DNA of 64,000 nt from positions 62,001 to 126,000 of the forward strand of contig JAGAPX010000018.1 of assembly GCA_017623055.1 (NCBI GenBank). Direction: 5' to 3'. The notes under the pieces were generated by a model, which saw nothing but the letters and a program-made list of their open reading frames with translations, was not told the DNA's origin and ran no database searches. Origin of the DNA: Phascolarctobacterium sp. GTDB lineage: Bacteria; Bacillota; Negativicutes; Acidaminococcales; Acidaminococcaceae. The position numbers were made by a program, and so were the translations under genes. Position 1 is the first letter of the stretch, and every line of letters begins with the position of its first letter. Shown here in pieces: positions 1 to 64,000 of the stretch.

Positions 1-176
1 AGTATTCCGATAAGACAAACTCTACCCAAATTCGCATTGCTTATCCTGACAAGGACTTTGACTTGGAAGAAGATATGGATATGATTTCTTTCGCTCTCTT
101 AAAAAATGCAACTACTTCCATTAAAACAGCTTTAACTGAAAATGGCGAAAACGAATTCATTTTAGATATCAAATAA
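1..176 (+). CDS. C-terminal end of an unidentified small protein (partial)
   Basis: An open frame is already running at base 3 and ends with TAA at 174-176, giving 57 residues of C-terminus that finish ...FILDIK. The start lies outside the window. The peptide is acidic and rich in N, D and T. Its layout, with a short strand, an acidic stretch and a final hydrophobic strand, faintly recalls the small DUF2922-type proteins common in Firmicutes, but there is too little to name a family. About 115 bases separate it from the STAS gene and the promoter-like element at 207-215 lies in that gap, so it is probably a separate transcription unit. Confidence 0.6.
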   Translation, partial: YSDKTNSTQIRIAYPDKDFDLEEDMDMISFALLKNATTSIKTALTENGENEFILDIK

Positions 177-206
177 AATTCTGTTATAGCTTATGCAAGA
201 ACAGAA

Positions 207-215
207 TGATATAAT
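207..215 (+). promoter_or_regulatory. Extended -10 promoter element for the STAS/PP2C/kinase operon
   Basis: TGATATAAT is a perfect TATAAT with the upstream TG of an extended -10 element. It lies about 75 bases before the STAS start codon. No good -35 is visible. An 8-bp inverted repeat (attctgtt / aacagaat, 178-207) ends against it and could be an operator. Confidence 0.4.
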
Positions 216-290
216 TAAACCATACAAAGAATAGTGCTTAAGTTTCTTCATATTACACAAGCACATTAAAAATACAGGAGGCTTTTTATT

Positions 291-587
291 ATGATTATTG
301 ATAAACAACTCAACGGCAGCGAACTTATCCTTTCTTTGACTGGTCGTTTAGATACCACTACTGCACCTGAACTGGAAGCAGTTATTAAAGAAAATATTAT
401 CGGCGTTACCAATTTAGTAATGGACTTCGCAGGTTTGGAATACCTTTCTTCCGCTGGCTTGCGTGTAATTTTGAGTGCTCAAAAAACCATGAACAAACAA
501 GGTGAAATGGTTATCCGCAATGTAAACGAAACTATCAACGAAGTTTTTGAAATCACCGGTTTCATCGATATTCTCACCATTGAATAA
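291..587 (+). CDS. STAS-domain anti-sigma factor antagonist (RsbV/SpoIIAA type)
   Basis: This 98-residue protein is a single STAS domain. It has the core strand-helix pattern ending in FAGLEYLSSAGLRVIL (about residues 46-61), where the serines of SSAG are the site phosphorylated by the partner kinase in RsbV and SpoIIAA. A strong RBS (caggag, 275-280) precedes the ATG. It is followed by a SpoIIE-type phosphatase and an RsbW-like kinase, which makes a complete partner-switching set. In that family the unphosphorylated antagonist binds the kinase and frees its target. No sigma factor lies beside it, so the output is unknown. Confidence 0.9.
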   Translation: MIIDKQLNGSELILSLTGRLDTTTAPELEAVIKENIIGVTNLVMDFAGLEYLSSAGLRVILSAQKTMNKQGEMVIRNVNETINEVFEITGFIDILTIE

Positions 588-674
588 TATAAGTATGTCA
601 TTTTCAAGCGAAGCATGGGATGTGCTTCGCTTCTTTTGAATATAAACTACTAAAATTAAGAAAGGGGTATGGCT

Positions 675-2513
675 ATGAAAAACAAAGGACAAAAAATATC
701 CCAAGCCTTTCAGCGTTGGCTATTAGCCTTGGTTGCCATTGCCTTTTTAACAAGCACCGCCTTCTTATGGTTCTCCCAAACAAGGCTATCTGAGGATAAT
801 ACTCATAACCTTTTAAAATTAAATATCTTAGACGTGGAACAGGACATTAAAGATTTGTCCGACGAAAATCTTTTGAAGGTTACCCACCGCATTGCCAAAG
901 AATTAAATAAAAAAGACAGCGTTAGTTCCTTTGACCTGATGGTACTTGCAGATAAACATTCCGTTCCTGAAATCAATCTTATTGATACTAATGGTATTAT
1001 CTCTGCCAGCACATTTCCTAATTTCGTAGGCTTTGATATGTCCAGTGGTACACAGTCCGGCGCATTTATGGTGCTTTTAGAAGAACAGAACGAGCTGGTG
1101 CAAAGCTATCAGCCTTTAACTTACGACGAAAATATTTGGCGCAAGTACGCAGGTGTTGCTTTAAAAAATGGAGGCTTTGTACAAGTTGGTTATGATTCCT
1201 ACTCTTTTTACGAAGACATTTCCAACAAGATTACCCAATCCACCCGCAATCGTCACATTGGTGAAAATGGTTCCATCATTGTAGCTGATGAAAGATTAAA
1301 CATCGTCAGTAACCGTGGTGGCTATGTTGGCAGTGAACTTTCTACCATTGGTATTGATTTGGATAACTTTGCCCCGGAAACACTATTTACCGTAACCGTG
1401 CAAAGCGTTCCTAGCTACTGTATGTACGCCATCAGCGAAGGCTTCCACATCATTGCAGTCATTCCCCAAAGTGAAGCAGTACTTTCCCGCAATGTTTCCG
1501 TAGGCATCACCACTGTTATGGAAGTTCTGATTTTTGCAGCACTGTTCCTGCTCATCTACTACCTCATAAAAAAATTAGTAGTTAACAATATCGAACGCAT
1601 CAATGACTCTTTAGCAAAAATCACAGATGGTGATTTAAACGAAGTTGTTGACGTACGTTCCCATATGGAATTTGCCAATCTTTCCGATGATATTAACAGT
1701 ACCGTAGACACTCTAAAAAAATATATTGCTGATGCTGCTGCCCGTATCGACGCAGAGCTTGCTTTTGCAAAAGCTATCCAACACTCTGCTCTCCCTTCCG
1801 TTTTCCCGCCCTATCCTAATCGCAAAGAGTTTGATATTTGGGCAACTATGGATACAGCCAAAGAAGTTGGCGGTGACTTTTATGACTTTTACTTCGTCAA
1901 CGAAGACACCCTTGCCTTCCTTATTGCAGACGTTTCCGGCAAAGGTATTCCTGCAGCAATGTTTATGATGAACGCTAAAGCAGTTCTCAAAAGCTATGCA
2001 GAAAGCGGTCTGGAAGTAAACAAAACCTTTACCCTTGCCAACGAAAAACTGTGCGAAGGTAACGAAGCAGGTATGTTTGTAACTGCTTGGATGGGCTTCC
2101 TCAATACTAAAACCGGTGAAGTAACCTTCGCTAACGCTGGTCACAATCCGCCGCTAGTTCGCCACGCAGACGGTAGCTTTGAATACCTTAAAGTACGTGC
2201 TGGTTTTGTGCTTGCAGGTATGGAAGGTGTTAAATATCGTAAAAACGAACTGCAACTGGCAGCTAACGATGTAATCTACCTCTACACTGACGGCGTAACC
2301 GAAGCAACTAACATAAATGATGAACTTTATGGAGAAGTTCGTTTGCTTGACTTACTCAACGCTCACAAAGATGCTACTATGGAAGAACTTTGCAAGCTGG
2401 TTTTAGATGATGTCTTTGCCTTTACAGGCGAAGCTCCCCAGTTTGACGATATCACTATGGTAGCCTTGAAATACAATGGCACATCTGAACCCACCGAGGA
2501 GGTGCAATCATGA
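675..2513 (+). CDS. Membrane-anchored PP2C (SpoIIE/RsbU-type) serine phosphatase
   Basis: A 612-residue sensor phosphatase. A transmembrane helix near residues 14-34 is followed by an extracytoplasmic sensing region of about 240 residues, a second helix at about 277-300, a HAMP-like linker and a C-terminal SpoIIE/PP2C domain. Metal-binding motifs are visible: GGDFYDFY near 398, ADVSGKGIPAAM, YLYTDGVTEA near 534 and FDDITMV near 592. Its expected role is to dephosphorylate the upstream STAS protein in response to an external signal. An ATG at 669 is also in frame, but the AAAGGGG ribosome site (661-667) suits the ATG at 675 much better. The stop overlaps the next start by four bases. Confidence 0.9.
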   Translation: MKNKGQKISQAFQRWLLALVAIAFLTSTAFLWFSQTRLSEDNTHNLLKLNILDVEQDIKDLSDENLLKVTHRIAKELNKKDSVSSFDLMVLADKHSVPEINLIDTNGIISASTFPNFVGFDMSSGTQSGAFMVLLEEQNELVQSYQPLTYDENIWRKYAGVALKNGGFVQVGYDSYSFYEDISNKITQSTRNRHIGENGSIIVADERLNIVSNRGGYVGSELSTIGIDLDNFAPETLFTVTVQSVPSYCMYAISEGFHIIAVIPQSEAVLSRNVSVGITTVMEVLIFAALFLLIYYLIKKLVVNNIERINDSLAKITDGDLNEVVDVRSHMEFANLSDDINSTVDTLKKYIADAAARIDAELAFAKAIQHSALPSVFPPYPNRKEFDIWATMDTAKEVGGDFYDFYFVNEDTLAFLIADVSGKGIPAAMFMMNAKAVLKSYAESGLEVNKTFTLANEKLCEGNEAGMFVTAWMGFLNTKTGEVTFANAGHNPPLVRHADGSFEYLKVRAGFVLAGMEGVKYRKNELQLAANDVIYLYTDGVTEATNINDELYGEVRLLDLLNAHKDATMEELCKLVLDDVFAFTGEAPQFDDITMVALKYNGTSEPTEEVQS

Positions 2514-2917
2514 AAGAAATGAGCATTGAAGCAACTATTGATAATATTCCTACCGTTACCGCTTGGGTTGACGAACAATTAGAAACAATGGATTGCCCCA
2601 TGAAAGCACAAATGCAGATTGATATTGCTATTGACGAACTTTTTAGTAATATTGCCCGCTATGCTTACAATCCGGAAACTGGTCCTGCTACTGTCCGCGT
2701 TGAAGTTGTAGAAAATCCTATGGCAGTTGTAATCACCTTTATTGACAAAGGCATCCCCTATGATCCCTTGAAAAAAGAAGATCCCAACACCAAACTTCCC
2801 ATTGAAGAAAGGGACGAAGGTGGCTTAGGTATCTATATGGTTAAGAAAACTATGGATGAAGTTACCTATTCTTATAAAGATGGACAAAACATCTTAACTA
2901 TTAAAAAGAATATCTAA
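2510..2917 (+). CDS. Anti-sigma regulatory factor, serine kinase (RsbW/SpoIIAB-like HATPase)
   Basis: This 135-residue protein is a GHKL-type ATPase domain. The N-box lies in IDIAIDELFSNIARYA (about residues 38-54), a G1-like DKGIPYDP follows, and the G2 glycine motif is EGGLGIYMVKK near residue 105. Such kinases phosphorylate the STAS antagonist and sequester a sigma factor or another target. It starts inside the phosphatase stop (ATGA, 2510-2513) behind a GAGGAGG ribosome site, so the two are translationally coupled. It is the last gene of the module and a terminator follows at 2934. Confidence 0.9.
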   Translation: MKEMSIEATIDNIPTVTAWVDEQLETMDCPMKAQMQIDIAIDELFSNIARYAYNPETGPATVRVEVVENPMAVVITFIDKGIPYDPLKKEDPNTKLPIEERDEGGLGIYMVKKTMDEVTYSYKDGQNILTIKKNI

Positions 2918-2933
2918 AAGCGACAAAAATAGA

Positions 2934-2981
2934 CACCTTATGCAGTACACGTTTAAATATGCTACATAAGGTGCCTTTTTC
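2934..2981. terminator. Bidirectional rho-independent terminator
   Basis: A 9-bp stem CACCTTATG / CATAAGGTG (2934-2942 and 2965-2973) has a T tract on the plus side and a T-rich tract on the minus side. It separates the convergent anti-sigma kinase and DUF815 genes. Confidence 0.75.
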
Positions 2982-3024
2982 TTACTTTTAAAACAAATTA
3001 AGGACAAATGTGATAAGACAATAT

Positions 3025-4332
3025 TTAGAGAACCTTGGAACCAGCTAAATAATTGATAAATTGTTGAGCAGTACGACCAGAAAGTCCACCATGCGCCATT
3101 TCCCATTTGGTAGCCTCTGCTTTCAAGGTTTCATCGTCAATTTCCAAAGCGTTCTTACGAGCAAGCTCTTTAACAATGTGGAAATATTCCTTATAGCTGG
3201 GTTGACCGTAGTAAATAGTGCAGCCAAAACGATTTACCAAAGAAAGTTTTTCCTGCAAGGTATCGGATTTATGGATGCCTTCGTTGATGGTCACATCATT
3301 ACGATCCTTCCAGGTTTCGTTAATCAAATGACGACGGTTGGAAGTAGCGTAAATCAAAATATTATCGGGTTGAATTTCCAAACCACCTTCGATTACAGCC
3401 TTTAAGTATTTGTATTCAATTTCAAAATCTTCAAAGGAAAGATCGTCCATATAAATTACAAAACGGTAGTTGCGATTCTTAATCTGCGCGATAACTGCGG
3501 AAAGGTCGCGGAACTGGTGCTTGTAAATTTCAATCATACGCAAGCCTTGAGGATAGTACTTGTTCAAAATCGCCTTAATGCTACTGGATTTACCGGTACC
3601 GCTGTCACCAAAGAGCAGTACGTTATTTGCCTTACGCCCTTGCACAAAGGCTTCGGTATTTTCCATAAGGCGTTGCTTTTGCAGTTCGTAGCCAATCAAA
3701 TCGTCAAAATCTACGGAAGCAGTATTGCTGATGGGTACAAGCTCTACCCCATTTCCCTCGTGGACGATGCGGAAGGCTTTATTCAAGCCCAGCTTGCCTA
3801 CGCCGTAAGCTTTGTAGAAGCCAGTTACCAAGTCAAAAATTTCGTTTTCATCAGCAGCTTGTTCAATAGCAAGGCTAAGCTCCTGCACACGCTCACTGAT
3901 ATTTTTATTGTAGCGACGTTCACTCTTTTTAATGGAATGGTAATTGCTAATGACGCTAAAGCAGTTAATGCCCAGCTCTTTTTCCAGAGGAGCGAAGTCA
4001 TAATCAAAAAGCTTTTTAAAAATTGCAAAGTCGCTCTTCGCAAACTGGTTTACACTGCCAACGCAAGCTCCTTCTTTTTCGCAGGTAATGCTAAAGGGAT
4101 TTTCACAGCTTACCAAAAGATAAGTCAAATAGTTGTGCCACAGGTTGGTATCAAAACCACAAACGGTAGCAACGTCAAGGAGCTTATGGATTTGCTCATA
4201 AATGCTGGTGATGAGCTGTTCCTTTTGGTAATTGCCAGTGTAAAATTTTTCGCAAATGTCCGCCAACGGGAACAGTAGGTTATCTGCGTCCAAGTTGCGG
4301 TATATAACTAACTTCGAAGTTTCTCTATACAT
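3025..4332 (-). CDS. DUF815-family AAA+ ATPase
   Basis: A 435-residue P-loop ATPase of the DUF815 family. The Walker A motif GDSGTGKSS sits near residue 244 and a Walker B-like run [14 protein letters not shown] near 290. A sensor-like YATSNRRHL and a C-terminal lid region follow. The N-terminal third is helical and not recognisable. The family is widespread and its function is not well established. The start is ATG behind GAGGGGTG. It follows adenine deaminase by 13 bases and is the last gene of the apparent hydrogenase / permease / deaminase operon, which is no clear hint of function. Confidence 0.85.
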
Positions 4333-4345
4333 ATTTAGTCACCCC

Positions 4346-6040
4346 TCAAATAAATTTGAAGTTTTCTGCATCGAACACACCAATATCCGTCACGCGTAAC
4401 TTAGGAATTACTGGAAGCGCCATGAAGCTGAGCGTAATAAACGCATCAATGTCGCGAGGCACGCCCATCGCCCAAGCTTTAGCGGTAATTTCGTCAAGAC
4501 GCGGAATAAGTTCTTCGGCAGGAGCATCGCTCATCAAACCACAAATCGGCAAGGGCAAAGTATCCACCACTTCGCCGTCACGCACCAGAGTGTACCCGCC
4601 TTGCACGCGGATAAGTTCTTGCGCCGCCACGTACATATCGCGAGAGTTTGTACCCGCCACTAAAAGGTTGTGGGAATCATGAGCAACAGTTGTCGCCGCC
4701 GCACCTTTTTCCAAACCGTAGCCACGAAGCAAGCCTATGCCAATGTTTCCTGTAGCGTGATGACGCTCCAAAACTGCAAGCATACATAATTTTCCTTCAT
4801 TTAATAAACGGGCAACATCCTTACCGTGAACGCTACCTCGCTCCGTAACAATTTGCCCAGACAAAATTTCTATAACAGGGTAATCTTTATCTTCAGCAAA
4901 TTGTGCAGGGTCAAAAGCCTTTTCAGTGAAATCTGCAACGTGCACGCTACCGCTAAGGCTTTCGTCAGGCACAACAACAGGCGCCGCCTCTAAGCTAACC
5001 AAAGCGTCTTCCCCTTTGTGGAAAACAAATTCCGGTTTCAAATTAAAGAGATTGTCCACAACGAGAACATCCGCCTGCCAACCGGGAGCAATGGCACCAA
5101 GCCTACGCAAGCCAAAAATATTCGCAGCGTTAATGGTCGCCATTTGGATAGCACGGATAGGTTCCAATCCCAAAGCAATGGACTCCTTAACGCAGTAACG
5201 AATGGTTCCTTCATGACGAATATCTGCCAAATGCTTGTCGTCCGTACAAAAAGCCATACGAGTTGTATCAACTTCGTCAGCAACTACACCTTGAATGAGA
5301 GCAGTTAAATTTCTGGAAGCACTCCCCTCACGCACAAGGACGGCAAGTCCTGCACGCAGCTTTTCCTTAGCTTCTGCCCAAGAAATGTTTTCATGGTCAG
5401 TATCAATGCCGCTGGCAACATAAGCCTGCAAAGCCTTGCCACTTACCATGGGAGCGTGTCCGTCTATAATTTTATCTTTAAACAATTCCAGTTTCGCCAG
5501 TACATCAGGCGCATTGCCCAAAACTCCGGGCACATTCATCATTTCGCCCAAGCCAAGCACGCCGTCTAAATCAATCAGTTCTGCCATTGCCTCTGCGTCC
5601 ATTACGCAACCTGCGTGTTCAAAGGGAGTGGCAGGCACGCAGCTGGGAACTTGCACGTAATAATTAACAGGCAAATTACGGGTAGCTTCCAGCATATACT
5701 TAACGCCTTTAGCTCCGGCAACGTTGGCGATTTCGTGAGGGTCTGTAATCAAGGTAGTTACGCCCCAGCGAAGTTCCTCTGCGCAATAATTTTGCGGAGT
5801 TGTCATAGAGCTTTCCACATGACAGTGGGTATTGATAAACCCGGGAAGAATATACTTACCCGTAGCATCAACAACTTTCTTGCCTTCGTGGTAATCACCC
5901 ACTCCGGCAATCACTCCGTCAGCAATGGCAACGTTAGCTTCATAAATTTCTCCGGTCAACACGTCGACAACCCTGCCGTTTTTAATAAGTAAATCAGCAG
6001 GGTCGTTACCTAATGCGACCGCGCGAATACGGTCATTCAT
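4346..6040 (-). CDS. ade: Adenine deaminase
   Basis: A 564-residue amidohydrolase that converts adenine to hypoxanthine and ammonia. Metal-site motifs of the adenine deaminase branch are present: GFINTHCHVESS near residue 64, TDPHEIANVAG, GHAPMVSGK and FCTDDKH near 265. The C-terminal half carries the family's VAHDSHNLLVAGTN segment. The frame is open back to a TTG at 6061, but the ATG at 6040 has a well-spaced GAGGT site and is chosen. The purine permease gene ends 21 bases upstream, so uptake and deamination of purines are probably co-expressed. Confidence 0.93.
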   Translation of the reverse strand: MNDRIRAVALGNDPADLLIKNGRVVDVLTGEIYEANVAIADGVIAGVGDYHEGKKVVDATGKYILPGFINTHCHVESSMTTPQNYCAEELRWGVTTLITDPHEIANVAGAKGVKYMLEATRNLPVNYYVQVPSCVPATPFEHAGCVMDAEAMAELIDLDGVLGLGEMMNVPGVLGNAPDVLAKLELFKDKIIDGHAPMVSGKALQAYVASGIDTDHENISWAEAKEKLRAGLAVLVREGSASRNLTALIQGVVADEVDTTRMAFCTDDKHLADIRHEGTIRYCVKESIALGLEPIRAIQMATINAANIFGLRRLGAIAPGWQADVLVVDNLFNLKPEFVFHKGEDALVSLEAAPVVVPDESLSGSVHVADFTEKAFDPAQFAEDKDYPVIEILSGQIVTERGSVHGKDVARLLNEGKLCMLAVLERHHATGNIGIGLLRGYGLEKGAAATTVAHDSHNLLVAGTNSRDMYVAAQELIRVQGGYTLVRDGEVVDTLPLPICGLMSDAPAEELIPRLDEITAKAWAMGVPRDIDAFITLSFMALPVIPKLRVTDIGVFDAENFKFI

Positions 6041-6061
6041 AAAATTGTACCTCGTTATCAA

Positions 6062-7441
6062 TTAAACGAAAATGTATTTTAAAACAAAAAGCACAGCCAA
6101 AATATAAATAATGCCACCGATATTTTTAAATCGATAGTTACCAGAGGTAAGGTGAATCAAAACATAGGAGATTACACCCAAAGAAATACCTTCAGAAATA
6201 GAATAGGTGAAGGGCATGGCGATGATTGCCAAAAATGCAGGAATAGCTTCACTGAAATCAGTAAAGTCAATATTCATAATACTGGTGAGCATCATAAAAC
6301 CTACGGTAATCAAAGCAGGTGCAGTTGCAAAGGCAGGAATTGCCAAGAAAATCGGGGACAAAAGCAAGCTAATCGCAAAGAAGCCTGCAGAAACAACACC
6401 AGTCAAACCAGTACGACCGCCTACTGCTACACCTGCAGAGCTTTCTACGAAAGTGGTAACAGTAGAAGTACCAAGCATTGCGCCACCAGCAGTAGCAATG
6501 GAGTCCGCAAGAAGAGCGCCACGAATCTTAGGTAAACGTCCATAACGGTCTAACATATTTGCTTTAGAAGCAACACCAATAAGAGTTCCCAAAGTATCGA
6601 ACAGGTCAACAAACATAAAGGAAAGCATAATAGTAGCAAAGTTAAAGGTAAAGATGCCGCTAAAATCCATTTGCATTAAGGTAGGAGCCAAGCTGGGAAT
6701 GGAAAGACCTCTGGAAAAATCCGGCATTACACTGAACATACCCAGGTGAGGATTAGGAACATACACACCAATAACTTCACAGCCCATACCGGCAAACCAA
6801 GTTGCTACTATACCCCACAGGATTGCACCGGGAACTTTTTTCGCCAACAGTACAGCAGTAAACAGCACACCTAAAATCGCCAAAACTGCACCAATACCAG
6901 TGGAAAAGAATTCACCATTGGCAATAGCCGCCTTAAACGGGTACAAGCTAACCAACGTGGGACCATCAACTACAAGCTTAGCGCTTTGTAAACCAATAAA
7001 GGTAATAAATAATCCGATACCGCCACTAACGCCAAACTTTAGTGCAGGAGGAATACAGTTAAAAATGGCCTCACGCACATTCGTCAAGGAAAGAATCAAG
7101 AATAAAATACCTTCTAGGAAAACTGCACCTAATGCAACCTGCCAAGAGTAACCCATTTGTCCAACAACTGTATAAGCAAAGAAAGCGTTCAAACCCATAC
7201 CGGGAGCAAGGACGAAGGGGTAGTTAGAGCAAAACGCCATAATCAAAGTACCTAAGCAGGCAGAAAGAGCTGTTGCAACGAAAACAGCGCCCGCATCCAT
7301 GCCCGCAGCACTTAAAATCAGGGGATTTACTGCTAAAATATACGCCATCGTCATAAAGGTAGTTACACCAGCTAAAAATTCAGTTTTAACATTAGTGCCA
7401 TGCTCACGCAATTTAAAGAACTTTTCACATAGAGAATTCAC
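6062..7441 (-). CDS. Purine (guanine/hypoxanthine/adenine) permease, AzgA family
   Basis: A 459-residue polytopic membrane protein of the NCS2/AzgA family, with roughly 12 or more hydrophobic segments. The family-typical segment FVLAPGMGLNAFFAY lies near residue 75, and GTSTVTTFVESSAGVAVGGRTGL near 320 is the conserved region of these transporters. The start is GTG behind AGGAG with good spacing, 11 bases after the hydrogenase stop codon. Together with the downstream adenine deaminase it fits purine salvage or catabolism. The exact substrate among the purine bases cannot be read from sequence. Confidence 0.9.
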   Translation of the reverse strand: MNSLCEKFFKLREHGTNVKTEFLAGVTTFMTMAYILAVNPLILSAAGMDAGAVFVATALSACLGTLIMAFCSNYPFVLAPGMGLNAFFAYTVVGQMGYSWQVALGAVFLEGILFLILSLTNVREAIFNCIPPALKFGVSGGIGLFITFIGLQSAKLVVDGPTLVSLYPFKAAIANGEFFSTGIGAVLAILGVLFTAVLLAKKVPGAILWGIVATWFAGMGCEVIGVYVPNPHLGMFSVMPDFSRGLSIPSLAPTLMQMDFSGIFTFNFATIMLSFMFVDLFDTLGTLIGVASKANMLDRYGRLPKIRGALLADSIATAGGAMLGTSTVTTFVESSAGVAVGGRTGLTGVVSAGFFAISLLLSPIFLAIPAFATAPALITVGFMMLTSIMNIDFTDFSEAIPAFLAIIAMPFTYSISEGISLGVISYVLIHLTSGNYRFKNIGGIIYILAVLFVLKYIFV

Positions 7442-7452
7442 AACGCCATCTC

Positions 7453-8907
7453 CTATTTAGTATACTTACTATCCACAGCAGCAGTTACAGGAGCAACTTC
7501 TGCGTATTTACTCAAAGCAACTTTTGTCAGGCGGAAGTCGCCAACAGTACCCGGTCCATCAATGCAGCCATTGGAGCAAGCCATACCTTCAAAGTAGCTG
7601 CAATCAATTTCGCCTTTAGTTACTGCGGTCAAATCAGTCACGATTTTATCCACTCCCGAAGCGTAATGAGCAGCACGCACGCTACCACCTTTGGCATTTA
7701 CAGTAGCGTTCACCGCCGCAGTTACACCTGCTGCCAAGGGGAAGCCCAAGCCAACTTTGGAACCGTCACGTTCAAACTCAGCAGCTTCTACGTTTTCTAC
7801 CTTGATATCCTTGCCTTCCATCAAGCACATTGCTTCTTCGAAGGTCAGCACGTAATCAATGTATTCAGGATATCCTTTAGCTTCACCTTTTTTAGCAATG
7901 CAAGGCCCAATGAAAACAGTAGTAGCATCAGGATATTGTTCTTTAAGCCAGCGACCAGTTGCCACCATGGGAGAAACCGTGTGAGAAACCTTGTCCGCCG
8001 CATCAGGAACATATTTTTTAACGATATTTACGAAAGCAGGACAACAGGAGCTAGTCATGAAAGGCTGCTTCGCAGGAACTTTTTCGATATATTCTTCTGC
8101 TTCTTCCACGCTGACGATATCCGCACCAATTGCAACCTCTACTACGTCAGCAAAGCCTGCCATTTTAAGAGCAGTATAAATTTGGTCAGCCTTAACCTTT
8201 AAGCCAAATTGACCTACGATGGAAGGAGCAACCATGGCGATAACCTTAGAACCAGTTTTGATGCTCATAATTACAGGCACAATACTGCTACGCTCGTCAA
8301 TTGCACCAAAGGGACAAGCAGCACGACACGCACCACATTCAACGCACATCTCGTGATCAATCTTTGCTTTTTTATTTTCGTCAATGGTAATTGCACCTAA
8401 AGCACAGGCACGCACGCAAGGACGATGAATTTCAATAATTGCGCCGTAGGGGCAAACTTGTTTACAACGACCACATTCAACGCATTTGGTTCTATCGATG
8501 AAGGCTCTGTCCTGAATAATGCTAATTGCTTTTTTAGGACAGTTACTCATACATTTATGGGTAATACAATGACGGCAAGCATCAGTTACGTAATAAGCAT
8601 CGATGGGACATTGGTCGCAAGCCGCAGGCAGTACGTCAATAACGGGCAAGGTTTTGTCAACGTCGTTGCGCAGTGTTTTTTTAGAAGCTTCGATGATATT
8701 TTGGTCGCAGGTTTGACCGAGCGCCATATCAATACGATTCTTCAGAACCGCTCTTTCTTTGTACACACAGCAACGATAACGAGGAGTATCCTCGCGTACC
8801 TCTTGCAAAATATCGTACACACTATCAATAAGCCTGTCTTCCCAAGTGTAGCGAGCTAAATGCTCCAACACCATGCGCCGCAATTGAGCAACAGCAGTTA
8901 ATTCCAT
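7453..8907 (-). CDS. Monomeric [FeFe] hydrogenase, group-B-like
   Basis: A 484-residue iron-sulfur protein. The N-terminal half carries many cysteines, including typical [4Fe-4S] runs such as CVECGRCKQVCP and CVECGACRAACP (roughly residues 130-200). The C-terminal half has the three H-cluster signatures: SSCCPAF (L1), FIGPCIAKKGEA (L2) and FEGMACSNGCIDGPG (L3). The four cluster-binding cysteines are retained, so an H-cluster is plausible. The L2 and L3 forms and the ferredoxin layout resemble group B enzymes, which are poorly characterised biochemically. The ATG at 8907 has a strong AGGAGG. Its position as first gene of an operon with purine genes is unusual. Confidence 0.85.
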   Translation of the reverse strand: MELTAVAQLRRMVLEHLARYTWEDRLIDSVYDILQEVREDTPRYRCCVYKERAVLKNRIDMALGQTCDQNIIEASKKTLRNDVDKTLPVIDVLPAACDQCPIDAYYVTDACRHCITHKCMSNCPKKAISIIQDRAFIDRTKCVECGRCKQVCPYGAIIEIHRPCVRACALGAITIDENKKAKIDHEMCVECGACRAACPFGAIDERSSIVPVIMSIKTGSKVIAMVAPSIVGQFGLKVKADQIYTALKMAGFADVVEVAIGADIVSVEEAEEYIEKVPAKQPFMTSSCCPAFVNIVKKYVPDAADKVSHTVSPMVATGRWLKEQYPDATTVFIGPCIAKKGEAKGYPEYIDYVLTFEEAMCLMEGKDIKVENVEAAEFERDGSKVGLGFPLAAGVTAAVNATVNAKGGSVRAAHYASGVDKIVTDLTAVTKGEIDCSYFEGMACSNGCIDGPGTVGDFRLTKVALSKYAEVAPVTAAVDSKYTK

Positions 8908-9132
8908 ATATGTATCCTCCTGAATCAAATTCGCTGGTTCAGCAAAAACTTTTATTTTCGTACCAGTTAATATTCTATATAACCTTTAAATTTTCCTGCC
9001 ACCACTCCAAAACGCGTTAGAAGTACGTAGTGCTTATCACGCAAAGAGGAAGCCTTCCCTTAATGGTAGTATCTACAAATCCATTTCTATGTTATACTAA
9101 AAATATATTACAACACAAAGGAATTAAAATTC

Positions 9133-9825
9133 ATGAGCATTTACGCTATCAGCGACCTACATCTATCCGGCGAACCCGCCAAAAAACCAATGGACGTTTT
9201 TGGGGAACACTGGTTAAATCATAAAGAAAAAGTAAAAGAAAATTGGTTAGCTACCATTACGGATGAAGATACCGTAATCATCTGCGGTGATATTTCCTGG
9301 GCAATGCAGCTACGTGAAGTAGAAGAAGATTTAATGTGGATAGCACAGCTTCCCGGCAAAAAGATTTTAATGCGAGGCAACCACGATTACTGGTGGACAA
9401 GCCTTAAAAAAATGGAAGCTACCTTCGGCGAGCACTTCCAATTTTTGCAAAACAACTGCATTATGGTAGGCACCACCGCCATCTGCGGAACCCGTGGTTG
9501 GATTTTGCCGTCTTCTGATAACTTCAACGAAGATGACCAAAAAATTTACCAACGTGAAGCAATCCGCTTGGAGCTTTCACTGCAAGCAGCGCAAGCTAAC
9601 GATGCAGAGCATATTATCGTAGCCTTCCACTATCCGCCCCTCTTCGCCCCCACGGAGCAAACCCTTTTTACTGATTTAATGGAAAAGTACAAGGTAAAAG
9701 ATTGCGTTTACGGACACATTCACGGCGAAAATCATTTGGCTGTCTTTGAAGAAGAACGCAGTGGCGTACAGTACAAGCTTGTCTCCTGCGATACCCAAGG
9801 CTTTAAACTTTATAAGATTGTTTAA
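9133..9825 (+). CDS. Calcineurin-like metallophosphoesterase
   Basis: A 230-residue metallophosphoesterase. The metal-binding motifs appear in canonical order: ISDLHLSG near residue 6, ICGDISWA near 51, RGNHDYWW near 79, FHYPP near 178 and YGHIHGE near 198. It resembles the bacterial COG1768-type predicted phosphohydrolases. The natural substrate cannot be told from sequence. It is a single-gene unit on the plus strand, preceded by an AAAGGA ribosome site and closed by a strong hairpin terminator. Confidence 0.88.
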   Translation: MSIYAISDLHLSGEPAKKPMDVFGEHWLNHKEKVKENWLATITDEDTVIICGDISWAMQLREVEEDLMWIAQLPGKKILMRGNHDYWWTSLKKMEATFGEHFQFLQNNCIMVGTTAICGTRGWILPSSDNFNEDDQKIYQREAIRLELSLQAAQANDAEHIIVAFHYPPLFAPTEQTLFTDLMEKYKVKDCVYGHIHGENHLAVFEEERSGVQYKLVSCDTQGFKLYKIV

Positions 9826-9847
9826 AAATAGTTTTTACGCATGGAAA

Positions 9848-9882
9848 AAGGCGTTCCCAAATCGGGAACGCCTTAGTTTTTT
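9848..9882. terminator. Bidirectional rho-independent terminator
   Basis: A perfect 11-bp stem AAGGCGTTCCC / GGGAACGCCTT (9848-9858 and 9864-9874) with T runs on both sides. It serves the phosphoesterase gene and the convergent pilin cluster. Confidence 0.9.
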
Positions 9883-9886
9883 AAGG

Positions 9887-10795
9887 TTACAAAATATAAA
9901 ACGCTGACGAGAAGCGCGCTACAACTTCTGCGTCATGAGTTAATTTAGAAGCTCCCAGCAATTCAATATTACTGTCGCTAAAAATCACGCCGCCAATTTC
10001 ACAGCCTGCTTCCACACTTACCTTTCCGTAGGCAAGTAGTAAAGCTTGCGGTATTTTCACACCACGCTTAACAGTAATGTTACCCTTGCTCAAAAAGATT
10101 ACCCTTTCAAAAAACTGGCAACCTTCCCCAATGATAACACTTCCTTCCGTGGCGATAACCGCAGTACCATACACTTTTAGATTTTTAGTAAAGCTTAAAG
10201 GACTGCTGGCATTTGTAAGATAGTAAAAGCGATTCTCCAAGCCATACTGCTTCACATCTTCCATACTCAAGGCAGAAATGCTCCGTTTGGCATCGCTGGT
10301 ATTTTTCAAGAATTCTATCTGAGGAATCTTTACTTCTTCTGTGCTTGTGTATATCGTTTCCTCTGATAAAAATTCTGTTCCTAGCAATTCCTTGCGACTT
10401 ATCAACATACCCTGCCTAGCTTGAAAAAGCTTTTCTTCATCAAGGATAAAGCTTACGTGCCTTAGGTTATAGCTTTGTTCGCCTGCCTCTATTCGCACTT
10501 CAAGATGGCGAAAACAACCATCGTCACTAAAAATCAACTTGCTATTTACGGTAGCAGGAACATTTCCCGGCTGCAGGGTAATGGGTAGTGGCGCACATTC
10601 CCCTGCCTCCAAGTTTTCTTCTGACAAACGAGTGATGACGGAACCACATAACAAACGTAACTGACAACTTCGCCAGTAGTCCTCTTCCAAAAAAGCATTG
10701 CGATGCACGTAGGTCATTAGTAAATGAGCCACTGCCGCTAAGAATAAACCTATGACTAAGAGTACAAGGCTTATGTTTCCACGTTCACTATTCAT
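9887..10795 (-). CDS. Hypothetical membrane-anchored protein of the pilin cluster
   Basis: A 302-residue protein with one N-terminal hydrophobic helix (about residues 7-26) directly after MNSERGNIS. The last 100 residues show regular hydrophobic and glycine repeats (VYGTAVIATEGSVIIGEG and similar) that look like a parallel beta-helix or bactofilin-like fold. It has no prepilin cleavage motif. The position, last in a pseudopilin operon and overlapping the preceding gene by 8 bases, suggests a PilX-like or assembly role, which is inference from context only. The frame is open to 10867, but the ATG at 10795 matches the overlap and has an AAGGG site. Confidence 0.65.
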   Translation of the reverse strand: MNSERGNISLVLLVIGLFLAAVAHLLMTYVHRNAFLEEDYWRSCQLRLLCGSVITRLSEENLEAGECAPLPITLQPGNVPATVNSKLIFSDDGCFRHLEVRIEAGEQSYNLRHVSFILDEEKLFQARQGMLISRKELLGTEFLSEETIYTSTEEVKIPQIEFLKNTSDAKRSISALSMEDVKQYGLENRFYYLTNASSPLSFTKNLKVYGTAVIATEGSVIIGEGCQFFERVIFLSKGNITVKRGVKIPQALLLAYGKVSVEAGCEIGGVIFSDSNIELLGASKLTHDAEVVARFSSAFYIL

Positions 10796-11321
10796 AAGCA
10801 ACCCTTCCGTTGAAGCAATGGTAAATCCGCTCAAAACTTTTCTTGCGCCCTTGCTTTTCAAGAACAAACTTTACTTTAAAAAAATGCTCGCCCATTTTTT
10901 CAAACTGCATGTCCTTCACAAAGCAATCTGGCACAAACAAAGGATTCTTACCTGTAGTGCTGGTGGTCTTAGTACTTTTGTAGAAAGCAGTATTTTCCCA
11001 AGTGTAGGTGTAAATTTTACCTGCGTGTCCCGTTTGGCAAAAAAGCTTCGCCCTACCTCTCGCATTTTCACCTATGGTAAGCAATCTGCCTTCGTAGCAT
11101 AAATCCTTTTCCAGAACACTACACATATAACGCCCTGCATCCTGCAATTGCATATCAAGAAACATCCTGTGCCAACCTTGCATAATTTGCTGAAAATCTC
11201 CATAGAGCAAAGCAACTACAAGGGCAAGAATTGCCACGCTAATTTGCAGTTCTGCCAAAAGAAAGCCACCCTCACGGCATCCACCATAAATTGAAAATAA
11301 TCCTGCCACTACTTTTTTCAA
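10788..11321 (-). CDS. Prepilin-type N-terminal cleavage protein (minor pseudopilin)
   Basis: A 177-residue type IV pilin-like protein. A short leader ends in EGG, followed by FLLAELQISVAILALVVALL, which is the prepilin peptidase site with Glu at +5 and a hydrophobic helix. The chosen start is TTG at 11321, because GGAGGTG stands seven bases upstream and it gives a normal short leader; a longer frame reaches 11360. The gene overlaps the preceding pilin gene by 50 bases. It probably corresponds to a ComGF or PilW-like minor pilin. Function is inferred from motif and cluster. Confidence 0.72.
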   Translation of the reverse strand: MKKVVAGLFSIYGGCREGGFLLAELQISVAILALVVALLYGDFQQIMQGWHRMFLDMQLQDAGRYMCSVLEKDLCYEGRLLTIGENARGRAKLFCQTGHAGKIYTYTWENTAFYKSTKTTSTTGKNPLFVPDCFVKDMQFEKMGEHFFKVKFVLEKQGRKKSFERIYHCFNGRVAYE

Positions 11322-11574
11322 CCACCTGCACCTCCAGTAAATTTCTTCCCTGCACAACATGCTCTAATTTGTTAATTTGCCAATGCTCCGGCACGTCAAC
11401 ATTTTCCGTTACTAAAGCTTGTTCTGCCAAGGCTTGTGCTTTTCTTACGTCATTTGCAAAGTTAAGCTTGTGAGCACAGCTTCTAAAATTACCGCTAACA
11501 AAAAACAGCAGCGTTCCTACTACCAAAAACACTACTGCCAAATCTAAAAGCAAAAATCCCTTATTCGCTTTCAC
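11272..11574 (-). CDS. Small prepilin-like protein with Asp at +5
   Basis: A 100-residue protein beginning MKANKGFLLLDLAVVFLVVG. The G/F cleavage junction and hydrophobic helix are those of a type IV prepilin, but position +5 is Asp instead of the usual Glu. The start is GTG behind AGGAAGGG and overlaps the preceding pilin gene by 14 bases. The rest of the protein is short and of unknown fold. It is probably a minor pseudopilin (ComGE/GspI-like by position). The Asp may affect methylation or incorporation, which is speculative. Confidence 0.65.
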   Translation of the reverse strand: MKANKGFLLLDLAVVFLVVGTLLFFVSGNFRSCAHKLNFANDVRKAQALAEQALVTENVDVPEHWQINKLEHVVQGRNLLEVQVVEKSSGRIIFNLWWMP

Positions 11575-12031
11575 TTACAACAACCCTTCCTGTTACAGGT
11601 TGCACTGCTACTACATAGCCATATTCACTTTTCTCTGCGTGCCGTAAAATCCAAGTGCCACTAGCTGTTGGACTTCCGTTGACACCAAACTGAACGTTAA
11701 AACGTTTCGGCCAGCTTAGTACCACGTTCCAACCATAATCAGCAAAACGAACCTGTTCCACCTTCTTTCCTCGCACATAAAAATCGTAGCCACTGCTTAG
11801 AGAGCGCATATATCGTTGCTCCCCTTCTCCAAACATGGACTGCTGCTGAAGCTTACGCATATCTGCCGCCAAAAAGTTTGCCGCTGCCCGCACCTCAAGC
11901 TTAGCATAAATTTTAGTATACCCTACGCTTTGAGGTAAAAGGCTTGCCACTACCAACCCAAGTAACACAATAACTGCCAAAGCTTCAATTAAAAGGAAAC
12001 CACCTTGTTTATTCGGATGCCTTGCTGCCAC
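11561..12031 (-). CDS. Minor pseudopilin (GspH/ComGD-like)
   Basis: A 156-residue protein with a type IV prepilin leader, KQGG then FLLIEALAVIVLLGLVVASLL, with Glu at +5. A soluble beta-rich C-terminal domain follows, with KRFNVQFGVNGSPTASGTW near residue 110, as in GspH/ComGD-like minor pilins. The start appears to be GTG at 12031, as no ATG in frame gives a leader, and it lies inside the end of the preceding major pilin gene. No strong ribosome site is visible, so translational coupling is likely. Confidence 0.72.
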   Translation of the reverse strand: MAARHPNKQGGFLLIEALAVIVLLGLVVASLLPQSVGYTKIYAKLEVRAAANFLAADMRKLQQQSMFGEGEQRYMRSLSSGYDFYVRGKKVEQVRFADYGWNVVLSWPKRFNVQFGVNGSPTASGTWILRHAEKSEYGYVVAVQPVTGRVVVSESE

Positions 12032-12371
12032 CGGAGGTAATCACTTCCCCTGCAGCATTCTTACCCGTTAAAGTATAGGTAGTATCGCTGGCAGTATAAA
12101 CGAGAGCTTCGCCTTTAGCATCCTTAAACTCGCTATTGCCGGCAATGTATTCCGTTTGCAAAGCTTCCAAATTTGTAGGCACGCTACCATTTTCCATTTT
12201 GTAAAGCTGAATAGCTTGATCAACTGCTGCCAAATCATTACGTAGTTTGGCGTTCTTCACCTTAGTGTTAGCACCATCTAAAGACGGCATAATCATTGTA
12301 ACTAGCACGCCCAGAAGTGCGGCAACCGCTACAACCTCAATCAAAGTAAAACCTGCTTGTTTGTTTTTCAT
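12009..12371 (-). CDS. Major pseudopilin (GspG/ComGC-like)
   Basis: A 120-residue prepilin with the classical start MKNKQAG then FTLIEVVAVAALLGVLVTMI, where cleavage is before Phe and Glu is at +5. The mature part contains DLAAVDQAIQLYKMENGSVPTNLEAL, the helix-plus-proline region typical of the GspG/ComGC major pseudopilins. The ATG is preceded by AGGAGG. It follows the inner-membrane platform gene by 11 bases. In type II secretion and competence systems such proteins build a short periplasmic or cell-wall-spanning fibre. Confidence 0.85.
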   Translation of the reverse strand: MKNKQAGFTLIEVVAVAALLGVLVTMIMPSLDGANTKVKNAKLRNDLAAVDQAIQLYKMENGSVPTNLEALQTEYIAGNSEFKDAKGEALVYTASDTTYTLTGKNAAGEVITSGGSKASE

Positions 12372-12382
12372 AAAAATCCTCC

Positions 12383-13594
12383 TTAATTATATTCTGGTAA
12401 AGCTGCAAATAAATCAAACAAAGGACCAACCACGGAGCAGACCACCGCCGCAGTCACCAAAGCTGCTACCAAAAGCAGTAAGGGTGCCAAAAGCTCACGC
12501 ACTTTTTCTAAACGGTCGCGTAAATCCTGTTCCAAAATTTGCGCAGCTTCATTCAGCAAATTTGGTAAATAGCCTGTTTCTGCACCAATGCAAATCAGCT
12601 CCGCAGTTAAAGGAGAAAATATTTCAGTTACAGTTCCCACTGCCGTACTAATAGCTTCGCCACGTCGCAGGGCAGCATTAAAAATTTTTAACTGGCGTAC
12701 ACGCTCCTTGTGGCTGATGGTAGCAGTTGCCACCTCCACCGCATCCGTAATATTAATGCCCTTATCCAAAAGCAAGCCTAATAATTTGCAAAAACGTATT
12801 TCTAAAACCATGGCGTGTAAATTTCGTACTAAAGGTAAGCTAAGACAAAGGAGTACCAATTGTTGTCGACTATGGTAAATACAAAGGAAGATTACCAATA
12901 ATACTAAACATACTTCGAAACCATAAGCGCTTAGAAAATTATTAACGCTAACTGCAAATTGTAAAAGCTCGTTGGGTTTGGCACCTAAACTACTGTACAC
13001 GCTTGCCAGCATCGGCAGCACGTACGCCAGAAAAAAGCACAACACGCTTAAAGAAGCAATCAGTAGAAACAAAGGATACAAGGTTGCCTTGTAAAGAAAT
13101 TCTTTCAGCTCTGACTGTTTGGCATAATAGCTTGCAATTTCTAAAAACACGTTGTCCAGTTCCCCACTGCGTTCCCCCGCCGCTACTAAAGTTATTGCTA
13201 AATTGGAAAAAGCCTTTCCGCATTGCTGCATGGCACTTGCCAATGACGTACCCTTTTGCAAATTACCACTAAGCTCTGCACAAACCTTCCCAATCACAAC
13301 GTCAGTCCGTTGTCGCAACAAGTCCAAACCTTGTAGCAAGGGGACACCGCTATTTAAAATTACTGCCAACTGTTTGAAAAAGACTGCACTCTGCTTGTCA
13401 GAAAGCTTCAACCTCTTACTACTTAGCTTTGTATGCCAATGTTCCCAAAAATTTCTTTCTTGCAGTTTTAATTCAACAACAAAACCATAACTGTTTTTTA
13501 TTAATGCAGCAGCTTCCCTTTTTGAAGAGGCACGTACCTTACCTCGTAAAAGCTTGCCATTTTGACTGCGAGCCTTCCAAGAAAACTCCTGCAT
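12383..13594 (-). CDS. Type II secretion / type IV pilus inner-membrane platform protein (GspF/PilC/ComGB)
   Basis: A 403-residue T2SSF family protein. Two repeated helical domains are seen: the first has LSDKQSAVFFKQLAVILNSGVPLLQGLDLL near residue 65 and the second EIRFCKLLGLLLDKGINITDAV. Three membrane helices lie around residues 180-200, 230-255 and 375-395. It anchors the pilus assembly machine and contacts the cytoplasmic ATPase, but no ATPase gene lies nearby. The ATG at 13594 has a GGGAGGAG site; an upstream in-frame ATG at 13711 would place the parS terminator arm inside the gene and is rejected. Confidence 0.88.
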   Translation of the reverse strand: MQEFSWKARSQNGKLLRGKVRASSKREAAALIKNSYGFVVELKLQERNFWEHWHTKLSSKRLKLSDKQSAVFFKQLAVILNSGVPLLQGLDLLRQRTDVVIGKVCAELSGNLQKGTSLASAMQQCGKAFSNLAITLVAAGERSGELDNVFLEIASYYAKQSELKEFLYKATLYPLFLLIASLSVLCFFLAYVLPMLASVYSSLGAKPNELLQFAVSVNNFLSAYGFEVCLVLLVIFLCIYHSRQQLVLLCLSLPLVRNLHAMVLEIRFCKLLGLLLDKGINITDAVEVATATISHKERVRQLKIFNAALRRGEAISTAVGTVTEIFSPLTAELICIGAETGYLPNLLNEAAQILEQDLRDRLEKVRELLAPLLLLVAALVTAAVVCSVVGPLFDLFAALPEYN

Positions 13595-13709
13595 TTTTTC
13601 TCTCCTCCCTTCGTTACCAATACTATTCTTGCAAAAACTTCTTTCGCCTGTATTTTTTTTGCGATTTTGTGAAATCCAGGTGAATTCTGCAGAAAAATTT
13701 TCTACCCAC

Positions 13710-13749
13710 AAAAAACAGCAATTGTTTCACGTGAAACAATTGCTGTTTT
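13710..13749 (-). terminator. Terminator of the histidine operon, built on a perfect palindrome
   Basis: Two 19-base arms (13712-13730 and 13731-13749) are perfect inverted copies. In the minus direction they are followed by six T residues (13710-13715), 15 bases beyond the hisIE stop codon. The form is that of an intrinsic terminator, but with no unpaired loop in the fully extended form. Its centre is a parS site. Confidence 0.7.
13723..13738. other. parS site (ParB/Spo0J binding)
   Basis: TGTTTCACGTGAAACA matches the 16-base chromosomal parS consensus of Firmicutes exactly. ParB loads here to organise and segregate the origin region, and such sites cluster near oriC. This agrees with the dnaX-recR and rnmV-rsmA neighbourhoods in the window. 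A parB gene is not in the window. Confidence 0.88.
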
Positions 13750-13764
13750 CTGCTTATAACGATT

Positions 13765-14424
13765 TTAATATTTAGAATTGTTTTCTTTGGCGCGACGTCC
13801 TCCAAGTTCATTAAGCAGTTCCGTCGGAGTGATATTGTGGTACGCCAAAAGCACTAAGCAATGATACCACAGGTCGGACATTTCATAGAGCACTTCGTCT
13901 TTAGCGTGGTTCTTAGAAGCGATGATGGTTTCTGCTGCTTCCTCGCCAACCTTTTTAAGAATTTTGTCTTGACCGGAAGTAAACAGATACTTGGTGTAAG
14001 ATTTTTCTCCACCATTAACACGTTTCTCTTGGATAACACGGTACAGCTCGCTAAGTACACCGGGAATGCCGTCCATTTCGGGAACGGGCAGGTTGTCACG
14101 CTTCCAGAGCAAATTATGGAAGCAGGAATATTCGCCAGTGTGGCAAGCCACGCCAGTTTGTTCAACTTGTACCAGCAGGCTGTCGCCATCGCAATCGTAG
14201 CTGATATCTACAACCTTTTGCAAATTTCCGCTGGTTGCGCCTTTATTCCACAATTCTTGACGGCTACGACTCCAGAACCAGGTGTAACCAGTTTCAATGG
14301 TACGTGCCAAAGACTCGCCATTCATATAAGCAAGCATTACTACGGCGTTGGTGCGCACGTCTTGGACAACGGCAGGCACCAAGCCTTTTTCGTCAAATTT
14401 AATTTTAGAGAAATCAATCTGCAT
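13765..14424 (-). CDS. hisIE: Bifunctional phosphoribosyl-AMP cyclohydrolase / phosphoribosyl-ATP pyrophosphatase
   Basis: A 219-residue fusion for steps 2 and 3 of histidine synthesis. The HisI part (about residues 1-115) has [28 protein letters not shown] and the zinc-site run [21 protein letters not shown]. The HisE part (about 120-219) has KSYTKYLF and [15 protein letters not shown], ending in LGGRRAKEN. It starts by a one-base overlap with the hisF stop and is the last gene of the operon before the palindromic terminator. Confidence 0.95.
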
Positions 14425-15182
14425 TATATTCTCACCTCGATACCTCTATCTCGCAGATACTCCTTCACCTGTTGAATGGTAAAGGTTTTATAGTGAAAGA
14501 CGGAAGCTGCCAACACTGCGTCAGCACCGCCTTCTGTAAGCACTTCGTAAAAATCTTCTAATTTCCCGGCACCGCCACTAGCGATTACGGGAACATTTAC
14601 TGCTTCGCTCACGGCTTTTGTCAGCGGAATGTCATAACCATTTTTAGTACCGTCTGCATCCATACTGGTTAAGAGAATTTCGCCAGCGCCAAGGGCAACG
14701 CCTTGCTTCGCCCATTCGATAGCGTCAATACCGGTAGGGGTACGACCGCCGTGTACATAAACCTCCCATTTATTTTCGCCACAACGACGAGCATCAATGG
14801 CAAGGACAATACATTGGCTACCAAAAAGTTTAGCACCTTCGGCAATCAGTTGGGGGTTCTTCACCGCCGCAGAGTTTACGGAAGTTTTGTCCGCCCCGGC
14901 ACGCAGAGCATTACGGATATCGTCAACAGTGCTAATGCCACCGCCAACGGTCAAGGGCATAAATACTTCGCCTGCAGTTTTGTTAATAACGTCAAGCATT
15001 GCCTTACGTTCTTCAACGGAAGCAGTTATATCTAAAAAAACAAGCTCATCCGCACCTTCAATATCGTAAGTCGCCGCCAGCTCCACAGGGTCGCCGGCAT
15101 CACGCAGGCCTACGAAATTAGTGCCTTTTACTACACGTCCAGCCTTAACGTCCAAGCAGGGAATGATTCTTTTTGTATGCAT
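14424..15182 (-). CDS. hisF: Imidazole glycerol phosphate synthase, cyclase subunit
   Basis: A 252-residue (beta/alpha)8 barrel beginning [20 protein letters not shown]. Family markers include [30 protein letters not shown] and [11 protein letters not shown] near residue 220. With HisH it converts PRFAR and ammonia into imidazole glycerol phosphate and AICAR. The ATG at 15182 has GGAGGG upstream and starts one base after the hisA stop codon, so an upstream extension of the frame is ignored. The order hisH-A-F-IE is the common bacterial one. Confidence 0.96.
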
Positions 15183-15183
15183 C

Positions 15184-15912
15184 TTAACCCTCCTTCGCCA
15201 AAGCCAGTGCTTCGCGCAAATCAACTGCGCCTGTATAGATTGCCTTACCAATAATGCATCCGGTTACTCCGTCTTTTTGGTAGGGCAGTAAATTTTTAAT
15301 ATCGTTTAAAGAAGCAACACCACCGCTGGCAATAACTTCAATGCCTCCGGCACGGGCAATCTCTGCCGTAGCTTCCACATTTACGCCAGTGAGCATACCG
15401 TCACGGCTAATGTCAGTATAAATAATTTTGTCAACGCCGTACTGCGCCATTTGTTTGGCAAGTTCAGTTGCAGCAACGCCACTACCCTTGCCCCAGCCTT
15501 CAATGGCAACCTCGCCATTTTTAGCATCGATGCCAACGGCAATATGTCCCGGGAAATTTTTACAAGCTTCGTCAACTAGCTGAGGATTTTTTACAGCGGC
15601 ACTTCCCAAAATCAAACGGGTAACGCCCAGCTCCAAAAGTTTTTCGATGGCTTGCATATTACGAATGCCACCGCCCATCTGTACGGGAATGTTGACAGCT
15701 TCTAAAATTCTTTTAATAACAGGAATATTTTTACCTTCCCCAGCCAACGCACCGTCAAGGTCAACAAGGTGCAAATATTCTGCACCGCACGCCATCCATT
15801 TCAGTGCCATTTCTGCAGGGTCATCAGCAAAAACAGTTTCCGCATCAAAACGACCTTCAGTTAAACGCACGCAGCGACCGCCGCGGATATCTATTGCAGG
15901 ATAAATAATCAA
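15184..15912 (-). CDS. hisA: ProFAR isomerase
   Basis: A 242-residue (beta/alpha)8 barrel isomerase for the fourth histidine step. It shows [16 protein letters not shown] at the N-terminus, DGALAG and MGGGIRN, and [10 protein letters not shown] near residue 165. I choose TTG at 15912, because AAGGAG stands eight bases upstream and the product then begins at the usual IIYPAID position. A GTG at 15921 would lie almost on top of the ribosome site. The gene follows hisH by 12 bases. Confidence 0.95.
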
Positions 15913-15924
15913 GACGATCACTCC

Positions 15925-16530
15925 TTACATTTCAACAAATTTTTTCAGCAGGGATAAGCCTGCACGACTGGATTTTTCCGGATGGAACTGGAAGGCTTGC
16001 ACATTGCCTTTCCCAACGGAAGCAGTAACTTCCATTCCGTAATCACACACTGCGGTAATAAGGCTCTTATCCTCAGGCTCGCAGTGGAAGCTGTGAACGA
16101 AATACACAAATTCGCCTTCTGCCTCGTCCAAAAGAGGAGAAGCATTTTTCAAGGACAATTTGTTCCAACCCATATGAGGAATTTTATGGGAGGTCTGTAA
16201 ATATTTTACCTGACCTTTGAAATAGCCCAAGCCTTCCACGCCAGGAGCTTCGTCGCTACCTTCAAAGAGCACCTGCATACCAAGACAAATTCCCAAAAAG
16301 GGCTTACCGCTGTTCAAAAGCTCCATGATGAGCGGAACTAAACCACTCTTGTGCAAATTAGCCATGCAGTCTCCAAAAGCACCAACACCCGGCAAAATAA
16401 TCTTTTCTGTCTTGGCAATTACTTCTTTATCCGCAGTGATAATGGGCTTGCCGCCAACAGCAGCAATCGCCTTGGTAACACTATGGAGATTACCCATACC
16501 GTAATCTATAATAACAACTTCTTTACTCAT
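15925..16530 (-). CDS. hisH: Imidazole glycerol phosphate synthase, glutamine amidotransferase subunit
   Basis: A 201-residue class I glutamine amidotransferase. The catalytic Cys is in GICLGMQVLFEGS (near residue 80), and the His-Glu pair is in FQFHPEKSSRAGL (near 180). The N-terminus DYGMGNLHSVTKA is typical. It supplies ammonia to HisF. Its ATG overlaps the hisB stop by four bases behind an AAAGGA site. Confidence 0.96.
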   Translation of the reverse strand: MSKEVVIIDYGMGNLHSVTKAIAAVGGKPIITADKEVIAKTEKIILPGVGAFGDCMANLHKSGLVPLIMELLNSGKPFLGICLGMQVLFEGSDEAPGVEGLGYFKGQVKYLQTSHKIPHMGWNKLSLKNASPLLDEAEGEFVYFVHSFHCEPEDKSLITAVCDYGMEVTASVGKGNVQAFQFHPEKSSRAGLSLLKKFVEM

Positions 16531-17111
16531 AACAATCCTTTACTGCTCATTACTCCTTGCACTCTGCTGTCGAAAGCAACTGCTTCTGCCAGGGCACGAG
16601 CGAAGCCTTTGAAAATGGCTTCAATAATATGGTGAGTGTTCTTGCCGTACAAAACTCTGATGTGCAAAGTAATGCCTGCGTTCATGGCAAGGGCACGGAA
16701 AAATTCTTCCGTCATCTCTGCTTCGTAAATGCCTAACTGCACTTTGGGAATATCTGCGTCAAAAACAAGGTAAGGACGTCCGGAGAAATCCATAACTACT
16801 TGCACTAAGGCTTCATCCATGGGCAGGAAGCAGTTTCCGTAGCGGTGAATGCCTGCCTTATCGCCAACAGCTTCTTTCAAGGCTTGTCCCAAAACGATAC
16901 CGCAGTCCTCAATGGTGTGGTGACTATCCACATCAAGGTCACCCACAGCCTTTAATGTTAAATCGCTAAAGCTATGCTTAGCAAGCAGGGTAAGCATATG
17001 GTCAAAGAAACCAATGCCTGTATTCACTTGGCAAATGCCACTGCCATCTAAATTCAGTTCTGCAAAAATTTCAGTTTCTAAAGTTTTGCGTTCAACGCTG
17101 CCACATCTCAT
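16527..17111 (-). CDS. hisB: Imidazoleglycerol-phosphate dehydratase
   Basis: A 194-residue monofunctional dehydratase, without the histidinol phosphatase domain found in enterobacteria. Metal-binding histidine motifs are FFDHMLTLLAKH, DVDSHHTIEDCGI and KNTHHIIEAIFK, in the usual order. The ATG at 17111 lies within ATGA of the hisC stop and has GGAGG upstream. A separate histidinol-phosphatase (HisN or HisK-type) must be encoded elsewhere, as none is in this operon. Confidence 0.95.
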   Translation of the reverse strand: MRCGSVERKTLETEIFAELNLDGSGICQVNTGIGFFDHMLTLLAKHSFSDLTLKAVGDLDVDSHHTIEDCGIVLGQALKEAVGDKAGIHRYGNCFLPMDEALVQVVMDFSGRPYLVFDADIPKVQLGIYEAEMTEEFFRALAMNAGITLHIRVLYGKNTHHIIEAIFKGFARALAEAVAFDSRVQGVMSSKGLL

Positions 17112-18307
17112 AATTGTACCTCCGTACACAAGGCAGTAAGTTTTTGTAAAATGGTTAAGTTTTCTTCAGGAGTGCCTACTGTAATACGCAAGCAGCCTGT
17201 CAATTTTGCGTGACCACTGTAATCACGTACCAAGATGCTGTTTTCCATTAAATATTTGAACATCATCTTGCCACTGGCAACTTGGGGAAGCAGGCTAAAA
17301 TCTTTGTACCTGCTTTCGTAAGCACGCGCAAGGCATTTTGCCAGCTCGCCCTCCGCACGGAAGGTTACGAAATTGGTAGCAGTGTCCCAAACTCTAAAGC
17401 CAAGCTTCGCCAGATAGGCTGCCATTTTGTCCCGTTCACTGCGCACCAGCTTAATCTGTTCTTTATATAAATTTTTATTTTCGTATAAGGTCTTCGCCAC
17501 CATTAAGGTATAGGCGTTAACGTGATAGGGCAAAAGAGCTTTGCCCAAAAGGCGCATTACGCCAGCCGCACCAACTGCGTAACCACAACGCAAGCCTGCC
17601 AAGCCGTAAGCCTTGGAGAAAGTGCGGAACACCATTAAATTACTGTACTTGCCAACAAGGCTAAGGGTAGAACCTGCCACCAGCCACAGCTTGTTCAAAG
17701 GACGCATATCATTAGGAGGAAGCTCCTTGCCGTCGGCAAATTCCATATAGGCTTCGTCCATGATTACAGGGCATTCCACGTTGGCAATAATCTTTTCCAT
17801 TTCAGAAAGGTTGTTATAGTTGCCGGTGGGATTGTTGGGATTGCATACAATGAGAAGTACAGGACGTTCCCTTTCGCAAAATTCAATAACAACATCTGCA
17901 TCAACATAGCCATCTTCCGTCAAAGGATAGGGTGCCGCCACACTGTCGCTCAAGGTAGCGTACTCTCCGTACATGGAAAAGGACGGATAGGGAATAGCAA
18001 TCTTCTTGCCGTAGCCACCAAAAACGTAGCAGGCAACCTGTAAGAGCTCGCTAGAGCCATTACCAATTTTTATATTAGCAATGTCTAAATCCAGCTCCTC
18101 TGCAATTGCTTCACACAGATTCTCAGATTTAATGGGCGGATAGCGGTTAAAGGGAAAGCTTTGAGTTCTTTCCAGCACAGCTTGGCGCACCGCTTCGGGC
18201 ATTTCGTAATTACTTTCATTAGCGTTTACGATGATGTCCGCGGCAACGTGCTCTACGGAATACTCTTCCATAGATTCCAAGCCTTTGCGGATTGCAAATT
18301 CTTCCAT
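17108..18307 (-). CDS. hisC: Histidinol-phosphate aminotransferase
   Basis: A 399-residue PLP-dependent class I/II aminotransferase. It has GNGSSELL near residue 82, CNPNNPTGN near 160, the Lys Schiff-base segment FRTFSKAYGLAGLRCGYAVG near 230, and a C-terminal LRITVGTPEEN. It is some 40 residues longer than the common HisC form of about 355, with extra sequence around residues 320-370. It lies four bases after hisD in the operon. Aromatic aminotransferase side activity is possible in this family. Confidence 0.93.
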   Translation of the reverse strand: MEEFAIRKGLESMEEYSVEHVAADIIVNANESNYEMPEAVRQAVLERTQSFPFNRYPPIKSENLCEAIAEELDLDIANIKIGNGSSELLQVACYVFGGYGKKIAIPYPSFSMYGEYATLSDSVAAPYPLTEDGYVDADVVIEFCERERPVLLIVCNPNNPTGNYNNLSEMEKIIANVECPVIMDEAYMEFADGKELPPNDMRPLNKLWLVAGSTLSLVGKYSNLMVFRTFSKAYGLAGLRCGYAVGAAGVMRLLGKALLPYHVNAYTLMVAKTLYENKNLYKEQIKLVRSERDKMAAYLAKLGFRVWDTATNFVTFRAEGELAKCLARAYESRYKDFSLLPQVASGKMMFKYLMENSILVRDYSGHAKLTGCLRITVGTPEENLTILQKLTALCTEVQL

Positions 18308-18311
18308 TGGC

Positions 18312-19658
18312 TCACTTCCCTTCTACGCGTTTACGGATAGCGTTGGCATGAGCACGTAAGCCTTCCGCTTCAGCCATGGCAATAACGTCATCAGCAACTT
18401 CTGCCAAGGCTGCGCCTGTATAAGCAATAATACTGGTCTTTTTCATAAAGGTTTCTACATTTAATACAGAGTAGAATTTAGCAGTACCACCAGTTGGCAA
18501 AATGTGGTTAGGCCCTGCGTAGTAGTCTCCTAAAGGTTCAGGAGAGTATTGTCCCAAGAAAATTGCCCCTGCGTTGCGAATGTAGGGCAAAATTTCAAAG
18601 GGAGCCTTAGTCATAACTTCCAAATGTTCCGGTGCAGAAATATTAGCCATTTCAATTACAGTTGCCATATCGTTGGCAAGGATAATCTTGCCGTAATTTG
18701 CGAGAGCAGTAGCTGCAATTTCTTGACGAGGAAGTTGTGCCAATTGCACTTCAATCTCTTCTGCCACAGCATTTGCCACAGCTTCGCTATCAGTTACAAG
18801 GATAGCGCTTGCCAAGGGGTCATGCTCTGCTTGGCTCAGAAGGTCTGCGGCCAAATAGGTGGGGTCAGCAGTTTCATCTGCAATAATTAAAATTTCACTG
18901 GGGCCTGCCAGCATATCTATATCGCAGTGACCATACACTGCTTTTTTCGCCAAGGTAACGAAGATGTTACCAGGGCCAGTAATCTTTTCAACTTTAGGAA
19001 CGGTTTCCGTACCAAAGGCAAGGGCTGCTACCGCTTGAGCACCACCCATTTTGTAAATTTCTTTTACGCCAATTTCTTTAGCAGTAACAAGCACGTAGGG
19101 ATTTACCTTGCCATCCTTGCCACAGGGAACTGCCATTACGATGCGGGGCACTCCTGCTACCTTGGCAGGACAAGCATTCATAATTACAGAAGAAGGGTAC
19201 GCCGCAGTACCACCGGGCACGTAAATACCAACGGAGTCAACAGGAGTAACCTTTTGTCCCAGCATTGCACCATAGGGACGATTGGTCAGCCAAGTTTTAG
19301 GCATTTGTTCCTCGTGGAACTTGGTTACATTGGCAATGGCACGTTTAATGGCAGCCACTACTTCCGGTTTAGTCAGAGCTTCTGCTTCCGCAAACTCTTC
19401 CTCGCTAACGCAAATATTGCTTGCGTCAATACCAGCCTTATCAATCAAATTGGTGTAATAAAAAAGTTTAGCATCGCCTTCCGCACGCACGTCTGCAACG
19501 ATGCGGTCCACTACCTGCGCCGCAGTCAAGGGTGCGCCGAACATAGCGTTAACACCTGCTTGCACTCCGGGGGAGAGCACGCACTCGTCAAAGGCTTTTT
19601 TCTTCATTAAATCTGCAATTTCTTGAGCATTCATAGCTCTTGCATCGGTAACTTGCAT
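18312..19658 (-). CDS. hisD: Histidinol dehydrogenase
   Basis: A 448-residue zinc- and NAD-dependent enzyme that oxidises histidinol to histidine in two steps. Markers are VDSVGIYVPGGTAAYPSS, GAQAVAALAFGTETVPKV, DMLAGPSEILIIADE and LSQAEHDPLASAILVT, then SAPEHLE and GDYYAGPNHILPTGGTA. The ATG at 19658 is one base past the hisG-part stop with GAGAGGG nine bases ahead. An in-frame ATG at 19676 is the alternative start. Confidence 0.95.
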   Translation of the reverse strand: MQVTDARAMNAQEIADLMKKKAFDECVLSPGVQAGVNAMFGAPLTAAQVVDRIVADVRAEGDAKLFYYTNLIDKAGIDASNICVSEEEFAEAEALTKPEVVAAIKRAIANVTKFHEEQMPKTWLTNRPYGAMLGQKVTPVDSVGIYVPGGTAAYPSSVIMNACPAKVAGVPRIVMAVPCGKDGKVNPYVLVTAKEIGVKEIYKMGGAQAVAALAFGTETVPKVEKITGPGNIFVTLAKKAVYGHCDIDMLAGPSEILIIADETADPTYLAADLLSQAEHDPLASAILVTDSEAVANAVAEEIEVQLAQLPRQEIAATALANYGKIILANDMATVIEMANISAPEHLEVMTKAPFEILPYIRNAGAIFLGQYSPEPLGDYYAGPNHILPTGGTAKFYSVLNVETFMKKTSIIAYTGAALAEVADDVIAMAEAEGLRAHANAIRKRVEGK

Positions 19659-19659
19659 T

Positions 19660-21285
19660 TTATTTATCCCTCTCATTCAAAACAGCTCGTAAATCTTCTA
19701 CTAATTTGTGCAAACGTGCAAATTTCAGCTTAAAGCTGGCACGATTGGCAATAAGGCGCGCGGTAGCAGTAAAGATGGAATCAACTTCCACCAATTTGTT
19801 CTCGCGCAGGGTAGTGCCCGTTTCCACAATATCTACAATAACTTCGCTAAGCTCAATCAACGGACCAAGCTCGATGGAGCCGTTAAGCTTAACAATCTCG
19901 TTTTGCACGCCAAGCTTGTTAAAATAAGCTCTTGCGCAGTTGGGGTACTTGGTCGCCACACGAATGTGAGCGTAATCTGTAAGTTTAGCACGTTGATTTT
20001 TTTCAGGCACTGCCATCATCAGGCGACATTTGCCAAATCCCAAGTCCACCAATTCCACAACGTCCTTGTTTTCTTCCAATAATACATCCTTGCCAATCAC
20101 GCCAATATCTGCGGCACCATACTCAACGTAAGTGGGAACGTCCACAGTTTTAGCAATGATGAAGCGAATTTTAGCTTCTTCGTTGGTAATGACAAGCTTG
20201 CGGGAATCTTCTACAACATTTTCCCCGGTGAAGCAAACCTTTTCCAAAAGGGCGTAGCTTTTTTTGAACAGCTTGCCCTTGGGCATGGCGATGGTAATAT
20301 ATTCGTCGTTAGTATTGCGTTCCAAAGCAAGGAGTACGCGGTCAACGCCAATAGCAAAGCCGGTAGCTGGGCAATCCAGTCCGAAGCCACGCATCATTTT
20401 GTCGTAACGACCGCCGCCGGCAACAGGATAACCCATTTCCGGAACGTACACTTCAAAAAGCATACCAGTGTAATAATCCAAGGAGCGGTACAAGCCAAGG
20501 TTAAAGCTTACGAATTTGCCTGCTCCGTGTTTTTCAACCAGCTCGTAAATTTGGCGCAGGTCTTTCAGTGCGGCAAGGCACTTTTCATTTTGAACAACAG
20601 CGCTCATTTTATCTAAAATCTCTACTCCACCTTGCAGGAAGAGGAAATCCCTAAAGAGCTTTTTAATTTCTTCATTAATATTAGTAGCGGAGGCAGCAAG
20701 TTCTTCCATGGCAACTGCATCGTGGCGACGGAGGCAGTCTTTTAATTGAAGAATTTGTTCTGCGGTGAAGCCTGCTTCTTCTGCCAAGCCGTTGATAAAG
20801 CCAACGTGACCAACACTAAAAGCAAATTTCTCCAAGCCAGCCGCTTGCAATGCTTGCGCCGCCAAAGCGATAATCTCCGCATCAGCCTCAGGACCTTGCA
20901 CGCCAAAGAATTCTACGCCAGCTTGCTCAAACTCGCACTGGCGACCCATTTGGATTTCTTCGTAACGGAACAAATTGGCAAGGTAGCATAAGCGCTTTGC
21001 CTTTTCCCCTTGCTGCAAGCGAGTTGCTGCCAAACGGGCAATGGGGGCAGTCATGTCATTGCGTAACACCAGTAAATTATTATTACGGTCGAAGAAGCGG
21101 AAGTCGCTATCCTTAACCATACTGCCAAAAGTATCAGCGTATTCAAAACCGGGAGTCTTAACTTCCTCGTAGCCCCAGTTTTCAAAAACCTCTAAAATAG
21201 CGTTCTCAATTTTACGGCGACGCTTCATTTCGCCGGGCAATATATCTTTAGTACCGTAGGGTACTTGGTAAACCTTATTCAGCAT
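19660..21285 (-). CDS. hisZG: Fused ATP phosphoribosyltransferase: HisZ regulatory plus HisG catalytic subunit
   Basis: One uninterrupted 541-residue frame. Residues 1 to about 320 are a HisZ (HisRS-like) regulatory domain, with YQVPYGTKDILPGEMKRR, LRNDMTAPIARLAATR and GGGRYDKMMRGFG. From about residue 326 a short-form HisG begins with ITIAMPKGKLFKKS and contains ADIGVIGKDVLLE and VDIVETGTTLREN. The linker is only a few residues. The two subunits are normally separate genes forming a hetero-octamer, so a covalent fusion fixes their ratio at 1:1. It starts 11 bases inside the TrpR-like gene behind GGGGAAGG. Confidence 0.93.
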   Translation of the reverse strand: MLNKVYQVPYGTKDILPGEMKRRRKIENAILEVFENWGYEEVKTPGFEYADTFGSMVKDSDFRFFDRNNNLLVLRNDMTAPIARLAATRLQQGEKAKRLCYLANLFRYEEIQMGRQCEFEQAGVEFFGVQGPEADAEIIALAAQALQAAGLEKFAFSVGHVGFINGLAEEAGFTAEQILQLKDCLRRHDAVAMEELAASATNINEEIKKLFRDFLFLQGGVEILDKMSAVVQNEKCLAALKDLRQIYELVEKHGAGKFVSFNLGLYRSLDYYTGMLFEVYVPEMGYPVAGGGRYDKMMRGFGLDCPATGFAIGVDRVLLALERNTNDEYITIAMPKGKLFKKSYALLEKVCFTGENVVEDSRKLVITNEEAKIRFIIAKTVDVPTYVEYGAADIGVIGKDVLLEENKDVVELVDLGFGKCRLMMAVPEKNQRAKLTDYAHIRVATKYPNCARAYFNKLGVQNEIVKLNGSIELGPLIELSEVIVDIVETGTTLRENKLVEVDSIFTATARLIANRASFKLKFARLHKLVEDLRAVLNERDK

Positions 21286-21580
21286 TGTCCTTCCCCTTCC
21301 TAATCACAGGCATTACAGAATTGTAACCATCTGCGCCATACACCAAGCAGCGTTTTACACGAGAGATGGTAGCGGTGCTGGCACCTGTTTTGCTAACAAT
21401 TTCTTCATATATACTACCTTCATCCAGCATACGGGCAACCTCTAAGCGTTGGGCTAAAGCCTTCAGCTCGCTAATAGTACAGATATCTTCAAAAAAGTTG
21501 TAGCATTGCTCTTTATCTTTTAAACTCAAGATTGCTTCAAAAAGTTGGTCGGTCAAATGGTCATGTATTTTAGATGCCAT
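21275..21580 (-). CDS. TrpR-like YerC/YecD family DNA-binding protein
   Basis: A 101-residue Trp-repressor fold protein of the YerC/YecD family. The helix-turn-helix region is EEIVSKTGASTATISRVKRCLVYG (about residues 60-84). It is the first gene of the histidine operon and overlaps hisZG, so it is a candidate regulator of this operon; that is inference, since the family's ligand is not settled. The ATG at 21580 has AGGAGGG. An open extension to 21649 runs through short hairpin sequences in the leader and is unlikely to be coding. Confidence 0.88.
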   Translation of the reverse strand: MASKIHDHLTDQLFEAILSLKDKEQCYNFFEDICTISELKALAQRLEVARMLDEGSIYEEIVSKTGASTATISRVKRCLVYGADGYNSVMPVIRKGKDNAE

Positions 21581-21686
21581 GGTATTCCCTCCTATAAATT
21601 CACTTGCTTCAGGCAAGACTGCTTTCCTTTTTAAAGAGCTTGCTCCCAATTGGGAGGCGCCTCTAATTTTTAAAACACTTTACTAC

Positions 21687-21715
21687 ACTTTAACCCTTTA
21701 GTTTGTGAAAGTCAA
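21687..21715 (-). promoter_or_regulatory. Promoter of the trpR-like/his operon
   Basis: TTGACT and TAAAGT are separated by exactly 17 bases on the minus strand, about 105 bases upstream of the first start codon. The leader holds two palindromes (CTCCCAATTGGGAG at 21643-21656 and cttgc/gcaag at 21603-21617) but no clear T-box or attenuator. Confidence 0.55.
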
Positions 21716-21746
21716 GGAAAATTTTGTGACCTAGGAAATATTTTTG

Positions 21747-21775
21747 TTGACAATTTTTGAAAGATAATATAACAT
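21747..21775 (+). promoter_or_regulatory. Promoter of the metNIQ operon
   Basis: A perfect TTGACA at 21747-21752 is followed by TATAAC or TAACAT 15-17 bases later. Transcription would start just before the SAM riboswitch. It is back to back with the his promoter. Confidence 0.6.
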
Positions 21776-21798
21776 TAAGACATTAAGTTAACAAAAAA

Positions 21799-21895
21799 TT
21801 CATCAAGAGTAGCTGAGGGACTGGCCCAATGAAGCTACGGCAACCACACTTTAAGTGAACGGTGCCAAATCCAACGGAGCATTCCGACAGATGAA
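21799..21895 (+). ncRNA. SAM-I (S-box) riboswitch aptamer
   Basis: The sequence contains the S-box core: tcaagag near the 5' end, GAGGGACTGGCCCAATGAAGC (in the middle, 21814-21834), CGGCAACC and GGTGCCAAATCCAACGG. P1 is formed by TTCATC (21799-21804) and GATGAA (21890-21895). The 3' P1 strand can instead pair with cttcatc in the terminator (21922-21928), giving a simple SAM-dependent OFF switch. It lies upstream of metNIQ, a normal S-box target. Confidence 0.95.
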
Positions 21896-21918
21896 GAGAT
21901 ACTTAGCGCAAGAAATGT

Positions 21919-21947
21919 ACCCTTCATCAGTAGGTGAAGGGTTTTTT
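21919..21947 (+). terminator. Riboswitch-controlled intrinsic terminator
   Basis: Stem ACCCTTCA / TGAAGGGT (21919-21926 and 21935-21942) followed by TTTTTT. Its left arm overlaps sequence complementary to the 3' strand of the aptamer P1. Confidence 0.92.
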
Positions 21948-21957
21948 GTAGTGATAC

Positions 21958-22080
21958 GACAAATCGTATAAGCACCATTATGCTGTGTCACAGCTTATTT
22001 ATTTGCTCGACGTACCTCAAGTACGCCATCGCTTCATAAATTTCGCTGTTCCTTGCCTTCTGGTACTTCTCCAATTTGTC
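21958..22080 (+). repeat. Long imperfect hairpin (123 nt) between riboswitch and metN
   Basis: The outer arms read GACAAAT (21958-21964) and ATTTGTC (22074-22080). The inverted similarity continues inward through AGNACCA and ACAGC to a tip GTAC-ctcaa-GTAC (22012-22024). The whole segment can therefore fold on itself. It is not part of the riboswitch, which ends at the T tract. It may be a small inverted-repeat element or a second leader structure. Confidence 0.6.
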
Positions 22081-22117
22081 TGGATGTAAAACAATTTATA
22101 GAAAGGACTTCTTTCGT

Positions 22118-23155
22118 ATGATAGAGTTAATAAATGTAGAAAAAACCTATTATAGCAAAGCTGGCGACATCCACGCTTTGAAAACTACCAACCTGTCTAT
22201 CAACGCTGGCGAAATCTTCGGTATCATCGGTTTGTCCGGTGCAGGCAAGTCCACTTTGGTACGCTGCATCAATATGCTGGAACGCCCCACCGCAGGCAAA
22301 GTTTATGTTGACGGTGCAGAGCTGACCTCTATGAACAAAACCGAGCTGAACAAAACTCGTCAAGGCATTGGTATGATTTTCCAACACTTTAACCTGTTGG
22401 CATCCCGCACTGTTTATGACAACATTGCTTTCCCCTTGGAAATTCAAGGTATGAGCAAAGCTGAAATTGATAAACGTGTACGTCCCCTTTTGGAATTGGT
22501 ACAACTGGAAACCAGAGCTAACTATTATCCCAGCCAACTTTCCGGTGGTCAAAAGCAACGTGTAGGTATCGCACGTGCATTGGCTAGCAACCCGAAAGTT
22601 TTGCTGTGCGACGAAGCAACCAGTGCGCTGGATCCCCAAACTACTAAATCCATTCTTGATTTGCTCAAAGATATCAATAACAAAATGAAGCTCACCATCG
22701 TGCTGATTACTCACCAAATGGAAGTAGTAACTGAAATTTGCGACCGTGTTGCTGTAATCGACAATGGCGAAATCATCGAGCAAGGTAATATGGTAGAAGT
22801 GTTCACCAACCCGCAACACGAAACCACCAAAGAATTTACCAAGAGCGTTATGAACGCAGAGCTTCCTGAAATCATCAAGAACATGCACCTGACCGAAAGC
22901 TACGTTGATAACAGCAAGCTGATCGTGCGTATTTCCTTCTTAGGCGATTCCGCAAGCGAACCCATCGTTTCCGGTATGGTTAAGAAGTTTGATGTAGATG
23001 TAAGTATTCTTTTCGGCAACATCGCTCAACTGAAAGATGTTCCCTTCGGCACCTTGATTATCGAAATCTCCGGTTCTCACGAAGGCATCGACAAGGCTCT
23101 GGAATACCTGCACAGCCAAAATCTGAAAACGGAGGTAATTGGTTATGAGTCCTGA
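22118..23155 (+). CDS. metN: Methionine ABC transporter, ATP-binding protein
   Basis: A 345-residue ABC ATPase. Walker A GLSGAGKST lies near residue 38, the signature LSGGQKQR near 141 and Walker B VLLCDEATSALD near 162. A C-terminal NIL (ACT-like) domain from about residue 265 binds methionine and inhibits transport in MetN homologues. The ATG at 22118 follows AAAGGA. With MetI and MetQ it forms the high-affinity methionine importer, here under SAM riboswitch control. Confidence 0.96.
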   Translation: MIELINVEKTYYSKAGDIHALKTTNLSINAGEIFGIIGLSGAGKSTLVRCINMLERPTAGKVYVDGAELTSMNKTELNKTRQGIGMIFQHFNLLASRTVYDNIAFPLEIQGMSKAEIDKRVRPLLELVQLETRANYYPSQLSGGQKQRVGIARALASNPKVLLCDEATSALDPQTTKSILDLLKDINNKMKLTIVLITHQMEVVTEICDRVAVIDNGEIIEQGNMVEVFTNPQHETTKEFTKSVMNAELPEIIKNMHLTESYVDNSKLIVRISFLGDSASEPIVSGMVKKFDVDVSILFGNIAQLKDVPFGTLIIEISGSHEGIDKALEYLHSQNLKTEVIGYES

Positions 23156-23804
23156 TATGATTGATCTTTTGATAAAATCTTTCTGGGAAACCTGCTACAT
23201 GGTTTTCGCCTCTGCAGCACTCGCTACCGCAGTAGGTATGCCTTTGGGTGTGATCTTAACCGTTACCCGTAAAGACCACATCCTTCCTAACGCAGCTATC
23301 AACTCCGTTTTGGGCGCAGTAGTAAACGCAACCCGTTCTACTCCGTTCATCATCTTGATGGTAGCAATCATTCCTGTAACCCGTATGATTGTCGGCTCCT
23401 CCATTGGTACCACTGCGGCAATCGTTCCGCTGACAATTTCTGCAGCTCCCTTCATTGCCCGCATCATTGAATCTTCCCTTTTGGAAATCAACCCCGGTAT
23501 CATTGAAGCAGCACAAGCAATGGGCGCAAGCCCCATGCAAATCATCACCAAGGTTCTGCTTCCGGAAGCACTGCACTCCATCGTGCTGGGCGTAACCCTT
23601 GCCATCATCAGCTTGATTGGTTACTCCGCAATGGCTGGCGCGCTGGGCGGCGGCGGCTTGGGTGACTTGGCAATCCGCTACGGTTACCAACGTTTCCAAA
23701 TGGACGTTATGATTGTTACGGTTATCGTCCTCATCGTCATGGTACAAGTTATGCAATCCTTTGGCGATTGGATGAGCAAAAAGCTTAACAAAAACAAACT
23801 GTAA
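23145..23804 (+). CDS. metI: Methionine ABC transporter, permease
   Basis: A 219-residue inner-membrane permease with five to six hydrophobic helices. The coupling-helix motif EAAQAMGASPMQIITKVLLPEA (around residues 125-146) contacts MetN. The ATG at 23145 has GGAGG nine bases upstream and overlaps the metN stop by 11 bases. Confidence 0.96.
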   Translation: MSPDMIDLLIKSFWETCYMVFASAALATAVGMPLGVILTVTRKDHILPNAAINSVLGAVVNATRSTPFIILMVAIIPVTRMIVGSSIGTTAAIVPLTISAAPFIARIIESSLLEINPGIIEAAQAMGASPMQIITKVLLPEALHSIVLGVTLAIISLIGYSAMAGALGGGGLGDLAIRYGYQRFQMDVMIVTVIVLIVMVQVMQSFGDWMSKKLNKNKL

Positions 23805-23858
23805 AATCTTCTAAGTGATCTTCTCCTTAGAGCATCATAAAATTAGGAGGAACCCCCT

Positions 23859-24686
23859 ATGAAAAAATTAGCAAAAATTTTGAGCATCGCTGCTCTTTGT
23901 GCCTTCACCGCTTTCGCAGTAGGTTGCGGTGGCGATAAAAAAGCTGAGAAAAAAGCAGACACCAATGCTCCCATTAAAATTGGCGTAACTGCTGGTCCTC
24001 ACGCTGAAATTATGGACAACGTAAAAAAATTGGCTGATAAAAAAGGCTTAAAAATCGAAGTTGTAGAATTCTCCGATTATGTAACTCCCAACGTTGCTCT
24101 TCATCAAGGCGAACTTTTTGCAAACTCCATGCAACACGCTCCTTATCTGAAAGCAACCCTGGCTAAAGAACCCTCCTTCAAACTGGTAGAGGTTTTCAAA
24201 ACCGTAAACTTCCCCATGGCGGTTTACTCTCAAAAAGTTAAAAAAGGCGAAGAAATCCCCAATGGCGCAGTTGTTGGTATTCCTAACGACCCCTCCAACG
24301 GCGGCCGCGCTCTGCTCCTTTTGGCAGACAAAGGCTTGATTGAGCTTAAAGACAAAACAAACGTTGTAACCACCGTTAAAGATATTACTTCCAATCCGAA
24401 AAACCTGGTTATCCGTGAATTAGACGCAGCTATCATTCCTAATAGCCTGCCCGACTTGACCGTTGCTGTAATTAACTGCAACTACGCTCTGCCTGCAGGT
24501 CTTAACCCCACCAATGATTCCATCCTTTTGGAAAACGCTAACAACCCGTTCTTGAACATTTTTGTTACTCGCGAAGCTAATGTAAACGATCCGCGTATTA
24601 AACAATTGCAAGAAGTTTACCAATCCGCAGAAAACAAAAAATTCGTAAACGAATATTTCAAAGGCACTATTACTCCCGCGTGGTAA
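23859..24686 (+). CDS. metQ: Methionine-binding lipoprotein of the MetNIQ transporter
   Basis: A 275-residue NlpA-family substrate-binding lipoprotein. The signal peptide ends in the lipobox AVGC, with Cys at residue 23. The mature part begins IKIGVTAGPHAEIMD and carries QGELFANSMQHAPYL and IPNDPSNGGRALLLL, regions conserved in MetQ. AGGAGG precedes the ATG. A strong terminator follows, closing the operon. Confidence 0.95.
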   Translation: MKKLAKILSIAALCAFTAFAVGCGGDKKAEKKADTNAPIKIGVTAGPHAEIMDNVKKLADKKGLKIEVVEFSDYVTPNVALHQGELFANSMQHAPYLKATLAKEPSFKLVEVFKTVNFPMAVYSQKVKKGEEIPNGAVVGIPNDPSNGGRALLLLADKGLIELKDKTNVVTTVKDITSNPKNLVIRELDAAIIPNSLPDLTVAVINCNYALPAGLNPTNDSILLENANNPFLNIFVTREANVNDPRIKQLQEVYQSAENKKFVNEYFKGTITPAW

Positions 24687-24711
24687 GAATTTAAAACTAT
24701 CTAATACGACA

Positions 24712-24744
24712 AAAACCGTTCCTCAAATTGAGGAACGGTTTTTT
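24712..24744 (+). terminator. Terminator of the metNIQ operon
   Basis: A long stem AAAACCGTTCCTCAA / TTGAGGAACGGTTTT ends in TTTTT at 24738-24744. Confidence 0.9.
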
Positions 24745-24795
24745 AGTTTGTGCAACCAAATAAAAAATAAATTTTTTCAAAAAAGATGTCCGCTT

Positions 24796-24823
24796 TTGCA
24801 TTCTCGCGGGCAACTTATATAAT
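24796..24823 (+). promoter_or_regulatory. Promoter-like element with no gene downstream
   Basis: TTGCAT, 16 bases, then TATAAT on the plus strand. The next plus-strand gene is far away. A transcript from here would run antisense into the 3' end of the toxin gene. It may be a small RNA promoter or a chance match in AT-rich DNA. Confidence 0.3.
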
Positions 24824-24913
24824 GAGAGATATTTTTAAACCTGTACCTTTTTTCTTTTAGTATTTTCTTTTTTGGGTGTAGTCTACCTTTTGCGATTCTT
24901 CGTAGTAATATAC

Positions 24914-24943
24914 AAAATCCCGCAAGCTACTTGCCTACGGGAT
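24914..24943 (-). terminator. Terminator of the toxin-antitoxin pair
   Basis: The minus strand folds as ATCCC...GCAAG-tag-CTTGC-GGGAT with a four-base bulge on one side, followed by TTTT. It lies just beyond the toxin stop codon. Confidence 0.55.
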
Positions 24944-24951
24944 AAAACCAT

Positions 24952-25293
24952 TCAACTTAAAAGCTCCAATACATTTTGCTTGGAGTAAAAAATATGCTCT
25001 ACAACCATCACTTCTTCTTTTAATGAATAATACACAACATAATTATTGACATATATTCGATAATATTCTTTTGTCAATCTATCACTTTTAAAAATTTCAT
25101 ACGCATCAGGAAATCCTGTTGAACGACTTTCTATTGAACCAATTACACTTTTGTAAAGCCTACGAGCTGCATTTCTATTATGTAATGCGTATAAAATATA
25201 ATTCACAATACTGCTTAACTCTTTATGAAAAGCATTACTGTAAATTATTCTATACAGCTTTCGCTTCGTCAAAATCCGCGAATATCCTCTCAA
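24952..25293 (-). CDS. Type II toxin, RelE/ParE family
   Basis: Up to 113 residues. The core YRIIYSNAFHKELSSIVNYIL, the arginine-containing helix NAARRLYKSVIGSIESR and the strands EYYRIYVNNYVVYYSL and VVEHIFYSKQN follow the RelE/ParE fold. Depending on subfamily such toxins cut mRNA or poison gyrase; sequence alone does not decide. Two TTG codons (25293 and 25272) are possible starts and neither has a strong ribosome site, so translation is probably coupled to the antitoxin, whose end it overlaps. The segment is visibly AT-richer than the housekeeping neighbours, which suggests transfer. Confidence 0.8.
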   Translation of the reverse strand: MRGYSRILTKRKLYRIIYSNAFHKELSSIVNYILYALHNRNAARRLYKSVIGSIESRSTGFPDAYEIFKSDRLTKEYYRIYVNNYVVYYSLKEEVMVVEHIFYSKQNVLELLS

Positions 25294-25399
25294 TAGAATT
25301 TACAAGCTCTTCATGGGTTATATATTCTGCTTTTCCCATAGCTTCTTGCTTTTCTGATTCAAGGAGTGCTTCAAGATGTTCTTGTGGAATTTTTTGCAT
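25250..25399 (-). CDS. Antitoxin of the RelE/ParE-type pair
   Basis: A 49-residue acidic protein (MQKIPQEHLEALLESEKQEA...) overlapping the start of the toxin. The ATG at 25399 has GGAGGTG eight bases upstream. Longer in-frame starts would lie inside the -10 element and are rejected. No ribbon-helix-helix or HTH is obvious, so it may be a minimal antitoxin. It precedes the toxin, the usual order. Confidence 0.7.
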   Translation of the reverse strand: MQKIPQEHLEALLESEKQEAMGKAEYITHEELVNSIERIFADFDEAKAV

Positions 25400-25421
25400 T
25401 AAAAACACCTCCGTTGATTTC

Positions 25422-25449
25422 ATTATAATCAATAAAGTTATGTTGTCAA
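25422..25449 (-). promoter_or_regulatory. Consensus promoter of the toxin-antitoxin pair
   Basis: A perfect TTGACA and a perfect TATAAT are 16 bases apart on the minus strand, about 25 bases before the antitoxin start codon. It is the best sigma-70 promoter in the window, as expected for an autorepressed antitoxin operon. Confidence 0.75.
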
Positions 25450-25494
25450 ATTATTACTTCTGATATGTGTTGTGTTTTCTCGATTTAAACATAC

Positions 25495-26142
25495 CTATCT
25501 AACACTCCTGCTCGCAACATCCTTTTCAATTTTCTTTTTCCAATCCGCACAGTAAGGTCTGCTTGCTCGCAAATTACTGACTACTTCACTAACCGCTTCG
25601 TAATTTAAGGCAGTGCCTACTTCGTCGCAAATATATTCTACAGCCATTTCTTCTCTAATTCCAAAGCGTTTTGCTTCGGCAATAGCATCAATATTCGCAC
25701 CTAAGAAAATAAATTCCCAACCGTAACGCTTTTGCTGACGTTCAATCATACTTTTAACTTTTTGGTAAGTATAACGCTTGCTGGAATTTTCAAAACCATC
25801 AGTGATGATTACAAATAAAGTCTTGATAGGTCTATCCTCTTTGCGAGCGTATTTGTGAACATTTCCAATATGATGAATTGCACCGCCAATAGCATCAAGT
25901 AGCGCAGTACAACCACGCACATAATAATCCTTTGCTGTCATCGCTGTAATGTTTTGTATAGGTTTACGGTCGTGTAAAACTTCGCTTCTGTCATCGAAAA
26001 GAACTGTAGAAATGAGAACATCACCTTCAACTTCCTTTTGCTTTGCCAACATACCATTGAAGCCACCAATGGTATCTTTTTCTAGTCCATTCATAGAACC
26101 ACTACGGTCTAAAATAAAAACTACTTCTGTTAATTGTCTCAT
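25495..26142 (-). CDS. von Willebrand factor A domain protein
   Basis: A 215-residue cytoplasmic protein that is essentially one vWA domain. The MIDAS metal site is DRSGSMNG (about residues 10-17), with a further Thr in GCTALLDAI and an Asp in VIITDGFENSS. There is no signal peptide or membrane helix, in the manner of TerY-like proteins. The ATG at 26142 has GGAGG upstream. It is 67 bases downstream of a macro-domain gene on the same strand, and the pair may act together. The partner and function are unknown. Confidence 0.85.
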   Translation of the reverse strand: MRQLTEVVFILDRSGSMNGLEKDTIGGFNGMLAKQKEVEGDVLISTVLFDDRSEVLHDRKPIQNITAMTAKDYYVRGCTALLDAIGGAIHHIGNVHKYARKEDRPIKTLFVIITDGFENSSKRYTYQKVKSMIERQQKRYGWEFIFLGANIDAIAEAKRFGIREEMAVEYICDEVGTALNYEAVSEVVSNLRASRPYCADWKKKIEKDVASRSVR

Positions 26143-26209
26143 AAATAAAAAACCTCCTTTGCTTTTACAACTAAAGTATAGTCGTTTTAAACAAAGGAGA
26201 GGTCGCCCA

Positions 26210-27250
26210 TCAAGCGACATTTAATCCAAGAAGTGGTTGGTCAAAAGCGAAGAGCACTTCATTGATTTTGAAAATGTCATAATCGCCATTCTTAATAAAG
26301 AACTCAACAATTAAATCCATTTTGCTGCTATGCGTTAATGCGTACCCTGCCTTACCAATAAAATCTTTCGTTTCGTCAAGATTAAGCTCCAAAGCAATAG
26401 CAAGTGCCAACGCTGTGTTCTTGCTGGGTTTGTAATTTTTGTTATTTCTAATTTTCGAAAAATGTTTTCTGTCAAGGTTCGCCTTTTTATAAACCTCTGG
26501 GTCAGTTAAACCTTTTTCGTCTATACGAGCAAAAAGTTCTTCCGTAAAGCTACGCTCTAATTTTTCAACTATGTCATCAAGAGTTGTAAGCCATTTGCAC
26601 TCCAAATTCTCTTTGACGCAAATAGGTGGCAGTGATTTTTCAACAACTTCATCGTACATTGAACTGCTGGCAGTTCTGTTATAAAAACGATTTTTGGGAT
26701 ACTCTTTCTTCCAAATTTCTTCAACGTAGTTTTCGTCAATGTAAGATTTTACAAAAGCAAAAGTCTCCGCAGAAACTTCATATGATTTTTTATCGAAAAC
26801 TACTAGATAAACCAGCAAATCGTGTTTTTCCAGATAGCTTGCAATAACTGCATTAGCAATCTTCAACGCTAAAGTTTTTGGAAAGCCGTAATTGCCCGTG
26901 GAAATAAGAGGTACTGCTATGGACTTACATTTATTTTTCGTAGCGGTCTTTAAAATATTAGCGTAACATTTTTCCAAAAGCTCCGCTTCTTTTTTATCGC
27001 CACCTTCCCAACATGGACCTACTGCGTGAATTATAAACTTAGCGTTCAAATCAAGAGCAGGAGTAACAGCAACATTACCTACTTCTATATTTCCTATTGC
27101 TCTGCGCAGTTCAAGCAATTCTTTCCAGCCAGCTTTGGTATAAATTGCATTATCCACACCGCTTCCAACCATTGGTAACGGATTTGCAGTATTGACTATG
27201 GCATCCACATTCATTTCTGTTATGTTGTTCCGTACAATTAAAAGTGGCAT
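26210..27250 (-). CDS. Macro-domain protein with a C-terminal HTH-like region
   Basis: A 346-residue two-part protein. Residues 1 to about 165 are a macro domain: NTANPLPMVGSGVDNAIYTKAG forms the ADP-ribose-binding loop region, HAVGP follows, and PLISTGNYGFPK is the second loop. Macro domains bind or remove ADP-ribose. From about residue 235 a different domain begins (LFARIDEKGLTDPEVYKKAN...), with a spacing like an XRE-type helix-turn-helix (KKANLDRKHFSKIRNN then TALALAIALELNLDET). Nothing in the window is an obvious ADP-ribosyltransferase apart from that signalling theme. GGAGGAA precedes the ATG. Confidence 0.85.
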   Translation of the reverse strand: MPLLIVRNNITEMNVDAIVNTANPLPMVGSGVDNAIYTKAGWKELLELRRAIGNIEVGNVAVTPALDLNAKFIIHAVGPCWEGGDKKEAELLEKCYANILKTATKNKCKSIAVPLISTGNYGFPKTLALKIANAVIASYLEKHDLLVYLVVFDKKSYEVSAETFAFVKSYIDENYVEEIWKKEYPKNRFYNRTASSSMYDEVVEKSLPPICVKENLECKWLTTLDDIVEKLERSFTEELFARIDEKGLTDPEVYKKANLDRKHFSKIRNNKNYKPSKNTALALAIALELNLDETKDFIGKAGYALTHSSKMDLIVEFFIKNGDYDIFKINEVLFAFDQPLLGLNVA

Positions 27251-27306
27251 ACTTTATTCCTCCGTCGAGCAAGCAATTTTATGGCAACACAGTTAGATGG
27301 TGCTTA

Positions 27307-27906
27307 TCACGCGTTTAACAGCACTGACAAAAATACTGGCACCAACAACGACAGCACCAATCCATTTATAAAGGAAAACATACCTGTGTGCATTCCTGCG
27401 GAGTTAATAACCAAGGGCAAAAGCGAATCCATAGTCGCCGCACCACCGGGAGCAATGCACATCAGCTTATGCCAACGCGCCAGAAGCGGTATCAAAACGA
27501 AAGACGAAACCTCGCGAATCATATTGCCAAAAAAGGCGATAGCGCCCAGCTCCGTGCTGTGCATAGTGCTAATAACAACGGAAGAAAGACTGTACCAGCC
27601 TAAACCACTCGCCACCAAAATAGAATCGTAAACGTTCAGCCCTGTAATGAAGCTGCTCAAGTACCCTCCAGCAAAACTACCAATGATTGTGCCAACAGGC
27701 AGCGCCAAGGCAAGCACCATATTCTTAGGAGTACAAATCTTGGCTATCAGCTTACGGTTGCCGCCAATTTCAATACCTGCAACTAAAATCATAAAGTTAA
27801 GGGCTGTCATCAAAGTAGTGTCTAATACAGGCTTATCGCTTACATCAAAGCACAGATATCCTAAAAGAATACCGCCTGCAATTGCACCAAACAAAGAATA
27901 AATCAT
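27307..27906 (-). CDS. Lysine exporter LysO-like, C-terminal part
   Basis: A 199-residue membrane protein with about six hydrophobic helices. It matches the larger C-terminal domain of the LysO/YbjE (DUF340) lysine exporter, with LNFMILVAGIEIGGNRKL, SGLGWYSLSSVVIS and the helix containing IAPGGAATMDSLLP. It overlaps the upstream gene by four bases (ATGA) and is useless without it, if the assignment is right. Export of lysine or a related cationic amino acid is the family function. Confidence 0.82.
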   Translation of the reverse strand: MIYSLFGAIAGGILLGYLCFDVSDKPVLDTTLMTALNFMILVAGIEIGGNRKLIAKICTPKNMVLALALPVGTIIGSFAGGYLSSFITGLNVYDSILVASGLGWYSLSSVVISTMHSTELGAIAFFGNMIREVSSFVLIPLLARWHKLMCIAPGGAATMDSLLPLVINSAGMHTGMFSFINGLVLSLLVPVFLSVLLNA

Positions 27907-28199
27907 TGCTCCTCGCCCCCTTCTTCATCGAAGTTTTTAGCGAAAAGCTTAATTATGATATAAAACATCACCATCGTACCAATGATGGTACAGCCTCCCA
28001 AAATAAAAGCCTGCTTGCCAAGAGTTTCAATTTGCGCCAGCAAGTTACTGTCGCAGCCAATCTTCGCCCCCAAGCAAATGAGCATTAGATACAGGCATGC
28101 CAAGGACGCTCTGTTCAGCCACAGCTTTACCTTGTAACTAAGCACGTCAAACCAACCCAGCAAAATGCCTACCGTTATACAAAAAATGATTTCTTCCAT
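27903..28199 (-). CDS. Lysine exporter LysO-like, N-terminal part
   Basis: A 98-residue protein with three hydrophobic helices and a short acidic tail (FDEEGGEEQ). It corresponds to the N-terminal domain of LysO, here encoded separately from the 199-residue partner that begins within its stop codon. GAGGGG precedes the ATG. In E. coli the two parts are one polypeptide of about 300 residues. A split arrangement is known for this family and does not look like a frameshift, because the downstream part has its own ribosome site. Confidence 0.78.
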   Translation of the reverse strand: MEEIIFCITVGILLGWFDVLSYKVKLWLNRASLACLYLMLICLGAKIGCDSNLLAQIETLGKQAFILGGCTIIGTMVMFYIIIKLFAKNFDEEGGEEQ

Positions 28200-28236
28200 A
28201 TAAGTCCCCTCAAACTAAATGAAAATCATACAGGAA

Positions 28237-28258
28237 AGGCTCCGCCAAAGCGGAGCCT
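28237..28258 (-). terminator. Hairpin terminator after fakA
   Basis: A perfect 9-bp stem AGGCTCCGC / GCGGAGCCT with a four-base loop lies 17 bases beyond the fakA-like stop codon. The T tract on the minus side is short. Confidence 0.6.
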
Positions 28259-28274
28259 AAATTTTTGTGTTCTT

Positions 28275-29903
28275 TTATTCCATGGACATCAGCAAAGGAT
28301 AGAGCGGTTGTCCGCCGTGGAACAGTTCAATCTCCCAATCTTCGTTGATTTCTCCCAGATGTTCAACAATTTCTTCTGCTTCGTCTTTGGTGATATCTTC
28401 ACCATAGTACAAAGTGATGAGTTCGTAATCGCCATCTTCGAGCATTTTATCCAGTACAGCTTTTACGCTCAAGCCAGTGCAGAAAATCTTGTCGTTAATC
28501 AAGCCAAGGTATTCACCTTTATGAACTTGTACGCCATTAACAACACTATCACGAACAGCGATGGTAACAGCACCACTAGTTACGCTTTTTGCTGCTTCAG
28601 ACATAACAACGTAGTTTTCTTCCAAACTGCTTTCGGGATTGAAGTTGAAGAGCGCTGCCATACCTTGTGCCAGGTTAGCAGTGGAAACGTAATTAACATT
28701 GGAATCGCCCAACATTTTTTTAACTTGATCTGCTGCCAAGATAATATTTTTGTTGTTAGGAAGGATGATGTATTGTTCATATTCGCCATTTTCAATAGCG
28801 TTTACGAAATCTTCAACAGGAGGATTCATGCTTTGACCACCGCTGATAATTTCTGCAGCGCCCAAATCACGCATAATCTTCGCAACACCATCACCTGCAG
28901 CTACAGCAATAATACCTACGCCACTACGTTTAACAGGAGTTTGAATAAACTCTTCGTCATCAGAGAAGATACGGTTTTCATGTTGGTCAACCATATTTTC
29001 AATCTTGATATCGTGCAAGGTGCCCCATTGTTGAGCAGTGTTCAGTACGTTACCAGGATTTTTGCTGTGAATATGTACTTTAACAATATCTTCTACAACA
29101 GCAACAATCAAGGAGTTACCAAAGCCCTCGATAGCACTTACAACAGTCTTTTTATCTACATTTGCACCTTTTACGATAAACTCGGTGCAATAGGGGAATT
29201 CCAAATCCAGAGGTTCTTCATCGTCAGCTTGCATTTTAACGTTAGCCTTTTGGGTAACTTTGATTTCTGCACAGTCTTCGCCACGCAAACCAGCCAAGCA
29301 ACCTTCGAGGAAAGCAATCAAACCTTGACCACCTGCGTCAACTACGCCGGCAGCTTTAAGAGCAGGAAGTTTTTCCGGGGTTTCTGCCAATTCCAATTTG
29401 CCAACACGAATAGCTTCATTAAAGATGTCTTCCAAGCCTTCGCAGTTACGAGTTGCGGTATAAGCACCCTTTGCAATACCACGAGCTACTGTCAAAATAG
29501 TACCTTCTACAGGTTGAGAAACACTACGATAGGAAAAGAGAACGCCATATTGGAAAGCTTTACCTAATTCGTTATTGCTAGCAAGATTTTTGCCTGCTAA
29601 ACCACGACCAATGCCGCGCAGCAATTGGGAAAGAATTACACCGGAGTTACCACGAGCACCCATAATCGCACTCTTTGCTGCAGCAAGACCAATCTCGCCA
29701 ACAGTGGAGTCATCACTCATTGCGCTAAGCTCACGAGCAACAGAAGCCATGGTGTGCATCATATTTGTACCGGTATCGCCATCAGGAACAGGAAAAACGT
29801 TCAAGTCGTTAATAACTTGATAGTTTTTCTCGAAGCTATGGTACGCACCAAGCAGCATATCCTTAATTTGTTTACCGGTAATATATCTTTTATTTTGAGA
29901 CAT
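28275..29903 (-). CDS. fakA: Fatty acid kinase FakA-like (DAK2/DegV-associated, YloV)
   Basis: A 542-residue protein of the FakA/YloV family. The N-terminal DAK2-type kinase domain shows NVFPVPDGDTGTNM near residue 37 and MGARGNSGVILSQLLRG near 80. A middle domain and a C-terminal EDD-like region (GIIAVAAGDGVAKIMRDLGA, IILPNNKNI) follow. FakA phosphorylates fatty acids presented by a FakB (DegV) protein, letting exogenous fatty acids enter phospholipids. The DegV gene directly upstream supports this reading. Confidence 0.9.
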   Translation of the reverse strand: MSQNKRYITGKQIKDMLLGAYHSFEKNYQVINDLNVFPVPDGDTGTNMMHTMASVARELSAMSDDSTVGEIGLAAAKSAIMGARGNSGVILSQLLRGIGRGLAGKNLASNNELGKAFQYGVLFSYRSVSQPVEGTILTVARGIAKGAYTATRNCEGLEDIFNEAIRVGKLELAETPEKLPALKAAGVVDAGGQGLIAFLEGCLAGLRGEDCAEIKVTQKANVKMQADDEEPLDLEFPYCTEFIVKGANVDKKTVVSAIEGFGNSLIVAVVEDIVKVHIHSKNPGNVLNTAQQWGTLHDIKIENMVDQHENRIFSDDEEFIQTPVKRSGVGIIAVAAGDGVAKIMRDLGAAEIISGGQSMNPPVEDFVNAIENGEYEQYIILPNNKNIILAADQVKKMLGDSNVNYVSTANLAQGMAALFNFNPESSLEENYVVMSEAAKSVTSGAVTIAVRDSVVNGVQVHKGEYLGLINDKIFCTGLSVKAVLDKMLEDGDYELITLYYGEDITKDEAEEIVEHLGEINEDWEIELFHGGQPLYPLLMSME

Positions 29904-29918
29904 AATAAAAACACCTTT

Positions 29919-30782
29919 CTATTTTGCTTTTTGTCTTACAAAAAGCCCAATTGCACCAGGACCAAGATGAGCTGCCAACGGAGTACCGATTTGAGTAATC
30001 CAGATAGGCACGCCCGGATGTCTTGCTGCCATTTCAGCGCGGAAATATTCTGCGTCTTCAGGAACCAGAGCGTTAGGAATGAAGATTTCTTCCAATTCGC
30101 CTTGCTCATTCGCAATTTCCAAAAGGCGTTTCAAAGCTTTCTTACGAGTACGAACTTTATCATAAGGCTCAAGGTTACCATCTTCAAGAACATGAATAAT
30201 GGGACGGATACCGAAGATGCTGCCTAAGAGAGCACCAACAGCACCAATACGACCACCCTTAGCCAAATATTCCAAGGTGTCCAAGGTGAAGTAGGTTTTA
30301 GTGCGTTTTACAAGGTCGTGAGCATAAGCTTCCGCTTCGTCTATGGAAATGCCTTCTTCTTCAACTTTTTTCAGAATTGCATTTGCCATACCACAGATGG
30401 AGCATCCTGCTGCTTTACTATCGATAACGCGGATATCCGCACCGGGAACTGCGTCCATAACTTGTTTTGCTGCAACGCAGCAGGTTTGGTAGGTACCGCT
30501 AAGCACGCTGTCGCAGTTAATTACGATAAGTTTTTTGCCTTGCTTAACAAGCTCAGAGAACATTTCAATCATATGACCGATGGGCGGTTGAGAGGTTGCA
30601 GGAAGCTTGCCGGTTTTCTTAACCAGGTCAAACAAGTAAGCAGTGCTTCTGTCACCATCGAACCATTCATCATTGCCATGACGAGCAATAAGACGCAATA
30701 CGCTAATACGAGGATCATTCATTAAATGAGTATCCTGAACATCAGAAATACTGTCCAAAATAATATGTATATCGTCGTGCAT
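29919..30782 (-). CDS. DegV family fatty-acid-binding protein (FakB-like)
   Basis: A 287-residue DegV protein. IILDSISDVQDTHL at the N-terminus replaces the usual D-S-x-x-D start, and KTYFTLDTLEYLAKGGRIG (around residue 165) is the family hallmark. GSIFGIRPIIHVLEDG follows. DegV proteins hold a fatty acid for FakA, whose gene begins 15 bases downstream. The ATG at 30782 has AAGGAGG; a longer open frame lacks a ribosome site. Confidence 0.9.
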   Translation of the reverse strand: MHDDIHIILDSISDVQDTHLMNDPRISVLRLIARHGNDEWFDGDRSTAYLFDLVKKTGKLPATSQPPIGHMIEMFSELVKQGKKLIVINCDSVLSGTYQTCCVAAKQVMDAVPGADIRVIDSKAAGCSICGMANAILKKVEEEGISIDEAEAYAHDLVKRTKTYFTLDTLEYLAKGGRIGAVGALLGSIFGIRPIIHVLEDGNLEPYDKVRTRKKALKRLLEIANEQGELEEIFIPNALVPEDAEYFRAEMAARHPGVPIWITQIGTPLAAHLGPGAIGLFVRQKAK

Positions 30783-30821
30783 AATAAGCCTCCTTAAAAA
30801 AGCATAGTTAGGCGATTTTAT

Positions 30822-30849
30822 TCTATAATTAACTTTTATTTTACCACAA
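30822..30849 (-). promoter_or_regulatory. Probable promoter of degV-fakA
   Basis: TTGTGG and TATAGA are 16 bases apart on the minus strand, 40 bases before the DegV start. Confidence 0.4.
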
Positions 30850-30937
30850 CATATTTCCTTTTGCCACAATCTCGTCACAAAGTTTCCTACATATATATAA
30901 GGCGCTTTTTAATTACACGGTTAACTTGAAAAAGGAC

Positions 30938-30964
30938 AAAAAAAAAAGCCCTTGCGAGAAGGGC
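30938..30964 (-). terminator. Terminator of the nudix/LCP unit
   Basis: Stem GCCCTT / AAGGGC with a five-base loop (30948-30964), followed on the minus strand by a run of ten T. It lies 135 bases past the LCP stop codon, an unusually long 3' UTR. Confidence 0.8.
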
Positions 30965-31098
30965 CAAATGAGGGGCTGTTTTATGTCTTAAGTATAACAA
31001 AGTTGTATACAAAATGCAAGCCAAAAACCCCGCTATTGTCAGAATAATTCAATGTTTTCCTGCTATTCTCTTAATGTAAATCCATAGTGTTGCCACAG

Positions 31099-32205
31099 TC
31101 ACTTTTTGACAGAACCATCAGGGTTTCCGCCATTTTTCAAGATAACATTCACAGCGGTATCAACACCTTTTTTAGCTTCCACTTCGCTACTGCGAATACT
31201 GGGAGCAAGTTCCTTCGCCGCCTTGCTTTCGCCACTTAAATCTCCAGCTTCAGCTTTTAGTAGCGCAGCGTTATATTCTTCTTCAAAAAGTCTGGAAGAT
31301 TCCACAAATCTATCGCTAGGGTTCACCCCTTGCATTTGGGCAACCTTGGAGCGCAACGCAGTCATATCGGGAACCCAATAAGCAGTATCGTTAATATAGG
31401 CAGGTGCGCCAGGAACGGTTTCAATTTTAATACCGGGACCTCCGTCACGAACGCGAATGTAAAGGGCAGTACCAATGTGTCCCAAATCGCTAACGGAAAG
31501 GTCGCTGACCAGCATTGCCAGTAATTTTTGGTACAAGCCGTCAATATACATAACCATTAAGTTATCTGCGATCTTTTCGTACATTTTTACGATGAAGCGT
31601 TGCTGACGATGGATGCGGGCATTGTCTCCCTCTTCGTCACGGAAGCGAACAAATTGAATTGCTTCCTTGCCGTTGATGTTCTGAAAGCCTTGCTTCAAAT
31701 CAACTGTAAAGCCGTCGTTCTTATCCACGGAATACATATCCTTTTCTACAAGGAAATCCAAGCCGCCAATATCGTCAATGATTTCTTCAAACTCTTTAAA
31801 GCCAATCAAAAGGTGACGATGAATCTTGATACCCAAGAATTCTTCCATAGTTTTCATAGTCAGCTTAAAGCCACCGTAGGAATAAGAGTGGTTAATTTTA
31901 TCCCAACCGTAGCCAGGAATATGCACGCGAGTATCGCGGGGAATGTTAAGCAAATAAGGAACCTTAGTGTTTTCGTCAAACATCAGCATAAAAAAAGCAT
32001 CACTTCGGCCATTGGGACCATCGCCCTCACGGAAGTCCTTACCCATTACGAGAATATTTTGACGCGCGGACAAAAGCTCCCTTTTGTCAAGACGACTAGT
32101 TACAGGAGTATCAACAGTAATTCTGCCCCCGCCCATCATAATATAAATAACAGCAACTAAAACACCAACGATACACAGGGTAGTGCCGTTTAAAAATTTC
32201 TTCAT
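31099..32205 (-). CDS. LytR-CpsA-Psr (LCP) family protein
   Basis: A 368-residue membrane-anchored protein. A single N-terminal helix (about residues 7-27) is followed by the LCP domain with GRSDAFFMLMF, LNIPRDTRV, INHSYSYGG and the arginine-rich FVRFRDEEGDNARIHRQQRF. Such enzymes transfer undecaprenyl-linked glycopolymers to peptidoglycan or, in some cases, other acceptors. In a diderm Firmicute the polymer is uncertain. A charged Lys/Glu/Ala-rich tail of about 80 residues is family-unspecific. The ATG at 32205 has GGAAGAGG upstream. Confidence 0.9.
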   Translation of the reverse strand: MKKFLNGTTLCIVGVLVAVIYIMMGGGRITVDTPVTSRLDKRELLSARQNILVMGKDFREGDGPNGRSDAFFMLMFDENTKVPYLLNIPRDTRVHIPGYGWDKINHSYSYGGFKLTMKTMEEFLGIKIHRHLLIGFKEFEEIIDDIGGLDFLVEKDMYSVDKNDGFTVDLKQGFQNINGKEAIQFVRFRDEEGDNARIHRQQRFIVKMYEKIADNLMVMYIDGLYQKLLAMLVSDLSVSDLGHIGTALYIRVRDGGPGIKIETVPGAPAYINDTAYWVPDMTALRSKVAQMQGVNPSDRFVESSRLFEEEYNAALLKAEAGDLSGESKAAKELAPSIRSSEVEAKKGVDTAVNVILKNGGNPDGSVKK

Positions 32206-32223
32206 CAAACAACCTCTTCCAAA

Positions 32224-32874
32224 TTAAGTAAATTCGTGCAGAACAGGCTTGCAACGTTTTAAAAATGCGTAAAGCATTCTAGCAGTCAAGCCCCAGATTA
32301 CATAATCCTTATACAGATAAAAATAAACATTATAGGTTTTACGATAGCGCCATTCCTTATCACGGTTAGGAACTAATTCCAAGGGAAAGTCGTCTAAAGG
32401 ACGGTCCGCCATTTCCATACCGCACACCTTGGGCTCGTGGTTTAAGAGCCAGCTCAAAGGCACAGTGAAAACTTCGTCCACCTCGTCAGGATTGAAGGTA
32501 ATCTTTTCGTGATTGTGCAGCAATCCCACAAAGGGGTGAATGATTGGCCCCATATGTGTTACGAGAGAATCAAGCTCACCGCAGATTTCGATATCACTTT
32601 CTTGCAAGCCAAGCTCCTCGCAAGTTTCACGAATGGCAGTGTGCTGAAAACTATTGTCCTCACATTCATACTTACCTCCGGGAAAACAAATCTCTCCCGG
32701 CTGACGCTTCAAAGTCTTCGCCCGCACTTCAAACAAAACTGCAGGTCCTTCCTCCGTACAAACTATGGGCAAAAGTACAGCTGCTTCCCACAATCTATCC
32801 ATACGGTCAATGCCAGCAGGACGTCTATGTAATTTTTCGTAAAGTCGTTCTTGTAATCTTTCCATATCAGCCAT
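32224..32874 (-). CDS. Nudix hydrolase, CoA pyrophosphatase type
   Basis: A 216-residue Nudix protein. The Nudix box runs from FPGGKYECEDNSFQHTAIRE into TCEELGL (about residues 67-92). It is preceded by LKRQPGEICFPGG, which resembles the extra motif of the CoA diphosphatase group (YeaB/NudL). The expected reaction splits CoA to 3',5'-ADP and phosphopantetheine. The ATG at 32874 is preferred over a GTG nine bases upstream. It starts an operon with the LCP gene, 18 bases apart. Confidence 0.85.
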   Translation of the reverse strand: MADMERLQERLYEKLHRRPAGIDRMDRLWEAAVLLPIVCTEEGPAVLFEVRAKTLKRQPGEICFPGGKYECEDNSFQHTAIRETCEELGLQESDIEICGELDSLVTHMGPIIHPFVGLLHNHEKITFNPDEVDEVFTVPLSWLLNHEPKVCGMEMADRPLDDFPLELVPNRDKEWRYRKTYNVYFYLYKDYVIWGLTARMLYAFLKRCKPVLHEFT

Positions 32875-32971
32875 AATAAACACCTACGCAATATTATACA
32901 TATCTTACGAAAAAATTTCTATGCTTCGGCAAAATTATCCTGCCAACAAAAATGAACAGTAGGTAAAATAA

Positions 32972-33001
32972 AAAATGCGTTGGCTTTTGCCAACGCATTT
33001 T
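32972..33001. terminator. Terminator downstream of the symporter gene
   Basis: A perfect 13-bp stem AAAATGCGTTGGC / GCCAACGCATTTT with a TTTT loop. It also shields the nudix promoter region from read-through. Confidence 0.85.
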
Positions 33002-33009
33002 ATTTTGAA

Positions 33010-34215
33010 TTAATATAAGGGTTCTTCTTTGGTTTCGGAACGATCTACAACTACAGTTACCGCTGCGTCACCAGTTACGTTAACAGAAGTACGCGGCATA
33101 TCCAGAATACGGTCGATACCTGCGATAAGAGCAGAACCTTCGAGGGGAAGACCAAGAGCGGTTAAAATCATGGTCAACATGATGAAGCCTGCACCCGGAA
33201 CGCCTGCAGTACCGATGGAAGCAAGGGTACCGGTAAGCATGATAGTAATGTATTGTGCGCCAGTAAGTTCAACGCCGTAGATTTGTGCTACGAACAGTGC
33301 GCATACACCTTGGTACAGTGCGGTACCGTCCATGTTAATGGTTGCACCAAGCGGAAGTACGAAGGAAGAAATGTTTTGGCTTACGCCCATTTTACGCATG
33401 CAGTCCATGGTCAGCGGCAGAGTGCCGGAGGAAGAGCAAGAGGAGAATGCCAAAAGGGAAGCAGGAGCAACGCCTTTGAAAAATTCCATGGGAGACATTT
33501 TGCCAAGAGTTGCAACCAGTGCACCGTAAACGATGATTGCGTGGAGCAAGCAGCCTACGTATACGCAGATGATAACTTTGAGGAGCGGAAGGAGAACTGC
33601 AGGACCATTTGCTGCAACTACCGGAGTAATCAAACCGAACACGCCAAAGGGAGCGAAGCTCATGATGATTGCTACCATTTTGTAGCAAACTTCTGCCAAA
33701 CCGTCGATGGTGTTTTTCAAAGCTTCTGCTTTTTCACCAACTGCTACGATACCAACGCCAACGAAAAGTGCGAAGAGGATGATTTGCAGCATATTAGCTT
33801 TAACCATTGCGCCAAGCGGGTTGGTCGGGAAAATATCGATGATAACTTTCATAATGGGCGGAGCTGCTTTAGCAGTTACTTTCAAACCTTCAGTGGACAT
33901 ATTCAAGCCAGCACCCGGTTCTACCAGAACACCAAAAGCGATACCAAGAGCGATTGCAAAAGCGGTGGTAATCAAATAGAGCGCTACAGTTTTCAACCCA
34001 ACGCGTCCCAATTTGCGAACGTCGCCCAAGCCACAAACACCCATAACAAGAGAGGAGAATACCAGAGGTACGATAACCATCTTAATAAGATTCATAAAGA
34101 TGGTACCCAAAGGTCCAATCCAAGCCTTAGCAAATGCAGCACCTTCTGCGCCCAGTTGCAAGCCAGCAATAATACCAAGACCTAAAGCGATTAAAATTTT
34201 GGTTGACAAGTTCAT
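33010..34215 (-). CDS. Dicarboxylate/amino acid:cation symporter (DAACS family)
   Basis: A 401-residue transporter of the GltP/DctA family with eight predicted helices and two hairpins. The serine-rich re-entrant loop FSSCSSSGTLPLTMDCM lies near residue 270, and the substrate-site motif NMDGTALYQG near 305. PGAGFIMLTMILTALGLPLEG follows. Substrate could be glutamate, aspartate, serine or a C4-dicarboxylate; the sequence does not settle it. The ATG at 34215 has AGGGGG and an extended -10 promoter (34264-34272) lies upstream. Confidence 0.92.
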   Translation of the reverse strand: MNLSTKILIALGLGIIAGLQLGAEGAAFAKAWIGPLGTIFMNLIKMVIVPLVFSSLVMGVCGLGDVRKLGRVGLKTVALYLITTAFAIALGIAFGVLVEPGAGLNMSTEGLKVTAKAAPPIMKVIIDIFPTNPLGAMVKANMLQIILFALFVGVGIVAVGEKAEALKNTIDGLAEVCYKMVAIIMSFAPFGVFGLITPVVAANGPAVLLPLLKVIICVYVGCLLHAIIVYGALVATLGKMSPMEFFKGVAPASLLAFSSCSSSGTLPLTMDCMRKMGVSQNISSFVLPLGATINMDGTALYQGVCALFVAQIYGVELTGAQYITIMLTGTLASIGTAGVPGAGFIMLTMILTALGLPLEGSALIAGIDRILDMPRTSVNVTGDAAVTVVVDRSETKEEPLY

Positions 34216-34263
34216 AAACAAACCCCCTAACAATAATTTTTACAAAATTATTTCTTGCTCCGT

Positions 34264-34272
34264 ATTATAGCA
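34264..34272 (-). promoter_or_regulatory. Extended -10 promoter of the symporter gene
   Basis: TGCTATAAT on the minus strand, about 50 bases before the ATG. No convincing -35. Confidence 0.45.
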
Positions 34273-34360
34273 AAAAACTTTACAAAAATCTCATTTTTAG
34301 TGTATGTATACAGTATTTCTGAAAAGTTTTGCATAGGCAACATTTTCTCGAGCAAAAACA

Positions 34361-34390
34361 AAGACACCCTGCGCAAACACAAGGTGTCTT
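34361..34390 (-). terminator. Terminator after pyridoxine kinase
   Basis: Stem AAGACACC / GGTGTCTT (34361-34368 and 34383-34390) followed by T-rich sequence on the minus strand. Confidence 0.65.
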
Positions 34391-34403
34391 GAAATTTTAA
34401 AAG

Positions 34404-35219
34404 TTATTTTAAAGATTTTTTGTAAGCCGCGTGATTAGTGCAACCGCTAAATTGATTCAGCTCAAAAGAATGACGAAGTGCTTCGGTGATAAAAGCTTTA
34501 GCTTGCGCCACAGCATCTTCCACACTTAAGCCATTTGCCAAGCCTGCAGTAATCGCCGCCGAATAAGTGCAGCCTGCACCGTGGTTATAGGAAGGATAAA
34601 TTTTCTTTGCGGACATCTCTTTAAATTCTTTGCCGTCATAGAAAACATCTACCGCTTCGTCCCGTTCCATGCGTTCGCCACCTTTGATAACAACGCATTT
34701 CGCACCCAGCTCCTTAATACGACCTGCCGCTTCCTTGATTTCGTCCAAGGAATTTACTTTAGGCATATCCGCCAAGTAAGCAGCTTCGATGGTGTTAGGA
34801 GTAATGACATCTGCTCGTTTCACCAAATACTTTTTAATGGCAGCAGCTGCATCGGGTACCATAATGGCGTCAATACCCTTGCATACCATTACAGGATCGA
34901 TAACAACATTTTTCAGGCTGTAGCGGTCAATACTTTTAGCAACTAATTCTACCAAATCTGCACTGCCCAGCATACCAGTCTTCATGGCGTCAATACCAAT
35001 GCCATCCAAGATAGTTTCCAGTTGTTTTTCGATGATGTGCATCTCAATCGGGTACACATTGTGGAACCAGTTATTGTGCGGATCCATAGTGACAATAACT
35101 GTCAGAGCTGTCATGCCATAAACGCCCAGCTCTTGGAAAGTTTTTAAATCGGCTTCCATGCCTGCACCGCCGCTAGTATCGCTACCAGCGATGGTCATCG
35201 CTTTACGCATTGCACACAT
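34404..35219 (-). CDS. pdxK: Pyridoxine kinase (ThiD-like ribokinase fold)
   Basis: A 271-residue kinase of the ThiD/PdxK branch. It has AGSDTSGGAGMEADLKTFQE, TVIVTMDPHNNW, GIDAMKTGMLGS, VIDPVMVCKG and YNHGAGCTYSAAITAGLANG near residue 215. The text closely follows B. subtilis PdxK, including the MDPxNxW segment and HGAGCT in place of HGTGCT, which favours pyridoxine/pyridoxal kinase over HMP-phosphate kinase. No thiamine gene or TPP riboswitch is nearby, which agrees. GAGGGG precedes the ATG. Confidence 0.85.
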   Translation of the reverse strand: MCAMRKAMTIAGSDTSGGAGMEADLKTFQELGVYGMTALTVIVTMDPHNNWFHNVYPIEMHIIEKQLETILDGIGIDAMKTGMLGSADLVELVAKSIDRYSLKNVVIDPVMVCKGIDAIMVPDAAAAIKKYLVKRADVITPNTIEAAYLADMPKVNSLDEIKEAAGRIKELGAKCVVIKGGERMERDEAVDVFYDGKEFKEMSAKKIYPSYNHGAGCTYSAAITAGLANGLSVEDAVAQAKAFITEALRHSFELNQFSGCTNHAAYKKSLK

Positions 35220-35252
35220 AAAGCATTCCCCTCTTTTCTCGTGGTTAAGTAC

Positions 35253-35612
35253 TTAACCAAATATTTCAAAAAGCACTATGGCTAATGCCCCCGGTATTCC
35301 AAAGAATCCGGCAATAAGTGCTTTTATGACAGTAATTTTTAACCCAAAACCAACTAAACCGCCAACAAGATTTATCAGCCATAGCATAGCTGCGCCTACT
35401 AACCCATTCCAAACAAGTTGGAAAGGCAGTTCAAACAACTGCACAACAAACAAAATTAAAATCAAGCCTACGATGTAGGGCCAGAAAGATGTTAAATCAC
35501 CAACATCGCCTATTTTGCCCAAAGAGGAACCTACATCTCCAAAGGAATCTAAAAATTCCAAGGAACTAATGGAGTTCCACGCATCTTTAGCCATTTTCAT
35601 TACTTCGTCCAT
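35253..35612 (-). CDS. BofA-family membrane protein
   Basis: A 119-residue protein. The last 70 residues form two to three hydrophobic helices with the BofA pattern GLVGAAMLWLINLVGG ... IKALIAGFFGIPGALAIVL. In spore formers BofA inhibits the sigma-K protease SpoIVFB. The first 45 residues (MDEVMKMAKDAWNSISSLEF...) are an amphipathic extension not present in the roughly 87-residue Bacillus protein. It lies downstream of recR as in B. subtilis. Whether the host sporulates cannot be said. A 16-bp palindrome (GGTTAAGTACTTAACC, 35243-35258) covers the stop codon. Confidence 0.78.
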   Translation of the reverse strand: MDEVMKMAKDAWNSISSLEFLDSFGDVGSSLGKIGDVGDLTSFWPYIVGLILILFVVQLFELPFQLVWNGLVGAAMLWLINLVGGLVGFGLKITVIKALIAGFFGIPGALAIVLFEIFG

Positions 35613-35630
35613 AAGTTACCCCTCCCTTTC

Positions 35631-36230
35631 TTACATTTCGCGCCTATTTTCCAAAGCGCGGGACAAGGTTACTTCATCTGCGTATTCCAAATCGCCGCCA
35701 ACGGGCAAGCCATGCGCAATACGGCTCACCTTAATGCCAACGGGTTTTAAAAGCTGTGCCAGATAAGTAGCAGTAGCTTCGCCCTCCACGTCAGAATTTG
35801 TAGCGATGATAATCTCGCTGACACTTTCTTTTTGCAAACGTTGGAACAATTCACGGATACGCAAATTATCAGGACCAATACCATCTAATGGAGAAAGCAC
35901 ACCGTGAAGCACGTGGTACAAGCCGTGATAGCCCCTACTACGCTCCATGGCAGCAATGTCTTGCGGCTGCTCCACTACGCACACGGTAAACTTATCGCGG
36001 GTAGGGTCAGCACACACTTCACAAACCTCACCGTCCGTCAAGTTAAAGCAGGAACGGCAGTAGTGAATTTGCTCCTTAGCATTGGTCAAGGCCTGCGCCA
36101 AACGACGCACGTCCTCTTCCGACATATCAATAATATGATAAGCAAGGCGCATGGCAGTCTTGGAGCCTATGCCCGGCAAGCGGCGCAATTGCTCGTGAAG
36201 ATTTGCCAAAGGCCTAATCATTCTTGCCAT
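35631..36230 (-). CDS. recR: Recombination mediator RecR
   Basis: A 199-residue RecR. An N-terminal helix-hairpin-helix ([19 protein letters not shown]) is followed by the zinc finger [16 protein letters not shown] (about residues 57-72), a Toprim domain with [12 protein letters not shown] and [19 protein letters not shown], and the C-terminal Walker B-like region. It loads RecA with RecF/RecO in gap repair. The gene starts one base after ybaB without a strong ribosome site, so coupling is likely. Confidence 0.95.
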
Positions 36231-36231
36231 A

Positions 36232-36558
36232 TTACATACCGGGCAGTTTCATGCCACCGGTAATTTTAGCCATTTCTTTTTCAGACATTTCGTCAGCTTG
36301 ACGGATGCCTTCGTTAACTGCGGAAACAATCATATCTTCCAGCATTTCGATGTCGTCAACATCTACTGCGTCCGGATTAATTTTGATAGAAACCAATTCT
36401 TTGCGACCGCTAACAACTACGGTTACAGCGCCACCACCAACAGTAGCTTCTACAGTACGTTTTTTAAGTTCTTCTTGTGCCTTCAACATTTCGTTTTGCA
36501 TTTTTTGAACTTTTTTCATCATTGCTTGCATATTGCCCATGCCGCCACCAGGAAACAT
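36232..36558 (-). CDS. YbaB/EbfC family nucleoid-associated protein
   Basis: A 108-residue protein with the family pattern: a glycine/methionine-rich N-terminus ([20 protein letters not shown]), a long helix, [30 protein letters not shown] and a C-terminal helix ending in [11 protein letters not shown]. These dimers bind DNA without strong sequence specificity. It sits between dnaX and recR in the standard bacterial order. AGGAGG precedes the ATG. Confidence 0.95.
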
Positions 36559-36592
36559 AATAAAATTCCTCCTTAAATTTACATTTTAATTT

Positions 36593-38383
36593 TTACAGTT
36601 CTTTTAGGGTGCCACCAAAAACATTGTGAGCCTTCTTAACCGCGTCAGGTACGTTTTCAACATTTACCTGGGGCAAAGGAGCCTCTTCTTTTTTCACCGG
36701 AGCTTTCGCCACGGGTTTAGCCGCACCGGGTACAATACATTCCAGTTTGATGGCTTGCCTTGCGATACGCAAAAGCACATCCTCAAAAACCTTCCTGTAA
36801 TCATCTTTATTCATACGGTCGCATTGGAAAGCTGCCTTAAAGCCAACTCGCAACACGCCGTTGACATAACTAACTACTTTACCGCCTTTGGCACAGGATA
36901 CCATAGCGATTTTCTTTTCAGCGGATAAGATTTCTAAAGCTTTGTTCCAATACTCTTCGCCAGTTGCAAAGTCACCGCCGAACTCTTCCACCTCTACAAC
37001 TTGGGCTTGAGCTTTTGGTAAATCCGTCAATGCAAAAGCAAGAGTTTTTGCCTGCACAGGCTTTGCTCCCATTGGGAAAGTTGCCTGCTCTTTCGGAGTA
37101 GAAGCTTTCATTTTTGGAACTTCTTCTGCTTTTTGGAAAGAAGCTTTCGGTTTGGGAAGCTCTTGTCTAATTTCAGAAGGAGCATTAGATTTTGGAACAC
37201 TGCGTTCCATTTTGGCAGGAGCTTCTTGTTTTGCAAAGGTTATTCCGCTTGCCAAACGTTTTTCCAGTTCTTCTACCCTCATCGCCAAAGCAGCAAGAGT
37301 ACTGCCTTCTTGACGGCACAAGTCAAACAAGCACAGCTCTGCGGTAATGCGAGGACGTACTGTCCAACGCAACTCGCTTAGCCCTGCGTGCAAGCGTTCT
37401 TCCGCCGCCAGCAATCTATCATTACTAAAAAGAGGTGCATTTTCTGAAAGAGCCTCTTCTGTATCTGTCAAATAAACCTCTTGATAAGAAGGTGCTGCCT
37501 TGTATAGAAGCAAAGCGCGGAAATATTCTGCCAGCTCCGTCAAAACTTGACGCACGTCCTTACCCTGTTCCAAAAGGAAATTAAGCTTCGCCAAGGTTGC
37601 TGATAAATCTTGCTTACCAATGGCACCAACAAGCTGGCGCAAAGTTTCGCGACCAACAATGCCCAACACCTCACGAACGGTAGCAGCAGTAATCTGCTGA
37701 GCCATTACACCACATTGGTCAAGAAGGCTAAGCGCATCACGCATACCACCTTCGGACTGAATAGCGATTAAACGCAAGGCTTCCCTATCAGCGTTGATAC
37801 CGCTTTTTTCCGCAACTATCGCCAAATGGTCAGTAATTTCTTCCACGGTTACACGACGGAAGTCAAAGCGTTGACAGCGAGAATGAATGGTCGCAGGAAT
37901 TTTGTGAGGATCCGTCGTCGCCAGAATAAAAATTACGTGGGCAGGCGGTTCCTCCAAGGTTTTCAAAAGCGCATTAAAAGCTTCTGTAGAAAGCATATGC
38001 ACTTCGTCTATGATGAAAACCTTGTATCTGCCGTTGACAGGAGAGTAAGCTGTTTGGTCTCGTAAAGATTTTATTTCATCAATACCACGATTGGAGGCTG
38101 CGTCAATTTCGATAACGTCCATGGAAGCGCCTGCTGCAATACGCTCACAGTTAAGGCACTCGCCACAGGGATGAGCAGTAGGTCCCTTATCGCAGTTAAG
38201 CGCCTTGGCTAAAATGCGCGCCGTACTGGTCTTACCTGTACCGCGAGGTCCTGTAAACAAATAAGCGTGAGCAATTCTGCCACTTGCCAAAGCGTTGGAC
38301 AATGCAGTTTTAACAGCGTGCTGTCCAACAAGAGTATCAAAATCTTGAGGACGCCATCTGCGGTATAACGCTACATAAGCCAT
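36593..38383 (-). CDS. dnaX: DNA polymerase III subunit gamma/tau
   Basis: A 596-residue clamp-loader ATPase. Walker A is FTGPRGTGKTSTARI near residue 43, the zinc cysteines are CDKGPTAHPCGECLNC, Walker B is VFIIDEVHMLS and the arginine-finger/sensor region is TTDPHKIPATIHSRCQRF. A Lys/Pro-rich linker (about residues 385-455) joins the AAA+ core to the tau-like C-terminal domain. I looked for a programmed frameshift: an A6G run near residue 195 is in the wrong phase. The gene follows the SRP RNA and tRNA-Ser on the same strand. Confidence 0.95.
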   Translation of the reverse strand: MAYVALYRRWRPQDFDTLVGQHAVKTALSNALASGRIAHAYLFTGPRGTGKTSTARILAKALNCDKGPTAHPCGECLNCERIAAGASMDVIEIDAASNRGIDEIKSLRDQTAYSPVNGRYKVFIIDEVHMLSTEAFNALLKTLEEPPAHVIFILATTDPHKIPATIHSRCQRFDFRRVTVEEITDHLAIVAEKSGINADREALRLIAIQSEGGMRDALSLLDQCGVMAQQITAATVREVLGIVGRETLRQLVGAIGKQDLSATLAKLNFLLEQGKDVRQVLTELAEYFRALLLYKAAPSYQEVYLTDTEEALSENAPLFSNDRLLAAEERLHAGLSELRWTVRPRITAELCLFDLCRQEGSTLAALAMRVEELEKRLASGITFAKQEAPAKMERSVPKSNAPSEIRQELPKPKASFQKAEEVPKMKASTPKEQATFPMGAKPVQAKTLAFALTDLPKAQAQVVEVEEFGGDFATGEEYWNKALEILSAEKKIAMVSCAKGGKVVSYVNGVLRVGFKAAFQCDRMNKDDYRKVFEDVLLRIARQAIKLECIVPGAAKPVAKAPVKKEEAPLPQVNVENVPDAVKKAHNVFGGTLKEL

Positions 38384-38439
38384 AAAGGGACGCTCCTTTC
38401 GTGAAGTCTTCTAATCCTTATAATTATATTATAAACGCC

Positions 38440-38476
38440 AGAAAAAGAAAAGCACTGACTTTTCCAAAGTCAGTGC
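38440..38476 (-). terminator. Terminator between SRP RNA and dnaX
   Basis: Stem GCACTGACT / AGTCAGTGC (38452-38460 and 38468-38476), followed on the minus strand by CTTTTCTTTTTC. Confidence 0.75.
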
Positions 38477-38482
38477 ATAAAA

Positions 38483-38619
38483 AATTCTCTGCACAATCGT
38501 GAGACCGGGCACCCCTGCGGCACATGATAGTATCCGCTTAAGGCTGCTACCTTCCGATCCTGACCTGGTTCACGGGCTACCATTGCGCAGGACCCGACCC
38601 CACGATTCTACAGAGAATT
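38483..38619 (-). ncRNA. ffs: Signal recognition particle RNA (small, 4.5S type)
   Basis: The minus strand contains the universal apical loop AGGTCAGGATCGGAAGGTAG followed by CAGCC (38539-38562), which binds Ffh. Flanking strands pair over the whole length, from AATCGTG to CACGATT (38495-38607) and further through aattctctg / cagagaatt, ending in a T tract. The RNA is about 115-137 nt. It therefore lacks the Alu domain of the 270-nt B. subtilis scRNA. It sits between tRNA-Ser and dnaX, as scr does in Bacillus. Confidence 0.93.
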
Positions 38620-38640
38620 AAAAAAGCCGCTTGCTGCGGC
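38620..38640 (-). terminator. Terminator after tRNA-Ser
   Basis: Stem GCCGC / GCGGC with a five-base loop and six T residues on the minus strand, between the tRNA and the SRP RNA. Confidence 0.7.
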
Positions 38641-38651
38641 ACGTTTTTAAG

Positions 38652-38742
38652 TGGCGGAGAGAGAGGGATTCGAACCCTCGGTACGCTTATCACGTACACA
38701 CGCTTTCCAGGCGTGCACCTTCAACCGCTCGGTCATCTCTCC
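38652..38742 (-). tRNA. tRNA-Ser (anticodon GGA)
   Basis: A 91-base class II tRNA read on the minus strand. The acceptor stem is GGAGAGA / TCTCTCC with discriminator G and an encoded CCA. The anticodon stem-loop CACGC-CTGGAAA-GCGTG gives anticodon GGA. A long variable arm (GTACG...CGTAC) is typical of tRNA-Ser. The T loop is GGTTCGAATCC. Confidence 0.96.
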
Positions 38743-38879
38743 AAGGTTGAAAACTTTAAACAATTTTCAATTTTGTGCCAGTACATACGTACTTGCAGTA
38801 AAACAACTGCAAGTAGTATTATACTGGCTTTTATTTTTTAAGTCAAGCCTTTTTTACAAAAAATGTTAAAAAATTAACA

Positions 38880-39728
38880 TCAATCATCTAAAGCATCTTC
38901 TGCCGGCAGCAGAAGGATACCGCAAGTAGAATTGAGCACTACGTTTTGCGCAGTACTGCCCATTACCAAGCCTTTTACAAGACCTGCGCCTGTTTTGGAA
39001 ATGATGATAAGATTTGCGTGCTCTTGACGGGAAAGATGCACAATCTCCTTAGAAGCCGCACCACGACCAATGCGAAAATCTGCGTTGATGCCAAAAATCT
39101 TCAGCTCGTCAACCAGCTCTTGTAAAAACATACGGGCATTGCCATATTTTTCCCTGTAATCTTCCTTGCTACGGAAGCGTTCAATAACGTGGACGAAGAT
39201 TACATTGCCAACAAATTCACGCAAGCCACGCACTACGTTCAATGCAGCCAAGGACTTTTTAGAAAAATCCGTAGGGATAAGGATGGTGTCTAAAAGTTTG
39301 GACTCATCCACTCCGTCATCCTTGCTAATAAACAAGGGCAAAGTTGTCGCACGGGCTAGGTCAAAGGTAGTGCTACCCATAAGGGTACTTTTCAAAAAGC
39401 CTTTGCCGTGAGATGCAACCATCAGCAAATCAGCTTCGTGTTCTTCACCAGCATCACAAATTGCTTCAAAGGGTTCGTCGCCAACGGGAGTAATAAGTTT
39501 TACATCCTCGTAGCCAGCCTGTTCAAGCTCATTCTTATACCCTTCCAAACGACTATTAACTTTTTTATAGTTACTACCGTCAGGGTCGGCGTCATCGTCG
39601 TCATCAAAAACGTGCGCCAAAACCACTTCAGTTTCTGTGTCGGGGCAAAGGCTGAACAGACACTCGGTAAGATTATCGGACTGGGGCGTTAAATCGGTCG
39701 CCAGCAGTACCTTTGCGAATGTACTCAT
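38880..39728 (-). CDS. Tandem-domain universal stress protein
   Basis: A 282-residue protein with two Usp domains (about 1-140 and 145-282). Each ends with the ATP-binding glycine pattern: GKGFLKSTLMGSTTFDLA in the first and GAGLVKGLVMGSTAQNVV in the second. A striking acidic run, DDDDDADPD, lies near residue 42. It is 12 bases downstream of the FAD-linked dehydrogenase gene and is probably in the same operon. The molecular role of Usp proteins varies and cannot be assigned here. Confidence 0.88.
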   Translation of the reverse strand: MSTFAKVLLATDLTPQSDNLTECLFSLCPDTETEVVLAHVFDDDDDADPDGSNYKKVNSRLEGYKNELEQAGYEDVKLITPVGDEPFEAICDAGEEHEADLLMVASHGKGFLKSTLMGSTTFDLARATTLPLFISKDDGVDESKLLDTILIPTDFSKKSLAALNVVRGLREFVGNVIFVHVIERFRSKEDYREKYGNARMFLQELVDELKIFGINADFRIGRGAASKEIVHLSRQEHANLIIISKTGAGLVKGLVMGSTAQNVVLNSTCGILLLPAEDALDD

Positions 39729-39740
39729 CTAAATGCTCCT

Positions 39741-41138
39741 TTAAACGTTAAATACTTTACCAGGATTCAAAATATTGTTAGGGTCTAAAGATCTCTTGAT
39801 AGTGCGCATAATCTCCAGCTCTACGGGGTCGGTGTAGGTTTCCATAGCAGCTAACTTTTTAGCGCCAATACCGTGTTCACCACTAATGCGTCCACCAAGG
39901 CTATAAACATATTCATAAGCTATAGCGTGGAAGCGTTGCAATTCATCTTCCCATTGCTCGTCGCTCATATCGCACTTAAGAATTTGGAAATGGAGGTTGC
40001 CATCGCCAGCGTGAGCAAGACACATCAATTTGAAGTTGTAGTCTTTAGCAACTTCTTGGAGATGTTCAATGCAATCAGCAATTTTATCTACGGGAACAAC
40101 AAGGTCATCAGAAGTGCTAACCTTACTCAAAACGCGAGTACCTTCCAAGCAGTTACGGCGTACTCTCCACACGCGTTCATCAGCTTCCAGAACGTCGGTC
40201 GCACCACATTGAGTGCAAATCTCGTCCAGCTGTTCCATCTTCATATCCAGCTCGTCTTCGTTAAAGGTTTCTACAGTAACGATAACGTAGCTGCCATCTT
40301 CATAGTGGGGCAGGCGGATTTCAGTAAAATCACTTGCAGCACGTACGAAGCCATTATCCATAAATTCAATACTGGTGGGGTTAAGACCAGCTTTAATCAA
40401 ATTGGGAACAAGGTCAACTGCCTTTTGTACGTCGGTAAATACAGCAAGAATATCCAGCTTGTAGGGGCACATGGGCAAAAGCTTCAAGGTTGCTTTGGTA
40501 ATGATACCCAAGGTACCTTCACTACCCATAATAAGTTGGTCAAGGCAGTAGCCAGTGCTACATTTTTTCAGACGATTACCCAGCTCGGTAATTTCGCCGG
40601 TAGGAGTAACTACTTCAATGCTATAAACTTGGTGGCGGGTAGTGCCATAACGAACAGCCTTGTTACCACCTGCGTTAGTAGCAATGTTACCGCCAATCAA
40701 GCAGCTATCTGCACTGCAAGGGTCACCTGCGTAAAGGAAGCCTGCTTCATTAGCCATCTTTTGAATTTCGATGGTGCGAGCGCCAGCTTCAACTACCATA
40801 TACATAGCTTCGGTATTCATTTCAATAATCTTGTCCATACGTTCCAACAAAAGGACAATGCCGCCGTGAACGGGCACTGCACCGCAGGAAACGCTGGTTC
40901 CCGCACTACGAGGAGTTACAGGCACAAGATATTTATTAGCAATTTTCATAACCTCTGCTACTTCTTCAGTGCTACCGGGCAGTACAACTACTTCCGGCAG
41001 ATGGTGGTAGCGAGGGTCAGTTTCTTCATCAGTTTTGTAACGGTCTAAAGTTTCTTCGTCAACCTTGACGTTTTCAGCTCCAAGAGCTTCACGCAGGGCA
41101 ACAAGAACTTCTTCCGTTACAGGGTTATAAGTGGACAT
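39741..41138 (-). CDS. FAD-linked 2-hydroxyacid dehydrogenase (GlcD/D-lactate dehydrogenase type), copy 2
   Basis: A 465-residue PCMH-type flavoprotein. The FAD-binding half has VTPRSAGTSVSCGAVP, GDPCSADSCLIGGNIATNAGG and GSEGTLGIITKATLKLLP. The C-terminal FAD-oxidase domain ends with GGRISGEHGIGAKK and LDPNNILNPGKVF. Such enzymes oxidise D-lactate, glycolate or D-2-hydroxyglutarate, often with electron-transfer flavoproteins. It is a clear paralogue of the gene just upstream. The position of the serine/threonine tract around residue 80 differs between the two, so the substrates may differ. Confidence 0.88.
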   Translation of the reverse strand: MSTYNPVTEEVLVALREALGAENVKVDEETLDRYKTDEETDPRYHHLPEVVVLPGSTEEVAEVMKIANKYLVPVTPRSAGTSVSCGAVPVHGGIVLLLERMDKIIEMNTEAMYMVVEAGARTIEIQKMANEAGFLYAGDPCSADSCLIGGNIATNAGGNKAVRYGTTRHQVYSIEVVTPTGEITELGNRLKKCSTGYCLDQLIMGSEGTLGIITKATLKLLPMCPYKLDILAVFTDVQKAVDLVPNLIKAGLNPTSIEFMDNGFVRAASDFTEIRLPHYEDGSYVIVTVETFNEDELDMKMEQLDEICTQCGATDVLEADERVWRVRRNCLEGTRVLSKVSTSDDLVVPVDKIADCIEHLQEVAKDYNFKLMCLAHAGDGNLHFQILKCDMSDEQWEDELQRFHAIAYEYVYSLGGRISGEHGIGAKKLAAMETYTDPVELEIMRTIKRSLDPNNILNPGKVFNV

Positions 41139-41156
41139 TTGGGGACAGTTCCTTTC

Positions 41157-41206
41157 TTACCCCTCAGTCAGCTTCGCTGACAACTCCCCTTTCAGGGGCG
41201 CCAAGG
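41157..41206 (-). repeat. Small palindromic intergenic repeat
   Basis: Two adjacent hairpins, GTCAGC-ttc-GCTGAC (41167-41181) and CCCCT-ttc-AGGGG (41186-41198), are flanked by ccct and aaggg. The layout resembles short palindromic repeats scattered in many gut Firmicutes genomes. It separates the two dehydrogenase paralogues. Only one copy is in the window, so its repeat nature is from memory of similar sequences. Confidence 0.5.
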
Positions 41207-41210
41207 GTTA

Positions 41211-42617
41211 TTACATATTAAAGATTTTGCCAGGATTCAGAATCAAGTTCGGATCCCAAGCAAGTTTAATCTTCTTCATCAAATCAAGTTCAGCAGCAGG
41301 GGTGAACTCTTCCATATAGCCAAGCTTTTTAGCGCCGATGCCGTGTTCGCCAGCCATGCGTCCGCCCAGCTCGTAAACGTAAGCATAAACTTCTTTGTGG
41401 AAGTCGTAAACGTGTTTTTCCCAATCTTCGTCGCTAAGCTCGCCTTTGCACAGTACAACGTGGAGGTTGCCGTCGCCAACGTGAGCATTAATTTTTGCAG
41501 GAACGGGGAACGGATATTTTTTGTCGATTTCCATAATCTTCTTAATGGTATCAGCAATTTTATCTACGGGAACAACGATATCGTCAGTCAAGGAAACAAG
41601 ACTGATAAGGCGTACGGATTCTTGACAATTACGACGCATGCTCCAGATGCGGTCGTCTGCTTCCAAAACGTCTACTGCGCCAGCTTCTTCGCACAAATCG
41701 TTGAGCTGTTCCATTTTCAAATCCAGCTCATCTTCGTTATAGGTTTCTACGGTAATGATTACATAAATACCATCTTCGTAGTGAGGAGCTGCCTTGAAAT
41801 CCAAGTAATCTGCGGTGCTACGCACGTAGGAATTATCCATATATTCGATACTGGTAGGATTCACGCCAGCTTTGATAAGCTTGGGAACAACGTCGATTGC
41901 GTTTTGAGGTTCATCGAACACAGCAAGCATATCAAATTTATAAGGAGCCATGGGCAAAAGCTTTAAGGTCGCTTTGGTAATAATGCCCAAAGTACCTTCG
42001 CTACCCATTACCAATTGTTCCATGCAGTAGCCAGTGGAGCATTTTTTCAGACGCGCACCAACTTCTACGATTTCGCCGGTCGGAGTAACCATTTCCAGAC
42101 AATAAACTTGGTTACGGGTTACACCATAGCGTACAGCTTTGTTACCACCTGCGTTGGTCGCAAGATTACCGCCGATTTGGCAGCTTTCTGCACTACAGGG
42201 GTCACCAGCATAAAGGAAGCCTGCTTCGTTCGCCATTTTTTGGATATCGATGGTGCGCACGCCAGCTTCAACAATCATATACATAGCTTCGGTGTTCATT
42301 TCGATAATTTTGTTCATGCGCTCAGTCAGAAGCACGATACCACCGCAAACAGGGATTGCGCCATCAGCCAAGCTAGTACCGCCACCACGAACAGTTACGG
42401 GCACATTATATTTGTTGCACAGCTTCACAACTGCAGCAACCTCTTCTGCACTTGCGGGAAGCACTACGGCTTCCGGCATGTGGAATTTTTTCGGGTCAGT
42501 TTCTTCGTCAGTTTTATATTGGTCCAGTTTGTCAGCAGCAGTCCATACGTTTTCTGCGCCAAGGACAGCTTGCAGTTCTGCTAACATTTCTTCGCAAAAC
42601 GGATTATAGGTTTTCAT
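41211..42617 (-). CDS. FAD-linked 2-hydroxyacid dehydrogenase (GlcD/D-lactate dehydrogenase type), copy 1
   Basis: A 468-residue flavoprotein colinear with its downstream paralogue. It has VTVRGGGTSLADGAIP, GDPCSAESCQIGGNLATNAGG, GSEGTLGIITKATLKLLP and the C-terminal GGRMAGEHGIGAKK. The GGGTSLA FAD loop is the canonical form, whereas copy 2 reads SAGTSVS. It overlaps the EFR1 gene by four bases (ATGA), which suggests that the flavodoxin/ferredoxin protein may be its electron partner. No lactate permease, EtfAB or LutABC gene is adjacent. Confidence 0.9.
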   Translation of the reverse strand: MKTYNPFCEEMLAELQAVLGAENVWTAADKLDQYKTDEETDPKKFHMPEAVVLPASAEEVAAVVKLCNKYNVPVTVRGGGTSLADGAIPVCGGIVLLTERMNKIIEMNTEAMYMIVEAGVRTIDIQKMANEAGFLYAGDPCSAESCQIGGNLATNAGGNKAVRYGVTRNQVYCLEMVTPTGEIVEVGARLKKCSTGYCMEQLVMGSEGTLGIITKATLKLLPMAPYKFDMLAVFDEPQNAIDVVPKLIKAGVNPTSIEYMDNSYVRSTADYLDFKAAPHYEDGIYVIITVETYNEDELDLKMEQLNDLCEEAGAVDVLEADDRIWSMRRNCQESVRLISLVSLTDDIVVPVDKIADTIKKIMEIDKKYPFPVPAKINAHVGDGNLHVVLCKGELSDEDWEKHVYDFHKEVYAYVYELGGRMAGEHGIGAKKLGYMEEFTPAAELDLMKKIKLAWDPNLILNPGKIFNM

Positions 42618-43387
42618 TTTTGTTCCCCTTTCATCATTTCTAAATTTATATTAGGATTCACATAACGTTTGCTATTATCCAAGGTCAGCTTGCCAGCGCT
42701 AATGGCACTTTGCGGACACCAATGGAAGCAGCCTAAACAGCTGGCACAATTATTACCAAAAGTAGGCTTGCCATCAACCATTTTAATGTTTTCCATTTGG
42801 CACACATCAGCACAAATACCACAGCCTACACATTTGTTAGCGTCAACAGTCAGTTTTTCAAAGTTTAATCTATTTTTAAGGTACCACCAGCTTGCAGAAG
42901 TACCAAAAAGCTTCCACAGCATTGCTTCCTTTACGGAGCCAAGGTCTTCTTTAGCTTGAGCAATGTCTTGGGCAAATTTCGCGATGGTAGGCTCTGCTAC
43001 CTTTAATTGCTCAATGCGTTTTTCCAAGGGAATACCAAAGAAATTATCCGGCATGATAACAGTTTGCGCGTAATTTAAGGCAACGCCTTTGGCACTTAAG
43101 GCTTCGCTCATTTGCTTCAAGGCACGTCCTTGATTTCCACCCATGGTAACAACACCAAAGCAGTAGTTAGGTTTAGCGTTAAGCTTTGCCAAAAACTGCG
43201 CCATCATCGGTGGCAGAGCGAAGCAATACACCGGGCTTACGATACCAACAATTTCATCTTCAACAGTATAAGGTTTACGCAGATAGCTACCAATGGTTTC
43301 TAATCTACACTCTTCTAATTTTTCAGCAATCTGCTGCGCAGCATAAAGGCTATTGCCACTGCCGCTCAAGTAAAATATAACAGCCAT
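42614..43387 (-). CDS. EFR1-family flavodoxin-ferredoxin protein
   Basis: A 257-residue fusion. Residues 1 to about 150 are a flavodoxin-like domain starting FYLSGSGNSLYAAQQIA, the FMN phosphate loop. From about residue 185 two [4Fe-4S] clusters follow: CVGCGICADVCQ, then CASCLGCFHWCP. EFR1 proteins are presumed electron carriers. It is the first gene of the operon with two FAD-linked dehydrogenases, which suggests it takes or gives their electrons. AGGAGG precedes the ATG. Confidence 0.88.
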   Translation of the reverse strand: MAVIFYLSGSGNSLYAAQQIAEKLEECRLETIGSYLRKPYTVEDEIVGIVSPVYCFALPPMMAQFLAKLNAKPNYCFGVVTMGGNQGRALKQMSEALSAKGVALNYAQTVIMPDNFFGIPLEKRIEQLKVAEPTIAKFAQDIAQAKEDLGSVKEAMLWKLFGTSASWWYLKNRLNFEKLTVDANKCVGCGICADVCQMENIKMVDGKPTFGNNCASCLGCFHWCPQSAISAGKLTLDNSKRYVNPNINLEMMKGEQK

Positions 43388-43434
43388 GTTGCCTCCTAAA
43401 AGTTCTTCCTAAAAATATTTACAGTATAGAACTT

Positions 43435-43463
43435 ATTATATCGTAAAAAATGTTGGGGAGCAA
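43435..43463 (-). promoter_or_regulatory. Promoter of the EFR1/dehydrogenase operon
   Basis: TTGCTC and a perfect TATAAT are separated by 17 bases on the minus strand, about 50 bases before the first ATG. Confidence 0.6.
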
Positions 43464-43503
43464 GAAAGGAAGCAACGCTTAAGGTTAAACGAAGACATAA
43501 GAA

Positions 43504-43529
43504 AAAGGCGTTCCGTAAGGAACGCCTTT
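43504..43529 (-). terminator. Terminator of the fadL-like gene
   Basis: A perfect 11-bp stem AAAGGCGTTCC / GGAACGCCTTT with a GTAA loop. The stem resembles the one at 9848-9874. Confidence 0.88.
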
Positions 43530-43539
43530 AAAAGCGAGA

Positions 43540-44817
43540 TTAGAAGTTGTATTGGTAGGAGATGGATACCAATTTGGTGTAGGAGTCATACATTTTAGCA
43601 TGATCATAGAACATAGAGGGATCTTTGCCACCATCACCTTCAATGGACAAATCGCCAACTTTCATATAACCGATAGTCAAAGCAACAGTTTGTCTTTCAT
43701 CATGATATTGACCACCAATGGTAAAGGTAGTTCTAGTACCGGTGGGAACCATAAAGTCTGCGCCAATAGAATCAGGATCATTAATATCATGGTCGGGAAT
43801 GCCAGATTCGTCATAAGCAATACCACCGAGCAAGGAGTATTTATCACTCAATTTATGTTCTACGCCAATTGCATAACGCCAGCCATCTTTCCAGTTTTTC
43901 GGATCCGGATGCTCAGCACCACCAGGATTAAAGGTCATATCCAAAGCATCAAAACGACTCCAACGAGTCCAAGTACCATTCAATTCAACACGAGTTTTAT
44001 CATTGAATTTATGACCATAACCAATCATTACGCTTTCCGGCAAAGTTACGCAGCCATACGCGTCAGTGGCGCCACCAGTCATAATCGCAGAACCTCTAAC
44101 ATTTGCTTCCATAGAATGATTTACAGCACTACGATAAACGATACCCATTTCGTTTTTCTCGTCAAAAGCATAGTTAGCAGCAGCATTCCAGCCCAAAGCA
44201 TAGCTTTCGCCTTCAATTTGCATACTGCCAGACATCGGAGCTACGAAAGGCATAGTTTTATCAACTTGCAACCATGCATAGTTAACTTCTGCACCTAAGG
44301 AAGCAGACCATTTGCTATCAAGCTTTTTCGCATAGTTAAGACCAACACTCATACCATTTACTTTAGAACTGGTATTGTTAAAACCAGGCATAGAGCCTTG
44401 TTTAAATTGGCAGGAATTACCAAAGCGAGCGTAGGAACCAAAGCCCAACCATTCTTTGTCATTGATTTGTTTTACATAGTACATACCAGGAGCCCACGCG
44501 GGATGCACTCTGTTATGACCAGCACCACCCTTGCTAGAATCAATAGGATACAAATTGCCACCCACATCTTTGTAACATTGATATTTACCGTGCGGGCTGA
44601 TGTAGGTTGCAGAAATTTTAGCAACTTCGCCTTTAATTTTGGTCAAGGAAGCAGGGTTGTAAGCCATGTTAGCTGCATCATTTTCAGCAAACATACGAGC
44701 ACCGCCCATTGCGAAGCCTTCTGCGGACCATTCGTTGACGGAGAAGCCTTCTGCACCTACAGCGTTAGGAGCCAAAAGTACAGCTGCTGCGCTCAAAGCC
44801 AATAAATGTTTTTTCAT
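43540..44817 (-). CDS. Outer-membrane transport protein, OmpP1/FadL/TodX family
   Basis: A 425-residue beta-barrel protein. A signal peptide (MKKHLLALSAAAVLLAPNAVGA) is followed by the FadL-typical N-terminal hatch with EGFAMGGARMFAENDAANMAYNPASLT. Alternating strands end in the C-terminal aromatic YQYNF, as required for outer-membrane insertion. The family takes up long-chain fatty acids or other hydrophobic compounds. This is direct evidence for an outer membrane. It is a single-gene unit with its own promoter and terminator. Confidence 0.9.
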   Translation of the reverse strand: MKKHLLALSAAAVLLAPNAVGAEGFSVNEWSAEGFAMGGARMFAENDAANMAYNPASLTKIKGEVAKISATYISPHGKYQCYKDVGGNLYPIDSSKGGAGHNRVHPAWAPGMYYVKQINDKEWLGFGSYARFGNSCQFKQGSMPGFNNTSSKVNGMSVGLNYAKKLDSKWSASLGAEVNYAWLQVDKTMPFVAPMSGSMQIEGESYALGWNAAANYAFDEKNEMGIVYRSAVNHSMEANVRGSAIMTGGATDAYGCVTLPESVMIGYGHKFNDKTRVELNGTWTRWSRFDALDMTFNPGGAEHPDPKNWKDGWRYAIGVEHKLSDKYSLLGGIAYDESGIPDHDINDPDSIGADFMVPTGTRTTFTIGGQYHDERQTVALTIGYMKVGDLSIEGDGGKDPSMFYDHAKMYDSYTKLVSISYQYNF

Positions 44818-44871
44818 ATTACACCTCTCAAAAAATTTCTCTCTTTAAAATAAACAAAACTAGACGTTAGC

Positions 44872-44880
44872 ATTGTAACA
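44872..44880 (-). promoter_or_regulatory. Extended -10 promoter of the fadL-like gene
   Basis: TGTTACAAT on the minus strand, 55 bases before the start codon. No clear -35. Confidence 0.4.
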
Positions 44881-44939
44881 AATTTTTCGCATTTAATATA
44901 CAAATTTTGTTAATTGAAAAATTAAACAGAGCAATTAAA

Positions 44940-44960
44940 AAGCGGCTCTTAGAGCCGCTT
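44940..44960 (-). terminator. Terminator of the 3D-protein/rnmV/rsmA operon
   Basis: A 10-bp palindromic stem AAGCGGCTCT / AGAGCCGCTT lies just after the rsmA stop codon and is followed by TTTT on the minus strand. Confidence 0.75.
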
Positions 44961-44965
44961 AAGTA

Positions 44966-45817
44966 CTATTTTATTTGGTTATAAGTATTGGTCAACGCTG
45001 CAAAATCTTCCAAAGTTAAGGTTTCGCCACGGCGTTTACCGTCAATGCCGGCAAGCTCGCACCATTTTGCAACTTGCTCGCCTTTAATGCCCATATTCTT
45101 CAGCGCGTTGTTCAGCATTTTTCTTCGCAGGGAAAAAGCTGCTTTAACAACTCTAAAGAAGAGCGCTTCGTCGCACACTTCAACAGGCGGTTTCTCGCGA
45201 CGTTTGCAAACGATTACCGCGCTATCCACTGCAGGAGCAGGGATGAAGCTAGTGGGCGGTACGATAAAGGCAATTTCTGGTTCGGTGTAGTATTGGATGG
45301 CAACGGAAAGAGCGCCATAATCACGACCACCGGGTTGCGCCGCCATACGTTCTGCCACTTCCTTTTGCACCATAACAACAAGGCGTTCCATAGGCAAGCG
45401 TTTTTCCAAAATGGCAAAGATGATGGGGGTAGTAATATAGTAGGGCAAGTTAGCGCAGCATTTGAAATTTTCTACGCCTACTTCCTTCATTATATCTACT
45501 TTTAAAATGTCGCCACTTACAATGCGCACATTGTCGTAGCCTTCAAGGGTAGTATCCAGTACGGGCAAAAGGCGTTTGTCAAGTTCCACCGCTACTACCT
45601 GCGCACCACTTTCTGCCAAACCTTGGGTAAGGGTGCCAATGCCGGGGCCAACCTCTAAAACGGTGTCCTCCGGAGTAAGCTCCGCCGCTTCTACAATGCG
45701 ACGAACAATATCTTCATCAATCAAAAAGTTTTGCCCCAATTTTTTATCCGCACGCAGTTTAAACTTGTGCAGGATGTGGTTCGTAACTTGGGGAGATGCA
45801 ATTACGGGATGCTGCAT
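44966..45817 (-). CDS. rsmA: 16S rRNA dimethyladenosine transferase
   Basis: A 283-residue KsgA/RsmA methyltransferase that dimethylates A1518 and A1519 (E. coli numbering). SAM-binding motifs are LGQNFLIDEDIV, VLEVGPGIGTLTQGL near residue 58 and NLPYYITTP near 125, the catalytic motif IV. A C-terminal helical domain has FSLRRKMLNNALKN. It follows rnmV by four bases, as in Bacillus. Confidence 0.96.
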   Translation of the reverse strand: MQHPVIASPQVTNHILHKFKLRADKKLGQNFLIDEDIVRRIVEAAELTPEDTVLEVGPGIGTLTQGLAESGAQVVAVELDKRLLPVLDTTLEGYDNVRIVSGDILKVDIMKEVGVENFKCCANLPYYITTPIIFAILEKRLPMERLVVMVQKEVAERMAAQPGGRDYGALSVAIQYYTEPEIAFIVPPTSFIPAPAVDSAVIVCKRREKPPVEVCDEALFFRVVKAAFSLRRKMLNNALKNMGIKGEQVAKWCELAGIDGKRRGETLTLEDFAALTNTYNQIK

Positions 45818-45821
45818 AAAT

Positions 45822-46358
45822 TTATTCTCCTATCTTCGCCAGTGCGGCTTCAAATTCAGCGCGGGTTACGCCGTAATGATTTAAACGTTCCAAAAAGCGT
45901 TTTGCGTTTCCGTAGCCAATGCCCAGCTCCGCACCGAGGGCGTCGCGTCTAACGGAAGCTGCTTCGCTACCGTTCAAATCATTGGCAAACATATCTTGCA
46001 TGGTAAATTCTTGTTGGGGCTTGTATTCGTGGTGGCGCACCTTCGCCAATGCAGCAAGGATTGCCTCAGGTTGAGCTTGCTCTACCCCAACGTCGTTGTT
46101 GGCAGTTGCCTGCACCTTGGGGATGAAAGCTTGCCCTGCGTTGGGAAAGCGTTCCGTCAAAAATTTGCGGATGCGCTCGCCTGCACCATCCGGGTCAGTC
46201 AGGATGATGATGCCACGTTTTTCATAAGCAGCAGCAATTTGGCGCAAGGTATGCTTGGCAAGAGTGAAGCCACCAGTTTCAATGGTGTCTGCTTCCAACG
46301 CCTTTTTGATGGCAACCGTATCCATTTTGCCTTCTACAACAAGAACTTCTTTCAGCAA
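45822..46358 (-). CDS. rnmV: Ribonuclease M5
   Basis: A 178-residue Toprim-fold nuclease that matures 5S rRNA. The N-terminal VVEGKMDTVAIKKAL holds the catalytic Glu, and LTDPDGAGERIRKFL (near residue 55) the Asp-x-Asp pair. The start is TTG at 46358, seven bases after GAGGAA. It lies between the 3D-domain gene and rsmA, matching the B. subtilis yabE-rnmV-ksgA order. Confidence 0.93.
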   Translation of the reverse strand: MLKEVLVVEGKMDTVAIKKALEADTIETGGFTLAKHTLRQIAAAYEKRGIIILTDPDGAGERIRKFLTERFPNAGQAFIPKVQATANNDVGVEQAQPEAILAALAKVRHHEYKPQQEFTMQDMFANDLNGSEAASVRRDALGAELGIGYGNAKRFLERLNHYGVTRAEFEAALAKIGE

Positions 46359-46373
46359 AGTTTGTTCCTCACT

Positions 46374-47039
46374 TTATTTTTCGTCTAAGATATAAACTTC
46401 GATAGTACGTCTCCCCCAGTTCCAAGCAGCTTTACGGCTATCCATAGCAATGTCGATGATTTTGCCTTTGATGGCGCTACCGGTATCGTTAGCTCTAACC
46501 TGACCAATGCCGGGAATATAAACTTGGGATTGCAGGGGAATAACTCTGGGGTCTACTGCAATAGTTTTGTACGGGACAGCAGGAGTGCCGTCATAAGCAA
46601 TGCCTGTACCGCTAGCGTCTACAGGGTCATGGGTCCAGTAAGCAGTAGCCTGTACGGTCATTTTCTTTTTAACACGTTTGTAGCCATCTTCAGTTTTTAC
46701 GCTGGGAGCAGTACCAACGCGCACAACTTGAGTAACAGGCTCAATCAAACAATTTTGGCTAATCTTTTTAACCTTTACGCTACCGTCAGCAGCAGTAACA
46801 GTTTTGTAGACAATGCGCTCTCTGCCAATCTTGCCTTCCACTTCTATAGTGTCAATGCCTTTGGCAACCTTGTCATCGTAAATGTATTCTACGGTCATAG
46901 GTACGTTTTGTTCAACGTAGGTAATCTCGTCGCTAATTACAGTAACCTTTTTGGCTTCGTCAAAGCCTACCAAGAAAGGAACTGCCAGCATAATGCAAAG
47001 CAAGATGCCAAAGCAACGCTTCAAGCTTTTATTCAACAT
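46374..47039 (-). CDS. G5/3D-domain cell-wall protein (YabE/RpfB-like)
   Basis: A 221-residue secreted protein. A hydrophobic leader (about residues 8-25) is followed by a G5-like region with VEYIYDDKVAKGIDTIEVEG and a C-terminal 3D domain. The 3D domain shows MTVQATAYWTHDP, GIAYDGTPAVPYKTIAVDPRVIPL and NDTGSAIKGKIIDIAM, the last holding the catalytic Asp residues of MltA-type barrels. It is a probable lytic transglycosylase. A consensus promoter lies just upstream and it leads the operon with rnmV and rsmA. Confidence 0.88.
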   Translation of the reverse strand: MLNKSLKRCFGILLCIMLAVPFLVGFDEAKKVTVISDEITYVEQNVPMTVEYIYDDKVAKGIDTIEVEGKIGRERIVYKTVTAADGSVKVKKISQNCLIEPVTQVVRVGTAPSVKTEDGYKRVKKKMTVQATAYWTHDPVDASGTGIAYDGTPAVPYKTIAVDPRVIPLQSQVYIPGIGQVRANDTGSAIKGKIIDIAMDSRKAAWNWGRRTIEVYILDEK

Positions 47040-47065
47040 AATAACCTCCTAATTTTAACCTAACA

Positions 47066-47095
47066 ATTCTAACATAAACTTTACAAAAATGTCAA
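47066..47095 (-). promoter_or_regulatory. Promoter of the 3D-protein/rnmV/rsmA operon
   Basis: A perfect TTGACA, 18 bases, then TAGAAT with an upstream TG, on the minus strand and about 27 bases before the start codon. Confidence 0.65.
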
Positions 47096-47100
47096 AAAAA

Positions 47101-47133
47101 GAGAAAAACCTGTCGCTCCGACAGGTTTTTCTC
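47101..47133 (-). terminator. Terminator of the GltD-like gene
   Basis: A perfect 15-bp stem GAGAAAAACCTGTCG / CGACAGGTTTTTCTC with a three-base loop. Confidence 0.88.
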
Positions 47134-47141
47134 TTTTATAT

Positions 47142-48266
47142 TTATCTTCTTAAATACTCTGCGCATTTCATTGCCGCATTCCGCCCCTCAGTAAACGCCC
47201 ACGCCACAACTCCACTACCACGACGAGCGTCGCCAGCTGCGAACACGCCTTCTTTGGTGGTGGTGAAGTATTCGCCACCGTCAGCAAGCATACCTGCCGG
47301 GGAACGTTTCACTCCACAAGCTTCGAAGATTTCATCTTCCGGACCGTTGAAGCCAAGAGCGAGAATCAGCACTTGAGCACGCAAAACCTTTTCGCTACCA
47401 AGAACATTTACCGGTTCGGGGAGAGCGCCACTTCTAGCACTGCGCCATTCCACTTGAGCAACTTCTACAGCTTTCAGCTTGCCCTCTTCGTCACGGATAA
47501 GGCGCTTCAGCATGGTTCCGTATTTCATGGTGAAGTCCCCTTGCACAATATTACACAAATCGTCCCTCACGCTATTGGCAGTAGCTTCGCACTCCTGCAT
47601 TTCCAACTGATGAATGGTGCTTGCCCCTTGAGCAAGAGCAATGGCTGCACAATCCACTCCGGTATCGCCGCCACCAACAATTACCACGTCTTTGCCTTTA
47701 ACGTTCATTAAATCCGTTCCATTGAGCAAATCCTTGGTAACTTCTGCCAAAAAATCTTTAGCCTGGAAGATTTGTTTGTTATCAACTTGTACCCCCGGCA
47801 AAACCTTGGGCTTCCTACTGCCGACGCACAAAACTACTGCAGCGAAGTCTTCCTGCAGTTTGGAGAAATCTTCGGGACTATTCAGTTCCCAGTTAAATTC
47901 GAACTTTACCCCTTGCGCTTTAAGGTCGGTAATCTTTTCCATAAGCAAATCTTTTGGCAGCTTAATGTTGGGAACACCATACATTAAAAGACCACCAGGT
48001 CTATCATCCCGCTCGAAGACAGTCACGTCGTAGCCCAGTCTACGCAGTTGGTCAGCACAGCCCAAGCCAGCAGGACCACTACCCACAACGGCAACCTTCA
48101 AAGGCTCCAATGCCATCGGCGCTTTGCGAGGCAGGTCGCGGTGATAGAACGCTTCGTCACGAATATAATCTTCTAATTCAGTATCTTCTGCCCAAATGCG
48201 TAAACGCTGGGGCAAACCATTAAGCTTCAAAAAATCTTCTCTATTATAAACGGCCTTCTTCAACAT
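47142..48266 (-). CDS. GltD-like FAD/NAD(P) oxidoreductase lacking the N-terminal Fe-S domain
   Basis: A 374-residue flavoprotein matching the C-terminal three quarters of the glutamate synthase small subunit. An FAD-binding GxGxxG (VVGSGPAGLGCADQL) lies near residue 60, FERDDRPGGLLMYGVPN follows, an NAD(P) loop IVGGGDTGVDC near 196, and GVFAAGDARRGSGVVAWAFTEGR at the end. The usual N-terminal cysteine-rich region for two [4Fe-4S] clusters is absent: only about 55 residues without a cysteine pair precede the Rossmann fold. No gltB is adjacent. It may act with another partner or be a different NAD(P)H oxidoreductase. GGAGG stands nine bases before the ATG. Confidence 0.82.
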   Translation of the reverse strand: MLKKAVYNREDFLKLNGLPQRLRIWAEDTELEDYIRDEAFYHRDLPRKAPMALEPLKVAVVGSGPAGLGCADQLRRLGYDVTVFERDDRPGGLLMYGVPNIKLPKDLLMEKITDLKAQGVKFEFNWELNSPEDFSKLQEDFAAVVLCVGSRKPKVLPGVQVDNKQIFQAKDFLAEVTKDLLNGTDLMNVKGKDVVIVGGGDTGVDCAAIALAQGASTIHQLEMQECEATANSVRDDLCNIVQGDFTMKYGTMLKRLIRDEEGKLKAVEVAQVEWRSARSGALPEPVNVLGSEKVLRAQVLILALGFNGPEDEIFEACGVKRSPAGMLADGGEYFTTTKEGVFAAGDARRGSGVVAWAFTEGRNAAMKCAEYLRR

Positions 48267-48388
48267 AATATCAAGCCTCCTTTATATCCTACTTCCATTA
48301 TAAACTATCGTGACAATTTAAGTTGTAAACACTTTTTGAAATCCGAACATTCTCGGAAAAATTCAGAAAAATATCTATAAAAAAATTG

Positions 48389-48417
48389 TTGAGCATTAAA
48401 ATGCTTTGTGGTAATAT
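48389..48417 (+). promoter_or_regulatory. Promoter of purC
   Basis: TTGAGC, 17 bases, then TAATAT, 45 bases before the start codon. Confidence 0.55.
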
Positions 48418-48461
48418 TTTTATGGAGCAATTTTATATAACACGAAAGGATGTTATCTATT

Positions 48462-49145
48462 ATGCAAAAAATTTATTCCGGTAAAACCAAAGACGTTTAC
48501 CAATTGGAAAATGGTAACGTACTGTTGAAATTTAAAGATGACTGCACCGGCAAAGACGGCGTTTTTGATCCGGGCGAAAACACTGTAGGCCTCACCATCG
48601 AAGGCATTGGCAGAGCAAACTTGGAAACTTCCATCCTCTTCTTTGAAATTCTCAAAGAAGCTGGCGTTAAAACTCACTATGTAAGTGCTAACGTTGAAGA
48701 AGCTACCATGGAAGTTCTTCCTGCAAAAGTTTTCGGCAAAGGCTTGGAAGTTATCTGCCGCTTGAAAGCAACCGGCAGCTTCATCCGTCGTTATGGTGAT
48801 TACATTGCTGACGGCACCGAACTGCCCGGCGGTTATGTAGAAACCACCTTCAAAAACGATGAAAAAGGTGACCCCCTGGTAACCTGCGAAGGTTTGGAAG
48901 CACTTGGCATTATGACCCGCGAAATGTTCGAAAGCATGAAAGCTCAAACCTTGAAAATTACCCACATCGTTGCTGACGAATTGGCTAAAAAAGGTCTTGA
49001 CCTTTATGACATTAAATTTGAATTTGGTTACAACAATGACGAAGTAATCCTCATTGACGAAATCGCAAGCGGCAACATGCGCGTTTACAAAGACGGCAAA
49101 ATTGTTGACCCCATGGATTTGACCAAAATGATTCTTGGCAAATAA
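48462..49145 (+). CDS. purC: Phosphoribosylaminoimidazole-succinocarboxamide synthase
   Basis: A 227-residue SAICAR synthetase. It has [42 protein letters not shown] and [15 protein letters not shown], covering the ATP and CAIR sites. It catalyses the ATP-dependent ligation of aspartate to CAIR in purine synthesis. It stands alone here, away from other pur genes, between its own promoter and terminator. The ATG at 48462 fits AAAGGA better than an earlier ATG at 48450. Confidence 0.96.
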
Positions 49146-49158
49146 GAAGCAAAAAATT

Positions 49159-49192
49159 AGAGCGTTAATCTGCGAAGATTAACGCTCTTTTT
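49159..49192. terminator. Terminator of purC
   Basis: A 13-bp stem AGAGCGTTAATCT / AGATTAACGCTCT followed by TTTTT; convergent with the flippase gene. Confidence 0.88.
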
Positions 49193-49196
49193 GTTT

Positions 49197-50792
49197 TTAG
49201 AAAATACCAACGCGCTTGCCCAACGCCAAGATTCTGCGTCCGATAAAGGGAATGCGCTCCAAGTCTTCTTCACGCAAGCCGCCGCAAGCCAAAAGGGAAA
49301 CTGCGTAAGTAGGAACAGCTGCTACCATGGCAAAGAGTATCGCCCAAGCGCCAAGGCTTTCTGTAAAATGCAGAATCACAAAAATTACGCCACCCATAAT
49401 ACTGGAAGCAAGCAAAGGTTTTGCCACGCTGCCAAAAGTCATACAGAAGCCTGTAAACTTGTAGATGAAAATTACATTTATGATGGCAGCCACGGCGAAG
49501 TCAGCAACAGTTGCCAAAGCAGCGCCTTTCACCCCAAGCTCGGGGATAGCAGTGAGCCACCAGCTAAGCACAACCTTCACTATGCCTGCGATAACCATAT
49601 TGATTACGGGAATGGCAGTGTGCTTCAAGCCCTGCAGTACACCCGTACTAATTTGGTGCAAGCCAAGAAAAAGTATGCCCGCACTCATAGTCTGGATAGC
49701 ACCAGCCGCACCGGGAGCATTGTAAATTAAAGCAGCAACCTTTTCTGCTAAGAAGAACAAGCCTACGAAACAGGGGAAGCTAATAATCATGGCAACCCTA
49801 AAGCCAATACGAATTTTGTCGCGGATGGCAGGGTAATCGTCTAAAGCACGAGATTCGGAAATGGCAGGCACAAGGCTAATTGTCATTGCCGCTGTAAAAA
49901 TGGTAGCCAAATTTACGAGAGGCACTGCCATACCCGTCAAGTAACCAAAAAGTTCTGTAGCGTGACGCACATCAAAACCTGCAACCTCTAAACGTTGAGG
50001 CACAATCAAAAGGTCAAGGTTAGCGCCAATGGGAAGCATCAAGCTGGACAGGGAAACCGGAAGCGCCAGCTTTAACAAGCGTTTAATAATCTGCCCTGCC
50101 GGTTCAATGGGAGCGCTGTCGTCTTGAGCGTTAATCTCTTCTTGGAACTTACGCTTAAGGCGAGCGTAGAACCACACCAAAACAATCAACGCGCAGAAAG
50201 CGCCAACGCCTGCGCCCATACTTGCGCCGCCAGCAGCATACGCCAAGCCGTAGGGCAGGAACATGTCTGCGAAGATAAGCATGGTAATTACACGCATCAG
50301 CTGTTCCACAACTTCGGAAACAGCGGTGGGTGTCATAATTTGCCAGCCCTGCAGGTAGCCACGGAAGCTCGCCAGGAAAGTTACAAAGAACACCGCCGGA
50401 GCCAAGGCAATAATGGAATAGTAAGCGCGAGGGTCACGGATGTATTGGTTTTCAATCAACCAGCCTGCCCCGAAGAAAAGTGCTGAAGAAAACAGCAAGC
50501 CACTCAACAGGAGCAAGCGCAGGGAAATATTAAAGACTCGTTTTGCGCCACGGTAATCCTTGTTGGCAAGCTTTTCTGCCGTGATAATGGAGATTGCCAC
50601 GGGAATACCTGCGCTGGAAACAGTAATCGCCATCAAATAAATGGGGAAGCCCATTTGGTAAAGGCCAATGCCCTCACCGCCCAAAACCCTGGAAAGAATA
50701 ATCCAGTTCAAGGAGCCGATGACTTTTACAACGACGCTGGACACTGCCAAAATAAGAGTGCCCTTTAAAAATTTATTGTTATCGCTCATCAT
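49197..50792 (-). CDS. SpoVB/MurJ-like polysaccharide flippase (MOP superfamily)
   Basis: A 531-residue protein with about 14 hydrophobic helices. The N-terminal GTLILAVSSVVVKVIGSLNWI and the segment FRGYLQGWQIMTPTAVSEVVEQLMR are typical of the SpoVB/YkvU/MurJ branch of Firmicutes. A role in flipping a lipid-linked cell-wall precursor is likely from the family; the cargo is not shown by sequence. Two adjacent ATG codons (50792 and 50789) are possible starts. It is a single gene. Confidence 0.85.
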   Translation of the reverse strand: MMSDNNKFLKGTLILAVSSVVVKVIGSLNWIILSRVLGGEGIGLYQMGFPIYLMAITVSSAGIPVAISIITAEKLANKDYRGAKRVFNISLRLLLLSGLLFSSALFFGAGWLIENQYIRDPRAYYSIIALAPAVFFVTFLASFRGYLQGWQIMTPTAVSEVVEQLMRVITMLIFADMFLPYGLAYAAGGASMGAGVGAFCALIVLVWFYARLKRKFQEEINAQDDSAPIEPAGQIIKRLLKLALPVSLSSLMLPIGANLDLLIVPQRLEVAGFDVRHATELFGYLTGMAVPLVNLATIFTAAMTISLVPAISESRALDDYPAIRDKIRIGFRVAMIISFPCFVGLFFLAEKVAALIYNAPGAAGAIQTMSAGILFLGLHQISTGVLQGLKHTAIPVINMVIAGIVKVVLSWWLTAIPELGVKGAALATVADFAVAAIINVIFIYKFTGFCMTFGSVAKPLLASSIMGGVIFVILHFTESLGAWAILFAMVAAVPTYAVSLLACGGLREEDLERIPFIGRRILALGKRVGIF

Positions 50793-50883
50793 AACCGCCT
50801 TCGTTACACAAAAATACAGTTTAATTATCCTATGTTTTGCCTTTTTTTACAAGTCTTTAGCAAAATTGTGAGGCGAGTAATTA

Positions 50884-50911
50884 TTGCAATAGATTTTACT
50901 TGTGATAAAAT
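50884..50911 (+). promoter_or_regulatory. Promoter of the small outer-membrane protein gene
   Basis: TTGCAA, 16 bases, then TAAAAT with an extended TG, 25 bases before the start codon. Confidence 0.55.
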
Positions 50912-50935
50912 ATTTTTTATAAGGAGTGATTAATT

Positions 50936-51544
50936 ATGAAAAAGTTTTACGCAGCTTTAACCGCAGCAGCAATTATGACCGCTTGCTTTAGCACCAGCGC
51001 TTTTGCTGCTCCGCTGAAAAATTATGACGTGGGCAAGTTTGCCATTGACGCAGGCATTACCTTCCCTTCCAGCTTGAAGGGTGGCAATTACAAAATGTCC
51101 AAATCCGACAGCTCCTACTATGGTGCAACTGTTGGTATTGGCAAAAGAATGGCGCTGAACTACCAATGGGATAAATACAAAGGTAGCGACGGCGACTTGA
51201 CCGCTCAACAATTTAATTTGATGTACCAACTGCTTCCCAACGTAAGCGCTTACGCTGGTTGGCTTGGTGCTGACGCTGATGTTGACTTTGGCAACGGCAA
51301 AAAGAAAAATTCTGCACACGCAGGTCTCCAAGCACACTTTGATATCCCCCTGCTTTTTACCGTTTATGGTAACGTGGGCGTAGGCACTAAGAGCAATGCT
51401 TACGAAATTGGTATCTCCAAACCCCTTTTCAATAACATCGAACTGAACCTGTCCTACTACGACGGTAAATTCAAAGACGTTATCGACGGCGACGAAGAAA
51501 TGCGAGCTAAAGGCGTGCAAATGGGCGTGACTGTTAAGTTTTAA
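50936..51544 (+). CDS. Small outer-membrane beta-barrel protein
   Basis: A 202-residue protein. The signal peptide MKKFYAALTAAAIMTACFSTSAFA ends in an AxA site. The mature part alternates polar and hydrophobic residues in about eight strands (SSYYGATVGIGKRMALNYQWD, FNLMYQLLPNVSAYAGWLG and others) and ends with VTVKF, a C-terminal Phe as in outer-membrane barrels. No named family is certain; it is of the YfaZ or opacity-protein sort. The promoter and AAGGAG site are strong. A terminator that is nearly identical to the one after ligA follows. Confidence 0.8.
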   Translation: MKKFYAALTAAAIMTACFSTSAFAAPLKNYDVGKFAIDAGITFPSSLKGGNYKMSKSDSSYYGATVGIGKRMALNYQWDKYKGSDGDLTAQQFNLMYQLLPNVSAYAGWLGADADVDFGNGKKKNSAHAGLQAHFDIPLLFTVYGNVGVGTKSNAYEIGISKPLFNNIELNLSYYDGKFKDVIDGDEEMRAKGVQMGVTVKF

Positions 51545-51554
51545 TGGAAATAGG

Positions 51555-51599
51555 AAAACGAGAGAAAGCTTTTTAAAAGCCTTCTCTCGTTTATTTTTA
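51555..51599. repeat. Terminator hairpin, left copy of a 45-bp direct repeat flanking fic
   Basis: It folds into a long stem (cgagagaaagctttt / aaaagccttctctcg with a T tract) that ends the small porin gene and, in reverse, the fic gene. It differs from the copy at 52596-52640 at only about four positions, in the same orientation. Confidence 0.85.
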
Positions 51600-51606
51600 T
51601 GTCTTT

Positions 51607-52500
51607 CTAATCTTTCAACATATCTAAATACATATCCAGTCTAGCATTAACGTATCCAGCAAACAAATTCTCCATGGCAGAAAGATTATGCTTTACGTGA
51701 TATTCATCAAACGCATTGTAATAAGCAATTCTATCTGTAAATTTAATATCAATAGGAGGATAGCCTGCTTTCATCAGTTCCAGATTTACAAGCAACCTTC
51801 CTGTTCTGCCGTTACCATCAATAAACGGATGGATACCTTCAAACTCAATATGGAAACGTGCTAACTTCGTTACAATATGCTCTGTACTTTCAATGAAATT
51901 ACGCAACAGTTCCTCCATTTTAGGTGCAATAAGATATGGTTGTACAGGTGTGTGTTGTGCACCCATGATACGTACCGGCACTCTACGATATACACCACGG
52001 TCTTCCTTCTTATCAGCAAGTACCAGATAGTGAATTTGCTTAATAACACTTTCACTAATAGGAACATTATTTTTTACAAGCTCACTTACAAATTCAAAAG
52101 CTTCTTTGTGACCTACTGCTTCCATATGGTCTTTTAATGGTTTCTTGTCTATGGTTAGACCTCTAAGTACCAAATCAGTTTCTCTTAAAGTAAGAGTATT
52201 ACCTTCAATCGCATTGGAGTTGTAAGTAAATTCTACAATAAACTCCTCATTAAGTCTTGCTACTTCGCCTGCAGTTAAAGGTCTTCTGCCATCTAATTCT
52301 ACTTTTTTACGGTCAATTTGTAGTAAGACACTTTCCTTTAATTTGTAACGTCCGTCTGCTGGTTTCCTTGCATCCGCAGGAATTTTCCAACTTCTACCTT
52401 CTTGATACGCACCAGAAATTTTACCCTCAGCACAAAGCACACGTATTCTTCTATCAGAAATGCCCCATTTTTCAGAAGCTTGTTTTACTGTAATAAACAT
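51607..52500 (-). CDS. Fic-family protein with N-terminal HTH
   Basis: A 297-residue protein. Residues 1-45 form a MerR/excisionase-like helix-turn-helix (TVKQASEKWGISDRRIRVL then SWKIP). The Fic motif HPFIDGNGRTGR (near residue 225) is complete, with catalytic His and the phosphate-binding Asn-Gly-Arg. An inhibitory helix motif of S-x-x-x-E-G form (SNAIEG) lies near residue 95. The protein is thus an autoinhibited AMP transferase, or another Fic nucleotidyl transferase, with its own DNA-binding domain. Codons are visibly AT-rich compared with ligA and the porin. GGAGG precedes the ATG at 52500. Confidence 0.9.
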   Translation of the reverse strand: MFITVKQASEKWGISDRRIRVLCAEGKISGAYQEGRSWKIPADARKPADGRYKLKESVLLQIDRKKVELDGRRPLTAGEVARLNEEFIVEFTYNSNAIEGNTLTLRETDLVLRGLTIDKKPLKDHMEAVGHKEAFEFVSELVKNNVPISESVIKQIHYLVLADKKEDRGVYRRVPVRIMGAQHTPVQPYLIAPKMEELLRNFIESTEHIVTKLARFHIEFEGIHPFIDGNGRTGRLLVNLELMKAGYPPIDIKFTDRIAYYNAFDEYHVKHNLSAMENLFAGYVNARLDMYLDMLKD

Positions 52501-52525
52501 AGGCTGTACCTCCTGTCTCACCTAT

Positions 52526-52554
52526 AGTGTATCACTTTTTCGGAACGATACCAA
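52526..52554 (-). promoter_or_regulatory. Promoter of the fic gene
   Basis: TTGGTA, 17 bases, then TACACT on the minus strand. The first of three ATNGTTCCGA repeats lies between the two elements. Confidence 0.55.
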
Positions 52555-52592
52555 TAACTTCGGAACAATATTTATAAAAATATCGGAACAAT
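52540..52592 (-). promoter_or_regulatory. Three direct repeats upstream of fic (putative operator)
   Basis: The 10-base unit ATTGTTCCGA occurs at 52583-52592 and 52560-52569, and as ATCGTTCCGA at 52540-52549, all in the same orientation and 20 or 23 bases apart (about two helical turns). The last copy lies between the -35 and -10. It may bind the HTH of the Fic protein, giving autoregulation. Confidence 0.55.
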
Positions 52593-52595
52593 GCA

Positions 52596-52637
52596 AAAAC
52601 GAGCGAAAGCTTTTTAAAAGCTTTCACTCGTTTTATT

Positions 52638-52640
<3 letters not shown>
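52596..52640 (-). repeat. Terminator hairpin, right copy of the 45-bp direct repeat
   Basis: The stem cgagcgaaagctttt / aaaagctttcactcg with T tracts closes ligA, whose stop codon overlaps its edge. It is nearly identical to 51555-51599. Confidence 0.85.
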
Positions 52641-54881
<2,241 letters not shown>

Positions 54882-54890
54882 ATACTAATA

Positions 54891-57116
54891 TCAAACTTTT
54901 TTCAGCACCGCATACTTGGTCAATAAACTGCGAATCCCTGCACCAGCGAACGCAACCTTAACCTCTTGTCCATCCGCAGTATTAACTACGCTGACAACGG
55001 TACCAACGCCCCACTTCGCATGGCTAACCTTGTCGCCAGCCACAAAGGAAGTGCTATTGCCTGCAGTTTCCTTGGGCATAAAGCTACTCTTAGGTTGCAG
55101 GAACCAGTTAGCATTGGTGGTGCGTTTCTCACGTTGAGGAGTTGCCTGCTGAACAACGGTGCGTTGTTGCGCTTGGGAACGTTTAAACTCGTGAATTAAA
55201 TTGCGAGGCACTTCTCTCAAGAAACGAGAAGGCGGATAAGAAACGGTATGGCCAAAAATTGTACGCATTCTTGCGTGGCTCAAATATAAATTACGCTCTG
55301 CACGGGTAATACCCACGTAGCACAGGCGACGTTCTTCTTCAATTTCCTCTTCGTCCATCAAAGTACGAGCGTGGGGGAAGATACCTTCTTCCATACCAAC
55401 AAGGAACACTACGGGGAACTCCAAACCTTTGGCAGAATGGAGTGTCATCAAAGTAACTGCGTCCTCGCCCAGTTCTGCGTCGTCAATATCAGAAACAAGG
55501 GCAACTCTGCCCAAGAAGTTTTCCAGATTGTCCTCTTCTTCGCCTTTAGCAAAATCTTCTGCTACGGAAAGCAGTTCCATCAAGTTTTCTGCACGGCTTT
55601 GGTCTTGGGCGCTCTTGCTATTTTGCAGTTCTTCCAAGTAGCCGGTCTTATTCATTACATCATCAATGAGCTGTTTAACGGGAACTTCCCCGGAATTTGC
55701 TTCGCCCATCAATTCAAAGATGGTGCTGCTCAATTCTTCCAGCTTATTTACGAAGCGACTGCTCAATCCGGGAACTTCGCCAGAATTGGTAACAGCTTCA
55801 AACAAATTCATATTGTTTTCTTCAGCGTAAGCTTGCAGCTTCGCCAAGGTTGCATCACCAATACCACGACGAGGTACGTTGATGATTCTTAGCAAGCTTA
55901 AGGAATCATTGGGATTAAAAATTACACGCAAATAAGCGATGATGTCTTTGATTTCCTTGCGTTCATAGAACTTGGTGCCACCCACGATGCTATAAGGAAT
56001 GGCGCTCTTAATGAGCATTTCTTCAAACACGCGGGATTGAGTGTTAGTGCGGTACAGCACTGCCATATCGCCCAGCTTTTTATCTTCACGACGTTGTAAG
56101 ACTTGCATTTGTTCAATTACAAAACGAGCTTCGTCACGTTCGTCAATGGCTCTAAAATATGTAATTTCTTTGCCGTTGCCGTTATCAGTCCACAAATTTT
56201 TAGGCTTGCGATCAGTATTGTTATCAATAACAGCATTCGCCGCATCAAGAATAACTTGGGTGCTACGATAATTTTGTTCCAACTTAACCAGCTTGGCTTC
56301 AGGATAATCCTTTTCAAAATCAAGAATGTTGGTAATATCAGCACCACGCCAGCCGTAAATACTTTGGTCTGCGTCACCAACAACGCAAATATTTTTATGC
56401 TTCGCCGCCAAAAGCTTGGTCAACAGATATTGAGCGTGGTTGGTATCTTGATATTCGTCTACCATTATATAATCAAACTTGTCTTGGTATTTGGTGCGTA
56501 CTGCTTCATTTTCTTGGAGCAGCTTCAAAGTTACCAAAAGCAAGTCGTCAAAATCAAGAGCGTTGTTTTGTTGGAGCTTCGCTTCATAACGAGCGTAGAT
56601 TTCTGCAACCTTGCTTTCGTAAAAATCGCCAGTTTCTTTTGCGTAATCTTCCGCAGTTTTCAATTGGTTCTTAGCATTGCTAATACGACCAATCACGCCA
56701 GCAGGTTGAAAGCGTTTTTCATCAAGATTCAGCTCTTGCAAAATTTGTTTTACTAAACTTTTAGTATCAGTTGTATCGTAAATGGCAAAATTATTAGTGT
56801 AAGTACCTAATTTATCAATTTCCATGCGCAGCAGTTTAGCACAAAAAGCGTGGAAGGTGTGTAGCCAAACGTCTTTCGCCGCTTCGCCAGCCATCTTGTC
56901 CACACGTTCACGCATTTCTGCGGCAGCTTTATTAGTAAAGGTGATTGCCAAAATTCTGTAAGGGCGCACACCTTGATTTAACAAATGAGCAATACGACAG
57001 GTAAGCACTTTAGTTTTACCACTGCCTGCACCTGCCAAAATTAACATAGGGCCTTGCACCGTTTGCACAGCATCAGCTTGCTGCGGGTTCAGCCCTTTAA
57101 TCGTGTCATCAACCAT
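54891..57116 (-). CDS. pcrA: ATP-dependent DNA helicase PcrA (UvrD/Rep family)
   Basis: A 741-residue superfamily 1A helicase. Motif I is ILAGAGSGKTKVL (near residue 28), motif II VDEYQDTN, motif III GDADQSIYGWRGAD, motif IV EQNYRST, motif V LMTLHSAKGLEFP and motif VI YVGITRAERNLYLSHA. The C-terminal tail (about residues 650-741) ends in a Tudor-like domain (GDKVSHAKWGVGTVVSV), as in PcrA. It functions in repair and in plasmid/rolling-circle replication. The ATG at 57116 has AGGG upstream. Confidence 0.95.
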   Translation of the reverse strand: MVDDTIKGLNPQQADAVQTVQGPMLILAGAGSGKTKVLTCRIAHLLNQGVRPYRILAITFTNKAAAEMRERVDKMAGEAAKDVWLHTFHAFCAKLLRMEIDKLGTYTNNFAIYDTTDTKSLVKQILQELNLDEKRFQPAGVIGRISNAKNQLKTAEDYAKETGDFYESKVAEIYARYEAKLQQNNALDFDDLLLVTLKLLQENEAVRTKYQDKFDYIMVDEYQDTNHAQYLLTKLLAAKHKNICVVGDADQSIYGWRGADITNILDFEKDYPEAKLVKLEQNYRSTQVILDAANAVIDNNTDRKPKNLWTDNGNGKEITYFRAIDERDEARFVIEQMQVLQRREDKKLGDMAVLYRTNTQSRVFEEMLIKSAIPYSIVGGTKFYERKEIKDIIAYLRVIFNPNDSLSLLRIINVPRRGIGDATLAKLQAYAEENNMNLFEAVTNSGEVPGLSSRFVNKLEELSSTIFELMGEANSGEVPVKQLIDDVMNKTGYLEELQNSKSAQDQSRAENLMELLSVAEDFAKGEEEDNLENFLGRVALVSDIDDAELGEDAVTLMTLHSAKGLEFPVVFLVGMEEGIFPHARTLMDEEEIEEERRLCYVGITRAERNLYLSHARMRTIFGHTVSYPPSRFLREVPRNLIHEFKRSQAQQRTVVQQATPQREKRTTNANWFLQPKSSFMPKETAGNSTSFVAGDKVSHAKWGVGTVVSVVNTADGQEVKVAFAGAGIRSLLTKYAVLKKV

Positions 57117-57183
57117 AAACTTCCCTAGACCTCCATTGGTGCTTCGCACCAGAACTACTAATTTTTCTATCTACAGTCTTATC

Positions 57184-57192
57184 ATTATAACA
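57184..57192 (-). promoter_or_regulatory. Extended -10 promoter of pcrA
   Basis: TGTTATAAT on the minus strand, about 70 bases before the pcrA start. A GGTGC-ttc-GCACC hairpin lies in the leader. Confidence 0.5.
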
Positions 57193-57266
57193 CAGAAAGC
57201 CTGCTAAAAGGTCGCTCTTCAGAATGTATACATACCAAATTTTTACAATTTTTTACGAAGTGAGTG

Positions 57267-57275
57267 TGTTATAAT
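57267..57275 (+). promoter_or_regulatory. Extended -10 promoter of the ttcA-like gene
   Basis: TGTTATAAT on the plus strand, divergent from the identical element of pcrA. The parS site lies between it and the start codon. Confidence 0.5.
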
Positions 57276-57317
57276 AAAGATAGTGATAAATTTTTAAGAA
57301 GATTATTCAAAGGAAAA

Positions 57318-57333
57318 TGTTTCACGTGAAACG
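57318..57333. other. Second parS site
   Basis: TGTTTCACGTGAAACG matches the parS consensus at 15 of 16 positions, differing only in the last, least conserved base. It lies in the 5' leader of the ttcA-like gene, 43.6 kb from the first site. Confidence 0.8.
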
Positions 57334-57372
57334 TTTTGACTTTTTGACATTTAAAGAAAAAGGGTTTATTAT

Positions 57373-58176
57373 ATGAGTGAAGGTAAACGCAAACCATTCG
57401 TCCCTGCGGACGACTTAAGTAAGCTTTGGCGAGCTATCATTGAATTTGACATGCTCTCTCCCGGCGACAGAATCCTCATCGGATTAAGCGGCGGCAAAGA
57501 TAGCATGTTCCTGACCGCAGCCTTGGCAGAGATAAAAAAATATTCCCCCATTCCCTTTGACCTTGCCTGCTACACGGTCAACGCCATGTTCGCGCCGGAC
57601 TTTCCTAAAAAAGAGCTGGAAGAATTTTGTCAGCACTACGGCTTGGAACATTACCACGACGACGTAGACGTGAACGCTGCTTGGCAAAACAAGGGAAGCA
57701 CCCCCTGCTTTACCTGTGCTTATTTCAGGCGAGCTGCTACAAACCGCAGAGCTTTGGAGCTGGGCTTCAACAAGGTTGCTTTGGCACACCATCACGACGA
57801 TGCAGTAGAAACCTTTTTTATGAACCTCTTTACTAGCGGACAGTTGCGCACCTTTTTGCCTGTCACCCCTCTTTCCAGAACGGGCTTGACGGTTTTGCGC
57901 CCACTTTTGTATTACCGAGAAAGTGAAATCCGCGCGCTGGTTGATAAATTAGAACTAAAGCCTTTAAAAAACCCCTGCCCTTACGATGGCTTCACCACTC
58001 GCCAAGATGTGAAGGAGCATATCGCAGAACTTGACGCCAAGTACCCGGAAGTGTACGAGCATTTGGCAGCAGCAATGCGTTGTCAGGAAAACCAAGAGCT
58101 TTGGCCTGACAAATTAAATCAAAAAGAACTGGCGCAAAAATTCCGCGCCTTCTGGAACAAAAAGAATAGTAAATAA
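57373..58176 (+). CDS. TtcA-family tRNA 2-thiocytidine synthase or related PP-loop ATPase
   Basis: A 267-residue adenine nucleotide alpha-hydrolase fold enzyme. The PP-loop SGGKDS lies near residue 39, the CxxC pair in CFTCAYFRR near 115, and the ALAHHHDDAVET run near 140. A further Cys is in KNPCPYDG near 198. The pattern fits TtcA, which binds a [4Fe-4S] cluster and thiolates cytidine 32 of tRNA. The start is ATG after AAAAAGGG. A DUF805 gene follows 13 bases later. Confidence 0.82.
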   Translation: MSEGKRKPFVPADDLSKLWRAIIEFDMLSPGDRILIGLSGGKDSMFLTAALAEIKKYSPIPFDLACYTVNAMFAPDFPKKELEEFCQHYGLEHYHDDVDVNAAWQNKGSTPCFTCAYFRRAATNRRALELGFNKVALAHHHDDAVETFFMNLFTSGQLRTFLPVTPLSRTGLTVLRPLLYYRESEIRALVDKLELKPLKNPCPYDGFTTRQDVKEHIAELDAKYPEVYEHLAAAMRCQENQELWPDKLNQKELAQKFRAFWNKKNSK

Positions 58177-58189
58177 ACGAGGTGATATT

Positions 58190-58549
58190 ATGTCTTGGGA
58201 ACAATTTCAATACGAATATCTTAGCTTTGATGGACGCATCAACCGTTGGCCTTATTTTTGGAAGCCCATGCTTTTAGGCTTGGCAGTTAGCTTTTTCTTG
58301 ATGATTTGCGAAATGCTGCTGCCCATGGCGATTGTGAGCGTACTTTTCAAAGTTGCTCCCATCTTTAACGTAATCGTAACCAGCTCCTTCATCGTAAGAC
58401 GTTGCCACGATTTGGATAAGAGCGGTTACTGGGGTCTCTTAGTTTTGATTCCCATCGTAAACTTTTTCTTCCTGCTGTACTTGCTCTTCGCAAAGGGCAC
58501 CGACGGCTGGAACCAATACGGTCGCGACCCATTAGAATACGACTTCTGA
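58190..58549 (+). CDS. DUF805 membrane protein
   Basis: A 119-residue inner-membrane protein with three hydrophobic helices. The N-terminal FDGRINRWPYFW and RRCHDLDKSGYWGLL near residue 70 are DUF805 hallmarks, and it ends with GTDGWNQYGRDPL. Function is unknown. It is co-directional with the ttcA-like gene and ends before a strong terminator. GAGGTG precedes the ATG. Confidence 0.88.
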   Translation: MSWEQFQYEYLSFDGRINRWPYFWKPMLLGLAVSFFLMICEMLLPMAIVSVLFKVAPIFNVIVTSSFIVRRCHDLDKSGYWGLLVLIPIVNFFFLLYLLFAKGTDGWNQYGRDPLEYDF

Positions 58550-58555
58550 AAATAA

Positions 58556-58581
58556 AAAAGCTCCGCGAATGCGGAGCTTTT
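58556..58581. terminator. Bidirectional terminator between DUF805 gene and map
   Basis: A perfect 11-bp stem AAAAGCTCCGC / GCGGAGCTTTT with a GAAT loop and T tracts on both sides. Confidence 0.88.
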
Positions 58582-58589
58582 CGTTTTTC

Positions 58590-59402
58590 TTAATATGTTA
58601 AAATTTCTGCACCTTTTTCTGTAATGAGAATAGTGTGTTCCCATTGTGCAGAAAGACTGCCATCATTAGTATATACAGTCCATTCGTTGGCAGCATCTAC
58701 GAAAATGTCGCGCTTACCTGCGTTAATCATGGGCTCGATGGTAAGAATCATACCGGGAACCAGGAGCATACCCGTTCCACGCTTGCCTACATGGCAAACG
58801 AAAGGTTCTTCGTGAAACTCTACGCCTACGCCGTGACCACCAAATTCTTCTACAACACTGTAGCCGTGTTTGCGAGCCAGTGCGGAAACTGCAGCACCAA
58901 TGTCACCAACAGTCCCCCAAGCTTTAGCAGCTTCAATACCACGTTTCAAACATTCCTTGGTAATATTAACAAGCTTTTCCGCTTTGGGATTAACTTTGCC
59001 AATCATGAACATACGGGAAGCGTCTGCGTAGTAGCCATTATAAATGGTAGAAACGTCTACGTTTACGATGTCGCCACTTTTCAAAACGTCGTGCTCGCTG
59101 GGAATACCATGGCAAACTTGGTCGTTAATGGAAGTGCAAACGCTTTTGGGGAATCCGCAGAAACCGAGGGGAGCAGGGGTAGCACCTTGAGCAACGGTAA
59201 AGTCGTAAACAATCTTATCAATCTCCGTAGTGGTCATACCTGCTTTGATGTGCTTAGCAACTTCATCCAAAACAGCGGTATTAATTTTGCAAGCTTCACG
59301 AATGCCGGCAATTTGCTCCGGAGTTTTAATCATATCTTCGTCGGGAACCTCAAAGCCTTTGGCTTTATAGGCTGCAATTTTATCTAAAAGCTCTTGATTC
59401 AT
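58590..59402 (-). CDS. map: Methionine aminopeptidase, type I
   Basis: A 270-residue metallopeptidase. Its substrate His lies in VCHGIPS, the metal ligands are Asp in VDVSTIYNGYYADASRMF, His in GGHGVGVEFHEEP, Glu in LTIEPMI and Glu in WEHTILIT. An N-terminal extension of about 25 residues precedes the catalytic domain. It removes the initiator methionine. Here it is a single gene, not in the secY-adk-map ribosomal operon, so another copy may exist. AAAGGAG precedes the ATG. Confidence 0.94.
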   Translation of the reverse strand: MNQELLDKIAAYKAKGFEVPDEDMIKTPEQIAGIREACKINTAVLDEVAKHIKAGMTTTEIDKIVYDFTVAQGATPAPLGFCGFPKSVCTSINDQVCHGIPSEHDVLKSGDIVNVDVSTIYNGYYADASRMFMIGKVNPKAEKLVNITKECLKRGIEAAKAWGTVGDIGAAVSALARKHGYSVVEEFGGHGVGVEFHEEPFVCHVGKRGTGMLLVPGMILTIEPMINAGKRDIFVDAANEWTVYTNDGSLSAQWEHTILITEKGAEILTY

Positions 59403-59437
59403 TTTATTTCTCCTTTAAAATACTTATCTAACTTTGT

Positions 59438-59446
59438 ATTATAGCA
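59438..59446 (-). promoter_or_regulatory. Extended -10 promoter of map
   Basis: TGCTATAAT on the minus strand, 36 bases before the start codon. Confidence 0.5.
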
Positions 59447-59537
59447 CAAATCTTTTCTTGTGAGAAATTTCTTATGACAGGTAAGATTAGTTGTGGTAAA
59501 ATTACTTAGTATTAGTAAATCCAGAAAGGAAATTAAG

Positions 59538-60188
59538 ATGGAAGATATTATTTTACAATTTATCGACCTTGTGCTTCATTTAGACAAGCATTTACCTGCT
59601 ATTATGGAAGCTTACGGTCATTATATTTACGCAATTTTATTTACTGTTGTATTCTGCGAAACTGGTCTTGTAGTAACACCCTTTTTGCCCGGCGACTCCC
59701 TGCTTTTTGCTTGCGGAGCTTTGGCTGCAACTGCTCCCGAAGGTATGGATATTACTACCATTACAATTATTTTCTTAGTTAGCGCAATCTTAGGCGATGC
59801 CACCAATTACCACATCGGTGAGAAGGCTGGTATGGCTATCATAAATTCTAAGCGTGGCATTATCAAGCCGGAGCATATTCAAAAGGCTCACGAATTTTAT
59901 GAAAAGCACGGTCACAAGGCAATCGTTCTTGCCCGCTTCATGCCCATCGTGCGTACCTTCGCTCCTTTCGTTGCAGGCATTGGCAAAATGCATTACGCAA
60001 CCTTTGCCCGTTACAATGTGCTGGGCGCTTGCATTTGGGTAACCCTTTTCGTAGGTGGCGGTTACTTCTTTGGTAACATTCCATTTGTAAAACAAAACTT
60101 CCCCATCGTAACTATGAGCATTATTGTACTTTCCGTTATGCCCGTAGTTGTTGAGTTCGTAAAAGCTCATATGAAAAAGGAGAAATAA
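59538..60188 (+). CDS. DedA-family membrane protein
   Basis: A 216-residue membrane protein. The DedA motifs are ETGLVVTPFLPGDSLLFACGALAA near residue 36, GDATNYHIGEKAG near 88 and FYEKHGHKAIVLARFMPIVRTFAPFVAGIGKM near 118, with the Arg/Glu/Pro residues of the family. DedA proteins contribute to membrane homeostasis, and some flip undecaprenyl phosphate or phospholipids. The ATG at 59538 has AAAGGA. The threonine aldolase gene starts one base after its stop. Confidence 0.92.
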   Translation: MEDIILQFIDLVLHLDKHLPAIMEAYGHYIYAILFTVVFCETGLVVTPFLPGDSLLFACGALAATAPEGMDITTITIIFLVSAILGDATNYHIGEKAGMAIINSKRGIIKPEHIQKAHEFYEKHGHKAIVLARFMPIVRTFAPFVAGIGKMHYATFARYNVLGACIWVTLFVGGGYFFGNIPFVKQNFPIVTMSIIVLSVMPVVVEFVKAHMKKEK

Positions 60189-60189
60189 A

Positions 60190-61224
60190 ATGTACTGTTT
60201 CAATAGCGACTACACCGAAGGCTGTCATCCTGCCATTTTAGAAAAATTAGTAGCAACCAATATGGAGCAAACCACCGGCTACGGTATGGACTCCTACTGC
60301 GACGAAGCTCGTGAGCTGATTAAAAAAGCTTGCAACCGTCCCGACGCAGACGTACATCTTTTAGTTGGTGGCACTCAAACAAATTTAGTAGTAATCTCTG
60401 CAGCGCTGCGTCCCCACCAAGCAGTTCTTGCCAGCTTCCCCAGTCACATCAACACTCACGAAGCAGGCGCCATTGAACACGGTGGCCACCGCGTTATTCC
60501 TTTGCAAACTGACGACGGCAAGCTGACCGCTGCCCAAATCGAAGCTGAATGGATTAAATACGATACTGATCCTGCCCGCGAGCATTGGGCGCAACCTAAA
60601 CTGGTTTACATTTCCCAATCCACCGAAGTTGGCAGTATGTATAACAAGGCAGAGCTGGAAGCACTCTACGCAGTGTGCAAAAAATACGGCTTGTTCCTTT
60701 TCATTGACGGCGCTCGCCTTGGTTACGCTCTTGGCTCTCCCGATAGCGATTTAACCTTGGAGGACGTTGCCAACAACTGCGACGTGTTCTACATCGGTGG
60801 CACTAAATGTGGCTTGATGTTTGGCGAAGCAGTTGTTATTATGCACGACGCTTTGAAGCCGGACTTCCGCTCCATCGCAAAACAAAATGGTGCAATTTTG
60901 GCAAAAGGCCGTCTTTTGGGCGTACAATTTGGCGTTGTGATGAAGGATAATATGTATATCGAAATTTGTCGCCACGCAGTAGAGCAAGCCTACAAAGTAC
61001 GTGATGCTTTCTTGGCACACGGCTTCAAATTTTTAGCAGATTCTCCCACCAACCAACAATTCGTAATTTTAACTCCCGCTCAATTTGAAAAACTGAGCGA
61101 AGAATTTGTTCTGAGCCTTATCGAATATCTGCCCGATGGTAATTACTGCGCTCGCGTTTGCACCAGCTGGGCAACTAAAGATGAAGAAATCGACAAACTT
61201 ATCGCTATGATTCCGGAGCTGTAA
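60190..61224 (+). CDS. Low-specificity threonine aldolase
   Basis: A 344-residue PLP enzyme of the beta-eliminating lyase group. It has DYTEGCHPAILEKL, GGTQTNLVVISAAL, the Asp in LFIDGARLGYALG and the Schiff-base Lys in YIGGTKCGLMFGE (about residue 205). It splits threonine and allo-threonine into glycine and acetaldehyde. AAGGAG precedes the ATG. The downstream azlCD genes may export amino acids from this pathway, which is an inference. Confidence 0.92.
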   Translation: MYCFNSDYTEGCHPAILEKLVATNMEQTTGYGMDSYCDEARELIKKACNRPDADVHLLVGGTQTNLVVISAALRPHQAVLASFPSHINTHEAGAIEHGGHRVIPLQTDDGKLTAAQIEAEWIKYDTDPAREHWAQPKLVYISQSTEVGSMYNKAELEALYAVCKKYGLFLFIDGARLGYALGSPDSDLTLEDVANNCDVFYIGGTKCGLMFGEAVVIMHDALKPDFRSIAKQNGAILAKGRLLGVQFGVVMKDNMYIEICRHAVEQAYKVRDAFLAHGFKFLADSPTNQQFVILTPAQFEKLSEEFVLSLIEYLPDGNYCARVCTSWATKDEEIDKLIAMIPEL

Positions 61225-61228
61225 GCTT

Positions 61229-61942
61229 ATGTCTACTTCTAACTTTAAGGCTGAATTTTTAGGAGGAGCGCGTGCAGGCGTACCTGTAGTCTTAGGCTTT
61301 ATCCCTGTTGGCATCGCCTTTGGCATTATGGCTCGCCAAGCAGGCTTCGAAATTTGGCAGACCTGTGGATTTTCTGTTTTCGTTTACGCAGGAGCAAGTC
61401 AAATGATGACTGTAGGTATGTACGCCCAAGGCGCTAGCATAATCGCCATGGTTTTAGCTACCTTCCTCTTAAACTTTAGACATTTAATCATGAGTACTTG
61501 CGTCTTTGAGCGCATTAAAGAATCCTCTTTCAAACAAAAGCTTATTGCAGGCTTTGGCGTGACCGATGAATCCTTTGCTCTTTTTACCACAGAACAAGAA
61601 GAAAGGTGCACCATCGCATATTTCATTGGTATGAACTGCGTTATGTACACCTCTTGGAACGTGGGAACTTTTATTGGAGCTATCGCTTCTGACTTTTTAC
61701 CGGTAATCATCACCGCCAGCTTGGGTATTGCCCTTTACGCCATGTTCATAGGTCTTTTGGTTCCCAATCTTACCAACAATTTCCGCTTGGGACTTTTGGT
61801 AATCTTGACCGCAATTTGCAACACGGTGCTTAGTCAGCTGATGCCTCCCAGTTGGGCGCTGATTATTTCTACCTTAGTATGTGCCTTCATCGGCGTCTTT
61901 ACCGTTGACCTTGACAGTAAGGAGGAATGCGCAGATGAATAA
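61229..61942 (+). CDS. azlC: AzlC-family branched-chain amino acid exporter, large subunit
   Basis: A 237-residue membrane protein with about five to six helices. Markers include GFIPVGIAFGIMARQAGF, YAGASQMMTVGM and FLLNFRHLIMSTCVFERIK. With AzlD it exports branched-chain amino acids or analogues. It starts four bases after the threonine aldolase stop with only a weak site (GGAG), so it is probably coupled to it. Confidence 0.9.
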   Translation: MSTSNFKAEFLGGARAGVPVVLGFIPVGIAFGIMARQAGFEIWQTCGFSVFVYAGASQMMTVGMYAQGASIIAMVLATFLLNFRHLIMSTCVFERIKESSFKQKLIAGFGVTDESFALFTTEQEERCTIAYFIGMNCVMYTSWNVGTFIGAIASDFLPVIITASLGIALYAMFIGLLVPNLTNNFRLGLLVILTAICNTVLSQLMPPSWALIISTLVCAFIGVFTVDLDSKEECADE

Positions 61943-62246
61943 CACGGAATATTTACTTTTAGTTTTCGGTATGACCTTGGTAACTTACCTGCCTCGCATG
62001 CTCCCTTCCATCATCATTGATAAAATGCGTTTTGGAGCAGGCACGGAAAAGTTTTTAAGGCTCATTCCCTTTACCGCTATTGCCTCCCTAATTTTCCCTG
62101 GAGTATTTTTCGTTGACGGAGCAAATCCTTTCATTGGCATTGCAGGTGCGCTGGTCGCAGGACTTTTAGCGTGGAGACGCTTCCCTGTTATGGTCTGCGT
62201 ACTGGCGGCGATTGCAGTGAACTTTTTGCAATACTCTTTCTTATAA
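61935..62246 (+). CDS. azlD: AzlD-family exporter small subunit
   Basis: A 103-residue protein with three to four helices. The ATG at 61935 lies in the end of azlC, eight bases before its stop, with GGAGGAA upstream. It has the AzlD pattern LPRMLPSIIIDKMRFGAGTEKFLRLIPFTAIASLIFPGV. It forms the transporter with AzlC. Its stop overlaps that of the convergent AlaX gene by six bases, with no terminator between them. Confidence 0.88.
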   Translation: MNNTEYLLLVFGMTLVTYLPRMLPSIIIDKMRFGAGTEKFLRLIPFTAIASLIFPGVFFVDGANPFIGIAGALVAGLLAWRRFPVMVCVLAAIAVNFLQYSFL

Positions 62247-63434
62247 CTCTTTGAGCTGGGCGAGTACTTCGTCCAGCTTTTCTTGCCAATTGGGGCAAAA
62301 ATCTGCGCCACCTTGAGCACCGTCAGGCTTACCTCCGCCGCGGCCGCCAAAGGTACCGTTTAACAGCTTAATGTAAGAGCGGCAGTCGCCTGCTGTATTT
62401 TTGCCTAAAGCTACAAAATAACTGATGCGTTCCGGTTGCACTGCCAAAACTACGCTGACAACATTTTCCAAAGCGCCAAGCTTGGGCATAAGGTTCTTAC
62501 CATTCTTCGCATCATCTAAAACTAAATGCAAAAGCTTCGCGCCATCCGCACGAACTTCCGCCTCTGCCAAAGTTTCTTGGAGCTCAATATCAAGAAGCTT
62601 GGCAGTTTTTTCTTTTACCACTTCTACTAAATTAGAAATTTCTTCTTTCATCTTGGCAAAGCGTTCAGGCACCTCGTCAACTTTGGAAGAAAGATTGGTC
62701 GCCAGATTATGGAGAATGTTATTTTTCTTAGCGTAATCTGCCATGGCACGAGCGCCACACAAAATCTCCAAACGTTGACCTTGCTTACGACGTTCTGCAC
62801 GAATAATTTTCATACAGCCAACCATTCCCGTAAACGGAGGATGAGTTCCGCAACAAGTACAAACGTCAGCACCTTCTACCGCTACAATGCGAAGAATGCC
62901 TTTCAAATTAGCATTAAACTTACGCATGGGAAGCTTCGCTGCTTCTTCGCTTTCTAAATTCAAAACATTGATGGGACGATTTTCCCAGATGATTGCGTTA
63001 GTAGCCTGTTCTACTTGTAAAAGCTCCTCTTCTGTCAAAGCTTTGTCCAAGTCTACAGTTACGAAGTCCTCGTTCATGTGAAAGCCAATATTTTGAGAAT
63101 CAAAAAGCTTCCAGCACACGAAGGAAAGGATGTGCTCGCCACAATGTTGTTGCATTCTGTCAAGGCGTACTGCCCAATCCAAGGTTACAGTAACTTGCGC
63201 ACCAACTTCCAGCGGTTGGTCACACTCATGGAAAATGCGGCCTTCCTTTTCGCTAGCGTGAAGCACGTTTACATCGTTAATCTTTCCTCTATCACTTAAC
63301 TGTCCGCCACCTTCGGGAAAGATGACAGTTCTATCAAGCTCCACCAAAAACTTGCCGTCTTTTTCCTCGCAGGCAAGTACGGTAGCAGTACATTCTTTAA
63401 GCATTACGTTATCGTTATATAATTTATCGGTCAT
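62241..63434 (-). CDS. Alanyl-tRNA editing protein (AlaX, with DHHA1 domain)
   Basis: A 397-residue trans-editing factor. The N-terminal AlaRS-like editing domain has RTVIFPEGGGQLSDRG, QQHCGEHILS (the HxxxH zinc ligands near residue 97) and CTCCGTHPPFTG (CxxxH near 195). The C-terminal 120 residues are a DHHA1 domain ending FGGRGGGKPDGAQGG. It hydrolyses Ser-tRNA(Ala) or Gly-tRNA(Ala). It lacks the AlaRS catalytic core. GAGGAGG stands before the ATG. Confidence 0.92.
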   Translation of the reverse strand: MTDKLYNDNVMLKECTATVLACEEKDGKFLVELDRTVIFPEGGGQLSDRGKINDVNVLHASEKEGRIFHECDQPLEVGAQVTVTLDWAVRLDRMQQHCGEHILSFVCWKLFDSQNIGFHMNEDFVTVDLDKALTEEELLQVEQATNAIIWENRPINVLNLESEEAAKLPMRKFNANLKGILRIVAVEGADVCTCCGTHPPFTGMVGCMKIIRAERRKQGQRLEILCGARAMADYAKKNNILHNLATNLSSKVDEVPERFAKMKEEISNLVEVVKEKTAKLLDIELQETLAEAEVRADGAKLLHLVLDDAKNGKNLMPKLGALENVVSVVLAVQPERISYFVALGKNTAGDCRSYIKLLNGTFGGRGGGKPDGAQGGADFCPNWQEKLDEVLAQLKEL

Positions 63435-63480
63435 GTTCTAACCTCCTCAGACATTCATTCTATCACTTTAACAGTATCTA

Positions 63481-63489
63481 TGTTATAAT
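63481..63489 (+). promoter_or_regulatory. Extended -10 promoter of the HAD gene
   Basis: TGTTATAAT, about 43 bases before the start codon. This is the same nine bases as at the pcrA and ttcA-like promoters. Confidence 0.5.
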
Positions 63490-63531
63490 AGTTTTGTTGT
63501 TTAGGCAAATTTTCTCTAAGGAGTTTTAAAT

Positions 63532-64000
63532 ATGTTCAAAAATATTCTTTTCGATTTAGACGGAACCCTAACTGATTCTGCTGAAGGCATTACCAAAAGT
63601 ATGCAGGCAGCACTACTTGCCATTGGCATTGACGAACCTGATTTAAACGAGCTGAAAAAATTTATCGGACCGCCTCTGCGTGGTAGCATGGTTAAATTTT
63701 ACAACTCCACTCCTGACGAAGTACAAAAGGCTCTAGAAGTTTATCGTGAACGCTACACCAGAGTTGGCTGGGCAGAAAATAAAGCTTACCCCGGAATGGT
63801 GGAGCTTTGTCGAGATTTGCAAGCCGCAGGCTTTAGAACTGGTATGTGCACCGCAAAACCGGAGTTCTTCGCCGTACCTATTGCAGAAAAATTTGGTTTT
63901 AAGCCTTATTTAGAGACCATTACTGGCGCAACCCTTGACGGCAGTATGGATGACAAAGCCCAAGTTGTAGAACTTTCCTTGAAAAAATGGAACATCCTTA
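63532..64000 (+). CDS. HAD-superfamily hydrolase, phosphoglycolate phosphatase type (partial)
   Basis: The frame starts at ATG 63532 behind AAGGAG and runs off the window after 156 residues. The HAD motif I is FDLDGTLTDSAEG (about residues 6-18), motif II is GMCTAKPE (near 104), and the cap shows IGPPLRGSMVKFY. It resembles the Gph/PpaX branch, acting on phosphoglycolate or pyrophosphate; the substrate is not determinable here. Confidence 0.9.
   Translation, partial: MFKNILFDLDGTLTDSAEGITKSMQAALLAIGIDEPDLNELKKFIGPPLRGSMVKFYNSTPDEVQKALEVYRERYTRVGWAENKAYPGMVELCRDLQAAGFRTGMCTAKPEFFAVPIAEKFGFKPYLETITGATLDGSMDDKAQVVELSLKKWNIL

Follow-up and report, generated by a model that had tools for sequence, protein, structure and literature searches.

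A parS site within a probable intrinsic terminator at the end of the histidine operon of a Phascolarctobacterium-like genome

The junction between the his operon and the pilus-type genes

The stretch of DNA that was analysed (the window, 64,000 nucleotides) comes from G000, a 1.72-Mb Phascolarctobacterium-like MAG of a gut bacterium, assembled in 46 contigs. On its minus strand lies hisIE (13765–14424), the final gene of the his operon, which encodes PRA-CH and PRA-PH domains. The original prediction placed pilin genes downstream of this operon. Prepilins are found there, including a prepilin-like gene with an N_methyl domain (12009–12371, minus strand), but they come second, the first downstream gene being a T2SSF-family gene of the PilC/GspF type (12383–13594, minus strand). 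The listed open reading frame of the T2SSF gene begins at 13711 with TTG, and an ATG at ~13594 stands behind GGGAGGAGAG. On the side of the pilin operon away from hisIE, a terminator scan identified an ordinary terminator without parS (9848–9874, no strand assigned).

Between hisIE and the T2SSF gene lies a perfect 38-bp palindrome with 19-base arms (13712–13749), which is separated by 15 bp from the hisIE stop codon (13765–13767). Its inner 16 bases (13723–13738, no strand assigned) match the parS consensus TGTTTCACGTGAAACA at 16 of 16 positions. Read on the minus strand, the sequence beginning 15 bp beyond the stop codon is AAAACAGCAATTGTTTCACGTGAAACAATTGCTGTTTTTTGTG, in which G-C pairs stand at the stem base and CAGC...GCTG is followed by a T6 tract (A6 at 13710–13715 on the plus strand). 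The palindrome, the exact ParB consensus, the six T residues in the direction of his transcription and the distance to the stop codon were all as originally described. The interval first given, 13710–13749, is two bases longer, as it takes in the final two T of the T6 tract. Four of the six T lie within the palindrome arms, and the same four can also pair with the A-tract.

As RNA, the palindrome folded at −28.6 kcal/mol (z = −8.35), and no shuffled sequence folded equally well; parS by itself folded at merely −3.9 kcal/mol. The stem is mostly A-U. Matches to parS with up to three mismatches were expected 0.47 times per shuffled window, and the match at the his site is perfect. The hairpin was not among the sites listed by a consensus terminator scan of the window, probably because the scan extends the stem through the A/T pairs and is then left with too few T. 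Rfam scans of the his site and of related loci identified no RNA family for the hairpin, the weak matches being far under the gathering scores. Given the long, near-symmetrical A/T tracts, the putative terminator is possibly bidirectional.

The window contains a second parS-like site with one mismatch (57318–57333, plus strand), directly followed by TTTTGACTTTTTGAC. Its orthologous site is a perfect parS in two related genomes, G001 and G003.

Hairpin and parS core in related genomes

The hisIE 3' junction was common to all four genus genomes, namely G000 and three congeners that were identified by matching identities as RGIG3958 (G001), RGIG3840 (G002) and RGIG4568 (G003). The site reads CCCACAATTGTTTCACGTGAAACAATTGTGGG in G001, where it is followed by TTTTG, and CCCGTAATTGTTTCATGTGAAACAATTGCGGG in G003, where it is followed by TTTTGTG and where a change in the loop leaves parS one base off. 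In G002 it reads CAGCAATTGTTT-GCGACA-AAACAATTGCTG, followed by T7; here the parS core is gone and the stem is retained. The outer arms found in the different species were CAGCAATT/AATTGCTG, CCCACAATT/AATTGTGGG and CCCGTAATT/AATTGCGGG, always with T-rich sequence after them. They vary between species on both sides together and are still complementary, including one G-U pair, in a sample of four species that therefore offers few compensatory changes. All four versions folded, at −19.7 to −28.6 kcal/mol. The question raised beforehand, whether the outer arms are conserved along with parS in relatives, thus received a divided answer: arm pairing and the T-rich tail were kept in all four species, but the parS core was intact in only two. 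At the same junction in more distant Acidaminococcaceae there was no parS, and other hairpins or none were evident.

Joint changes of the two arms were also seen at other operon ends. The pilin operon's distal terminator, which is ordinary in G000 (GGCGTTCCC...GGGAACGCC), is a parS hairpin in G001, the only one of the compared species with an intact parS there. In G003 it reads GGGAATGTTC-GCGTG-GAACATTCCC, with parS broken and the stem re-paired, including the swap of a T-A for a C-G pair. The hairpin at the noc end has GACAGAA/TTCTGTC as arms in G000 and GTCAGAA/TTCTGAC in G002, a double swap (GAC/GTC to GTC/GAC). Since the arms change jointly at the his, pilin and noc ends, pairing appears to be what selection keeps at these sites; and since the hairpin is always kept while the parS core varies, the his site would be first an intrinsic terminator, on which parS has been overlaid. 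In G001, noc is separated from the parS hairpin by a small two-gene cassette (87 and 97 aa; L186:9948–10502), whose size and sequence start resemble those of toxin-antitoxin genes; in G000 the parS hairpin adjoins noc directly.

We give a probability of about 75% to the reading that the site is the intrinsic terminator of the his operon, with a stem-loop that holds a genuine parS, and that constraint acts here on termination, the parS core being replaceable. The transcribed palindrome would form a stem of 18–21 bp with an ACGU loop, followed by U6, and its anatomy and conserved pairing suggest that RNA polymerase would be released before the pilus-type genes. On the DNA, the inner 16 bp would serve to load ParB2, one of two ParB-type proteins of G000, as the consensus match and the specificity residues of this protein suggest; the his site is one of 19 such perfect sites, which are scattered over G000. 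The paired stem changes, the retained T-rich tail and the genus-wide conservation of parS within diverging flanks give good support to the central proposal of the original prediction, that one sequence serves as partition site and as intrinsic terminator.

A further part of that prediction fared less well, namely that ParB loaded at the his parS, or sliding from it, alters readthrough into the pilus-type genes and thereby couples segregation to expression. A parS site does lie in the gap between his and pilin genes, and there are precedents for effects on neighbouring genes: ParB lowers the expression of genes adjoining the intergenic sites parS3 and parS4 in Pseudomonas aeruginosa (PMC5521831), and in Mycobacterium, where a parS overlaps the −10 box, repression of gidB by ParB has been proposed (PMC2346475). 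However, a conserved regulatory link should retain the parS core, and at the his site G002 has lost the core and G003 carries a mutated one, with the hairpin retained in both. The scarcity of intact parS in the distal terminator of the pilin operon likewise speaks against ParB-controlled termination, which we consider unlikely.

The parS sites of the genus and their probable reader

Perfect parS sites numbered 19 in G000 and 40, 23 and 35 in the other genus genomes, compared with 0–5 in each of the other family genomes (n = 55). A reversed-pattern control in G000 gave no matches, the number of perfect matches expected per genome being near zero. In a sample of 398 phylum genomes, only G000 and the unrelated G384 (69 sites) had more than seven. 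When parS was masked in a comparison of orthologous loci, 22 of 29 parS sites of G003 had a perfect 16-mer at the corresponding locus of G001, the loci being mostly 78–98% identical. Judged by this conservation, parS elsewhere in the genus is clearly maintained. The sites of G003 occur on 17 of ~40 contigs and are thus not restricted to one origin region; in G000, the his-site parS is on contig C6 and parAB on C42. The his and par regions of G001 occur twice (contigs C14/C112 and C16/C57), and this MAG is probably a mixture of two related strains, which makes 40 an overestimate.

Two ParB-type proteins are encoded in G000. ParB1 (L016:1723–2583) follows mnmG-rsmG, which is the position of Noc, and scored 313.4 bits against the TIGR04285 cut-off of 315; ParB2 (L016:6686–7687) follows ParA. 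ParB and Noc differ in specificity at four positions, with R173 and G201 marking the parS type (PMC7383237). The alignment gave GRSR and SMG at the specificity positions of ParB2 (R173/G201-type) and the Noc-type set QKKR in ParB1. Alignment with a Bacillus subtilis Noc sequence and alignments against deposited chains agreed. With R and G at two contact positions, ParB2 is likely the reader of the parS sites. The QKKR set of ParB1 set back the alternative that the dispersed parS are sites of this Noc-like protein. The perfect NBS core ATTTCCCGGGAAAT was absent from the four genus genomes, each of which had 5–8 one-mismatch matches. The his site was also rejected as an NBS, being a parS and not a TATTTCCCGGGAAATA-type sequence.

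These numbers bear on whether the his hairpin might be a plain terminator with a loop that is parS-like by chance and that ParB does not use. The persistence of the hairpin without an intact parS in G002 and G003 would fit such a resemblance. Nevertheless, it is improbable for a perfect 16-mer with a near-zero expectation per genome, in a genus that keeps 19–40 copies at orthologous loci.

Across three congeneric genomes, arms of at least 15 bases were found at eight of 85 parS sites, corresponding to five loci. With shuffled flanks, 0.72 sites on average, and at most five in 5000 trials, had arms of this length. The five loci were the his end, the noc end or its neighbourhood, the pilin end, a convergent junction (L025:12740) and the L158/L186:5786 pair. 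One could suppose that parS lies here in an extended DNA palindrome, either a cruciform or an extended ParB-binding site, with no terminator role, since the arms are perfect past the 16-bp consensus and this additional symmetry could have a function in the DNA itself. We consider this very unlikely: 77 of the 85 sites have arms under 15, most of the extended sites adjoin a gene end and have a T-tract, and loss of parS leaves the arms in place.

A fusion of parS with a terminator, as preferred here, was also indicated outside the genus. The 398 phylum genomes were scanned for an A4-parS-T4 pattern, which misses terminators without an A-tract and thus gives a lower bound, and perfect parS hairpins were found in six Bacillota families besides that of the window. 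They lie 17 bp after parB in G149 (arm 23), 28 bp after parB in G188 (arm 18), 5 bp after rsmG in G352 (arm 15), after rsmG (arm 16) and near another gene end (arm 22) in G202, after a gene at the rsmG position in G296 (arm 14) and 18 bp after a methionine-synthase-type gene in G397 (arm 18); G384 has several, with arms of 17–22. Such parS-bearing, terminator-like hairpins often come directly after parB, rsmG or noc. Taking the five genus loci together with the genomes of six other families, the sequences indicate that the fusion arose repeatedly. Both parS and intrinsic terminators are textbook elements; we found no description of a parS built into a terminator in the open-access full-text literature.

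Many other parS sites of the genus have a partner motif. Wherever RGGGACAT occurred within 60 bp of a perfect parS (36 of 36 cases), it stood exactly 10 bp from the parS end in a single orientation. The resulting composite, parS-N10-RGGGACAT-N3-TTTA-A/T tract, is rigid, measures ~53 bp and recurs at dozens of unrelated intergenic places (L152, L156, L161–L163, L181–L211 and others; L024:2701 and L033:4806 in G000). The aligned module spans from 2 bp before parS to ~51 bp past the parS start, including the A/T tract; unrelated copies are alike over roughly this stretch only, and a subset continues in longer repeats. The recurrence of this composite at unrelated loci might suggest that a mobile parS-bearing repeat landed behind hisIE and gave rise to the his site, but this is highly improbable, as the site has neither the RGGGACAT box, whose absence led to its rejection as a composite copy, nor the TTTTGAC repeat, and its arms vary between species at a constant position. 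None of the genus sites examined at unrelated loci had the outer-arm sequence of the his site.

Two further motifs were observed near parS. The TTTTGACTTTTTGAC motif (period 8) has four matches genome-wide, all directly abutting parS or a one-mismatch parS (57318–57348 in the window; C28:12825, C36:7105 and C6:46879), with variants in L016, L159 and L186. The tail motif GTCAAAAAGTCAAAA was not assigned to the CtsR box, because its repeat period is 8 and not ~10. A convergent pair, CTCTTATAATGGG-N~20-AAAAAGGGACAT, has its members ~40–80 bp apart and lies always within ~350 bp of parS (L156:4305/4382, L167:3815/3892, L183, L203, L033:4548/4625 and L018:4627/4664); it had no Rfam match. In G384 (L217, L218), an unrelated Bacillota genome, most of the parS sites are in a different composite, parS-TAGTTATTAACCAAAT.

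Implications and comparison with known systems

The parS palindrome itself forms a hairpin, so it could be inserted into a terminator stem, or lost from it, without damage to the stem. A parS would amount to a hairpin with a four-base loop, which a few G-C pairs at the foot and a T-tract could turn into a terminator; in the other direction, loop changes could add parS to, or remove it from, a terminator whose stem contains TGTTT. A ParB clamp loaded at the end of an operon, where RNA polymerase rarely passes, would be spared encounters with the polymerase, and loading at such a place is a likely, though unproven, advantage of the fusion.

More tentatively, ParB of this genus may be a chromosome-wide factor. 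Operon boundaries could be marked by tens of conserved parS, of which many stand in the fixed composite, with its RGGGACAT box a helical turn (10 bp) from parS, and some are part of terminators. There, acting with a second protein, ParB clamps could load SMC or organise transcription along the entire chromosome rather than at the origin alone. The unrelated genome with 69 parS may have come to a comparable arrangement by way of another partner motif. The presence of the fusion in at least seven families makes it testable in common laboratory strains whether a clamp loader within a terminator alters termination, or whether the terminator shields the loader from RNA polymerase. With tens of dispersed, conserved parS sites on its chromosome, the genus is also a natural case that is relevant to why the number and clustering of parS vary (a question raised in PMC7333895).

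Compared with known systems, the his site resembles an intrinsic terminator in its stem-loop 15 bp past the last stop codon, its G-C stem base, its U6 tract and the pairing conserved in relatives, but differs in that the stem is mostly A-U and the tip is a protein-binding palindrome. The parS sites of P. aeruginosa (parS3 and parS4; PMC5521831) and of Mycobacterium gidB (PMC2346475) are likewise placed to touch the expression of neighbours; there, parS lies at the start of transcription, whereas here it lies at the end. As in the Noc/NBS system, conserved sites are dispersed over the chromosome and mnmG-rsmG is followed by the gene for a Noc-type ParB (QKKR), but the dispersed sites are parS and not NBS. 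The closest likeness in sequence is to the chromosomal parS of the ParABS system, with 16 of 16 bases of the Bacillus subtilis consensus, genes for ParA and for a ParB carrying parS-type specificity residues, and four parS in the noc-parA-parB region. The 20–23 sites near the origin of Streptomyces coelicolor and Listeria innocua are cited as the high end for such systems (PMC7333895); in this genus, 19–40 copies are spread over many contigs instead of a few being gathered near the origin.
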